Below are positions 1 to 33,618 of a DNA stretch of 33,618 bases, piece after piece. Under the pieces are notes generated by a model. It saw only the letters and a program-made list of their open reading frames with translations. It did not search any database and was not told the origin of the DNA. Numbering within the stretch: position 1 is the stretch's first letter; the number at the start of each line of letters is the position of its first letter. Source of the DNA: a virus; the IMG/VR virus record IMGVR_UViG_3300015171_000019, positions 1 through 33,618 of that record, one strand, 5' to 3'. The position numbers and the translations under genes are program-made.

Positions 1-379
1 CGATATATAGCCAGGTAAGCTTCTCTGCTTGATGTCCCCAATCACATTGGGCCACTTCAATACTATATCCACCAAAAGCATCTGGTCCATTACCTGGAAA
101 AGGAAGACTGCACGTTGCCCAAAGTGTAGAGTATGCCGGATGCTCTAAGACACCTTTCCATTTTCTTACTTGCTCAACAGCAATAGGCGCACAGTCAGCA
201 AACTCTGGACTAGCATTCCATGCAAATTTCCCATAATAAGCACAAGATGGGTGTGCAACAATAGGATCAGGTCCAGCGTATAGACGAGCATCTTTATTAA
301 CTCCGTAACACTTAACACCTTCTATACGTGGATACACTCCAAATCGCGTATCCACGTATAGGGCAGCTACTGGTCTCAT
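1..379 (-). CDS. Conserved phage protein, C-terminus cut off by window edge
   Basis: This frame starts at ATG 379, overlaps the stop of the YunG-like gene as ATGA, and stays open to the left edge, so about 126 residues are visible and the C-terminus is missing. The visible protein reads MRPVAALYVDTRFGVYPRIE and later contains YAGPDPIVAHPSCAYYGKF, VEQVRKWKGVLEHPAYSTLW, PDAFGGYSIEV and WGHQAEKLTWLYI. I recognise this pattern as a conserved phage protein of unknown function, often found near DNA modification or replication genes. The VAHP(S/P)C segment and the GVLEHP segment are its most constant parts. No catalytic activity can be assigned. Translational coupling to the gene before it is likely. 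I am confident that it is a real gene and unsure of its role. Confidence 0.85.
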   Translation of the reverse strand, partial: MRPVAALYVDTRFGVYPRIEGVKCYGVNKDARLYAGPDPIVAHPSCAYYGKFAWNASPEFADCAPIAVEQVRKWKGVLEHPAYSTLWATCSLPFPGNGPDAFGGYSIEVAQCDWGHQAEKLTWLYI

Positions 380-777
380 GGCTTAAAAGCCGGTAGCCCA
401 AAACCCATTCGTTGAGCAAGCAGCTTCGCACGAGCAACAGTCTCAAAATTTAACTCACTGCCAGCACGAATGCATCCATTAGGATGAACACAATGATCCA
501 TCTCAACTGGCCTAAGTCCAAACTGGTCACCAGTAAGATCAACATCAAAGTCATTAATCTTATTATACCAGTGCGAGACTCCATTAATATGAGTGGATCT
601 GAAGCCGCCACCGAACAACTGGTTAACTACTATTGCAACAGCTGCACAGTGTCCAGTAGACCCTGATGCGTAGACTGTATTAGGAAATGCTGTATCTGCT
701 GCAAATACTTCATCTAGCATCTTGCGTAGATTAACTAGCGACTTCTTAAGAGTCTTACTATCTAGTTGGTCTTCCAT
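376..777 (-). CDS. YunG-like protein
   Basis: A 133-residue protein from ATG 777 (MEDQLDSK). This start has an upstream GGAAGG ribosome binding site, so I prefer it to the ATG 13 codons earlier. The core has a GHCAAVAIVVNQLFGGGF segment followed by INGVSHWYNKI and VDLTGDQFG. This matches the YunG family pattern: a Gly-x-Cys turn, a hydrophobic helix, then a His-Tyr strand and an Asp-Leu-Thr-x-Asp-Gln-Phe motif. The conserved Cys and His recall cysteine-peptidase-like folds, but the function of the family is not established. The gene overlaps the 3' end of the metallophosphoesterase by 20 bases and ends ATGA into the next gene, so it is within an operon. Confidence 0.8.
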   Translation of the reverse strand: MEDQLDSKTLKKSLVNLRKMLDEVFAADTAFPNTVYASGSTGHCAAVAIVVNQLFGGGFRSTHINGVSHWYNKINDFDVDLTGDQFGLRPVEMDHCVHPNGCIRAGSELNFETVARAKLLAQRMGFGLPAFKP

Positions 778-1699
778 TTGGTGTCCTTCCAGCGAGATAA
801 ATTGGGTAGTCAGCAATTAGACCATACTTCTCATCAAAGAATCCAAGTCGCTGGCTAGGCTCACCTACTGCTGCGAAATCTTCTTGGGCATATTGATTGT
901 CAGACTCAGTAGTTCCATTGATCTTAACAATACGTCTGTTCACAACCCAAGACGACATTTGATGAAAGTGTCCTAACCAAATATAGTCCCAAGCTTCTGG
1001 TATAGCATCTATCCAACCAGAAATCTTGGTTTTGAACCCATTGCCACCAACACCACCAGTTATTTGATCGCCGTGTATGAGTAGGTTTCCCCATCCGAAG
1101 ATGCGGTCTACTTGATACCAGTGTCCAATAGGTCCAAAATCGATACGTTTTGTAAGATTTTTACGATCAGGAAAAAGATCAGCGCCGCCAAGTAAGTCAC
1201 GCTTGGCCACCTCATAGCAAATCTCGTCCCAATTCGTAGGGCTGCCATGAATATTTCCATGGTTTCCTCTTACTGAAAATATCTTGATACGTTGAAAATG
1301 ACTTAGCAGACGTAAAGTAAGCCCGGCAATAGCAGCAGATGCTCCATGTATCGCTTGCGCGTATACAGGAGCATCTATCAGATGTTTCTGCCCAGGAAAT
1401 ATGTCCTCACCTTCAACAATATCGCCACCAAGATAGAGGTGAAGTTCCTCTATCTTGGCTCCATGTTTTCTTGCGTCAACAACTTTTCCAACACGGACAG
1501 CTAATTCAATTAGTCGCTTCTTTGCGATTTCTGAACTATAGCTGGCTGTTACCTTACCCCACTGAACGTCACTAAGATGCAGTACTGCAATCTCAGTATT
1601 ACTAGTTTTACTGGCTACCTTAATTGGGTAGCCAGGAATACGTAACTCAGGGAGTGGCAACTTGGATAGTGCTTCTACTACTTCTGTTTGCAGAACCAT
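758..1699 (-). CDS. Calcineurin-like metallophosphoesterase
   Basis: A 313-residue protein with the ordered motifs of the metal-dependent phosphoesterase superfamily: SDVQ (residues 43-46, in place of DxH), GGD (91-93), RGNHGN (144-149), HGD (209-211) and GHFH (243-246). These residues would hold a two-metal centre that hydrolyses phosphodiester or phosphomonoester bonds. Phage members often act on nucleic acids, but the substrate cannot be read from the sequence. Gln replaces the usual second ligand His in the first motif, as in some phage and Mre11-like members. The start at ATG 1699 has an AAGGA site 11 bases upstream. It overlaps the NYN gene by 53 bases and the YunG-like gene by 20, so it is cotranscribed with the nucleotide-metabolism block. 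Confidence 0.88.
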   Translation of the reverse strand: MVLQTEVVEALSKLPLPELRIPGYPIKVASKTSNTEIAVLHLSDVQWGKVTASYSSEIAKKRLIELAVRVGKVVDARKHGAKIEELHLYLGGDIVEGEDIFPGQKHLIDAPVYAQAIHGASAAIAGLTLRLLSHFQRIKIFSVRGNHGNIHGSPTNWDEICYEVAKRDLLGGADLFPDRKNLTKRIDFGPIGHWYQVDRIFGWGNLLIHGDQITGGVGGNGFKTKISGWIDAIPEAWDYIWLGHFHQMSSWVVNRRIVKINGTTESDNQYAQEDFAAVGEPSQRLGFFDEKYGLIADYPIYLAGRTPNGRPTR

Positions 1700-2162
1700 C
1701 GGTTAAAAATCCTTCGTGAATCTCTACTATACGGTGAGATGCACTCCGCATTCTGTCGTTGATCCCGCAAGCCATTACGATGACTTCAACATCGTTGCAC
1801 TCGCGAAGCCTATGGATTAGTGGCAGATACTCGTGACCAGATGTTCCGATGACAATAACGTCTGACGCAGAACAATAGGCTTCGAGAGCGATTTCCACTG
1901 CCCAATCAAACGGCTGACCTTGAGAGCGCGGCTGCACAAACTTGGTATCCCAACCAATTCGCCGCAGAGACTTCTCAAATTCATTAACGCCTGGGTTGAC
2001 ATAGGTTCCATAGACTCTAGTTGTTCCTAATTTAGTCCCGAAACCTAATGCTGTATCAAGGAACTTCTTGTAGTTGAGTCTGCGACCTGGAAACTTTTTA
2101 TCTACACAATGAAAAAGTTGGCCAGAGTCACAGAACACACTAACAACTTTGTTAAGAACCAC
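1647..2162 (-). CDS. NYN-domain (LabA/DUF88-like) putative ribonuclease
   Basis: This gene encodes a PIN-like NYN protein. Near its N-terminus are VSVFCDSGQLF, then GRRLNYKKFL, RVYGTYV, a hydrophobic SASDVIVIGTSGHEYLPLI segment and VIVMACG. These are the acidic Asp strands and the (S/T)xx(D/E)xxPL signature of the family. NYN proteins are usually metal-dependent ribonucleases. In the first motif Asp-Ser-Gly replaces the common Asp-Gly-x-Asn, but the Asp is kept. The open frame extends to 2204 through a TTG, with an ATG at 2192. I chose GTG 2162 because the family core begins immediately after it and the overlap with nrdJ falls to 11 bases. This start is uncertain. It lies between ribonucleotide reductase and a phosphoesterase. 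Confidence 0.75.
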   Translation of the reverse strand: MVLNKVVSVFCDSGQLFHCVDKKFPGRRLNYKKFLDTALGFGTKLGTTRVYGTYVNPGVNEFEKSLRRIGWDTKFVQPRSQGQPFDWAVEIALEAYCSASDVIVIGTSGHEYLPLIHRLRECNDVEVIVMACGINDRMRSASHRIVEIHEGFLTDGSANRSSRSTIQVATP

Positions 2163-3792
2163 AGGATGCCCCGCCCTTAATCGTGCAAACATCACCGGCT
2201 TCAATGAAGACTTCGCCTTCTCCCTTAATAGCTTCGTCGTAACTTACTGCTGTAAGAGGCTGCCCATCACGAGCACCATCAGGATAGCAAGTAAGTCCTC
2301 GAAGCTTAGGAAGATAATTGATTAGCATCTCTCCGAAGGGAGTAACAGTGTTGTCATTATTAAACTTAGATCCCCAAGCTGGAAGATTAACAGTCGAAGA
2401 AATTGCATGGTCAACATACTGCTGCACCCAAGCTTGGAAAGCAACTCTGCGCTCAACATCTTCTGCTAGTGAGTAAGCATCTTCAATCTTACTGACACTG
2501 ATTCCATTTTCAATAAGTCGCTTTGCAGTAGGATCAATGACATACTGAAACTGGAACGTGTTGCCCTTAAGATAACGACGCTTCATCGCAACGCAGAAGA
2601 TCGGTTCGATGCCAGTTGTTGTCTCTGCTACGATGCCAATAGTTCCAGTAGGTGCAATAGCACGAGTTTTCTTAGGCTTGCTAATGTCCCACTGTTCAGC
2701 AAAGTCAGCAGCAATAGCAGTAGACTTGGCGTAAATCTTGAGATATTCTTCTAACTCAGGATCTGGACCATACTTCTTTCCACGCTTGATTAACCACTCA
2801 TGGATTCCCATCAAACCAAGACCAAGCCGACGATTCTTGCTACGAACTTGGTCTACCTTAGGATACGGGACATCGCTGTAGACTGTACCGGCAAGTAGAA
2901 ATGCTGTAGACTGCTTGACGAGAGCCCGCATCTGGTCAAGCGAGTTGATATTCGCCATATTGATCGAGCCGAGATTACAGATATCGGAATCGTCTGCTGT
3001 AGTAATCTCGCAGCACGCATTCCTGAGATCCTCTCCAGCATTAGGCCCAACATCAATACTGAACCCAGGCTCAGCTTTCTTAAGCATCTGACGAACAGTA
3101 TCCCAATAGACAATTTGGGCTAGTCCGTGCTTTTCGTGATCTTCATCATGATAAGCTTCAAAGAACTCATCATTCAAAACAACAGAGATATTAGTTCCAT
3201 CGAGCGTGGCAGGGAATGCGTATTCCTTAGCCTTTAAAGCCCTAACATCAGGAGACCAATCCTTGATATGAATGAACTTAATTATATCAGGATGATCCCA
3301 TTGAAGTCCAGCCCAAATTGCCGATCTTCTAGAGCCGCCTTGCATAATAAATCTACCAGCTTCATTAACCATCTGCATCAGTGCAAGTGGTCCAGTAGAC
3401 TTGCCGCCAGTCTTCTTTATAACCTTTCGCTCGCCACGCACTCCACTATATACAACACCGATACCTGCTCCAGTCATTAAAGCAAGTGTCGCCTTATACA
3501 TAATTTCCGACCAGCCTTCACGACTATCATCAGCTCTAAGTAGAAGGCAATTCTGCACTTGATGGAATTGGCGACCAGTAGCATAAAGATATCTGCCACC
3601 TGGAATGAACTCTTTATTAGCAATATTTTGTTCAATAGCTTTGGTAAGATCATCTCTGGCACGAACAGCGCGCATAACATTACTGCTTACACGCTTAGCA
3701 AGTTCACCCCAAGTTTCTTTACGCTTCTCAACATCGTGAGCGTATTTCTCTTCAAAGATTGTTTTTGCCCAAACACTGTTAAAATCGCTCAT
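2152..3792 (-). CDS. nrdJ: Adenosylcobalamin-dependent (class II) ribonucleotide reductase
   Basis: A 546-residue catalytic subunit that would convert ribonucleotides to deoxyribonucleotides for phage DNA synthesis. Visible motifs: FIPGGR (62-67), the redox Cys in QNCLLL (C82), NACCEI (258-263) giving the radical-site pattern Asn-x-Cys-x-Glu, ICNLGSIN with the partner Cys C272, PTGTIG, and TTGIEPIF. A C-terminal pair (C536, C544) fits the swinging thiols that are re-reduced by thioredoxin or glutaredoxin. There is no ATP-cone domain, and the length is short, as in monomeric phage NrdJ proteins. No small subunit gene is nearby, which supports class II. The gene starts two bases after the stop of the VRR-NUC gene. 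The identification is firm; a class Ia subunit is unlikely given the tail motif. Confidence 0.93.
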   Translation of the reverse strand: MSDFNSVWAKTIFEEKYAHDVEKRKETWGELAKRVSSNVMRAVRARDDLTKAIEQNIANKEFIPGGRYLYATGRQFHQVQNCLLLRADDSREGWSEIMYKATLALMTGAGIGVVYSGVRGERKVIKKTGGKSTGPLALMQMVNEAGRFIMQGGSRRSAIWAGLQWDHPDIIKFIHIKDWSPDVRALKAKEYAFPATLDGTNISVVLNDEFFEAYHDEDHEKHGLAQIVYWDTVRQMLKKAEPGFSIDVGPNAGEDLRNACCEITTADDSDICNLGSINMANINSLDQMRALVKQSTAFLLAGTVYSDVPYPKVDQVRSKNRRLGLGLMGIHEWLIKRGKKYGPDPELEEYLKIYAKSTAIAADFAEQWDISKPKKTRAIAPTGTIGIVAETTTGIEPIFCVAMKRRYLKGNTFQFQYVIDPTAKRLIENGISVSKIEDAYSLAEDVERRVAFQAWVQQYVDHAISSTVNLPAWGSKFNNDNTVTPFGEMLINYLPKLRGLTCYPDGARDGQPLTAVSYDEAIKGEGEVFIEAGDVCTIKGGASCGS

Positions 3793-3793
3793 C

Positions 3794-4153
3794 TTAGTGC
3801 CATGGCCTCACTGAACTATGTCCTATGAACCGATGAAAATTTGGAGCTTCCCAAAGCTTCTTATATTCTTCTTCTGTTGCGCCACAAATAACCCACACTC
3901 CTACCCCGTACCTAAAGAGTTCAGGGAATAAATACATCTGAGCTTTTGTAAAATGGTAGGAGAGTGGGTTTTTGAGTTCGATCCACCGCTGCCCAATTTC
4001 AGGGTGACAAGCATAGAGATCAGGTAGACCACTTTGGAACATATTGCCGTGGGTTGTGACCACAAGCCACTTACGTTCTTGAAGAAACTTAATTACTTCT
4101 TTTTTGATCTTACCTTCTGGTGTTTGAGAGTTACCTAATTTCTTTGGGTCCAT
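3794..4153 (-). CDS. VRR-NUC domain nuclease (PD-(D/E)XK superfamily)
   Basis: A 119-residue stand-alone VRR-NUC protein. Visible are the N-terminal Glu helix (TPEGKIKKEVIKFLQ), the SGLPDLY strand with the catalytic Asp, the RWIELKNP strand carrying the Glu-x-Lys pair, and a TKAQMYLFPEL helix where the family has F-x-x-Q. Phage VRR-NUC proteins are structure-specific DNA nucleases, often placed with replication or recombination genes, as here beside nrdJ and the polymerase. I chose ATG 4153, which has a GGAG about ten bases upstream. The longer frame to 4174 begins with TTG and adds nothing family-like. The stop is followed after one base by the nrdJ start, implying coupled translation. Confidence 0.85.
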   Translation of the reverse strand: MDPKKLGNSQTPEGKIKKEVIKFLQERKWLVVTTHGNMFQSGLPDLYACHPEIGQRWIELKNPLSYHFTKAQMYLFPELFRYGVGVWVICGATEEEYKKLWEAPNFHRFIGHSSVRPWH

Positions 4154-4194
4154 CGTCAAGTAACTCCCGAGCAAGTAAAAGGTAAGAGATGGTA

Positions 4195-4566
4195 TTACGT
4201 AACCGAATCGACAGGCTTATCTGCTCCGCTGGCGGCAATAGCCGCGACTCCCGCAACATCTCCTGACTTCTTTGAATCAGGAACTCCACCGTTGGATTCT
4301 CCAGGACTAGTTGCACTGCTCCCAGATCCAGACTTTCCAGCAGTAGCGAGCGTTTCTTCGATAGCCTTTTTGATTTCGTCATTGTTAACAAGTCCTTTAG
4401 CCATCAATACTTGTAACGCACCAGTGAAAACAATTAGACTATCCCTTTGATTTTTCATTACCGGCTGCATCTTTTCGATGATGTGCTCTAGCTTTGAGAT
4501 TCTTTGCTTCTGTGAGATATGCTGAGTAGATCCGCCTGAACCCTTTGCGAAGCTTCGTCCGCGCAT
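4195..4566 (-). CDS. Hypothetical protein with coiled-coil middle and Gly/Ser/Ala-rich tail
   Basis: A 123-residue protein that I do not recognise. Residues from about 20 to 72 look helical and possibly coiled-coil (ISKLEHIIEKM, then DEIKKAIEETL). The last 45 residues are a low-complexity linker rich in Gly, Ser and Ala that ends PVDSVT. Codon choice looks natural through the whole frame. Its first 42 codons overlap the end of the 111-residue gene upstream in another frame, which is unusually long. A later start at ATG 4470 would reduce the overlap to 32 bases, but would cut into the helical segment. Neither ATG has a strong ribosome binding site. A competing 86-residue frame on the same strand (4131-4391) looks like a shadow. 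Confidence 0.65.
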   Translation of the reverse strand: MRGRSFAKGSGGSTQHISQKQRISKLEHIIEKMQPVMKNQRDSLIVFTGALQVLMAKGLVNNDEIKKAIEETLATAGKSGSGSSATSPGESNGGVPDSKKSGDVAGVAAIAASGADKPVDSVT

Positions 4567-4774
4567 TGTTAAGCAACTTCATTTCTTCCAGGTAGTGAGC
4601 CTGGATTAAAAAGAGATAATCCCACTCAGTGGGTTTGTGAAGACGCCATATTTTAAGTAACTGAGTCAGTTCATTAAAAACCAACTCATCGACTTGTGAT
4701 TTGACAAGAGTCTGATCAACTTTATCAAAATCAGCTTCACTAATACCTGACTTAATACATTGCTCACGAAGCAT
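4439..4774 (-). CDS. Hypothetical protein, 111 aa
   Basis: A predicted mostly helical, charged protein beginning MLREQCIKSGISEADFD, with no family I can name. Its ATG overlaps the end of the preceding gene by 11 bases, a typical operon junction. The middle (LLKIWRLHKPTEWDYLFLIQ) has the mixed hydrophobic and aromatic pattern of a folded protein, while the last 30 residues are very basic and lie on top of the next gene. That tail could be read-through of a shorter ancestral protein. It sits directly after the polymerase and a small SAP-like protein, so a replication accessory role is possible but is inference only. Confidence 0.65.
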   Translation of the reverse strand: MLREQCIKSGISEADFDKVDQTLVKSQVDELVFNELTQLLKIWRLHKPTEWDYLFLIQAHYLEEMKLLNNARTKLRKGFRRIYSAYLTEAKNLKARAHHRKDAAGNEKSKG

Positions 4775-5114
4775 GTTTTGTTAACTCCGCGAGCAATGTT
4801 GCTCGGTCTAAGTGATGATACTTCGCGATACCTTTTTGACGAGCTAGTATCCGAAGTGAGTAGACAGTTAATGCACTTAAGTCTGACTTGGTTTGTGCAT
4901 CAAACCAAGCCAAACACTTCTCTCGGTCACAGACTTTAACTAACGTTATGAACTCAGTTTTACTTGTCTCTGATGCTTTAAGCCAAACTTCATCAAATCT
5001 GTCATTAGCTACAAGCCGATATATTGCCCTTATATTAAGGGATCGTCTGTAGCATAATTCTTTAAGTTGCACTGAGTTCACTTTGCGCCCCAACAAGAAA
5101 GAAACAATTTCCAT
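4764..5114 (-). CDS. Hypothetical protein with SAP/Rho-N-like C-terminus
   Basis: A 116-residue basic protein. The last 35 residues (LTVYSLRILARQKGIAKYHH, then LDRATLLAEL) match the helix-extended-helix pattern of SAP, HeH or Rho-N domains: a Leu-rich first helix, an Arg/Lys-Gly-Ile turn and a second helix ending in Leu-x-x-x-Leu. Such modules usually bind nucleic acids. The N-terminal 80 residues are unrecognised. The ATG lies inside the last 37 bases of the DNA polymerase gene, so it is translationally coupled to it. A role with the polymerase is plausible but unproven. Confidence 0.7.
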   Translation of the reverse strand: MEIVSFLLGRKVNSVQLKELCYRRSLNIRAIYRLVANDRFDEVWLKASETSKTEFITLVKVCDREKCLAWFDAQTKSDLSALTVYSLRILARQKGIAKYHHLDRATLLAELTKHAS

Positions 5115-7645
5115 TTGATGCCGAGTAACGGAATAAGTGACTTATATTCCTCAACAAACGCTTCGGCTATTTGCTTAGACCGCTTGGCTAGTTTTCTCAT
5201 TATGGGACACATCAACTCATCATGGATGTTCATTGGACGCACATGCCATTTATGAATGCCACATGGTTGGAGTGCCCAAAGACGATGTTCAAGAATCTTA
5301 GTAAGTTCAGCCCCTGTACTTTGGATTTTATGATTCCCCGCTGCCCGCATATTGGCACCTTGAAGTTGAAACATGGCTCCAAAGATAGCAGACTGAACAG
5401 CCCCTGATGCTGACTGTTCTCTGTCCTTACGCATCACTTTGAATTTGAACTTTCGCCAAGCGGGCGGCGGTTTTTCACCTAAGTCAAAAAGAGCTTTACA
5501 GATCATGTTCTCAAGAGTAAAGAATCTCTTGAATCCAAGCATCGATTCAACAAAGTCCCAAGGATCATTCCACTCAATCCTTGTTCCGATGCCACCTGGT
5601 TGACGTGCAGGACAGTACCTATCGTAGAAAACTTTACGCTTCTGATCCATAACTGGATACCGGCGCATAATCTCTTGATAGGCTGCTTCACCAAGAACCT
5701 CATCGATATTAAGACGAGATGCTAGAGTGAAAGCGTTTCCAAAGTAAATAAGCGCAAAGAAAGCAGACTTTGCACGAGTGTACAAGTCAACATCCGCGCC
5801 GTCAGTATCAATGATCTCCCAATAAGTCTTGGGCTTATAGACCATTGATCCAATGATTGCGTGGATCTTTACCTTGACAGGCTGCCCCTTCTCATCAAAG
5901 AGAGGTTTTCCATCTCGACCAGTCGCTTGAGAAATTAAATCCTTGTGTAGTTGAGGATCTTCATAGTAAGCATCGGCAATAGTAACCTCGAATGCGTCGA
6001 AGTCACCACCTACTAGAATCTCCTCCTCGCTTTCACCATCACTGAATTCTTTACAAACTGGACAATGACATCGTGCCGCGATGCGTGGAGGTAGTTCTAG
6101 ATATCGAAGCATACCATCAGTAAAGGCTATTTGAAACTGAGCTTTAACAAGCTTCTTCTTCTGGATACCTTGCGGGTTGATTGAGCCTGCTTTACCTTTA
6201 GTATGCTTGTGCTTCTTTTTCTTCTTTGCAGAATTCTTCTTGCCTCTACTCTTGCCGTCAGTGTTGCCGCCACCTGATTTACGTCCAGACCTGGCACCGA
6301 TGACATTGAAGTTAGCGTGAAGTCTACCTGCAATAAGAATCTTGTCGTAAAGTTCTTCTTCTTTCTTTGCCTTCTTAGATCCTAAGCAACCATCTGCTCG
6401 GATAGCAGCTTCTGACGGTTCAGTTCCTGTTCCTTTACATCTAGAACACTTCTCAGCCTTGCAACGACATTTCTGCTCATTGCAGTGAACAAACTTCTTA
6501 CCTGCACACTTGACGCAAACCTTGTCGTCTATTCTTTGCTTGGCAATTTCTTCAAGAACTTGCTTCTTAGTGCTAGGTCTCCCGTGCTCATCTTCGAGAC
6601 ACATCTTTTCTTCTTCCGAAAGAACTTCGGAAATATATGTCATGATTCTTGCAGGATGAATAGGAAAAAGAAGCTTCTTTTTAGCAGCTTTCTTTCTTAG
6701 AACTTCAATGCCCTTGAGATTAACAGCGTATCCCTTAAGGCGACCAGAACCTACGGCAATAGCTAGTTCAGAGTCGCGATCACCGAACTCAGGACAGCCC
6801 CACTTCTTCCACATTCTAATTGGAAGTGTAACATCTCGTTCAGCATACTTCCTAGCAAGTTCATTGTATATCCAATGAGTAATGTGATGTTGAGCTACTT
6901 CACACCATGCATTATTCCATTTACCTGGCTTACCAACAGCTGTAGCAAATGGAGCATAGGCAAACTCAGTAGGGAGAAATTTGTCTTGAATCTTGATATC
7001 AGCGTAGACAAGCGATTCTGACTCAGGAATCTCTAATGCATCAGTGGCTAGAGCCTTCATCCCGCCATCAGGTGCAAAGCCTAGCTCAAGATGAACAAAG
7101 TCATTGTCTAGAGGTATATCGATAATGCGCCAATGGGAAGTTGATTGCTTAGCCTTCTTAGCAAAGAAAATAGGTCTGAGCATCAACCTCTTTTCAAGTT
7201 CCTCTGCAAGTAAAGGAGCAAGTATACGAGGCACTCGTCGAATCCTAATTGGATCTCGACTCATCAAATTTTGATACGGACCTTTACGAGCATGAAGCAT
7301 AAGATCAAAGGCTTTAACTGGACGAAGACATGCCCCATCTCTAGCCAATTTCTCGGCAACACCCATATCATCAATAATGTCTATAGGATATGCGTCTGGC
7401 GGAAGAAGCTTAAGAGTATTATAAGTCTTACTCACGTGGAAGTGATCGAAGGCCAAATTAAAGCCTAGGACACCTCCCGGATGATGTATGATATATTCGA
7501 TAATTTCTAAAGTGTCTTTGATCTTTTCTGTGAAAATGCTATGTAAATTAACTGGCTTAGTTTCATCACCCGAATCCGACCATTGTAAGAGACACATTGC
7601 TCCGTGGAAACCTATGGTCTCGCTGTCTAAAGTGATGAAACTCAT
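5078..7645 (-). CDS. Family A DNA polymerase with 3'-5' exonuclease domain and zinc/lysine-rich insertions
   Basis: An 855-residue replicative polymerase of the PolA type. The N-terminus is a DEDD exonuclease: LDSET (6-10) and GFNLAFDHFHV (61-71). The polymerase motifs are motif A GGDFDAFEV (546-554, Asp548), motif B with K626, F630 and Y634 at the spacing of E. coli K758, F762 and Y766, and motif C NIHDE (806-810). Two insertions are unusual. Residues 377-403 hold seven cysteines in DnaJ-like CxxC knuckles. Residues 451-498 split the conserved GARSGR...NPQGIQ segment with a Lys/Gly-rich stretch including five lysines in a row. A further CHCPVC (526-531) lies just before motif A. Phe630 predicts good discrimination against dideoxynucleotides by analogy. 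It follows an HNH gene with an ATGA overlap. Confidence 0.93.
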   Translation of the reverse strand: MSFITLDSETIGFHGAMCLLQWSDSGDETKPVNLHSIFTEKIKDTLEIIEYIIHHPGGVLGFNLAFDHFHVSKTYNTLKLLPPDAYPIDIIDDMGVAEKLARDGACLRPVKAFDLMLHARKGPYQNLMSRDPIRIRRVPRILAPLLAEELEKRLMLRPIFFAKKAKQSTSHWRIIDIPLDNDFVHLELGFAPDGGMKALATDALEIPESESLVYADIKIQDKFLPTEFAYAPFATAVGKPGKWNNAWCEVAQHHITHWIYNELARKYAERDVTLPIRMWKKWGCPEFGDRDSELAIAVGSGRLKGYAVNLKGIEVLRKKAAKKKLLFPIHPARIMTYISEVLSEEEKMCLEDEHGRPSTKKQVLEEIAKQRIDDKVCVKCAGKKFVHCNEQKCRCKAEKCSRCKGTGTEPSEAAIRADGCLGSKKAKKEEELYDKILIAGRLHANFNVIGARSGRKSGGGNTDGKSRGKKNSAKKKKKHKHTKGKAGSINPQGIQKKKLVKAQFQIAFTDGMLRYLELPPRIAARCHCPVCKEFSDGESEEEILVGGDFDAFEVTIADAYYEDPQLHKDLISQATGRDGKPLFDEKGQPVKVKIHAIIGSMVYKPKTYWEIIDTDGADVDLYTRAKSAFFALIYFGNAFTLASRLNIDEVLGEAAYQEIMRRYPVMDQKRKVFYDRYCPARQPGGIGTRIEWNDPWDFVESMLGFKRFFTLENMICKALFDLGEKPPPAWRKFKFKVMRKDREQSASGAVQSAIFGAMFQLQGANMRAAGNHKIQSTGAELTKILEHRLWALQPCGIHKWHVRPMNIHDELMCPIMRKLAKRSKQIAEAFVEEYKSLIPLLGIKWKLFLSCWGAK

Positions 7646-8121
7646 AGGATGTCCTTATAAGACTCTCTGTTAAGTATACGCTTAACAACAGACCTATTAA
7701 CCCAATTAAGCCTAGCAATTTGTTCTTGAGTTAATCCTTGAGTATGTTGAAGACGAATAAGCCTTACTTGGTCAGCAGTAAGCGATGCTTGGTAGTTCTT
7801 AGTGCTAGTTATACTAATAAAGTCTTTCTTTCCTCTATGTTTGACTGCCCGATCCCATGCATTAGACTGATCGCTACCTTTAGTTAAGTATTTCGGATTA
7901 CAACAAGGAGGATTATCGCAAGTATGCATTACAATGTCTGGTCCAGCATCTTCTTTGCTTATAGCAAATGCAACTCTATGAGATCCAAGCATCTGATTAT
8001 TAATCCTGAACCAACCATACCCTTTAATATTGTGTGAAGCTTTCCATGGCCAACACTCATCTTCTGATCTAATATCAACTTTAGACCAGAAGCGAGCGAT
8101 ATCTGACTCGGATAACTTCAT
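7642..8121 (-). CDS. HNH homing endonuclease (HNH_3 type) with C-terminal helix-turn-helix
   Basis: A 159-residue free-standing endonuclease. The N-terminal half has the HNH_3 layout: CWPWK, GYGWFRI, SHRVAFAI, then VMHTCDNPPCCNPKYLTKGS, with His66 and the Cys cluster of the zinc-stabilised fold. The usual His in the CxNPxHL motif is Tyr here (NPKYL), which could weaken activity. Residues 113-157 form a helix-turn-helix of the type used by homing endonucleases for site recognition (LTADQVRLIR, then GLTQEQIARL). It is inserted exactly between the first parB-like gene and the polymerase, sharing ATGA or TGATG overlaps with both. This is typical of mobile endonucleases that settle next to essential replication genes without disrupting them. 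Confidence 0.9.
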   Translation of the reverse strand: MKLSESDIARFWSKVDIRSEDECWPWKASHNIKGYGWFRINNQMLGSHRVAFAISKEDAGPDIVMHTCDNPPCCNPKYLTKGSDQSNAWDRAVKHRGKKDFISITSTKNYQASLTADQVRLIRLQHTQGLTQEQIARLNWVNRSVVKRILNRESYKDIL

Positions 8122-9008
8122 CAGTCACTCAGTGCTGTTTCAGGAACCCCATCACCAGGAAGCTTAAAGACTCTACCTTTACCCTGCTCGTAAAGGATAT
8201 TCTGGATATCGTTGCCGAGATCATAAGATGAAACAAATCCGGCTGCCCATCCAAGAACACGAGCGGCAATGTGATCATCTCCAAGGACTTCCTGCAAAGC
8301 ATCTTGCATCAATCCAATATCGTTCCGATCACGGGCCTTACCAGTTGCGAAGACACTTTTCTCTTTGACAACTTTAACTGTCTTCTTCTTGAGATCCTTA
8401 AGACTACCACGGTTACCCTTGAGCTTCCAATCAATAGCTGCTCGGCAAGCAGTCATCTGATCTTCACGGCTGCTCATACTAGAGATCTCAAGAATTTGAT
8501 GCTGAGTAAGCATTCCAGCGGCGGCCCTTTGCTGAATCTCAGGAGGTAGTCTGAGGATGCAAACTCTAACTTGCACCCAAGGCCGAAGAACACCTAGTTC
8601 CTTACTAATACGTTCCTGAGTCCATCCAAGTTCATAGAATCGCTTAAGGGCAAGCGCCTCTTGGAGAATGTTAAGACTCTCACGCTTAACGTTCTCAGAG
8701 AGATTAAGAACGAAAGCCTGTTCAGCCGAAAGATGGTCATGAACAATGCAATCGATGGTATCTGAATCTTTGACGTTGCGCTTGTTCAGAACCCTCTTAG
8801 CAAGATAGCGACGATGACCGCAAATGATACGATACTTATATCCATCCTTCCACGGTTGGATAATGATGGGTGCGAGGAGACCTACCTTCTCAATATCATT
8901 AGCCAACTCCTGCACGCTGGCAGGAGTAATGTGTCCTCGACAGTTGAACTCGTCATCGGATAAGATATCCGACAACGGTACTCGAATAATCGCCTTCGGC
9001 TCACTCAT
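8121..9008 (-). CDS. ParB/Spo0J-like nuclease-fold DNA-binding protein (first of three)
   Basis: A 295-residue ParB-like protein. The N-terminal domain has the box IICGHRRYLA (62-70), the CTP-binding-type Gly-x-Arg-Arg motif, followed by NLSENVKRESLN (102-113). A helix-turn-helix follows (WTQERISKELGV then WVQVRV, about 129-148). The rest is a mixed helical region with a basic linker. ParB family proteins bind centromere-like sites and spread using CTP; phage homologues also act as nucleases, transcription regulators or methylation-linked factors. No ParA ATPase is visible in the window, so plasmid-like partition is not supported. The start is ATG 9008 with an AGGAG site. It is the first gene after the tRNA cluster. 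Confidence 0.88.
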   Translation of the reverse strand: MSEPKAIIRVPLSDILSDDEFNCRGHITPASVQELANDIEKVGLLAPIIIQPWKDGYKYRIICGHRRYLAKRVLNKRNVKDSDTIDCIVHDHLSAEQAFVLNLSENVKRESLNILQEALALKRFYELGWTQERISKELGVLRPWVQVRVCILRLPPEIQQRAAAGMLTQHQILEISSMSSREDQMTACRAAIDWKLKGNRGSLKDLKKKTVKVVKEKSVFATGKARDRNDIGLMQDALQEVLGDDHIAARVLGWAAGFVSSYDLGNDIQNILYEQGKGRVFKLPGDGVPETALSD

Positions 9009-9045
9009 TTAGGTCTCCTGGCTGTTTGTTACTTATATTAAGTTA

Positions 9046-9118
9046 CTGACAGGGAAGGATTCGGACCTTCATAATCCTAATTAACAGTTAGGGGCATTGC
9101 CAATTATGCTACCTGTCA
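9046..9118 (-). tRNA. tRNA-Asn (GTT)
   Basis: A complete cloverleaf: acceptor TGACAGG/CCTGTCA, D arm closed by GCAT/ATGC, anticodon arm CCTAA-CTGTTAA-TTAGG giving anticodon GTT, and T arm GAAGG-TCCGAAT-CCTTC. The discriminator is G and no CCA is encoded. It is the last tRNA of the leftward cluster, just ahead of the first parB-like gene. Confidence 0.93.
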
Positions 9119-9125
9119 TTATAAA

Positions 9126-9218
9126 TAGGTGGCAGGATCATCCTGCATCTCTAAGGTTTGATGCTCAACCATCTTGCTTAGCGTGTTTGCTAATTATTAG
9201 CATTTACACTACACCCTA
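9126..9218 (-). ncRNA. Structured tRNA-like element, not a canonical tRNA
   Basis: Between two tRNAs lies a 93-base stretch with three clear hairpins in tRNA-like order. On the minus strand the closing segments TAGGgTG and CACCTA pair with one bulge. The first arm is GTGT...GCTAA/TTAGC...ACAC, the second is CTAAG...CTTAG with an inner GATG/CATC stem, and the third is GCAGG/CCTGC with a five-base loop. The T loop lacks the usual TTCRA and no anticodon can be placed. It may be a decayed tRNA, a highly diverged tRNA or a different small RNA. Confidence 0.45.
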
Positions 9219-9228
9219 CCGCTGCATA

Positions 9229-9298
9229 TGACACGAAGTGGACTTGAACCACTACTACAGGATTGGTATCCAGTTTTCTAATCTTAAAATATCGTGTC
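9229..9298 (-). tRNA. tRNA, anticodon uncertain
   Basis: The acceptor stem GACACGA/TCGTGTC (seven perfect pairs), discriminator A and T arm AGTGG-TTCAAGT-CCACT are canonical. The D arm is TTTT-AAGATTAG-AAAA and lacks the usual GG. The anticodon stem ACTGG/CCTGT has a T-T mismatch and an eight-base loop ATACCAAT, so the anticodon could be ACC, TAC or CCA depending on register. The gene is 70 bases long. I call it tRNA-derived without assigning an amino acid. Confidence 0.65.
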
Positions 9299-9311
9299 TT
9301 GAAATGAAAGA

Positions 9312-9382
9312 TGGACCTGTCCAGAATCGAACTGGAAACTCTTGGTTGCAAACCAAGTGCTTGCCCTTCAAGCTACAAGCCC
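9312..9382 (-). tRNA. tRNA-Ala (TGC)
   Basis: The acceptor GGGCTTG/CAGGTCC pairs with two G-T wobbles, the D arm is GCTT-GAAGGGC-AAGC, the anticodon arm CTTGG-TTTGCAA-CCAAG reads TGC, and the T arm is TCCAG-TTCGATT-CTGGA. The discriminator is A and no CCA is encoded. Confidence 0.93.
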
Positions 9383-9442
9383 ATGTGGGGATCACCAGTC
9401 CCCACATCGAAGCCACGACGGTCACTCCTGATAAGAGGAGTG
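9383..9442. repeat. Two perfect hairpins in the tRNA-Ala/tRNA-Val spacer
   Basis: Positions 9383-9407 form a nine-pair stem ATGTGGGGA/TCCCCACAT with a seven-base loop, abutting the 5' end of tRNA-Ala on the minus strand. Positions 9423-9442 form CACTCCT/AGGAGTG with a six-base loop next to the 3' end of tRNA-Val. Neither has a run of T, so they are more likely processing or stability structures than terminators. Confidence 0.55.
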
Positions 9443-9443
9443 T

Positions 9444-9515
9444 TAGTCTCTAAGGGAATCGAACCCTTATCTTCTCCGTGTAGGGGAGACATCATAGCCG
9501 TTAGACCAAGAGACT
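9444..9515 (-). tRNA. tRNA-Val (TAC)
   Basis: The acceptor AGTCTCT/AGAGACT, anticodon arm TCTCC-CCTACAC-GGAGA with anticodon TAC, and T arm AAGGG-TTCGATT-CCCTT are all canonical. The discriminator is A and no CCA is encoded. Confidence 0.93.
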
Positions 9516-9521
9516 TTGAGA

Positions 9522-9593
9522 TGACTAGTGATGGAATCGAACCATCATCGTACGCTTAGAAGGCGTATGCTCTATCCGTTGAGCTAACCAGTC
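9522..9593 (-). tRNA. tRNA-Arg (TCT)
   Basis: The acceptor GACTGGT/ACTAGTC has one G-T pair, the D arm is GCTC-AACGGATA-GAGC, the anticodon arm TACGC-CTTCTAA-GCGTA reads TCT, and the T arm is GATGG-TTCGATT-CCATC. The discriminator is A. This tRNA reads AGA codons, which phage genes use often. Confidence 0.93.
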
Positions 9594-9596
9594 AAA

Positions 9597-9639
9597 GGTG
9601 ATGCTAGTCGTCGGCTTTTAACCTCGACTTCACATCACC
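9597..9639 (-). ncRNA. 43-base hairpin-closed element (tRNA-like minihelix?)
   Basis: A seven-pair closing stem GGTGATG/CATCACC, the length of an acceptor stem, encloses 29 bases with one inner hairpin (GTCG/CGAC). It starts three bases from the 5' end of tRNA-Arg. It is too short for a D arm, anticodon arm and T arm together. It could be a tRNA remnant or a processing structure. Confidence 0.4.
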
Positions 9640-9676
9640 AATCAAGACGCCGCCGCACGAACGAGGGAAAGTTAGA

Positions 9677-9770
9677 TGGAGTCGGTGGGAATCGAACCCA
9701 CGTGATGAAGCAGTTTCAAAAACTACGTCTACGTGTGTTAGTGAATTTATCGTCTACACAAAGACTATCC
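9677..9770 (-). tRNA. Atypical tRNA-Gln (TTG)-like gene
   Basis: The 3' half is good: anticodon arm GTAGT-TTTTGAA-ACTGC (9710-9726) reads TTG, the T arm is GTGGG-TTCGATT-CCCAC, and the 3' acceptor strand CGACTCC is followed by discriminator A at 9677. The 5' half is abnormal. The best partner strand is GGAtaGTC ending at 9770, which needs a two-base bulge. The D region is enlarged, with a TGTGT/ACACA stem and a seven-base direct repeat CGTCTAC (9726-9732 and 9751-9757). A canonical 5' end is not visible, so this may be a tRNA pseudogene or an interrupted gene. Confidence 0.5.
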
Positions 9771-9782
9771 TGATCTTAACCA

Positions 9783-9830
9783 GGCAATCGAGTGGATTCA
9801 GCCACCATTAGTCAGTCTTCCCTGACTGCC
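9783..9830 (-). ncRNA. 48-base acceptor/T-arm-like minihelix
   Basis: On the minus strand GGCAGTC pairs with GATTGCC over seven pairs including a G-T wobble. On the plus strand the same position would be an A-C mismatch, which suggests the minus strand is the RNA. Next to the 3' strand is a GGTGG...CCACT hairpin with loop CTGAAT, placed like a T arm. There is no room for D and anticodon arms. Its function is unknown. Confidence 0.4.
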
Positions 9831-10044
9831 ATCTAGTTGTGAACTAGCAACTTAATCCTTGGGTGTGCTCGTTAGGATTAGACGAGAACGGAAGCGCCGC
9901 AAAGAATCTCGGCATCTTCCATCGAGAGGCTGTTAGGAAAGCTATTCGCAGATACATTTTGATAGATAAGATTAACGAGGCCAACTATCATCCTCGGCAC
10001 GCAGTAGTAATCTCCACTACCCATTCGATACCAATTCGACCCCA
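9831..10044. other. Stretch without a convincing gene
   Basis: Between the tRNA cluster and the membrane-protein genes I find no tRNA and no convincing gene. A 65-codon rightward frame (GTG 9863 to 10060) and a 55-codon leftward frame (ATG 10045 to 9878) are both open on opposite strands, and neither has a ribosome binding site. Either could be real; I cannot choose. The promoter for the leftward tRNA cluster could lie here, but no clear -35/-10 pair is seen. Confidence 0.4.
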
Positions 10045-10059
10045 TAGGCCACTGGCCTA
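10045..10059. repeat. Near-perfect palindrome TAGGCCA-C-TGGCCTA
   Basis: A seven-base inverted repeat with a single central base overlaps the stop codon of the downstream membrane-protein gene. The central spacing is too short for an RNA hairpin loop without opening pairs, so a protein-binding operator is as likely as a transcript-end structure. No T run follows on either strand. Confidence 0.4.
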
Positions 10060-10431
10060 ACCTACATCATTCAAATGCTCAGTAACAATCTTAGCTAGCT
10101 CAGGATTCTTCTTAGCGATGGTTGAGAGGATGTCGGCCTTAGTCTCTCCAACAATAGTCTCAACAACCTGTGGATCAATAGATCCGTTAAGCTTAAGCTC
10201 GATTCCTACAAGTGCGTGCCTAAAGAGGAACGCAAGAACGATGCCAGCTTGAAGCAGAAGCCAAAGCTTAAGAGAGTCGAAGTCAAGTTCTTGAGTCCCA
10301 GAGATGACGTTCCTGATGAAGAGCATAACTGCACCAGACTCAAGTGTGACCAGAGCCTTAACAGTATTTGACTTCTTAAGCGCGTCCCAATGAGCCTGAG
10401 CCCACGTCTCCGCATCATGTAGCTGGATCAT
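10057..10431 (-). CDS. Small membrane protein with two hydrophobic segments
   Basis: A 124-residue protein with two likely membrane segments: VKALVTLESGAVMLFIRNVI (about 24-43) and LWLLLQAGIVLAFLFRHALV (about 56-75). A soluble, mixed-charge C-terminal tail follows (from about residue 82). The size and topology resemble holin-like or other phage inner-membrane proteins, but I do not recognise the family. It is the last gene of a small operon, with an ATGA overlap to the glycine-zipper protein upstream, which in turn overlaps the lipoprotein gene. A lysis or envelope role is inference from that context. Confidence 0.75.
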   Translation of the reverse strand: MIQLHDAETWAQAHWDALKKSNTVKALVTLESGAVMLFIRNVISGTQELDFDSLKLWLLLQAGIVLAFLFRHALVGIELKLNGSIDPQVVETIVGETKADILSTIAKKNPELAKIVTEHLNDVG

Positions 10432-10769
10432 ACAGCACCCTTAATCAAGGCACCAATAGCCGAACCTGCAAAAGCTCCAGCAAATCCAAACATCTGAGTT
10501 GCAACTGACTTGATGGCATCACCGACTACTTGCTTCCCGACAACCTTCCAGTTAAGGAACGCTGCATTGAGGATGGGAAGATAGTCACTTGTATCTTTAC
10601 CGACGATCTCGTAAAGGCGAGCCTTAGTCAGCGTTACTAGAAGATGCAAACAGTCTGCACGTTCCTTGTCACTCAGCGAGTTCCAAGACTCCCCTAGAAC
10701 CTTCTTCAAGGCATCGATCCCTGTAGAGCTAACACCATTCACTATCTCATCAAAACTAGGTGTGTTCAC
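10428..10769 (-). CDS. Hypothetical protein with C-terminal glycine-zipper segment
   Basis: A 113-residue protein that starts with GTG, sharing a GTGA overlap with the lipoprotein gene. The first 80 residues look helical and soluble. The C-terminus (GFAGAFAGSAIGALIKG) has glycines spaced four apart, a GxxxGxxxG glycine zipper typical of membrane-inserting or oligomerising helices. No family is recognised. Together with the adjacent lipoprotein and two-helix membrane protein it could form an envelope-acting complex. There is no sequence proof of pore activity. Confidence 0.7.
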   Translation of the reverse strand: MNTPSFDEIVNGVSSTGIDALKKVLGESWNSLSDKERADCLHLLVTLTKARLYEIVGKDTSDYLPILNAAFLNWKVVGKQVVGDAIKSVATQMFGFAGAFAGSAIGALIKGAV

Positions 10770-11014
10770 GTGCCCACCGCCGCAATAGCATGGTCAACGC
10801 GTGCGCGCCGGGCCGTGTTAAGCTGGTGAAACGCATCCTTCTTATCAGCCGAGAACGATGCTTCGCTATCCACCCAAGCATCGATCAGTGGCTTACCAGA
10901 TGGCGTAATAGTATCGTACTGATCCCACGTTGCCTTGTCAGCGCGAACATAGTCAGCAGCCGGTGACGCGCAACCAGTAATAAGTAGAATTGCTACAAAC
11001 AAAGTCTTCTTCAT
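10766..11014 (-). CDS. Small secreted lipoprotein
   Basis: An 82-residue protein with a clear lipoprotein signal peptide: MKKTLFVAILLITGC, with lipobox LITGC and Cys15 as the lipid-modified residue. The mature 67 residues are hydrophilic with no further membrane segment. A GAGGAG ribosome binding site precedes ATG 11014, and tRNA-Pro ends 16 bases upstream. Small phage lipoproteins include outer-membrane spanins, superinfection-exclusion proteins and immunity proteins. The context of two membrane-active-looking proteins is compatible with a lysis cassette, but there is no partner i-spanin with a coiled coil in view. The lipobox suggests a host with lipoprotein processing, probably diderm. Confidence 0.82.
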   Translation of the reverse strand: MKKTLFVAILLITGCASPAADYVRADKATWDQYDTITPSGKPLIDAWVDSEASFSADKKDAFHQLNTARRARVDHAIAAVGT

Positions 11015-11029
11015 TTTTACAACTCCTCA

Positions 11030-11100
11030 TCGGGATAGAAGGGATCGAACCTTCGTCATAACGTCCCAAACGTTACATTCTACCATTGAACTATATCCCG
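11030..11100 (-). tRNA. tRNA-Pro (TGG)
   Basis: The acceptor CGGGATA/TATCCCG, anticodon arm TAACG-TTTGGGA-CGTTA with anticodon TGG, and T arm GAAGG-TTCGATC-CCTTC are canonical. The discriminator is A. It stands alone between the Cys-rich/small membrane peptide pair and the lipoprotein gene. Confidence 0.93.
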
Positions 11101-11106
11101 AACAAT

Positions 11107-11214
11107 TTACATACCAAGCAACCAGATCAGAAATATTAAGATGCACATACCGAATAAGTAGATGATGCTACAAACTACGTCTTCATTGCTCCAAAGACTT
11201 CTATCTCTTGTCAT
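11107..11214 (-). CDS. Small single-pass membrane peptide, 35 aa
   Basis: The frame MTRDRSLWSNEDVVCSIIYL, continuing FGMCILIFLIWLLGM, has a charged N-terminus and one strong C-terminal membrane helix. Its ATG overlaps the last 14 bases of the Cys-rich peptide gene. There is no good Shine-Dalgarno sequence, so translation would have to be coupled. A longer open frame up to 11331 exists, but its extra part is antisense-like to the signal-peptide gene. Moderate to low confidence. Confidence 0.45.
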   Translation of the reverse strand: MTRDRSLWSNEDVVCSIIYLFGMCILIFLIWLLGM

Positions 11215-11395
11215 GATGACAGGCCGGATTAAGAAAACAATCTTCCATTCCGTGAGGTCCGCAACACGCAACACAAGGCATCCGGCACGACTTGAAATTG
11301 ACGCAACCGCAATGCGGAATGCGCGATGCATGAACTGTATTCAAGTTAAAGCAGACAAGAATAAGTGACAATGCGGCAAGAATAGCTTTACACAT
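11201..11395 (-). CDS. Secreted cysteine-rich microprotein, 64 aa
   Basis: The gene has a strong AAAGGAG site eight bases before ATG 11395, which makes it credible despite its size. Residues 1-23 form a signal peptide (MCKAILAALSLILVCFNLNT followed by VHA). The predicted mature part is 41 residues with eight cysteines (HCGC, SC, PC, ACC, DC, AC) and four histidines. Eight cysteines in so small an exported peptide suggest disulfide knots or metal binding, as in toxins or defensin-like peptides. No family is recognised. It is followed by an overlapping 35-residue membrane peptide. A periplasmic or extracellular target is inferred from the signal peptide. Confidence 0.75.
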   Translation of the reverse strand: MCKAILAALSLILVCFNLNTVHASRIPHCGCVNFKSCRMPCVACCGPHGMEDCFLNPACHHDKR

Positions 11396-11408
11396 ACTAC
11401 TTACTCCT

Positions 11409-11444
11409 TTAAGTAGCCCCTGGCAATTACCAGGGGCTACTTAA
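11409..11444. repeat. Perfect 15-bp hairpin between parB-like gene and Cys-rich peptide gene
   Basis: The arm TTAAGTAGCCCCTGG pairs without mismatch with CCAGGGGCTACTTAA around the six-base loop CAATTA. It lies just after the stop of the SH3-like/ParB-like reading frame and just before the AAAGGAG site of the Cys-rich peptide gene. No T run longer than two follows on the minus strand, so it may be a transcript-stabilising structure, a weak terminator or a protein-binding site. Confidence 0.6.
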
Positions 11445-11451
11445 TCAGCTA

Positions 11452-11823
11452 CTAATCAGTGCTGCATCCCGACTTTGCAAACTTGGGCTTAGTCTCGGCG
11501 CAATCAGTAGCCGTGTAGACTCGGTTCTTCTCACGGACAAATCCGTTAACCTTGAACTCGTAGCCCTCTCCCTTGATGGAGAGAACCTTGTTAGTGTCAA
11601 AGCATCGATAGTCGCTAGCACCAGTGTCGTAGATGCTTTGCAGATTCTTGTGGTCCTTGATCGTGCTTTCGCCACCCTTGAGATGCTTTCGCACGTCGCG
11701 CCGTCCAGTCATCTCGCGAAGCGTGCCATCCTTCTTCTCAAAGATAACAGTGAACATATGCGAACGCGGAATCTCAGCAAGAAACTTACGGGCCTTCTTG
11801 CCATCAAGATACTCTCTGCTCAT
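11452..11823 (-). CDS. Phage SH3-like beta-barrel protein, nested in frame in the ParB-like gene
   Basis: A 123-residue protein from an internal ATG (MSREYLDGKKARKFLAEI) that carries its own AAGGAG site six bases upstream. It has the pattern of a small conserved phage protein: MFTVIFEKKDGTLREMTGR, RKHLKGG, a YDTGA segment, then YRCFDTNKVLSIKGEG. In other phages this protein is free-standing and begins at the equivalent of this Met. Codon choice changes at this point, with many more C- or G-ending codons than the parB-like part upstream. I therefore think it is expressed separately, even though the upstream frame runs into it with no stop. The role is unknown; it may be abundant. Confidence 0.75.
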   Translation of the reverse strand: MSREYLDGKKARKFLAEIPRSHMFTVIFEKKDGTLREMTGRRDVRKHLKGGESTIKDHKNLQSIYDTGASDYRCFDTNKVLSIKGEGYEFKVNGFVREKNRVYTATDCAETKPKFAKSGCSTD

Positions 11824-12561
11824 TTTGCTCTCCTTAATGGATACTTTTGTGTAACTACAAACAGTATGGCTACTGTTAAGAATAATAGGACTCTTGTCTA
11901 GATTACGTTTTTGAATCTTTTCAGCACGGATCTCTTTAATTCTTTGATGCACAAAGTTTGCGAAGTCTTTTGCGCATAGACTAGCAGTCCCTGTAGACAT
12001 CTTCTCTTGGTCAGACTTAGGAAGCTTTGCTAGGTAGTAAGCATTATTGAGAGTGATTTGATTTGCTTTGACAAGCTTAACTGCTCCAGAACAAAGCCTG
12101 TCACCTGTAAGAAGCCTAATAATCACATCGGGTTCAACACAGATTCGCTCACACAAATCACTGAGACTCATAAAGTTGTGTGAAGCAATGATTCTTAGCA
12201 GATGTTTCTTATACTCATAAGGCTTAATCGGGACTCTGTGCTGACTAGAGACGATTTGACGATAAAGAACTTCTTGGTCGCTAGCCTCGGTCACTTCGAC
12301 ATTAATCGTTGTTAGTTTGAGAATACGACACGCGATAAGCCTATGAAGCCCATCAACAACCTCATAGAGTCGCTTACCATTTTCGTGCATCCTAGGTGTC
12401 TCGCCGTCCAAGTAGAACAATGGACGAACGAGAAGCGGAGTCATCAGACCATATCGCTGAATAGACAACTTAAGCTGTTTGAATTCGTTGGACTCAATAT
12501 AGACTTCTCTCAACGAAACCGAGCCTTCGATGACTTGTTCAATGCTTACATTCGTCAACAT
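11452..12561 (-). CDS. ParB-like protein (second of three), reading in frame into the SH3-like protein
   Basis: Starts at ATG 12561 (MLTNVSIEQVIEG) behind AGAGGAG; the longer frame to 12606 lacks support. The frame encodes 369 residues. The ParB-like part has YEVVDGLHRLIACRI (the ParB box as Asp-Gly-x-His-Arg), then KPYEYKKHLLRII and a helix-turn-helix region. These correspond closely to VDGLHR and KPFEYSQHLVRIL in the third ParB-like protein, so the two are paralogues. From about residue 247 of this frame the sequence becomes the SH3-like protein, which has its own start. Either a natural fusion with an internal start exists or a stop codon between two genes has been lost. Without the fusion the ParB-like part would be about 245 residues. 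Confidence 0.8.
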   Translation of the reverse strand: MLTNVSIEQVIEGSVSLREVYIESNEFKQLKLSIQRYGLMTPLLVRPLFYLDGETPRMHENGKRLYEVVDGLHRLIACRILKLTTINVEVTEASDQEVLYRQIVSSQHRVPIKPYEYKKHLLRIIASHNFMSLSDLCERICVEPDVIIRLLTGDRLCSGAVKLVKANQITLNNAYYLAKLPKSDQEKMSTGTASLCAKDFANFVHQRIKEIRAEKIQKRNLDKSPIILNSSHTVCSYTKVSIKESKMSREYLDGKKARKFLAEIPRSHMFTVIFEKKDGTLREMTGRRDVRKHLKGGESTIKDHKNLQSIYDTGASDYRCFDTNKVLSIKGEGYEFKVNGFVREKNRVYTATDCAETKPKFAKSGCSTD

Positions 12562-12689
12562 CACATCTCCTCTTTTGTAGATGAGAGTTTGCGGAACCGG
12601 CGACAAAAGAAAGGATACGCGCCCGCGTAATGGAACGCAACGTAAATGCCTGTTGCAACATCACTTACAATTGTCAAGTGTTCTTTTGG

Positions 12690-12965
12690 TCATGATGTGA
12701 TGACGGAGTAACTGTATCTTATCGAGTCTCCTGGGCAGATGCTGAGTTCACTACTAGTTCCACCGATCTTGACTACTTGCCCTCGGAAGATGATCTTGAA
12801 CTTGTTCTTGGTAAAGCTAAAGTTAACGATATCTACTTTCCAAGTCCAGACTCCATCAAGGTAACTATCTAACTTGAGCAGGCCGTGATCGTCAGAGTAG
12901 CAAAAGACTTCAAGGTAGTTATCACACTGTTCAATAAGTCTTCTTGCTTTAGTCAAGTCTAGCAT
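12690..12965 (-). CDS. Hypothetical protein, 91 aa
   Basis: Starts at ATG 12965, overlapping the helicase stop as TGATG; one codon earlier the frame has TTG. The protein begins MLDLTKARRLIEQCDNYLEV and ends with beta-rich sequence (VDIVNFSFTKNKFKIIFRGQ). I do not recognise the family. The coupling to the helicase suggests joint expression. About 80 bases without features follow before the second parB-like gene. Confidence 0.7.
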   Translation of the reverse strand: MLDLTKARRLIEQCDNYLEVFCYSDDHGLLKLDSYLDGVWTWKVDIVNFSFTKNKFKIIFRGQVVKIGGTSSELSICPGDSIRYSYSVITS

Positions 12966-14959
12966 CAAAACACTCTCGGCAATTCTTTAGCATTATCAAG
13001 AGACTCTTGAAGCTTGCCCATTGACATATCTTGAAGCTTGTTCTTCTTCTTAAGGTTCTCAATTACAAGATCATCAGATGGGAGATTAACTATATCGATG
13101 ATTGTCGTTTGAGTTAGCCCGTGTGTCTTGAGAGTCTTTTCGATACCGGGACGATCATTACGATCTTGAGCTTGAATTCTAGACTCAAAGTTGAACGAAT
13201 TAGAATAAAACACAATTGTAGGCGATGCGACTAACGATATGCCCATACCAGCGGCATCAGCTTGACCAATAAAACAAACCTTGGGAAACTCTACTTGACC
13301 GTAACGAAAAGTCTTGTAAAGAATCTTGCGGTCGAAGGCAAAGCTTTTTGCGCCCTCCGGCGCAAAACCACTCCATCCACGTCCGTCTACTCGAAGAACA
13401 TGCCAACCCATCGATAGACAGATATCGACAATCTTGTCAACCGAGCCCTTAAATCCAGCATAGATGACAAGTCGTCCGATGTCTTCATGGTCCTCAAGGA
13501 TTTCACGAACTGCATCTTCTTTAGGAGATGGAAGTTGCTTAGCTTCACGTGAGGTCTGGTCTATAGTGCATCGACCACCACAAGTTGGACAGGCTGAGAG
13601 CCGCTCAAGTAACTCTATGCCCTGGACAAGCCAGTCTTGATTGAAGACTTCTTCCGGCTCCTCAGGATTATACTTTTCCATCTTCGTCCCATCGCCTAAG
13701 CAATCAGGACAAATCTTCTCATCAACTACTTCTTCCTTATACTGAAAGCCATCAGAGAGTTCGCGAAGTAGTGTTAGTGCTGAGATGGTGTTCTTTGCAC
13801 GCTTAGCAATGATCTTGGCGGCATTGAGTGTGCCCTGAGGAGTCTTAACTCTGATAGTCTTAAAGACTTTCTCAGGTAGATTGAGACAATCTCTCTTGAA
13901 CTTAACGTCAACTAATCCTGACATCCGTTCATAGAGATAGCTGACTTCATTAACTGACTCTTTCCAATTGTGACCCTGACCAGTTAAGATCGAGTCAGTA
14001 GAATGTACAATAGAGTCAGCAAATTGGCCGCACTCAGAGCACTTATTACTATCATCAAGCCAAGTAACAAGATGCGGATAACCCACGCCTCCTTCATTTT
14101 GTTTGATGACAATAAGTCCAAGTCGTTTCTTGAACTTCTCAAAAGTTCCCTCGCGTAAGAAGCCTGGGCAAGCGACTTCACACTGATGCCAAAAGTCGGC
14201 AGGAAACCTAGGAGCAGGCGACCCCGTCATCAAAAGAACAAAACCGTTAGCTCCATATTCTGAGCGAACGGCATCTGCTACGTGCTTAGCAGCCATTGAC
14301 CGCTTGGCCGTTGGGTTCTTAATACGACTTGACTCGTCATAGATGATGAACTTTGGGGCCGGGTCTCCCTTTTTCCATTTGTCTACAACTTTAACAAGAT
14401 GTTCATAAGTCATGAACTGTGGACGGAAAGTACATTCCCACTCATCATATTCTGCAAATGTTTGTTGCAGAGCAGCAGATGGGGCTACATACCAGATATC
14501 TCGTCCAGGTTCAGTTACGATATCGTTTTCAATGGCCCACTCTTGGGCTTCAATAGAAGTGAGCGTCTTGCCGGTACCTGGCTGCCAGCCAAGCATACAC
14601 TGACGACGTGTGGCAACAAATGACTTGCCGTACAATTGATGAGGAAAGAGAGGGCGATCAGAAGTAACTTCGATCAGCGGCTTCTCGTAAGGATCATATG
14701 GATTTGATGTAGTGGAATCATTTGGGTTGTATCGAAGAAAGTTCACTTGGAACCAATTACGTTGAGTGTCCTTAACACTCCACATTTTTCGTGGATTTTC
14801 TTCATCAAACCCGTGATATTTGCTGCCATCCATCATCTTGATTTCTTTTTGAAGGGCTGGGCAGTATCCACTATGGAATTCAATTCTGTTATTAACTATC
14901 TCAATCTCGCAACCGATTAACATTCCATCAAAACGAAACTTGACCTTCTGTCTTGCCAT
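12965..14959 (-). CDS. SNF2/DEAD-type helicase with zinc-knuckle insertions
   Basis: A 664-residue superfamily 2 ATPase. Motifs in order: FPHQ (Q-like motif, 105-108), Walker A GWQPGTGKT (124-132), motif II YDESSRIKN (207-215, the SNF2-like DExx...K), motif III TGSPAP (245-250), and motif VI QAQDRNDRPG (596-605). Between the two RecA-like lobes are cysteine pairs CSEC (307-310), CPDC (417-420) followed by LGDG, and CPTCGGRC (457-464), resembling DnaJ zinc knuckles. The enzyme would translocate on duplex DNA using ATP, probably in replication, repair or displacement of bound proteins. It has AGAAGGA upstream of ATG 14959 and a palindrome 20 bases before it. Confidence 0.9.
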   Translation of the reverse strand: MARQKVKFRFDGMLIGCEIEIVNNRIEFHSGYCPALQKEIKMMDGSKYHGFDEENPRKMWSVKDTQRNWFQVNFLRYNPNDSTTSNPYDPYEKPLIEVTSDRPLFPHQLYGKSFVATRRQCMLGWQPGTGKTLTSIEAQEWAIENDIVTEPGRDIWYVAPSAALQQTFAEYDEWECTFRPQFMTYEHLVKVVDKWKKGDPAPKFIIYDESSRIKNPTAKRSMAAKHVADAVRSEYGANGFVLLMTGSPAPRFPADFWHQCEVACPGFLREGTFEKFKKRLGLIVIKQNEGGVGYPHLVTWLDDSNKCSECGQFADSIVHSTDSILTGQGHNWKESVNEVSYLYERMSGLVDVKFKRDCLNLPEKVFKTIRVKTPQGTLNAAKIIAKRAKNTISALTLLRELSDGFQYKEEVVDEKICPDCLGDGTKMEKYNPEEPEEVFNQDWLVQGIELLERLSACPTCGGRCTIDQTSREAKQLPSPKEDAVREILEDHEDIGRLVIYAGFKGSVDKIVDICLSMGWHVLRVDGRGWSGFAPEGAKSFAFDRKILYKTFRYGQVEFPKVCFIGQADAAGMGISLVASPTIVFYSNSFNFESRIQAQDRNDRPGIEKTLKTHGLTQTTIIDIVNLPSDDLVIENLKKKNKLQDMSMGKLQESLDNAKELPRVF

Positions 14960-14981
14960 GCTATCCTTCTCAGGCGTTAGG

Positions 14982-15000
14982 TGTTAGGTATTACCTAACA
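14982..15000. promoter_or_regulatory. Inverted repeat upstream of the helicase gene
   Basis: TGTTAGGT-ATT-ACCTAACA is a perfect eight-base inverted repeat, with a partial extra copy of the half-site (CCTAAC) beside it. It lies between the stop of the first HNH-AP2 gene and the helicase ribosome binding site. The shape fits an operator for a dimeric regulator; a hairpin with a three-base loop is also possible. Confidence 0.45.
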
Positions 15001-15004
15001 ACCG

Positions 15005-15499
15005 CTACCCTTTAATAGTTTGACCAATAAATTCGCCAAAGACTTCTTGTGCAGCAACTATATACGCCGCCGATGCTTCCTCAGGAGAAGCAAATGTTCC
15101 TAGATGGATTGATTTACCTTCAACACCTATTTTACCTACATAATTTCCATTAGACTTAGGATAGACACCCCTATAACCAGTCGGATTGCGCGCACCTAGT
15201 GAAGAATTTTGCCTAGTCTGAGTCCTAGTCGCTGCACGTAAATTTGATCTTGTATTATTTCTAGTGTTTCTATCTCTATGATCGACATCATCACTTATAT
15301 CTATATTAGACCGTTCAGCTACTTCTCGATGCATATAGATAAAATGAGAGATCTTTTGTTTGCGTCGCGGCAATCTTCTTACAGCATATGTCTTCCCATT
15401 ACAATTTCTTGCGGACCAATTAAATCCGACAAGCCAGTAGTAGTCTTCTTCATCTACGTCAACAGTTGAACCATCACTTAAATAGATCTGCTTAATCAT
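15005..15499 (-). CDS. HNH-AP2 homing endonuclease directly after tRNA-Ser
   Basis: A 164-residue HNH endonuclease with an AP2 DNA-binding domain. N-terminal signature: MIKQIYLSDGSTVDVDEEDY and WLVGFNWSA. The HNH core is YMHREVAE, then DVDHRDRNTRNNTRSNLRAA. The AP2-like part is TGYRGVYPKSNGNYVGKIGV, followed by HLGTFASPEEASAAYIVAA. Family alignment fixes the start at ATG 15499. That ATG lies one nucleotide after the discriminator base of tRNA-Ser, so there is no room for a ribosome binding site outside the tRNA. The second HNH-AP2 gene has the same arrangement. These are mobile endonucleases that spread by cutting an unoccupied allele. Confidence 0.88.
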   Translation of the reverse strand: MIKQIYLSDGSTVDVDEEDYYWLVGFNWSARNCNGKTYAVRRLPRRKQKISHFIYMHREVAERSNIDISDDVDHRDRNTRNNTRSNLRAATRTQTRQNSSLGARNPTGYRGVYPKSNGNYVGKIGVEGKSIHLGTFASPEEASAAYIVAAQEVFGEFIGQTIKG

Positions 15500-15500
15500 A

Positions 15501-15587
15501 CGGATGAGGAGGGAGTCGAACCCACACAACCCTCACGGGCTACTTGATTTCAAATCAAGGGCGATGCCAATTACGCTTTACCCATCC
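15501..15587 (-). tRNA. tRNA-Ser (TGA)
   Basis: An 87-base type II tRNA: acceptor GGATGGG/CTCATCC with one G-T pair, discriminator G, anticodon arm CTTGA-TTTGAAA-TCAAG reading TGA, a long variable arm GCCCGTGAGGGT, and a T loop TTCGACT. No CCA is encoded. The HNH-AP2 start codon follows one base after the discriminator. Confidence 0.93.
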
Positions 15588-15598
15588 AAATAAGATGC

Positions 15599-15955
15599 CT
15601 AGCGGCATCTGTGTGCAGCTTCTTCAAGCATCTTAAGTTCGCGCTTACCGATATACACCCATTGATCATCTGCTTTATCAAGGTATCCTTGATAGATGCC
15701 AATGTCACCTGACTGAAATTCAGCAACAACTACAAAGTTATCTTCATCGAGAATATCGTTAGGCACAACTGTTAGTTGGATAACGTGTTGGCTGTCTACG
15801 TTTCGTGCCTTAAGTGTTGCGCGATAGACAGCTTCCTCAAACTTAGCTGGGTGCTTCTTAGGAGCATCTTGGCCTAAGCAAACAGATCCTATCCAGAGGA
15901 GAACTAAGATATTCCAAGAAATAAGCAGTGTGCCAAGAACCTTATGCTTACGCAT
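15599..15955 (-). CDS. Exported or membrane-anchored hypothetical protein
   Basis: Starts at ATG 15955 (MRKHKVLG) behind GGAG; the upstream in-frame ATG at 16003 overlaps another gene and hides the signal sequence. The 118-residue protein has a basic N-terminus, a hydrophobic stretch TLLISWNILVLLWIGSVCLG (about 9-28), then a hydrophilic domain with predicted beta strands (HVIQLTVVPND, NFVVVAEF, WVYIGKREL). The hydrophobic stretch may be a signal peptide or an anchor; the Cys lacks a proper lipobox. No family is recognised. It lies just upstream of tRNA-Ser. Confidence 0.72.
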   Translation of the reverse strand: MRKHKVLGTLLISWNILVLLWIGSVCLGQDAPKKHPAKFEEAVYRATLKARNVDSQHVIQLTVVPNDILDEDNFVVVAEFQSGDIGIYQGYLDKADDQWVYIGKRELKMLEEAAHRCR

Positions 15956-15957
15956 AA

Positions 15958-16158
15958 TTACTCCAAATTGATATCTTTCGATATCTTCTCGATGAATCTG
16001 CAAACATCGTCGGCAACAGTGTCGTGATTACGAAGTAAAAGCGTGTAGAGTTTCTTCTTATGTGTATTAACAACTAGTGCAACGCCTTCTTGAACTGACT
16101 TGAATTCAAGATTGCACTGATGTCGATAGCACCACCTAAGAACTTCACTTGCTCTCAT
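15958..16158 (-). CDS. Hypothetical protein, 66 aa
   Basis: A small basic protein (MRASEVLRWCYRHQCNLEFK) whose start overlaps the preceding stop as TAATG and whose end lies two bases from the next ATG. Codon use looks natural and the junctions are tight, so it is probably real. The C-terminal half alternates charged and hydrophobic residues as a helix would. No function can be assigned. Confidence 0.68.
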   Translation of the reverse strand: MRASEVLRWCYRHQCNLEFKSVQEGVALVVNTHKKKLYTLLLRNHDTVADDVCRFIEKISKDINLE

Positions 16159-16673
16159 TATTTAGCCACCAGAATATAGGTCTCATCGTCAAGCCATTCT
16201 TTCTTGAACATAACCCAACACTCGCCTAATGAATTACGTTCAAACCAAAGCATAAGCTTCATGCCAAGTATCCGAGTATTTTTGATGGCTGACTCTGAGA
16301 GACACGCAAGAAGGAAAAAGTACCATTGGTACATCGACCCTGATGCAATAATACTTTGACATTCCAGCCCTTGGGTTATCGTAACTTCAATGTGCTTAGT
16401 TGGCAAGTCGCCAAGTGTTTCCTTATCACAAACAACTAAAAAGCCTACGTATACATGAAGACCATTAGAGTAGTCTCTAAATGCCTTAAGTGCATCTGTC
16501 CCTGGCTTACGAAATTCCTTAGTTACAGGTATAAATGCAGCTTGCCCTACAGGAGAGAGGTTCTTAGCATCAAGGGATGCTGAGCACGATCTTCCAAGGG
16601 CTTTCTCTGCACCAACTAAGAAATTGTCCCAATCAATCTTTGTTGAGATGATTGGCATAAATTCAGGGATCAT
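16158..16673 (-). CDS. Hypothetical protein, 171 aa
   Basis: Begins MIPEFMPIISTKIDWDNFLV and is not a family I recognise. It contains a hydrophobic stretch (MYQWYFFLLACLSESAI) within an otherwise soluble sequence, and a C-terminal MLWFERNSLGECWVMFKKEW. The ATG is 11 bases after the 3' end of tRNA-Gly, with only a weak AGG as ribosome binding site. It forms a short operon with the next two genes. Confidence 0.72.
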   Translation of the reverse strand: MIPEFMPIISTKIDWDNFLVGAEKALGRSCSASLDAKNLSPVGQAAFIPVTKEFRKPGTDALKAFRDYSNGLHVYVGFLVVCDKETLGDLPTKHIEVTITQGLECQSIIASGSMYQWYFFLLACLSESAIKNTRILGMKLMLWFERNSLGECWVMFKKEWLDDETYILVAK

Positions 16674-16683
16674 GTTAACCTAT

Positions 16684-16752
16684 AGCGGGTGGGTGAAATC
16701 GAATCACCGAGCTAGGTTTGGAAGACCCGGCCATGAACCATCAATCACCCGC
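16684..16752 (-). tRNA. tRNA-Gly (TCC)
   Basis: The acceptor GCGGGTG/CACCCGC pairs perfectly and the discriminator is T, as is usual for bacterial tRNA-Gly. The anticodon arm CGGGT-CTTCCAA-ACCTA reads TCC with one mismatch at the stem base. The T loop is TTCGATT with a GGTGA/TCACC stem. No CCA is encoded. Confidence 0.88.
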
Positions 16753-16755
16753 AAA

Positions 16756-16827
16756 GGAACCCATATTAAGGGTTCCAGTGACATCTGTCACTTACAACAG
16801 TGTGACTACTCTAAATAGTCAAACACT
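16756..16827 (-). ncRNA. Three consecutive hairpins, one resembling a tRNA-Leu anticodon arm
   Basis: Right after tRNA-Gly come GGAACCC/GGGTTCC (16756-16776, seven-base loop), AGTGAC/GTCACT (16777-16792) and AGTGT-GACTA...TAGTC-ACACT (16799-16827). On the minus strand the last one presents GACTA-TTTAGAG-TAGTC, which looks like an anticodon arm with anticodon TAG (Leu). I cannot place acceptor, D and T arms around it, so I do not call a tRNA. Confidence 0.45.
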
Positions 16828-16844
16828 TTACGCCATCGCACCAA

Positions 16845-16886
16845 TTGGTAGGCATACCGGGGAAACCCCAAACTGTGCCATACCAA
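16845..16886 (-). ncRNA. 42-base hairpin-closed element after the 267-aa gene
   Basis: A ten-pair stem with one bulge (TTGGTA-GGCA with TGCC-a-TACCAA) encloses a GGGG-AAA-CCCC hairpin. It starts 12 bases after the stop of the 267-residue gene. It may protect or terminate that transcript, or belong with the other compact elements near the tRNAs. There is no T run. Confidence 0.5.
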
Positions 16887-16898
16887 TACAACGGTGGA

Positions 16899-17702
16899 CT
16901 ACCGAGCCCGCTTCGTGGACTTCGTTTCCTCAACGGTCTCAACATCGTTCTTCGGAGGATTAAGAAACTTCGTAATCTGCTCCTGAATCTCCTCAGCAGG
17001 AGGAGAAACTCCAAACGGAGTCGAGCAATGACTGATGTCCATTCCCCACCAAGTGTAATTCGCCTTGCGCTTGATGGAAGAACGGAAAGTCACGAACGGA
17101 TTGAAGATCTTCGGCTCCTCGTCGAACCGAACGCCCTCAGCAAGCATCTCGACCCACTTGGGATCAGCGTGAGGAACCTTGGCATCCTTGAGATCGTGCC
17201 AAGCTTTCTTGAGTGCGCGACTCTTATCAAACTTCTGGAGGATCGTGTTAAGATCAGATGAAGACCGACGAGCCGTCTTCGAGCCACATAGCAGAGTATA
17301 CCAAGTCTTAAGACCCTTGAGATATCCAAGATATTCAGGACCGTAGAAGCATCCCGAATCCTTGACCTCGGACTCGTCCATGATCTTCTTGAACTCATCG
17401 TGTTCAGGATCAAAGAACGAGAAGATGCCTGCCGTATTCATACGAACAGCCTTAGCTCGACGAGCAAAGACAATCGTATCGAACTGATTAGTCAGGTCAT
17501 CGAAGGAATCATTGGAGCGAATCAGAAGATAGTTACCTGCCTTCTGACCCTTCTCCTTGCAGAGCTTGGAGTTGCCATCTAGAAGCTGCACACGCGGCAG
17601 ATACTTGTTGGCAGAAAGTGCATCAAGACTCTTGTTTCCCTGGCCCTCGGGCTGAATAGGGAAATCAAATCCATCAGAAACCTTAGCAATCTCATTACTC
17701 AT
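16899..17702 (-). CDS. Conserved phage protein, possible ssDNA-binding or replication protein
   Basis: A 267-residue protein with YLPRVQLLDGNSKLCKEK, FDTIVFARRAKAVRM, FDPEHDEFKKI, DSGCFYGPEYLGYL and LLCGSKTARR. I recognise this as a conserved family in many phages, without a firm function. It often lies near replication genes, and a nucleic-acid-binding role has been considered. The C-terminus is charged (VETVEETKSTKRAR). Codon choice is richer in C- and G-ending codons than most neighbours and resembles the third parB-like gene and the SH3-like gene, suggesting strong expression. Codon bias plus position next to a parB-like gene is all that supports a DNA-related role. Confidence 0.8.
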   Translation of the reverse strand: MSNEIAKVSDGFDFPIQPEGQGNKSLDALSANKYLPRVQLLDGNSKLCKEKGQKAGNYLLIRSNDSFDDLTNQFDTIVFARRAKAVRMNTAGIFSFFDPEHDEFKKIMDESEVKDSGCFYGPEYLGYLKGLKTWYTLLCGSKTARRSSSDLNTILQKFDKSRALKKAWHDLKDAKVPHADPKWVEMLAEGVRFDEEPKIFNPFVTFRSSIKRKANYTWWGMDISHCSTPFGVSPPAEEIQEQITKFLNPPKNDVETVEETKSTKRAR

Positions 17703-17741
17703 AATACATATCCTTAAAAAGGGTTTGTGCTTCTTAACTAG

Positions 17742-18203
17742 TTAGCTAGATATTTGTCCAATAAATTGTCCAAACAATACTCTGGCTGCTTTCTCATAAG
17801 CTATTGACGCCTCTATTGCAGTTGGAAAATAGCCTAAGAAAGTTCTAACAGAGTCTTTGTATATCTCAGCACCGTATGCGTGACCAGATGAACTAATTGA
17901 GACTCCTTTGTATCCAGATGTATTATTGGAATACATTGAAGTATTCATTTGATTTTGAGAACGGGTTGCTGATCTTAAATTAGATCTTTGGCAATTAAGT
18001 GAATTTCTGTCTATATGGTCTATCCTACCTTGTAGACCCATTAACTTAGCAATTTCAATGTGAAGGATTGCATCTATACCACGAACCCTACGTTTTGCAT
18101 ATTGGTGCTTATTTGTGTATGCACACCAGTTAAAGCATCCAAACAAATACCAATCTTCATCTACTTCAACAAGTGAACCATTGCTAAGTATAATGTGTTT
18201 CAT
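17742..18203 (-). CDS. HNH-AP2 homing endonuclease directly after a tRNA-like sequence
   Basis: A 153-residue homologue of the HNH-AP2 protein at 15005-15499. It begins MKHIILSNGSLVEVDED, with the HNH core ILHIEIAKLM, then RIDHIDRNSLNCQRSNLRSA, and the AP2-like part SGYKGVSISSSGHAYGAEIY, followed by FLGYFPTAIEASIAYEKAA. It ends FGQFIGQISS against FGEFIGQTIKG in its homologue. Family alignment places the start at ATG 18203, one nucleotide after the discriminator base of a tRNA-like sequence. The frame stays open upstream through that sequence, but the extra 16 residues are not family-like. No ribosome binding site is visible outside the tRNA-like sequence. Confidence 0.87.
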   Translation of the reverse strand: MKHIILSNGSLVEVDEDWYLFGCFNWCAYTNKHQYAKRRVRGIDAILHIEIAKLMGLQGRIDHIDRNSLNCQRSNLRSATRSQNQMNTSMYSNNTSGYKGVSISSSGHAYGAEIYKDSVRTFLGYFPTAIEASIAYEKAARVLFGQFIGQISS

Positions 18204-18204
18204 A

Positions 18205-18273
18205 TAGCTTCCAAGGGAATCGAACCCTAAATAGCCCCGACTAAGATGCAACGCACCTTAGACTGCCAAAGCT
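18205..18273 (-). tRNA. tRNA-like sequence with intact acceptor and T arm, anticodon unresolved
   Basis: On the minus strand AGCTTTG pairs with GGAAGCT over six positions, the discriminator is A, and the T arm is AGGG-TTCGATT-CCCT. Between them are 36-40 bases that fold as CTAAG...CTTAG with an inner TGC/GCA stem, not as separate D and anticodon arms. The total is 69 bases. It is either a degenerate tRNA or a diverged one; no amino acid can be assigned. The HNH-AP2 ATG follows one base later. Confidence 0.5.
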
Positions 18274-18277
18274 TCCA

Positions 18278-18502
18278 GCGGATTTATCTCAACCAGAACC
18301 GCTTACAATCTGGTTGGATGCCTACTACCTTAGCTTATCTCAGGCATATCACAATAAGCTAGGCCAGGTTTTAGGAGGAGGGCCACCTCACTCGCTCGAT
18401 TAAGGAGACATAAGCCCCCTTTCATCACAACACCACACTAGCTAAAAATGTGTGAGAGCTTTCACTCGCGAACGAGTCAGTAGCTCCAATAATGCTAGTG
18501 TG
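18278..18502 (-). ncRNA. Gene-free stretch rich in hairpins with 6-9 bp stems
   Basis: No reading frame here is convincing. The strongest structures are CAACCAGA/TCTGGTTG (18290-18316, with TTGTAAG inside the loop on the minus strand), AGCTTAT/ATAAGCT (about 18331-18360, competing with ATGCCT/AGGCAT), and a 69-base element at 18434-18502. That last element is closed by nine perfect pairs CACACTAGC/GCTAGTGTG and contains GAGCT/AGCTC and ACTCG-TTCG-CGAGT stems. These may be decayed tRNAs or another structured RNA. Confidence 0.45.
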
Positions 18503-18503
18503 A

Positions 18504-18566
18504 TAACGGTGAGTGGAGTCGAACCACTCAGAAGTAAAGGCGGAAACTTCCACACCAATACCGTTA
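18504..18566 (-). tRNA. D-armless tRNA-like sequence
   Basis: The acceptor strands TAACGGT/ACCGTTA pair perfectly and stack directly on a six-pair T arm GAGTGG-TTCGACT-CCACTC. The anticodon-type arm is GAAGT/ACTTC with a ten-base loop TTCCGCCTTT. Only nine bases (ATTGGTGTG) stand where the D arm should be, so the whole is about 63 bases. It resembles truncated mitochondrial tRNAs more than phage ones. The anticodon is not clear (CCG, CGC or GCC). It may be a pseudogene. Confidence 0.5.
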
Positions 18567-18623
18567 ACAGTAACTTTTGGGCAAGAGTTACCAACTTTTA
18601 TTACCCGTTACCGGGTAACTGCT

Positions 18624-19658
18624 TCAATCAGAGTCTCCCGACTCCTCATCAACCTCAGCCTCGGGCTCCTTACCGGCAGCCAGATCAGCCTTGGCCTTGT
18701 CAGCGCGCTTCTGAGCATTCTCAGCAGCAGCCTTCTTGGCCTCAGCCTTCTTCTTGGCCCGATCAGCCTCGTACTTGGCCCGCGACTCAGCCACCGAAGC
18801 CTCATCCATGTGAACGAACCACTTGAGGGCAAAGAGAGCCGCCTCAACCGGATCGGTGATGCCGCTTGCCTTGACAAGCTGCGGGATGATGTTCGGCTTC
18901 TCGTACTCAGCCTTGACCTCGCCAGGCTTACGGAGGTGCGGAACAGCGACGAACTGAACCTCGCCAGGCTTCCGACCCTCACGCTTGGCCGCGCGAAGCT
19001 GCTTGATCCGCTCCTTAACAGCCGGAACGAACGTCTGAGGCTGCTCAGACATCGCACGATCAACGAATGCGATCTGCTCAGATGCAGGCTGAAGCTTGGC
19101 TAGCTCAACAGCATTGGAGACGGTAATCTTCTCCTCATCGACAAGCTTGCCAACCTCAGGATCGAGATTAACAAGACCGAGCCGCTTCTTGAGCCAAGCC
19201 GAGTCCATCGTGAGCCGATCAGCAAGCTCGTCAATGGTGCAAGTCTGATCGCGCATGAGGATTCGCACAAGGTGCTGCGAATACTCAAACGGCTTCGTCT
19301 CGATCTTGTGCGCGTTAGCGATAAGCTGGTCAGCCATCGCCTGAGCTTCGGTAGCCTTGAGAACCTGGGCCGGAATCGACTTGAGTCCAGCTTCACGGGC
19401 TGCCGTGACACGGTGCAGACCGTCAACGAGACGGTAGACCTTATTACCATTCGAGTCAGTCTTAGGCTCGCCCTTGGCGTCCAGCGCGTCCATCACCGAG
19501 ATGGCGGACAGGATACCTACGTTGCGAACCGAGTCCACAAGGCGCTCGAACTTTGCATCCTCAAGATCTACCTTGCGGAGAGCATTCGGGTTGTCCTCGA
19601 TATTGGCGAGGTCGATGTGGAGGAGAAGGTTCTTCTCAAGAGCGTGGGTCGTTGACAT
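18624..19658 (-). CDS. ParB-like protein (third of three) with charged C-terminal tail
   Basis: A 344-residue protein. The ParB-like fold shows VYRLVDGLHRVTAAREAG (74-91, box Asp-Gly-Leu-His-Arg), KPFEYSQHLVRIL (122-134), a helix-turn-helix CTIDELADRLTMDSAWLKKR (140-159) and NAVELAKL. From about residue 285 the sequence is Lys/Ala/Glu-rich and probably a long helix, ending in an acidic stretch EVDEESGDSD. It is a paralogue of the second ParB-like protein. Codons are strongly biased to C and G endings, unlike the other two parB-like genes, so it may be strongly expressed or of different origin. It is the first gene leftward from the divergent control region, with GAGGAAA ahead of ATG 19658, and no ParA is nearby. 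Confidence 0.87.
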   Translation of the reverse strand: MSTTHALEKNLLLHIDLANIEDNPNALRKVDLEDAKFERLVDSVRNVGILSAISVMDALDAKGEPKTDSNGNKVYRLVDGLHRVTAAREAGLKSIPAQVLKATEAQAMADQLIANAHKIETKPFEYSQHLVRILMRDQTCTIDELADRLTMDSAWLKKRLGLVNLDPEVGKLVDEEKITVSNAVELAKLQPASEQIAFVDRAMSEQPQTFVPAVKERIKQLRAAKREGRKPGEVQFVAVPHLRKPGEVKAEYEKPNIIPQLVKASGITDPVEAALFALKWFVHMDEASVAESRAKYEADRAKKKAEAKKAAAENAQKRADKAKADLAAGKEPEAEVDEESGDSD

Positions 19659-19688
19659 GATGAATTTTCCTCGACGCGAGCTTGAAAC

Positions 19689-19721
19689 CGACCCACATCA
19701 CATCGTGTGATATGGTGGTCG
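19689..19721 (-). promoter_or_regulatory. Inverted repeat/hairpin in the leader of the third parB-like gene
   Basis: CCACATCACA-TCG-TGTGATATGG (19693-19715) is a ten-base inverted repeat with one mismatch. It is flanked by CGACC/GGTCG, which can extend or compete with the stem. It lies 35-60 bases before the start codon, in the likely 5' untranslated region. It could be an autoregulatory operator for the ParB-like protein, a parS-like site or an mRNA leader hairpin. Confidence 0.5.
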
Positions 19722-20024
19722 AGTCTCATACGCTCAATAGACTAAAGACCTATTCCTGGCTTCCATACCTGTAAGAAATAATTTTGTTCTAAAACCTTAA
19801 GCCACAAGGGGTTAGGTGACCGCGAGGAGGGTGCTCACGTAACCCGTTGCCACGGCATGACTTAGGCTATAAAGGGTAGTCTCTCTAACACTGGTACATA
19901 TAAATAAATAAATAAGAGTGTACTATAAGGGTATAGGGGAGGTAAAACGCCGTTCGCCTATCTCGTTGCCTTACAAGGGGTAAGTCTCAAGAGGATTTAT
20001 GAGGTATCGCGCACTGTTTTGGGT
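19722..20024. other. Gene-free divergent control region
   Basis: No reading frame of note on either strand. Visible features: a hairpin GGGTTA-g-GTGA...TCAC-g-TAACCC (19809-19845); a tetranucleotide run ATAAATAAATAAATAAG (about 19900-19916) that would melt easily; a purine-rich GGGTATAGGGGAGG nearby; a CTTAC/GTAAG hairpin (about 19970-19984); and the word ACAAGGGGT twice (about 19805 and 19973). The position between leftward and rightward gene blocks fits a replication origin or promoter region, but no known origin signature is identified. Confidence 0.5.
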
Positions 20025-20040
20025 CTTATAGTTAGTGACA
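20021..20040 (-). promoter_or_regulatory. Leftward T7-like promoter candidate
   Basis: On the minus strand the sequence CACTAACTATAAGACC matches the rightward candidate 25 bases away in nine of the ten core positions (ACTAACTATA against ACTCACTATA). It points toward the third parB-like gene and the leftward operons. No single-subunit RNA polymerase gene lies in the window. Confidence 0.4.
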
Positions 20041-20046
20041 CTCTGA

Positions 20047-20068
20047 CACCGACTCACTATATGGACGA
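20047..20068 (+). promoter_or_regulatory. Rightward T7-like promoter candidate
   Basis: Positions 20050-20061 read CGACTCACTATA, identical over 12 bases to the core of the T7 RNA polymerase consensus, followed by TGGACGA where T7 has GGGAGA. The bases upstream of the core do not match T7. It lies 45 bases before the GTG start of the primase-helicase gene, in the right orientation. Confidence 0.45.
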
Positions 20069-20106
20069 TGCGATGCTGGACCAAACGACTGTCAAAAGGA
20101 TGCAGT

Positions 20107-22851
20107 GTGAGCCTACCTAGTTACACTGAAAGCATCAAAATGATGCTTGACAAAAAGACACACCCTGACCTTGCAGCACTGTACCATAAAGGGATGGAGG
20201 TTCAGGTAAATGTTGGCCGCGACGGAGGAGAGCGTGTTCCTGATGTAAAGACTAAAGTCTGGACAGATAACGTCACAAGATGGTATGCGCTACGTATCCC
20301 TAAGAACGCTGCATCAATTCCTGAAGATAATTCAAATTTACCTATGCCTTATGATATTTTCGCCCATGCAGAAGGTATCGGATTAACTGGTTGGAATTGG
20401 GAGAAGCAGCAGTCAGAACGTTTTGGATACGATTTTGATGCAATAGTTGGTCACTCAGAGAAGCACAAGAAAAAGCTATCTGACAGTGAACTAGAGGAAG
20501 TGCGTAAGCAAGCCATAGCAATTCCTTTTGTACAGACACGTAAGTCTACTTCTGGTAGCGGACTACATCTTTGGGTAGTCCTAGCAGAACCTGTTCACAC
20601 AAAGAACCACACGGAACACGCAGCATTGGGCCGGGCAATCCTTGGCCTGATGAGTTCTATCGCAGGCTTTGACTTTGCATCTAAAGTTGATGCTTGTGGT
20701 GGAAATATGTGGTACTGGCATAGAAAGATGCGCGGCCCTGATGGACAGATACGTGGCCTCCACATCGTTAAAGAAGCTGAGCGAACTCTGCGTGCAGATG
20801 AGGTGCCACCTAATTGGAAGAGTCAGGTTAAGGTAGTCTCTGGTAACAGGCAAAAGACTCTACCGGAGTTCATCGAAGACCAGCTTGAGACTAAAGACAA
20901 TTTAGATGCAATCTTTGAAGAACTAAGTGGTAAGAATCCTCGGGTCAAATTAGATGATGAGCACAAAAAACATATTAAGTGGCTGCAAGATCACAATGGT
21001 TTTGGCTGGTATGATCCTGACCATCGAATGCTTGTTACACATACTCATCACCTTAAGGCTATGCACACTGAATTAGAACTCAAAGGCATCTTTGAGACTA
21101 ACTCACCTGGCACTGATAAAGAGACTCAAAATTGTTTCCTCTATCCGATGAAACAAGGATCTTGGGCCGTAAGGCGGTACACGCCAGGTATCATTGAGCA
21201 TAAGATTTGGGAACAAGATGGCGTTGGATTTACCAAGTGCTATTTCAATAAGGAGCCCAATCTCGGCACTGCTGCTAAATCAAAGGGTGGCGTCGAAGAT
21301 GGCAAAGGAACTTATAGATTCTCTGCTGCTGAGACTGCCGCTGATGTAGCCAAAGCCCTTGGAGCATCAGTTGAAGTTCCTAACCATATGGCTACCCGAC
21401 TTGCAAAGCTTAAGAACCATCCTGATGGCAATCGACTGATCCTTGAAGTTGAGAAAAGATCAGATGATGATGCGAAGAAGATGGAGGCTGCTGACTGGTA
21501 TCAAGAAAAGAATACGTGGGGACGAGTTGTTAATATCAATCGCATCAGTAACCAAGAGACAGAAGTAGGTCTCTATGATGAGGTTGTTCGCCACGTAGTT
21601 AATGAATCGGGAGCCGATGGTGGTTGGTTCGTACGTTGTGGACCTAAGTGGAATTTTGAACCACTGGCCCACGTTGGACGAGCTATGTTGTCTCTAGGAA
21701 GGAAAAAGACTGAGGTTGATGCTATCCTTGGGGCCTCTATCTTTAGACCGTGGACTATAGTTAGTCGACCATTTGAAGACGAATACCCTGGTGATCGTTT
21801 GTGGAATAGAGACTCTGTTAAGCTAAGGTACGCTAAGGTAGATCAGTCTGAAATAGGTGAATTTCCTACTTGGCAAAGGATTACTGACCACGTAGGAAAG
21901 GGTCTTGACGAGGCTATCAAGACTAATGGTTGGGCAGTCGCTAATGATGTAAAGACTGGTGGGCAGTATATCCGCTACTGGTTTGCATCGTTGCTACAAG
22001 ATCCTTACCGCCCGCTACCTTATCTATTCCTTTTCTCAAAGCCACAGAACACTGGTAAGTCAACCCTTCATGAGATGTTCAAGCTTCTTGTCACTGGCGG
22101 TATCGTTGACGCTGGCGATGCCATTAAAAACAAAGGTAATTTCAATGGTGAGCTAGAAGGTGCTATTCTATGCTTCATTGAAGAAATTAACCTTAGGCGA
22201 GATAAAGATGCCTATACAAAGATTAAGCATTGGGTGACTTCACCAGATATCAATATCCACAAGAAGGGGCTCACTCCTTATGGGATGGCAAACACGACTC
22301 ACTGGATTCATTGCGCTAATGACCATGAGGCGTGTCCAATTTTTCCTGGCGACACTCGTATAACGATGATAGAGGTCCCAGAACTTAGTATTGAGGAAAT
22401 GATTCCTAAAGAGGAGTTGCGCGAGATTCTTAGGAAAGAGGCTCCTCACTTCCTTAACTATCTTCTCTATGAAGAAATTCCTCCTTCTGGTGACCGACTT
22501 GGGCTACCTGTTATAACTACTGATACTCGCGAGTCATTGTCAAGGGCTAACCAGACTCATCTAGAAACATTCATCGAAGAACAGTGTTTGAATGTCTCTG
22601 GATCAGTTATCCTTTATAGTGAGTTTTGGGATAAGTTTTACAATACGCTCGATGCTTATGAACAGACTAAGTGGAGCAAGAAACGGTTAACTTCGTCACT
22701 GCCTCCTTGTTTCCCAACAGGTAAGATTCGTTCCTCGCCACAAGTCCACATCGGGAATATCTCTTGGGCTGACCCTAACAACCCTGTTAGGCCAAGCCCG
22801 AGACTAGCTCGTCGTGGAGATGCATTGGTGGCTAGTGTCGAAGCTAAGTGA
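20107..22851 (+). CDS. Primase-helicase (AEP-type primase plus SF3/D5-like helicase)
   Basis: A 914-residue replication protein. I start it at GTG 20107 because AAAGGA lies six bases upstream; the ATG at 20068 has no ribosome binding site and sits on the putative promoter. The N-terminal part shows archaeo-eukaryotic primase motifs: YDFDAIVGHS with Asp-x-Asp, STSGSGLHLWV with the central His, and KVDACG with the third Asp. The C-terminal part (from about residue 620) is a superfamily 3 ATPase: Walker A KPQNTGKST (about 645-653), Walker B AILCFIEEIN, and a sensor HWIHCAND. The enzyme would lay primers and unwind the fork for the family A polymerase. It is the first gene of the rightward operon. 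Confidence 0.9.
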   Translation: MSLPSYTESIKMMLDKKTHPDLAALYHKGMEVQVNVGRDGGERVPDVKTKVWTDNVTRWYALRIPKNAASIPEDNSNLPMPYDIFAHAEGIGLTGWNWEKQQSERFGYDFDAIVGHSEKHKKKLSDSELEEVRKQAIAIPFVQTRKSTSGSGLHLWVVLAEPVHTKNHTEHAALGRAILGLMSSIAGFDFASKVDACGGNMWYWHRKMRGPDGQIRGLHIVKEAERTLRADEVPPNWKSQVKVVSGNRQKTLPEFIEDQLETKDNLDAIFEELSGKNPRVKLDDEHKKHIKWLQDHNGFGWYDPDHRMLVTHTHHLKAMHTELELKGIFETNSPGTDKETQNCFLYPMKQGSWAVRRYTPGIIEHKIWEQDGVGFTKCYFNKEPNLGTAAKSKGGVEDGKGTYRFSAAETAADVAKALGASVEVPNHMATRLAKLKNHPDGNRLILEVEKRSDDDAKKMEAADWYQEKNTWGRVVNINRISNQETEVGLYDEVVRHVVNESGADGGWFVRCGPKWNFEPLAHVGRAMLSLGRKKTEVDAILGASIFRPWTIVSRPFEDEYPGDRLWNRDSVKLRYAKVDQSEIGEFPTWQRITDHVGKGLDEAIKTNGWAVANDVKTGGQYIRYWFASLLQDPYRPLPYLFLFSKPQNTGKSTLHEMFKLLVTGGIVDAGDAIKNKGNFNGELEGAILCFIEEINLRRDKDAYTKIKHWVTSPDINIHKKGLTPYGMANTTHWIHCANDHEACPIFPGDTRITMIEVPELSIEEMIPKEELREILRKEAPHFLNYLLYEEIPPSGDRLGLPVITTDTRESLSRANQTHLETFIEEQCLNVSGSVILYSEFWDKFYNTLDAYEQTKWSKKRLTSSLPPCFPTGKIRSSPQVHIGNISWADPNNPVRPSPRLARRGDALVASVEAK

Positions 22852-23038
22852 ACTAGTCGCACGACTAACTAAAGAGCAGAAAGCTGGCCTAAAGCATATG
22901 TTTGAATTAGGCCAGCCACATTTTGTTATTTTAATGTTAAGTGGGTCAAAATACTTTGTAGGTGTGCATCTTTATCAACTTGAACATCTAGTTAAAGAAC
23001 AGACGGAAGGATCATGGTCTTATGGACAAATCATCTGA
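22835..23038 (+). CDS. Hypothetical protein, 67-74 aa
   Basis: A short frame that overlaps the last 17 bases of the primase-helicase gene (GTG 22835) or 38 bases (GTG 22814), and the start of the next gene by 17. It reads SKLSELVARLTKEQKAGLKH, then FVILMLSGSKYFVGVHLYQL, and looks like a folded alpha/beta mini-protein. There is no recognised family. The start is uncertain because neither GTG has a strong ribosome binding site at proper spacing. Confidence 0.62.
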   Translation: MSKLSELVARLTKEQKAGLKHMFELGQPHFVILMLSGSKYFVGVHLYQLEHLVKEQTEGSWSYGQII

Positions 23039-23525
23039 GCAAATTCTAAAAGATATGTTACCGCCACCTAAGTGGCCATTTTCAGAGTTACCAATAGATG
23101 ATAAAACTACTTTACTAGAGGACAAAGTCTCTCCTAAATCTAAAGCCACTACAGTTAATCCTAAGGATTTGTTTGGCAGTAAAAAGGTATCGATAACCAA
23201 ACTTCCTAGTGTTGCTATCTTGCATGGCGCTCATGCAATGATGGACGGCGCTAAGAAATACGGCCCTTACAACTGGCGCGATAAAGAAGTAATTGCATCA
23301 ATCTATATTGATGCAGCTATTAGACACATTCAAGCCTGGTTTGAAGGTGAGGAAACAGCACAAGATAGCGGAGTCCATCACTTAGGTCACGCTATTGCTT
23401 GTTGCGCGATTTTACTTGATGCACAAGAGATGAAGAAACTAGTTGATGATCGTCCTAATGGACAAAGTGTAGCTAGTCGAGTTCAAGCTAGACTTGCTGA
23501 AGTGATTAAGGAACGAAACAAGTGA
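23022..23525 (+). CDS. dATP/dGTP diphosphohydrolase-like protein (DUF5664/MazZ-like)
   Basis: A 167-residue protein. After an N-terminal 50-residue extension it shows NPKDLFGSKKVSITKLPSVA, GAKKYGPYNWRD, YIDAAIRHIQAWFEGEE and SGVHHLGHAIACCAILLDA. This is the pattern of the phage dATP/dGTP pyrophosphohydrolase family related to MazG, whose Glu and His residues bind metal and nucleotide. It would cleave dNTPs to dNMP and pyrophosphate, adjusting the pool. In phages with 2-aminoadenine DNA a related enzyme (MazZ) supplies dGMP for PurZ. No PurZ is in the window, so modified DNA is only a possibility. GGAAGG lies upstream of the ATG. Confidence 0.82.
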   Translation: MDKSSEQILKDMLPPPKWPFSELPIDDKTTLLEDKVSPKSKATTVNPKDLFGSKKVSITKLPSVAILHGAHAMMDGAKKYGPYNWRDKEVIASIYIDAAIRHIQAWFEGEETAQDSGVHHLGHAIACCAILLDAQEMKKLVDDRPNGQSVASRVQARLAEVIKERNK

Positions 23526-23800
23526 AAGTAATTTATTTTACAGGAGCATCATCAGACTATGCAGCTAAGTGCATGGTCGAGTTGCTTCGACTAAGTAACA
23601 AGTATCCTAAGGGCGTAGTTCGTCTAGAGTTTGGAGACGCTCTTAATGGCCCCTGGGATATTGCAGTTGTTAAGATGACTGCTAAGGACAGTATCGCTGA
23701 TCTACCTGATGGTGCTCAGTGGTTCAGTGTTTGGCTTCCTAGTTTCAAAGAAATTTTCCTTAAGGTAGAATCGCTTGCTAAGGAACATAAGCTCATATGA
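23522..23800 (+). CDS. Hypothetical protein, 92 aa
   Basis: Starts with GTG in a GTGA overlap with the preceding stop. Reads MKVIYFTGASSDYAAKCMVE, with alternating strands and helices (VVRLEFGD, WDIAVVKMTAK, WFSVWLPSFKEIF). The fold is likely alpha/beta, but no catalytic motif is evident and no family is recognised. Tight overlaps on both sides support it being a real member of the rightward replication operon. Confidence 0.72.
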   Translation: MKVIYFTGASSDYAAKCMVELLRLSNKYPKGVVRLEFGDALNGPWDIAVVKMTAKDSIADLPDGAQWFSVWLPSFKEIFLKVESLAKEHKLI

Positions 23801-24033
23801 TTATGTTAGGTGACGACAATATTTTTGCGAAATATGAAAAAGCAAAGACTAGAGTTAAGCAACTTGAGGATGCTATTAAGCATCATAAAGATGCTAAGGG
23901 GCATCAGAGTTGTTGGCTTAACGATAAGGAACTTTATGCCGTGCTTGGTTACTTAATGCCTGATAGAGAACTTCCTACTAAAGAGGAGTTCTTGGCAGCA
24001 TGTGAAAAGTATTATTCGGAGCAAGCTAAGTGA
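23797..24033 (+). CDS. Hypothetical protein, 78 aa
   Basis: Starts at ATG 23797, four bases inside the previous gene, and ends four bases into the exonuclease gene. The first half is a probable coiled coil (FAKYEKAKTRVKQLEDAIKH) and the second half is helical (KELYAVLGYLMP, KEEFLAACEKYYSE). There is no recognised family. The tight coupling to the DnaQ-type exonuclease suggests coexpression; an accessory role is speculation. Confidence 0.72.
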   Translation: MIMLGDDNIFAKYEKAKTRVKQLEDAIKHHKDAKGHQSCWLNDKELYAVLGYLMPDRELPTKEEFLAACEKYYSEQAK

Positions 24034-24779
24034 GTAAGACAAGTATCAGTCTCTTAGGAAACAAAGGCTTCGATCATCTAAATGGCAACATAATCTGTGC
24101 CATTGACACAGAAACCACTGGTCTAGATCCAAAGAAACACGAGATAGTAGAAATAGCTATTGTTCCACTAGATCATAACTTAGAACGAATTAAAGGCATC
24201 CCACCTTTCCATCACTATTTGAATCCGCTTAGGCGACCAGAGAATATTGACGAAGATGCAATGAAAGTCAATAAGATGGATCTGGCCTGGCTTAAGCTAA
24301 ATGGCACAGATCCCTGGATGGTTGAAGATTTACTTGATAGGTGGTTTCAGTCACTTAACCTGGCTCCTGGTCGAAAGATCATGCCTCTTGGAATGAATTG
24401 GCCTTTTGATAAGGCGTTCATTCAGGACTGGCTTGGCCCGGCTTCAATGGAAGTGATCTTTAATGGGTTGTATAGAGACTTGGGTGCGATTGCTTTATTT
24501 CTTAATGATCGTAGCGACTTCCACTCAGTCAAGTGTCCATTTACTCGTTATAAGCTACGCGATATGGCACGTTTCTTGGGAGTCACTCAAGAGAAAGCCC
24601 ACACAGCAATAGAAGATGCCTTGGTTCTTGCTGAGTGTTATAAGCGAATGATGACTCACTATGTTCCTAATAATGGTTTGTTTCTAATCAACAAATGTAA
24701 AGTTTGCACCAAGACATATGAAGTGACGCGCACTCTTATGGATCTTGGTGATGAATTCATTTGTGCAAAGTGTCAATAA
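24030..24779 (+). CDS. DnaQ-like DEDDh 3'-5' exonuclease with C-terminal zinc ribbon
   Basis: A 249-residue exonuclease. Exo I is AIDTETTGLD (Asp26, Glu28), Exo II is NWPFDKAFI (Asp127) and Exo III is HTAIEDAL (His191, Asp196), so all four acidic residues and the catalytic His are present. A C-terminal extension carries two CxxC pairs (C223/C226 and C245/C248), a likely zinc ribbon for DNA binding. It starts with GTG in a GTGA overlap. The enzyme would remove mismatched 3' ends or degrade single strands. It may supplement the exonuclease domain of the family A polymerase. It is the last gene before a strong terminator. Confidence 0.9.
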   Translation: MSKTSISLLGNKGFDHLNGNIICAIDTETTGLDPKKHEIVEIAIVPLDHNLERIKGIPPFHHYLNPLRRPENIDEDAMKVNKMDLAWLKLNGTDPWMVEDLLDRWFQSLNLAPGRKIMPLGMNWPFDKAFIQDWLGPASMEVIFNGLYRDLGAIALFLNDRSDFHSVKCPFTRYKLRDMARFLGVTQEKAHTAIEDALVLAECYKRMMTHYVPNNGLFLINKCKVCTKTYEVTRTLMDLGDEFICAKCQ

Positions 24780-24813
24780 AAAGAAACCCGGACCAAATGG
24801 TCCGGGTTTCTTT
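24780..24813. terminator. Bidirectional intrinsic terminator
   Basis: A 15-pair perfect stem AAAGAAACCCGGACC/GGTCCGGGTTTCTTT with loop AAAT lies exactly between the convergent exonuclease and tail genes. The GC core is flanked by A-rich and T-rich tracts that read as a U tract in either direction, so it can end both the rightward and the leftward transcripts. Confidence 0.93.
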
Positions 24814-25240
24814 ATGTACCGTTAGCAAAGCCTGGCCGTTTTAATGGACACATTGTTCCTGCAAGTAGAAACTTAGGGACAAGTGATCCTGCTAAATTAC
24901 TCATCAGCCACTTACCGCACCCGCACGCTCCGCAATACTTACCACTTGCATCAGTGATAAGTGCGGAACATGCGGGTGTTTCTATGTCTCCAAAGCAAGA
25001 TCGTTGACGCTTAGCCATTTGTTCTGGAGTAGCAAAACCAGAGACTACGGCTGATGCAAAACTTACCACTTTACCTAAGTAACTTTTATTAGGAACTTTC
25101 CATTGTAGTGTGCCAGGTGTTCGATTAAAGATGCCGTCCATATAGCTTTCGATACCTTGATTTGGACTAGGTATCCAGAATACTTGAGCATCGCTATCAA
25201 ATCGAATACCTTTAGCAAGTAGACTATCAAAGTTAATCAT
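24812..25240 (-). CDS. Tail-associated protein with zinc-binding-type cysteines
   Basis: A 142-residue protein from ATG 25240, overlapping the stop of the hub-like gene as ATGA; the longer open frame upstream is antisense-like junk. It begins MINFDSLLAKGIRFDSDAQV. Near the middle it has a Cys set: C82, C91, then YCGACGCGKW (C103, C106, C108) and MCPLKRPGF (C131). This spacing fits a metal-binding knot seen in small phage tail proteins ending in CPLxxW-like motifs. Function is unknown; it is probably a virion or assembly component, as the last gene of the tail operon before the terminator. Confidence 0.75.
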   Translation of the reverse strand: MINFDSLLAKGIRFDSDAQVFWIPSPNQGIESYMDGIFNRTPGTLQWKVPNKSYLGKVVSFASAVVSGFATPEQMAKRQRSCFGDIETPACSALITDASGKYCGACGCGKWLMSNLAGSLVPKFLLAGTMCPLKRPGFANGT

Positions 25241-28200
25241 GGAGCAACAAACAATGATGGCGCAGGATATCCAACTCCGTCTGTGATGATAACATATGCA
25301 CCAACTGAAACAGTAGTCGATCCATTGAGTTCTTGTGCGGCAAATGGAGGACCAATTGTGACATCGCCACCAGGTGTATCCGAAGTATCTGGCCAATTAA
25401 CTTGCCAAACGATATATCCATCACCTGGAGCAAAATTCCAGTTAACTGCTACTGCGCCATACGGAGCAATAACTTTACAAATCTTTGTTGCATTAGTAGA
25501 TGCAGCCGCACTTGGAACGAAAATGGCCGCCATTCCAGCTAAGGTCGATCCTCTAACAACAACTCCAACATCTCCTATACTTGGTGTGCTTCCGTCAATT
25601 GATGTGACGCTTAGCTCATCTAAATAAGGATCTTGCACAAGGGACGAGTCAAGAATTGGCGTAACTGCTCCAGCACTAGTAACTTTTGCTGGAAATACTT
25701 GTGCCCATTGCGAAAGTGTTCTAGGCGACTTGCCAGGAAACTTAAGCCACCCTCCAATTGGCCCAAAAGTGCCAGCAACTTGTTCGATTTTCTTAGTTAT
25801 ATAATTCCAAGCATTTCTTACACCAAATTGAATTAACCTAGGTTCTTCTGTAGGTAGATCACCATAAGTATCTCCATCGAGATCAAGAGTATCAAATTCT
25901 TGAAGACCAGGACTACTAGCTGAGGCGTTGCTTATGTAAGACTTGCCATTTCTAGCAAACAATGAAATACGTTGACCGACTACTGGATAGTTAAGAGGAT
26001 CTATAGGTGTTGCAACTACTCCTGTGCGAGTTGGTGTGGTGCCGAACCCATTGCCATAGACTGTAACCACCATCGCATTGGCTGTAGAGTCTGCATTGTC
26101 AGAACTTGATGAGTCTCCAACTGGAGCGACGATTGCAGAAATAATCCCAGGTTCAGAGCCACCAATTTGTTTGGACGTAACTGTTCGATACTTAGACTCA
26201 TCATCAGCAAGTTGAAAATCTCTAATAGTGGGCACATACTTAAGAGATGGATCAGTAGGCATAGTATCAGCAGAGTCGTCCATCCAAGCTTTTGGATCTA
26301 CTGAACTAGTTCCTGAAAGAGATGGTAGCCAAAGTTCTAGTCCAATTTCATCATTGCTTGCATTATAAGTGTGCTTGTCGACAATAGTTAGAATTGAAGC
26401 AGTATTAAGTAATGTTGTATCGGCAAAAGCTAGAGAAACACAATCAAAAATTTCAAGCCTAAGACCTTCAAGAAATGTATTAAGCCTAGCAAGTCGCCAA
26501 GAATTTGAGTAACGATATGCCCAAAAGTTAACTGATTTAGTAACAAGTGAAGGTATATTATAGATAAAGAAATCATAATCTTTTTTATGTAGCCCAAACT
26601 TAGCTATATTATTGACATAGTTAATTTCTTTCTCAAACCTTTTGGCTGGAAAGTAAGTAAGCTTATATGTAGCATGGAATCTAGTTACAATATCTTCTGT
26701 TCTAGTATAAGTTAGGGCGAGAGTCTTAAGTTGTGTTGAATCTTCATCAATTGTTACATCAGCAGTTGGCTGCTTAGAAAGATACTTGATAAAGATGGTT
26801 CCGTTATCTACTACTAATCCACATCTTGCTTGCCAAGCAATTTTCTCTGCAAGACTCTGAACATTCTCTTTATCAAAAAGTGTAAATGATGATGGGTAGT
26901 TATCAATCAAAGTGTGGACATCGGAAAATGATCCTGAGTCAACAGAAAGTGACGAGTAGTTAGAGTACATCCAAGAAATTATATCTGCTGTATTTGGACC
27001 AACAGTTGATTGCAATGTTACATAGACAACGTCGCTCCAACCTTGTCCCACATAGTCTCTTAGTGGTGTATCAAAAGTAAGTGTAGTAGGATGAACTGTA
27101 ACTGTTCCACTTACATTGTGCACATCAATACTGTCATTAAGATTGATAGTGTAATAAGCAAGCGGAATAGGAACAAGTTCAGTTCCACCATCCTTAATCT
27201 TCTTCTGAGCGTAGACTCCCCTGATTGCAGTAGTGGGAATTAGATTGGCAATATAGACATCTTTGTGTGATGGCTGCCAAAGAGAGACCTCAGCATCTGC
27301 TTGAAAACTCCACGGAACTCTACCGATGACAGATACTTCTTGTGGAAGATCATTACCTGGCGAAGATATAGTTAATGCCCAACCGGATCGACCATTTTTA
27401 GCTACTTGAGAAATAGATTCTCCAATATTAAAAAGATGATAGCTTCCTGACCCAACTTCACCTAATGGGTCTTCGTTGCTTACTTTCTCTGAAAACCAAA
27501 TCTTGTTATTCTCTTGTCGAACAACACGCAGATAGTAACTGCCCGTTGATGATTGAATATAGACATAGTTGTTGACAATGCTTATCGGCGTAAGGAGCCA
27601 CGCTACGTAAGCCGTATTGATATCTGGATCTGTTGGAGCGCCAGCTATAACAGGAACATTGTCTCCGCGATTACCAAATAACACGTTTTCATACTTAGGA
27701 ACATTTGAGTCGGTAACCGTGAATACATCGCCAGAGAAAGAACCTTCAAATATTACTCCATCAATCTGAACTCGAATACTTCCGGAAGGGAAATAGGCGC
27801 CGTCGCCATCTTGAAGCGTGAACTGACGATCATTAAAATATGGATCAGTAGTTAGCGGTTGTGATGGATCGCGCGGACCTTTAAATGGATACTTAAGTCT
27901 TCCAACAGGAGCAGTAATAAGCTTAAGGGCTGGTGAGTGAATTACGCTACCAAATGCTAAAGGCCAAGCCTTGTCTATAGCATCAGGATTAAGATAGGGT
28001 ATGGATAGAATATCAGCTGAGAAACCTACTTCTAGGTCTCTCAGCCTTGTCTCTATTTCAAACTGTAGTGTTCTTTTACCTTCTGACCACTCGATAGGTC
28101 CAATTACTTGACCCTTATAGATTTGCATCAAGTCTGCTTCGTCTAGTCCTTGGAAGAATTGGTAAATAGTCGCAGGAGTGTATTCGATACCTACTGTATC

Positions 28201-28461
28201 GATTGTAGTCTTGAGCAGTCCATCAAGATCGTCAAGTGTTACTGAAACAACACTCACCATGCCAACATTATCTTGCTTCTTCTGGCTAGCAATAGGGCTT
28301 ACTTCAATAAGCTTACCGAGAACATAAATACTGCCAATAATCATCTCTTTAGGCCCGTAGTATTTTGTTCCACTTGACCAGTCTATCTTGATGATAAGGA
28401 TAGGCTCATGTCCTAAGGCTTGAATTGCTGCTGCTTGGGTAGGGCTAGTAATTGACTTCAC
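25237..28461 (-). CDS. Large tail hub/tip-like protein
   Basis: A 1074-residue protein. The N-terminus is beta-rich (ILIIKIDWSSGTKYYGPKEM, LQFEIETRLRDLEVG). The middle, about 560-740, has the pattern of central tail-tip proteins: SLAEKIAWQARCGLVVDNGT, VTRFHATYKLTYFPAKRF, NFWAYRYSNSWRLARLNTFL and LRLEIFDCVSLAF, followed by a NDEIGLELW strand. The C-terminal 300 residues are Gly/Ser/Thr/Pro-rich and may face the host. It is the largest gene of the tail block, coupled upstream to a small beta protein and downstream to a Cys protein. I judge it the baseplate hub or tail-tip host-contact protein, by gene order and pattern, not by a catalytic motif. No peptidase motif is seen. Confidence 0.72.
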   Translation of the reverse strand: MKSITSPTQAAAIQALGHEPILIIKIDWSSGTKYYGPKEMIIGSIYVLGKLIEVSPIASQKKQDNVGMVSVVSVTLDDLDGLLKTTIDTVGIEYTPATIYQFFQGLDEADLMQIYKGQVIGPIEWSEGKRTLQFEIETRLRDLEVGFSADILSIPYLNPDAIDKAWPLAFGSVIHSPALKLITAPVGRLKYPFKGPRDPSQPLTTDPYFNDRQFTLQDGDGAYFPSGSIRVQIDGVIFEGSFSGDVFTVTDSNVPKYENVLFGNRGDNVPVIAGAPTDPDINTAYVAWLLTPISIVNNYVYIQSSTGSYYLRVVRQENNKIWFSEKVSNEDPLGEVGSGSYHLFNIGESISQVAKNGRSGWALTISSPGNDLPQEVSVIGRVPWSFQADAEVSLWQPSHKDVYIANLIPTTAIRGVYAQKKIKDGGTELVPIPLAYYTINLNDSIDVHNVSGTVTVHPTTLTFDTPLRDYVGQGWSDVVYVTLQSTVGPNTADIISWMYSNYSSLSVDSGSFSDVHTLIDNYPSSFTLFDKENVQSLAEKIAWQARCGLVVDNGTIFIKYLSKQPTADVTIDEDSTQLKTLALTYTRTEDIVTRFHATYKLTYFPAKRFEKEINYVNNIAKFGLHKKDYDFFIYNIPSLVTKSVNFWAYRYSNSWRLARLNTFLEGLRLEIFDCVSLAFADTTLLNTASILTIVDKHTYNASNDEIGLELWLPSLSGTSSVDPKAWMDDSADTMPTDPSLKYVPTIRDFQLADDESKYRTVTSKQIGGSEPGIISAIVAPVGDSSSSDNADSTANAMVVTVYGNGFGTTPTRTGVVATPIDPLNYPVVGQRISLFARNGKSYISNASASSPGLQEFDTLDLDGDTYGDLPTEEPRLIQFGVRNAWNYITKKIEQVAGTFGPIGGWLKFPGKSPRTLSQWAQVFPAKVTSAGAVTPILDSSLVQDPYLDELSVTSIDGSTPSIGDVGVVVRGSTLAGMAAIFVPSAAASTNATKICKVIAPYGAVAVNWNFAPGDGYIVWQVNWPDTSDTPGGDVTIGPPFAAQELNGSTTVSVGAYVIITDGVGYPAPSLFVAP

Positions 28462-28847
28462 AATCTGCTCCCCTCAAAAACTAATTCCATATCACAATAT
28501 TCCTTACGTGGTTCTGAGCCTAAGCCTCTTTGAGTTGTGATGATCTCAAATGGCTCAGTAGTTATCTTACCTTTCCAAGAAACTCCATTAAAATCAATAT
28601 ACCTAACCCAATCGCCAGCAGATAGTTCAATAAATGCCTGAGTCTCAATAGCTTTACGCCTAGAAATAGCTGTAAATTTAAGTGTTAATTTAGTAGGTGC
28701 AGGTGTAGTTATACGACTACGAATATTGCCGCTCATTGTGGTCGCAAATTTAGGATCAATTAAAAGAGCTTCGGAATCCATAAATTCTGGATTCCGAATC
28801 TCGATATTAGTTGTCATAGTCCAGAATGGATACATAAAAGCGATCAC
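28458..28847 (-). CDS. Small tail protein with the LTFxx...WxGxI fold
   Basis: A 129-residue protein whose stop overlaps the hub start as ATGA. It contains TKLTLKFTAISRRKAIETQA, then SAGDWVRYIDFNGVSWKGKI, a Gln-rich turn, and YCDMELVFEGSRL. The layout matches the C-terminal domains of the proteins at 28860-30392 and 32462-33618 (Leu-Thr/Phe strand, helix with Gln-Ala, Asp-x-x-x-x-x-Trp-x-Gly strand, C-terminal Phe-Glu-Phe/Gly), so it is probably the same fold without the repetitive N-terminus. A tail or baseplate structural role is inferred. The true start may be a little later (MTTNIEIRNPEF). Confidence 0.7.
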   Translation of the reverse strand: MIAFMYPFWTMTTNIEIRNPEFMDSEALLIDPKFATTMSGNIRSRITTPAPTKLTLKFTAISRRKAIETQAFIELSAGDWVRYIDFNGVSWKGKITTEPFEIITTQRGLGSEPRKEYCDMELVFEGSRL

Positions 28848-28859
28848 AGTAACCTCTTA

Positions 28860-30392
28860 CTAGACAAGAGAGCCTCTGAACTCAAAGTCAACAAGAAAAT
28901 CACAAGTTCGACTACGTTGCTCAACTTTAATCTCAGGAGATGTAATAACTCCACGCCATTGTCTATTCTCTTGATCAAGTAGTCCGATCTCTGCCCCAGA
29001 TGATTGCTTGGCAAAATTAAGCATTGCATCTCTTTGAGCTTGCGTAAGTGCCTCAAATGAGAATTTAAGCAATTCTATCTTTGGCCAAGCCGAAGCTCGT
29101 CCGGCTAGTAATTGGTTACCAACTGTTCTTCTAAAGATGGATTCAGTTTTAACAGTATCAGTATTGCCGAACTTAGGGACTCGAAGATTAACTGTAAGAG
29201 ACGGTGAAGTATATGGATAAGTAACAGTTAGTATATTGCGAGTCCCAAGTGTAACTGAATAAGCTTCTGCACAAACTGACTTATTGAATGTCGAGCCAAA
29301 TACACCATGGGAGAAGTCGATAGTATCAACAACTGATCTATTAAATACACATTGTCTAGTAGCAGACTCAACTAGGATTAATGATGAAGCAAATCCATTT
29401 TGCTTAGTTGATGATGCAAGATCAGATAATACAAGAGAGTCTTCAACTGGACTCTCTGTAGCTCCAGCTTCACTAAGTGATAACACATCAGATAAATCAA
29501 ATTGTCTTGCTATTGAAATCAGTTGACTTAATGTCAAGGGCTCAGTTATAGAATTTTTAAAAGTTACTGATTTTCCAATATCTTCCGATAAGTCTAACAC
29601 ATCTGACGCGTAGACTTTTCCATCTTCAATTGTTTGCTCGACAAAAATAATGAAATCAGAGACGTGTCGAATATACGATGCACTAACACCAATAGTCTCT
29701 GTTATTGTTAAAGAATCAGGGACCTCTGCCGGAAGATCTAATACGTCATCCATTACTTGGGACGATACGGATGACTTACTATAAGGAAATTTTGGTATAG
29801 TGTCTACTGTCTCACTACTCGATATTGATTTGGCTGAGGGGACATATAACGCAAGACTAACTACTTCGCTAGAGACTGTTGTCTTTGTGTGAATAACTAT
29901 GCTTACATCTGATTGCCAAGTAGCCTCTGTTGTTAAGTTACCAGTTACTATAAGAGCTTGAGGATTAGTTTCTGACTTCCAAGTAATCTCAGAGACTAAA
30001 GCTCCAGTGTAGAATCTATTTTGGGTTTTACTTACAACTGATTGCCAAGTTGCCTCGGCAGTTAGTAGGATTATTGGTGCCGGTATTAAGGTAAAAGAAA
30101 CGCTATAAAGTGACCCGCCTCCATATGGAACACCAAGATTGACTATGATGGCATTAACGTTAATGTCTTTAACATCATTAAGTGCAGGAATCGGAACGCC
30201 AACATTGTAGTCATCTATAGTATAGAATGTGCCAGCTAAATCTATTTTCTTGATTGTGTGGTCTGTGGCAAAGTATCTTAGTTCTCCTGAAACGAAGAGC
30301 CACCCAAAAAAGCCAGTATCTTCGTGTATTACAAGATTAAATCCACGATGATATGGAACTTGAGTAGGGTCAGGAATAATCGATAATGTCAT
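28860..30392 (-). CDS. Tail protein with repeats and a duplicated C-terminal domain
   Basis: A 510-residue protein. Residues 1-100 are a beta domain. Residues 110-180 contain three approximate copies of an (E)ATWQS/EITWKS-type unit. Residues 180-385 contain repeated D-x-L-x-L-S-(E/D/Q)-type units (DVLDLSED, EPLTLSQL, DVLSLSEA, DSLVLSDL), which may form a beta-solenoid or fibre. Residues 385-510 are a compact domain: RVPKFGNTDTVKTES, NQLLAGRASAWPKIELLKFS, LTQAQRDAMLNF, GLLDQENRQWRGVI and CDFLVDFEFRG. Nearly the same domain ends the protein at 32462-33618. It is probably a virion tail component carrying receptor- or fibre-like repeats on a conserved attachment domain. Confidence 0.75.
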   Translation of the reverse strand: MTLSIIPDPTQVPYHRGFNLVIHEDTGFFGWLFVSGELRYFATDHTIKKIDLAGTFYTIDDYNVGVPIPALNDVKDINVNAIIVNLGVPYGGGSLYSVSFTLIPAPIILLTAEATWQSVVSKTQNRFYTGALVSEITWKSETNPQALIVTGNLTTEATWQSDVSIVIHTKTTVSSEVVSLALYVPSAKSISSSETVDTIPKFPYSKSSVSSQVMDDVLDLPAEVPDSLTITETIGVSASYIRHVSDFIIFVEQTIEDGKVYASDVLDLSEDIGKSVTFKNSITEPLTLSQLISIARQFDLSDVLSLSEAGATESPVEDSLVLSDLASSTKQNGFASSLILVESATRQCVFNRSVVDTIDFSHGVFGSTFNKSVCAEAYSVTLGTRNILTVTYPYTSPSLTVNLRVPKFGNTDTVKTESIFRRTVGNQLLAGRASAWPKIELLKFSFEALTQAQRDAMLNFAKQSSGAEIGLLDQENRQWRGVITSPEIKVEQRSRTCDFLVDFEFRGSLV

Positions 30393-32068
30393 TAGGACAC
30401 CGCAATGAATACTTGGACCTCTGCAGTACTTGGAACGCCATCAGCAGCTGAATTCCAAGTTACTTGTCCAGATGCTCCGTCAGCAGGCCAAGAAGTAATA
30501 GATGTGCTTCCTCCGCCGATAGTCCCACGAGAAGGACTGTCTAGCGTGCAAAGATTAACTGGTGCTTCTCCTGTCTTAGACCAGTAGAGTCTTACAGTTT
30601 TAGTTCCACCGCCCGATACATCAAAAATCGCTCGGGGGCCAATGACAGTAGCAGGAACAACCCATCCACGAAAATTAACACCAGGCTGGTTAAGAGTCCA
30701 GAGGCGCTCTCCTCCACCATTCCGTGTATTAGGCAGCGTAATGCCTACGTCACCAACTCCTACACCAAGCTTAACCATAGGAGATGCTGAATCAATATAC
30801 CTCCACCATTGCAGTTGAGACCCAGCAGTATCATTAAGTGAATACCAAAAATATATTGCTTGACTGCCTGGAACAGTATCAGTGTCTACATAGATTCCCC
30901 AACGCGCACCACCTGGCGCAATATCATTAGGGTAGGCTAATGCCGCTATCAGAGTAGTTGATTGAATTTCACCGGCATCTGTGAAATTGGGTGACGAGTA
31001 AGTAAGCTTACGGTCTATCCAACCAAAATGAGTCGATGAGTAGTAATATCTAAGTATTAGATTTCCAGCCCCATCATCAAAAGCCAAAATCTTACTTGTT
31101 TGATAAGCTGCAAGCCCAGTACCAGAACCATCGGCAGGAACTGAGAAATTCATTACTTGAGAATAAGCACCCAATATAAATTCATACAGAACAAGTTTTG
31201 AAGTAGACTCGTTTGGTCTTAATTGAAATAGTCTATTGTCAAAAATGAACATATCATGGGAAGTAGTAGAGTAACTTATTCCAGAAGGTGAAGCTACTGT
31301 GGCAAAAACATCCGTAGATGGATCCCAAGAACAGTGTGCAGTGTCTGATCCAATATAAGAAATCCAGTAAAGAATATTTTGCCAAACTAAGGCACAAGAT
31401 GCCCCATTATGAAGATCTGAGCGCATACCAGTAGCGCCAGAGAGTGTAGCTTCATAGAAGTTAACTCCGTCTAGTGATCTAATACGATAACATGCAGCAA
31501 TACCTGTTCCGCCATATACTGCTCCAAGTAGTTGAACGTTGTTGATGTTAAAGATAAATAACCCCGTGCTGCAATTTGTATCTCCTACAGTATTTGGATT
31601 AGCAAATGCGTAGGCTGGCAGCCAATTGGTTCCATTAAAAGACCATATGTAATTGTTAAGTATTACAAAAAGAGTATTCTTGAAAGTTATAACTTTAGCC
31701 ATTGAATCATTTTGGCCTGGAGTTCCAGCAACTTCGAGTGCAATAGATGCAGTCCAAGTCCCTGTTCTTCCACTAGATCCACCAGTTATAAGTCCTGCAC
31801 CAGTAAATGCACCAGACATTGAGTTGACACAAATTGTAGGCGTTGAACCAGATGCAAGACCGGGTCCAGATACAGCAGTTACCTTAGCAGTTATTCCACT
31901 TACTGCCTCAGTTAGAGTCTCTCCAACACCAAATAGACCAGTAGCTCCAGACATCTGAATGAGCGCAAAGTTATTTCCAACCTGTACAGGGGCTTCCCCT
32001 GGTCGAACTTGATAACAAGCTGACCATTGGGTAGACCCTCTTTGTTTTACACCAAGTTGAGCAGGCAT
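30392..32068 (-). CDS. Structural tail protein, beta-propeller-like
   Basis: A 558-residue protein rich in Gly, Ser, Thr and aromatic residues. Repeated blade-like strands are visible: ITFKNTLFVILNNYIWSFNG, CALVWQNILYWISYIG, HDMFIFDNRLFQLRPN and GNLILRYYYSS. This spacing suggests a propeller of roughly 40-60 residue blades. The first 120 residues form a Gly-rich beta domain (GATGLFGVGETLTEAVSGI). The C-terminus (RLYWSKTGEAPVNLCTLDSP, then GQVTWNSAADGVPST) looks like an Ig-type or adhesive beta domain. There is no enzymatic motif. It probably sits on the virion surface or tail fibre. It is tightly coupled to neighbours on both sides. Confidence 0.68.
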   Translation of the reverse strand: MPAQLGVKQRGSTQWSACYQVRPGEAPVQVGNNFALIQMSGATGLFGVGETLTEAVSGITAKVTAVSGPGLASGSTPTICVNSMSGAFTGAGLITGGSSGRTGTWTASIALEVAGTPGQNDSMAKVITFKNTLFVILNNYIWSFNGTNWLPAYAFANPNTVGDTNCSTGLFIFNINNVQLLGAVYGGTGIAACYRIRSLDGVNFYEATLSGATGMRSDLHNGASCALVWQNILYWISYIGSDTAHCSWDPSTDVFATVASPSGISYSTTSHDMFIFDNRLFQLRPNESTSKLVLYEFILGAYSQVMNFSVPADGSGTGLAAYQTSKILAFDDGAGNLILRYYYSSTHFGWIDRKLTYSSPNFTDAGEIQSTTLIAALAYPNDIAPGGARWGIYVDTDTVPGSQAIYFWYSLNDTAGSQLQWWRYIDSASPMVKLGVGVGDVGITLPNTRNGGGERLWTLNQPGVNFRGWVVPATVIGPRAIFDVSGGGTKTVRLYWSKTGEAPVNLCTLDSPSRGTIGGGSTSITSWPADGASGQVTWNSAADGVPSTAEVQVFIAVS

Positions 32069-32069
32069 C

Positions 32070-32462
32070 TTAGACCTGACCGATCTTTGGTATTACTGAG
32101 AGTGTATCAGTATTATTGAACACTTGACCAGACGGATAAATTAACTCAGCACCAAGTAACGTACCCGATGATGCTCCAACTATAAAATATCCATAAATAG
32201 TAATTGTACCTGTAAAAGTAAATGTTTGTTGCGGATATGCTTTAGTCGTTAATGTTGCAACCGTTGCCGCTCCTGCCCAAGATGCTCTAGCTAACGATTT
32301 TGCTGAATATCCTGATCCAGAAGCCTCTGTATAAGATCCTGCTGTGTCACCAAGTGCTGGAGTATGGCTGTTTGTGAATAACTTAAGAGTCTGTGCCTCT
32401 GGTGTAGTAGTGGAAAGAGCATCATCAAGAAACTTAACTTGTGCAACGTTAGGAAGTGCCAT
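32070..32462 (-). CDS. Small conserved phage tail/virion protein
   Basis: A 130-residue protein: MALPNVAQVKFLDDALSTTT, LKLFTNSHTPALGDTAGSYT, EASGSGYSAKSLARASW, AYPQQTFTFTG, IYGYFIVGASSGTLLGAELI. I recognise this pattern from small phage proteins encoded among tail-fibre genes, in which a LKL(F/Y)TN segment and a (V/I)YGYF(I/V) strand are constant. It is probably a beta-rich structural component. It ends two bases before the propeller-like gene and overlaps the repeat protein by one base. Confidence 0.72.
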   Translation of the reverse strand: MALPNVAQVKFLDDALSTTTPEAQTLKLFTNSHTPALGDTAGSYTEASGSGYSAKSLARASWAGAATVATLTTKAYPQQTFTFTGTITIYGYFIVGASSGTLLGAELIYPSGQVFNNTDTLSVIPKIGQV

Positions 32463-33618
32463 TATATCTCCTTGCCTCTAAATTCAAATGAAATTAAGAA
32501 GTCGCAAGTGCGACTACGTTGAACAGCCTCAACACTAGACGAAATAATTACTCCCCGCCATTGCCTATTCTCTTGGTCAAGTAGGCCAATCTCAAGACCA
32601 AGTGATGTGTTAGCAAAAGTAAGGAATGCGTCTCTTTGAGCTTGAGTAAGTGCAGCAAATGCGAACTTCAAAACTTCTATTTTAGGCCAAGAGTTAATTC
32701 TGCCAGAAAGTAGTTGGTTGCCTATAGTTCTTCTAATTACCACTTCAGTTTTAATTGAGTCATCATTATTGAACTCCGGGACTCTTAAGTCAAGAGTCAG
32801 AGATGGAGACGTATAAGGGAAAGTTAGTGTGAGTAAATTTCTAGTTCCAAGTGAAACTGGATAACTCTCTGAGCAAACTGATTGATTCCCATTTGTCCCG
32901 AATACACCTTGTGTAAGTGCAAGAGTATCGACAACGTGCTGGTTAAAGGTTCCGTGAACTACTACTAATTCAGAAACTACTAACGAGTCGATTGTAGGAA
33001 GATTACGTAGCGATGTTCCAGTATCGGACATCGATAATGTATCTATTACAGAATATGTCTCACCGGTAACTCTTGCTACGGCTGTCTGAGTCTTAGTTGT
33101 AGTAGCCGTAATACGTGAGACGCCAGAAATTGTATTATCGTCAGTAGCTTTAATCCTAGAAACGCATGACTGGGTTTGAATTGATGAGTTAGTTATTCTA
33201 GAGACACATGATTGGGTTTGGGTTGATGAGTTAGTTATTCTAGATATGCAACTCTGAGTTTTAGTTGTGGTAACTGTTGTTATAGAAATATTTGAAACGC
33301 ACGATTGAGTCTTAGTAGTAGTTGCCGTAATACGAGAGATAGCCGACTGTGTTTGGTCTGTAGTCTTTTGAATTCTAGAGATAGCAGTTTGAGTCTGATC
33401 TACAGTCTTTTGAATTCTAGAGATAGCCGACTGTGTTTGGTCTGTAGTCGCCGTAATACGAGCTACAGCAGATTGGGTCTGATCAGTTATACCTGTAATT
33501 CTAGCAATAGCAGACTGTGTTTGATCTATAGTCTTTTGGATTCTAGAAACAGCCGACTGTGTTTGAGTAGTTACTATGCGTCCATGGAACTGCCTAATGA
33601 TAAATTGGCGGCCTTCAA
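32462..33618 (-). CDS. Repeat-containing tail protein, N-terminus beyond the window
   Basis: The frame is open to the right edge, so 384 residues are visible and the N-terminus is missing; the ATG at 33031 is internal. The first visible residues are EGRQFIIRQFHGRIVTTQTQ. Then come about 12 units of 14 residues with consensus RIxxTTDQTQSA(I/V)S. After a D-x-L-x-(L/V)-(S/T) stretch (DTLSMSD, DSLVVSE, DTLALTQ) comes the C-terminal domain LDLRVPEFNNDDSIKTE, NQLLSGRINSWPKIEVLKFA, LTQAQRDAFLTFA, GLLDQENRQWRGVI, CDFLISFEFRG. This closely matches the end of the protein at 28860-30392. A virion fibre or tail component is likely. Confidence 0.8.
   Translation of the reverse strand, partial: EGRQFIIRQFHGRIVTTQTQSAVSRIQKTIDQTQSAIARITGITDQTQSAVARITATTDQTQSAISRIQKTVDQTQTAISRIQKTTDQTQSAISRITATTTKTQSCVSNISITTVTTTKTQSCISRITNSSTQTQSCVSRITNSSIQTQSCVSRIKATDDNTISGVSRITATTTKTQTAVARVTGETYSVIDTLSMSDTGTSLRNLPTIDSLVVSELVVVHGTFNQHVVDTLALTQGVFGTNGNQSVCSESYPVSLGTRNLLTLTFPYTSPSLTLDLRVPEFNNDDSIKTEVVIRRTIGNQLLSGRINSWPKIEVLKFAFAALTQAQRDAFLTFANTSLGLEIGLLDQENRQWRGVIISSSVEAVQRSRTCDFLISFEFRGKEI
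33074..33580 (-). repeat. 42-bp tandem repeats encoding 14-residue units
   Basis: About 12 units encode variants of RIQKTTDQTQSAIS, RITATTDQTQSAIS and RITNSSTQTQSCVS; the first visible unit is 12 residues and one is 17. The array mixes at least three subtypes in an irregular order, suggesting recent unit shuffling. The DNA copies differ mostly at third positions, with some blocks (such as ATCTCTAGAATTCAAAAGAC) repeated almost exactly. It is a protein-coding repeat, not a CRISPR array. Confidence 0.88.

Follow-up and report, generated by a model that had tools for sequence, protein, structure and literature searches.

An HNH-AP2 endonuclease gene in a phage contig starts one nucleotide past the 3' end of a tRNA-Ser gene

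Results

The start codon lies flush with tRNA-Ser

How could a gene be translated when its start codon stands directly against the 3' end of a tRNA? The question is raised by a putative homing endonuclease gene, HNH-AP2 gene 1, in a virus record of 33,618 bases, which was analysed over its whole length and is referred to here as the window. The gene lies inside a co-directional gene string, flush with the 3' end of a tRNA-Ser gene. The features at the junction are as follows.

15501–15587, minus strand: tRNA-Ser(UGA), with its 5' end at 15587, discriminator G73 at 15501 and no encoded CCA (ARAGORN, a sub-threshold Rfam match and stems read from the sequence)
15500–15500, minus strand: a single T (U in RNA), the base after the discriminator, between tRNA-Ser and the start codon (from the sequence)
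15005–15499, minus strand: HNH-AP2 endonuclease gene 1, 164 aa, without a Shine-Dalgarno (SD) sequence (Pfam HNH_3 above the cut-off and AP2 below it; start placed by alignment)

On the minus strand the junction reads ...GGGTTCGACTCCCTCCTCATCC-G(15501)-T(15500)-ATG(15499), leaving a gap of 1 nt between a complete tRNA and the start codon. An earlier note on this DNA had placed the discriminator at 15501 and the ATG at 15499, and this geometry is borne out by the sequence and by ARAGORN, whose call (15500–15588) is one base wider at either side. By reading, the acceptor strands GGATGGG/CTCATCC pair at 7 of 7 positions, the anticodon arm CTTGA-TTTGAAA-TCAAG has a fully paired stem (5/5) and a UGA anticodon, the variable arm is long and the T-loop is TTCGACT. 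The sole Rfam match was tRNA-Sec, sub-threshold at 34.6 bits (15502–15587), which we take to reflect the long variable arm of a class II tRNA.

The product of gene 1 scored above the Pfam cut-off for HNH_3 (28.7 bits against 24.8). Its C-terminal AP2 match (E 7e-6, 26.6 bits) fell under the cut-off of 33.3, and tblastn matches in phages span this AP2 part. The N-terminus, MIKQIYLSDGS, aligns from residue 1 with that of a paralogue in the same contig (MKHIILSNGS) and with several phage homologues. ATG 15499 is therefore well supported, as the earlier note had held in regarding it as fixed by the family N-terminus. The only in-frame start upstream is TTG 15529, inside the T-arm. That the annotated start is wrong, with translation beginning at this TTG or further downstream, is extremely improbable; the TTG is in frame, but ATG 15499 is where the family N-terminus starts, translation from the TTG would read through the T-arm, and the GAGGG preceding it has no spacing and is not a usable SD. 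Just past the stop codon of gene 1 lies a palindrome, GTTAGGTATTACCTAAC (14983–14999).

No SD sequence was found before gene 1, in agreement with the earlier note. The anti-SD duplex energy at ATG 15499 was +0.7 kcal/mol. This was the weakest pairing among the 30 real starts scored across the window; an SD motif was present at 18 of the 30. The upstream stretch CCCTCCTCATCCG looks like an anti-SD rather than an SD. Non-SD starts also occur elsewhere in the contig. No minus-strand promoter-like match was found close enough upstream to put a 5' end at ATG 15499; the closest was at 16186–16157, and the number of such matches was not above chance.

A near-leaderless message could arise by tRNA 3' trimming

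None of the seven tRNAs of the contig encodes CCA, which fits endonucleolytic 3' maturation, and U is the next base in six of the seven. In precursors that lack CCA, the RNase Z cut falls immediately 3' of the discriminator; in bacteria the enzyme is inhibited by CCA (PMC7479834). Given the missing SD, the missing CCA and the U after the discriminator, cleavage by an RNase Z-type enzyme would leave U-AUG at the 5' end. In leaderless translation, 70S ribosomes start on an AUG that is 5'-terminal or nearly so, and the RNA must carry a 5' phosphate (PMC9031893). Gene 1 would thus be transcribed together with tRNA-Ser, and a host RNase Z-type enzyme would cut after G73, maturing the tRNA and releasing a 5'-phosphate U-AUG message on which 70S ribosomes could start. 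The uncut transcript would be translated poorly because its start lies beside the tRNA fold, and low, processing-dependent expression of the nuclease would be tolerated. We infer that a near-leaderless message made through tRNA trimming is the likeliest translation route for gene 1; that 5'-P-U-AUG RNA cleaved after G73 may well be the main template is put forward tentatively.

The chief rival to trimming, possible though somewhat unlikely, is that ribosomes initiate weakly on uncut RNA without an SD, the tRNA fold then braking expression so that the nuclease stays scarce. Start-site RNA structure is known to hold down T4 I-TevI, I-TevII, I-TevIII and segB and Aeh1 mobE (PMC2988022), and the non-SD starts elsewhere in the contig are compatible with such initiation. 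The T4-type cases, however, have a hidden SD where gene 1 has none, and rapid folding and cleavage of tRNA-Ser are expected; both points argue against initiation on uncut RNA.

The paralogue follows a tRNA-like element at the same spacing

The contig has another HNH-AP2 gene, and this one, which the earlier note did not mention in this connection, is also preceded by tRNA-like sequence.

17742–18203, minus strand: HNH-AP2 endonuclease gene 2, 153 aa, a paralogue of gene 1 with 46% identity in alignment (Pfam HNH_3, alignment)
18205–18273, minus strand: tRNA-like element with a T-arm and an acceptor-like 3' strand, ending 1–2 nt before gene 2 (T-arm motif at the 12-nt gap)
18504–18566, minus strand: second tRNA-like element; its acceptor pairs perfectly over 7 bp and it has a T-arm, but no normal D or anticodon arm (Rfam tRNA-Sec, sub-threshold at 17.6 bits)

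The sequence directly upstream of gene 2 is TAGGGTTCGATTCCCTTGGAAGCTAT-ATG, and the T-arm motif GGTTCGAYTCC stands exactly 12 nt before the ATG of both HNH-AP2 genes. All remaining minus-strand copies of the motif lie in a tRNA or tmRNA with one exception, at 18525 in the second tRNA-like element. For any given start, the probability that the motif would stand at one of five gaps ahead of it is ~1.3e-5. Counting against the trimming route, a weak GGA lies at SD distance before gene 2 (anti-SD -3.3 kcal/mol).

The element at 18205–18273 is not a normal tRNA. It was not called as a tRNA by ARAGORN with default settings, by ARAGORN with introns permitted or by Rfam, whose only hit was a non-significant one to mascRNA (14.7 bits, E 2.2). 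An intron-containing tRNA was considered at this position and rejected: ARAGORN had to be run at a very low threshold to produce it, and clearly spurious calls came with it; its short acceptor partner was no better than in shuffles (43%). The element stands at the end of a 420-nt intergenic region (18204–18623, minus strand, T-arm at 18226) whose fold is much stronger than that of shuffled sequence (z -4.3). The second element folds at -20.8 kcal/mol, with z -3.1 relative to mononucleotide shuffles. The region is possibly a new structured RNA or a decayed tRNA cluster, and the two elements could be either decayed tRNAs or maintained tRNA-like elements. No DNA relatives of the locus were found in phage records, and hence neither an empty site nor covariation for the structured region was available. 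Close IMG/VR relatives were likewise not found for either HNH-AP2 protein or for the neighbouring helicase.

The matching spacing raises a broader reading, in which tRNA-Ser and a dedicated non-tRNA 't-element' before gene 2 would both serve as processing signals that give near-leaderless messages for the two nuclease genes, a phage form of tRNA punctuation. We regard this extension as unlikely.

Starts abutting tRNAs are avoided in other viruses

IMG/VR was searched for a pattern of T-arm, 11–14 nt and ATGA. Among the 128 matches listed, 78 lay in ARAGORN tRNAs or tmRNAs, and 29 of those 78 opened ORFs of at least 60 aa. The proteins at the abutting starts among these listed matches were diverse (portal, phosphoesterase, metallopeptidase, RNase H-like, HAD, endonuclease VII and HNH), and abutment was seen after CCA-encoding tRNAs too. 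On the minus strand of one tRNA-rich viral contig (L126), several ORFs, one of them phosphoesterase-like, start on the A of the encoded CCA (CCATG).

An unbiased scan of gaps from 11 to 41 nt yielded 49 tRNA-ORF pairs. Gaps of 11–15 nt occurred in four of them, none with an SD, and gaps of 26–35 nt in 28. Distances from the discriminator to ATG-started ORFs of at least 80 aa were then collected for 908 viral tRNAs that had not been used for selection. Four starts fell 1–4 nt after the discriminator and three at 5–8 nt, against a plateau of ~11 starts per 4-nt bin at 13–32 nt. The seven starts at 1–8 nt compare with ~23 expected from the plateau (p ~1e-4), and the depletion at 1–4 nt alone has p 0.01. 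Starts within 8 nt of viral tRNAs are thus depleted, as expected if such junctions translate badly. An apparent peak at 0–3 nt in a first count came partly from loci chosen for HNH genes beside tRNAs; it vanished once the selected tRNAs were removed and distances were taken from the discriminator. Starts at 1–4 nt followed 1 of 429 CCA-less and 3 of 479 CCA-encoding tRNAs. Abutment is therefore not commoner after CCA-less tRNAs, and RNase Z processing does not account for abutting starts in general. Both the depletion and this count weigh against the trimming route. The earlier note had seen a possible strategy in a mobile gene that makes its mRNA through tRNA maturation. As a general claim this finds no support, abutting starts being depleted, and a lack of enrichment in other phages was an outcome that the note itself had said would refute it.

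A targeted scan (T-arm, 10–40 nt, ATG, HNH motif) returned 15 distinct real HNH ORFs. Three of these (in loci L235, L216 and L225) start within 6 nt of the tRNA, and the others start at 13–27 nt, often with an SD. The earlier note had suggested counting HNH starts near tRNAs against chance, and no enrichment emerged: HNH genes were not significantly closer than other genes (3/15 against 6/67 within 6 nt, p 0.35). The same kind of scan for a T-arm and an HNH motif in prokaryote genomes gave one real case (L347), with an SD. Two flush HNH cases turned up unselected in unrelated viral loci. In L096 the CCA of tRNA-Leu is followed at once by ATG, and the HNH gene (4804–5460) stops 1 nt before tRNA-Gln, filling the whole space; in L230 the HNH gene lies 1 nt past tRNA-Arg. 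Comparable genomes thus did not show the arrangement as a regular feature or more often than normal spacing would give. In these surveys an HNH gene abutting a tRNA is an occasional layout and not a general strategy of such genes.

These counts bear on two further readings of the junction. Phage tRNA regions are compact, and the spacing could be chance packing around a gene that is poorly expressed or decaying. The many unrelated kinds of gene that abut tRNAs, and the avoidance of starts 1–8 nt past them, agree with this, but the ORF of gene 1 is intact with a full HNH_3 domain and its paralogue has equal spacing; we consider packing with little or no expression quite unlikely. Alternatively, the tRNA 3' end could be an insertion target that the nuclease recognises, the gene inserting there and carrying or rebuilding the tRNA 3' end, with the remnant before gene 2 as a footprint. 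The equal T-arm gap in both paralogues would suit insertion, as would the HNH genes found between tRNAs in L096, L213 and L222. No flanking duplication was seen and no empty site was found, however, and most HNH-AP2 relatives lie away from tRNAs, making an insertion target very unlikely. As for how the tight junction itself arose, it is most simply seen as the product of compact packing or of insertion at the tRNA boundary.

Other features of the contig

A phage-borne tmRNA lies beside the tRNA cluster at 9674–10043 (minus strand; Rfam 90.3 bits, E 4.6e-34); it does not encode CCA and was missed by ARAGORN. ARAGORN also missed a tRNA at 9229–9298 (minus strand; Rfam 46.1 bits), which has an A+T-rich D arm and is followed by T-ATG-CAG-CGG-TAG, a chance mini-ORF. 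Three ParB-like ORFs, one with a WYL_2-type domain, are encoded on the minus strand (8121–9008, 11452–12567 and 18624–19658). The ribonucleotide reductase (2152–3792, minus strand) is 64% identical to that of the Acidobacteriota phage Tunturi_3, the closest among the phages listed, and this likeness suggests an Acidobacteriota host. In a synteny comparison with Tunturi_3, the reductase was the only gene in common.

Discussion

We class gene 1 as a free-standing gene of the HNH-AP2 homing type that neighbours a tRNA, a known kind of arrangement with an unusually tight junction. It shares with phage HNH-AP2 (HNH_3 + AP2) free-standing endonucleases the N-terminus, the size and, as far as the sub-threshold AP2 match shows, the domain order, whereas the annotated phage relatives examined sit between protein genes with no tRNA adjoining. 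The closest likeness in layout is to T4 segB, a mobile endonuclease gene that is surrounded by phage tRNA genes of the same orientation and is regulated at the RNA level (PMC2988022). Gene 1 is likewise an endonuclease ORF directly beside a tRNA gene, here tRNA-Ser. The two differ in that segB is a GIY-YIG gene and starts ~41 nt past tRNA-Ile with a late promoter and a ribosome binding site, whereas gene 1 encodes an HNH-AP2 protein and starts flush with its tRNA.

In animal mitochondria, tRNA punctuation is genome-wide and established. The likeness to gene 1 is that the tRNA is followed at once by AUG, where endonucleolytic tRNA processing would give a leaderless mRNA (Ojala 1981, cited in PMC8280776). 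Human mitochondrial mRNAs are leaderless (PMC9881170). The phage differs in that one or two junctions are concerned, in a genome with SD-using genes, and in that cleavage and translation at them are putative.

If the trimming route holds, expression of a mobile nuclease would be tied to tRNA maturation, giving a bacterial counterpart of mitochondrial tRNA punctuation. If it does not, the locus still illustrates cleanly how a mobile gene can be packed against a tRNA, and the survey counts indicate that a start codon in that position is seldom tolerated by phages.

What the first reader, a model, noticed from the sequence alone, without database searches (positions are those of the whole stretch)
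18203..18273. Second HNH-AP2 gene with the same one-nucleotide spacing to a tRNA-like sequence
The paralogous endonuclease begins at 18203, and the discriminator base of a tRNA-like sequence is at 18205, the same T-ATG junction as at 15499. Two independent copies with identical spacing in one genome argue against coincidence. They suggest the tRNA 3' end is the insertion site (the junction defines the homing target) or part of the expression mechanism. Here the tRNA itself is degenerate, perhaps damaged by or coevolving with the insertion.
Basis: partly seen in the sequence, partly recalled or inferred. Interest (0 to 1): 0.72.

Follow-up and report, generated by a model that had tools for sequence, protein, structure and literature searches.

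The report
Homing-type nuclease gene abutting tRNA remnant
A phage gene for a DNA-cutting enzyme of a selfish, mobile type starts one base after a worn-down tRNA; a second such gene sits the same way behind an intact tRNA, but relatives show this is mostly ordinary tight packing and not a special tRNA target.

Summary
On the minus strand a 70-nt tRNA-like sequence (18274-18205: full-length acceptor stem, T-arm, no D-arm) is followed by one T and then the ATG (18203) of a 153-aa HNH_3/AP2-type endonuclease gene. The second HNH/AP2 gene (ATG 15499) stands at the same spacing behind tRNA-Ser(UGA). The tRNA-like is not chance: 0 hits in 150 shuffles. In the conserved ParB-to-next-gene slot, 0 of 47 syntenic relatives carry an HNH gene; 3 carry an ARAGORN-called tRNA and a fourth a canonical T-arm. 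So the gene is an insertion, or a lineage-specific gene, behind tRNA-like RNA. But 24 of 24 HNH/AP2 genes scored in relatives have no tRNA upstream. The spacing is not shared. T follows the discriminator in 8 of 10 tRNA-type T-arms here, and a third "T-ATG" opens only three codons. Abutting the upstream gene is usual for this nuclease family: 10 of 16 annotated phage copies start within 8 nt of the preceding gene's end. Degenerate tRNA-likes also occur without a nuclease. HNH genes beside phage tRNAs are known (T5 hegA/hegC; T4 SegB). Best reading: free-standing homing-type endonucleases parked at gene ends, two of which happen to be tRNAs.

The parts
17742..18203 (-). HNH1: 153-aa HNH_3-type endonuclease with AP2-like C-terminal part (P0001)
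   Evidence: Pfam HNH_3 28.3 bits over its cut-off 24.8; family residues H48, D62-H63, N75-L76-R77, N87 kept, AP2-like tail aligns with the AP2 part of relatives; GC3 25.3%
18204..18204 (-). the single T between discriminator and ATG
   Evidence: sequence
18205..18274 (-). 70-nt tRNA-like sequence without a D-arm: acceptor 6/7, T-arm 4/5, discriminator A
18504..18566 (-). second shortened tRNA-like (63 nt), no gene abutting it
   Evidence: acceptor 6/7, T-stem 5/5; fold z -3.29, 0 of 200 shuffles as stable; sub-threshold tRNA-Sec match 17.6 bits
15005..15499 (-). HNH2: 164-aa HNH_3 + AP2 endonuclease (P0002)
   Evidence: Pfam HNH_3 28.7 bits over cut-off; AP2 26.6 bits, below its cut-off 33.3; GC3 26.1%
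15501..15587 (-). tRNA-Ser(UGA), acceptor 7/7, discriminator G15501
   Evidence: ARAGORN 15500-15588; ends set by acceptor pairing
16684..16753 (-). tRNA-Gly(UCC)-like with short D-arm; next gene's ATG 10 nt away
9229..9298 (-). tRNA with 8-nt anticodon loop, also followed by T-ATG but with a 3-codon ORF: built-in chance control
7642..8121 (-). third HNH gene, overlapping the end of ParB2 by 1 nt: same tight packing behind a protein gene
   Evidence: phrog_1872/3593/6254; gap -1; HNH_3 only 11 bits
18624..19658 (-). ParB-like gene, left border of the slot
   Evidence: Pfam ParB_N and HTH_ParB; homologue found in 49 of the 80 relatives
16899..17702 (-). 267-aa conserved gene, right border of the slot
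   Evidence: no Pfam or PHROGs family; homologue found in 48 of the 80 relatives

Best explanation
Two free-standing homing-type endonuclease genes (HNH nuclease plus AP2 DNA-binding part) have settled in variable slots between conserved replication genes of an uncultivated phage. Like most members of their family they begin exactly where the preceding gene ends, so that nothing is disrupted. In these two cases the preceding gene is a tRNA, one intact and one worn down. By analogy with known free-standing phage homing endonucleases, the enzyme would cut an allele that lacks it and be copied across by recombination, the cut site lying in or near flanking conserved sequence. Shown: gene family, absence from the slot in relatives, presence of tRNAs without the nuclease in that slot in a few relatives, foreign base composition, intact conserved residues. 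Inferred: cutting activity, homing, target. The identical spacing is mostly a product of tight packing plus the common T after the discriminator.
For: HNH_3 (both) and AP2 (HNH2) matches and kept conserved residues. Slot ParB1-to-o16899: HNH in 0 of 47 relatives; ARAGORN tRNA in L011, L055 and L071, canonical T-arm in L023. GC3 25-29% in all three HNH genes, 32.5-66.4% in the 11 other genes measured. Abutting is the family's habit: of 16 annotated phage copies fetched, 10 start within 8 nt of the preceding gene's end, L004 overlaps its neighbour's stop by 4 nt, and the window's third HNH overlaps ParB2 by 1 nt. HNH/AP2 genes of relatives without tRNA: 24 of 24 (23, L004). T5 hegC and hegA begin 17 and 23 nt behind tRNA genes and the 3' end of hegD overlaps a tRNA marked as pseudogene; T4 segB lies between tRNA-Arg and tRNA-Ile (PMC2988022, passages).
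Against: Two of the window's three HNH genes behind tRNAs at exactly one nucleotide is suggestive: only a handful of the window's genes follow a tRNA. In L032 an endonuclease gene of a different family (PDDEXK_5, broken by a stop) also abuts a tRNA, and L103 has a broken HNH/AP2 gene behind tRNA-Met, so tRNA ends may be preferred more than packing alone predicts. No relative close enough to show the same site with and without the gene was found (nearest polymerase 46%), so insertion, as against loss in others, is inferred. No nuclease activity was tested.
Confidence: 0.75

Rival explanations
1. The tRNA 3' end is the homing site: the enzyme recognises T-arm/acceptor DNA and insertion always leaves discriminator-T-ATG.
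For: Same junction twice in the window; 3 relatives with an ARAGORN-called tRNA and one with a canonical T-arm, but no nuclease, in the slot; T4 SegB is listed with the tRNA intergenic region as target (PMC2988022) and reported as frequently associated with tRNAs (PMC13096335, passages).
Against: 0 of 24 HNH/AP2 genes in relatives follow a tRNA. A viral-contig scan for T-arm + 2-32 nt + an HNH/AP2-like start gave 13 stretches (the window's own record is left out of that scan); only L103 encodes an HNH/AP2 N-terminus, at 11-17 nt. The two junction tRNAs differ apart from the T-loop: longest shared word in the flanks 8 nt. No target duplication: longest repeat between HNH1's flanks 8 nt, none of 7 nt or more for HNH2.
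Confidence: 0.1
2. Expression mechanism: 3' processing of the tRNA(-like) frees a nearly leaderless nuclease mRNA (U-AUG...), or the folded tRNA hides the start and keeps expression low.
For: HNH2 has no Shine-Dalgarno (duplex +0.4 kcal/mol) and HNH1 a weak one (-3.3) inside the acceptor strand, while 23 of the 30 other starts examined in the window score -3.1 or stronger. Other genes of the group also start 0-3 nt after tRNAs: L047 methyltransferase, L038 and L087 small proteins, L160 161-aa ORF, L032 PDDEXK_5. RNA structures that sequester the start region of T4 homing endonucleases are described (PMC2988022).
Against: No enrichment of ATG directly behind T-arms in 50 relatives' records: 17 places over 4 offsets (4.25 each) against 111 over 26 offsets further on (4.3 each) (the control also holds ordinary starts with ribosome sites). 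Several other window starts are as poor (o11107 +0.4, 32462 +0.4, prim -0.9). No expression data.
Confidence: 0.1
3. One event, not two: an ancestral tRNA-HNH pair was duplicated inside this phage and the pairs diverged.
For: HNH1 and HNH2 are each other's closest by identity (42% over 150 columns); holding them together is not rejected (p-AU 0.202).
Against: The best tree separates them: HNH1 with L122 (91/88, not starred), HNH2 unplaced, its best BLAST score being L131. The two tRNAs are unlike (a class II tRNA-Ser and a D-armless 70-mer).
Confidence: 0.2

Closest known systems
HNH endonucleases of the phage T5 tRNA region (hegA, hegC, hegD; AY543070)
   Same: HNH genes inside a phage tRNA region; hegC and hegA begin 17 and 23 nt behind a tRNA 3' end; the 3' ends of hegC and hegD overlap the next tRNA, one of them marked as a pseudogene; tRNA-like stable RNAs lie nearby.
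   Different: Spacing 17-23 nt, not one; the annotation names IPR002711/IPR010902 for hegC and hegD and no AP2 part for any of the three; T5 is not a relative of this phage as far as tested (window polymerase: no match in 'phages').
HNH + AP2 homing endonucleases of phages ('IPA-HNH' of ICP1 phages, PMC10448857)
   Same: N-terminal HNH and C-terminal AP2 domain, free-standing, described as enriched in diverse phage lineages (passages read).
   Different: The terms searched in that paper (tRNA, AP2) gave no passage placing these genes behind tRNAs.
T4 SegB
   Same: Free-standing homing endonuclease gene between tRNA genes; in T6 it drives amplification of a tRNA locus; association with tRNAs reported as frequent (PMC2988022, PMC13096335; passages and abstract).
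   Different: GIY-YIG nuclease family, not HNH/AP2.

Membership tests
Free-standing HNH/AP2 homing endonucleases | HNH_3 nuclease domain | tested here: met
   28.3 and 28.7 bits, cut-off 24.8
Free-standing HNH/AP2 homing endonucleases | C-terminal AP2 domain | tested here: inconclusive
   HNH2 26.6 bits, under the cut-off 33.3; HNH1 no Pfam AP2 match but its tail aligns with AP2 tails of relatives; homologue P0003 is over the cut-off at 33.6
Free-standing HNH/AP2 homing endonucleases | not within an intron or intein | tested here: met
   own ATG at the family start, stop 39 nt and 45 nt before the next gene; Rfam scans of the window list no intron family
Free-standing HNH/AP2 homing endonucleases | presence/absence polymorphism at the site | tested here: met
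   0 of 47 syntenic relatives carry it in the slot, but they are distant (polymerase at most 46%)
Free-standing HNH/AP2 homing endonucleases | site-specific cutting and super-Mendelian inheritance | not testable with these tools
   needs protein and co-infection
tRNA-targeting homing endonuclease (SegB-like in action) | cleavage in or by the tRNA | not testable with these tools
   no empty allele of a close relative was found
tRNA-targeting homing endonuclease (SegB-like in action) | recurrent tRNA adjacency across related copies | tested here: not met
   0 of 24 in relatives, 0 of 16 annotated phages; 1 other contig, L103
canonical tRNA gene (18274-18205) | full cloverleaf with D-arm and anticodon loop | tested here: not met

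The most novel reading that the evidence does not exclude
tRNA punctuation in a phage: tRNAs and shortened tRNA-like top halves serve as processing signals, and cutting just after the discriminator releases U-AUG leaderless mRNAs, here for mobile endonucleases, so that expression of the mobile gene is tied to tRNA maturation.
Probability: 0.07. Interest if true: 0.6.

Novelty: new member of a known kind. Interest (0 to 1): 0.25.

Why it matters
It corrects a tempting inference: identical one-base spacing to a tRNA does not by itself make the tRNA the homing target. It also adds an unusual, tighter case to the known tie between phage tRNA loci and mobile endonucleases, a tie that matters because such endonucleases can move or multiply tRNA genes. 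If the starts right behind tRNAs in this phage group prove to be leaderless messages made by tRNA processing, that would be new for phages as far as my few literature searches went.

Tried and rejected
Close relatives: the search for related loci with HNH1, HNH2, the ParB-like and the 267-aa protein gave no locus in viral contigs; blastn of 5.2 kb against phages gave none. The polymerase gave one relative, L004, and the two-row polymerase alignment gave 80 (90 found, 80 kept). Alignment A3 of the HNH proteins gave 2 viral and 8 genome loci; 0 of these 10 have an ARAGORN tRNA anywhere in the locus.

Insertion duplication (integrase-like) was considered and rejected: longest repeat between HNH1's flanks 8 nt, none of 7 nt or more for HNH2. 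An intron in the tRNA-like was considered; Rfam lists none. Tree: unsettled bootstrap, few supported forks, so no claim of single or double origin.

Rows dropped: one search keeps only HNH matches whose N-terminus is in the match (model start at or before 12) and drops identical copies, leaving 31 rows (23 from relatives' records, 8 others); the matches without N-terminus were not judged for tRNA adjacency. One search keeps relatives with both border genes found in the stated order: 47 of 80. The 10 regions were judged by annotation alone, without ARAGORN. In L197 the annotated start is unsure. Searches asked 79 of the 80 relatives' records (L004's was not asked; L012's was asked twice) plus L103's; some searches asked 50 of the 80. 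Most literature was seen as listings and passages only.

Full report
What is there. The window is a whole IMG/VR record of 33,618 bases, linear and probably a fragment. On its minus strand a ParB-like gene (19658-18624) is followed by a 63-nt tRNA-like (18566-18504), 229 nt of non-coding sequence, a 70-nt tRNA-like (18274-18205), one T, and a 153-aa HNH_3 gene (18203-17742). A conserved 267-aa gene comes 39 nt later. The second HNH gene (15499-15005, 164 aa, HNH_3 plus a sub-threshold AP2 match) stands one T behind tRNA-Ser(UGA) (15587-15501) and 45 nt before a helicase-like gene.

Is it more than chance? The tRNA-like is. A scan for a GG-TTCGA-CC T-arm with an acceptor of at least 6 pairs finds 6 on the minus strand, 0 on the plus strand and 0 in 150 dinucleotide shuffles of the minus strand. 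It is not a normal tRNA: no D-arm, a T-T mismatch in the T-stem, a G-G mismatch in the acceptor, and a central 9-bp hairpin in the predicted fold. ARAGORN's default does not call it. The T-ATG junction is weaker evidence. T follows the discriminator in 8 of 10 tRNA-type T-arms on this strand, the tmRNA included, and the tRNA at 9298-9229 is followed by T-ATG with a three-codon ORF. In 50 of the relatives' records ATG occurs at the first four offsets behind a T-arm 17 times (4.25 per offset) and at the next 26 offsets 111 times (4.3 per offset), so there is no general pull towards this junction. The control includes ordinary start codons with ribosome sites, so it is a conservative comparison.

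What the protein is. Both proteins keep the family's invariant residues (H48, D62-H63, N75-L76-R77, N87 in HNH1 numbering) and show no frame break. Their third-codon GC is 25-26%, against 32.5-66.4% for the 11 non-HNH genes measured, as expected of a recent arrival. A third HNH gene (8121-7642; HNH families of PHROGs) has 29.4% and overlaps the end of a ParB-like gene by one nucleotide. So all three HNH genes of the window start within two nucleotides of the end of whatever precedes them.

Relatives. No close relative was found. Through the polymerase, 80 distant relatives were fetched (best-segment identity 30-46%). They share the order primase | ParB1, o16899, o16158, helicase, ParB2, polymerase. 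In 47 of 80 both borders of the HNH1 slot could be placed. None of the 47 has an HNH gene there. ARAGORN calls a tRNA in 3 (L011, the closest, with a CTA anticodon; L055; L071), and a canonical T-arm lies in a fourth, L023. L071 also has a second, tRNA-like element there. The slot is thus a place where tRNA-like RNAs come and go, and HNH1 is peculiar to this lineage in the sample.

Where else do these nucleases sit? In the relatives' records 23 HNH/AP2 N-termini were scored and none has an ARAGORN tRNA within 1500 nt upstream on its strand; L004's copy likewise has none. That makes 0 of 24. Of 8 further copies from phages, viral contigs and genomes in the same call, 1 has a tRNA upstream: L103, tRNA-Met, 11-17 nt before a broken HNH/AP2 gene. 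In 16 annotated phage regions fetched, 0 show a tRNA beside the gene; 10 of 16 start within 8 nt of the preceding gene's end, usually overlapping its stop. A scan of viral contigs for a T-arm followed within 2-32 nt by an HNH/AP2-like start found 13 stretches, of which only L103 encodes an HNH/AP2 N-terminus; the window's own record is left out of that scan.

Are tRNA starts used by other genes of the group? Yes, in a few. The ATG is 0-3 nt past the ARAGORN tRNA end for a methyltransferase-like gene (L047), two related small proteins (L038, L087), a 161-aa ORF (L160) and a PDDEXK_5 endonuclease broken by a stop after 48 codons (L032). The spacings differ (0, 2, 3 and 3 nt), so nothing ties one exact junction to HNH genes. 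That a second endonuclease family is among them is a point in favour of tRNA ends as landing places, and I count it against my own reading.

Mechanism. Most likely these are free-standing homing endonuclease genes that insert, or survive, only where they break nothing, that is exactly at the end of a gene. When that gene is protein-coding, the start overlaps its stop codon and can be coupled to its translation, as is described for T4 mobE (PMC2988022, passages). When it is a tRNA no ribosome arrives, and the start must be found unaided. HNH2 has no Shine-Dalgarno (+0.4 kcal/mol) and HNH1 a weak one (-3.3) lying in the acceptor strand, so low expression is expected (inference). Release of a U-AUG message by tRNA 3' processing is possible and would be the more novel reading; nothing here tests it.

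One event or two? The two proteins are 42% identical, each the other's closest by identity, but the best tree separates them and the test of one clade gives p-AU 0.202. 'Two independent copies' is therefore not established.

Known context. T5 carries HNH genes in its tRNA region; in the record fetched, hegC and hegA begin 17 and 23 nt behind tRNAs, and the 3' end of hegD overlaps a tRNA marked as pseudogene. [quoted passage not shown] T4 SegB lies between tRNA-Arg and tRNA-Ile (PMC2988022), and SegB is reported as frequently associated with tRNAs and able to amplify a tRNA locus (PMC13096335, abstract and passages). HNH+AP2 homing endonucleases are a described phage family (PMC10448857, passages). 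A search for 'homing endonuclease', 'downstream of a tRNA' and 'phage' gave one unrelated paper. I therefore file this as a new member of a known kind, with unusually tight spacing.

Noticed in passing
L113 464, L124 1501, L140 1501, L142 1504 (records G043, G022, G066, G068): HNH/AP2 reading frames run in frame out of an unnamed protein at the same motif (FLDYG[TL]LYG) in four related phages: a shared, exact insertion point, and a far better candidate for a defined homing site (perhaps an intron ORF). Seen; Pfam gave no name for the host protein.
   Followed up: partly
L011 3279-3352: tRNA with anticodon CTA (would read amber UAG), in the same slot as the window's tRNA-likes.
   Followed up: no
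window 18504-18566: 63-nt tRNA-like with good acceptor and T-arm and a fold more stable than all 200 shuffles (z -3.29); function unknown.
   Followed up: partly
L023 5366-5532: T-arm and acceptor-like end with roughly 100 nt of structured sequence where an anticodon arm would be: perhaps an interrupted tRNA; no convincing Rfam match.
   Followed up: partly
L032 7563-7782: tRNA-Asn, then TT, then ATG of a PDDEXK_5 endonuclease broken by an in-frame stop after 48 codons.
   Followed up: yes
window 9674-10043: phage-encoded tmRNA (Rfam 90.3 bits) upstream of a run of four tRNAs called by Rfam (tRNA-Arg, Val, Ala and the 9298-9229 one).
   Followed up: no
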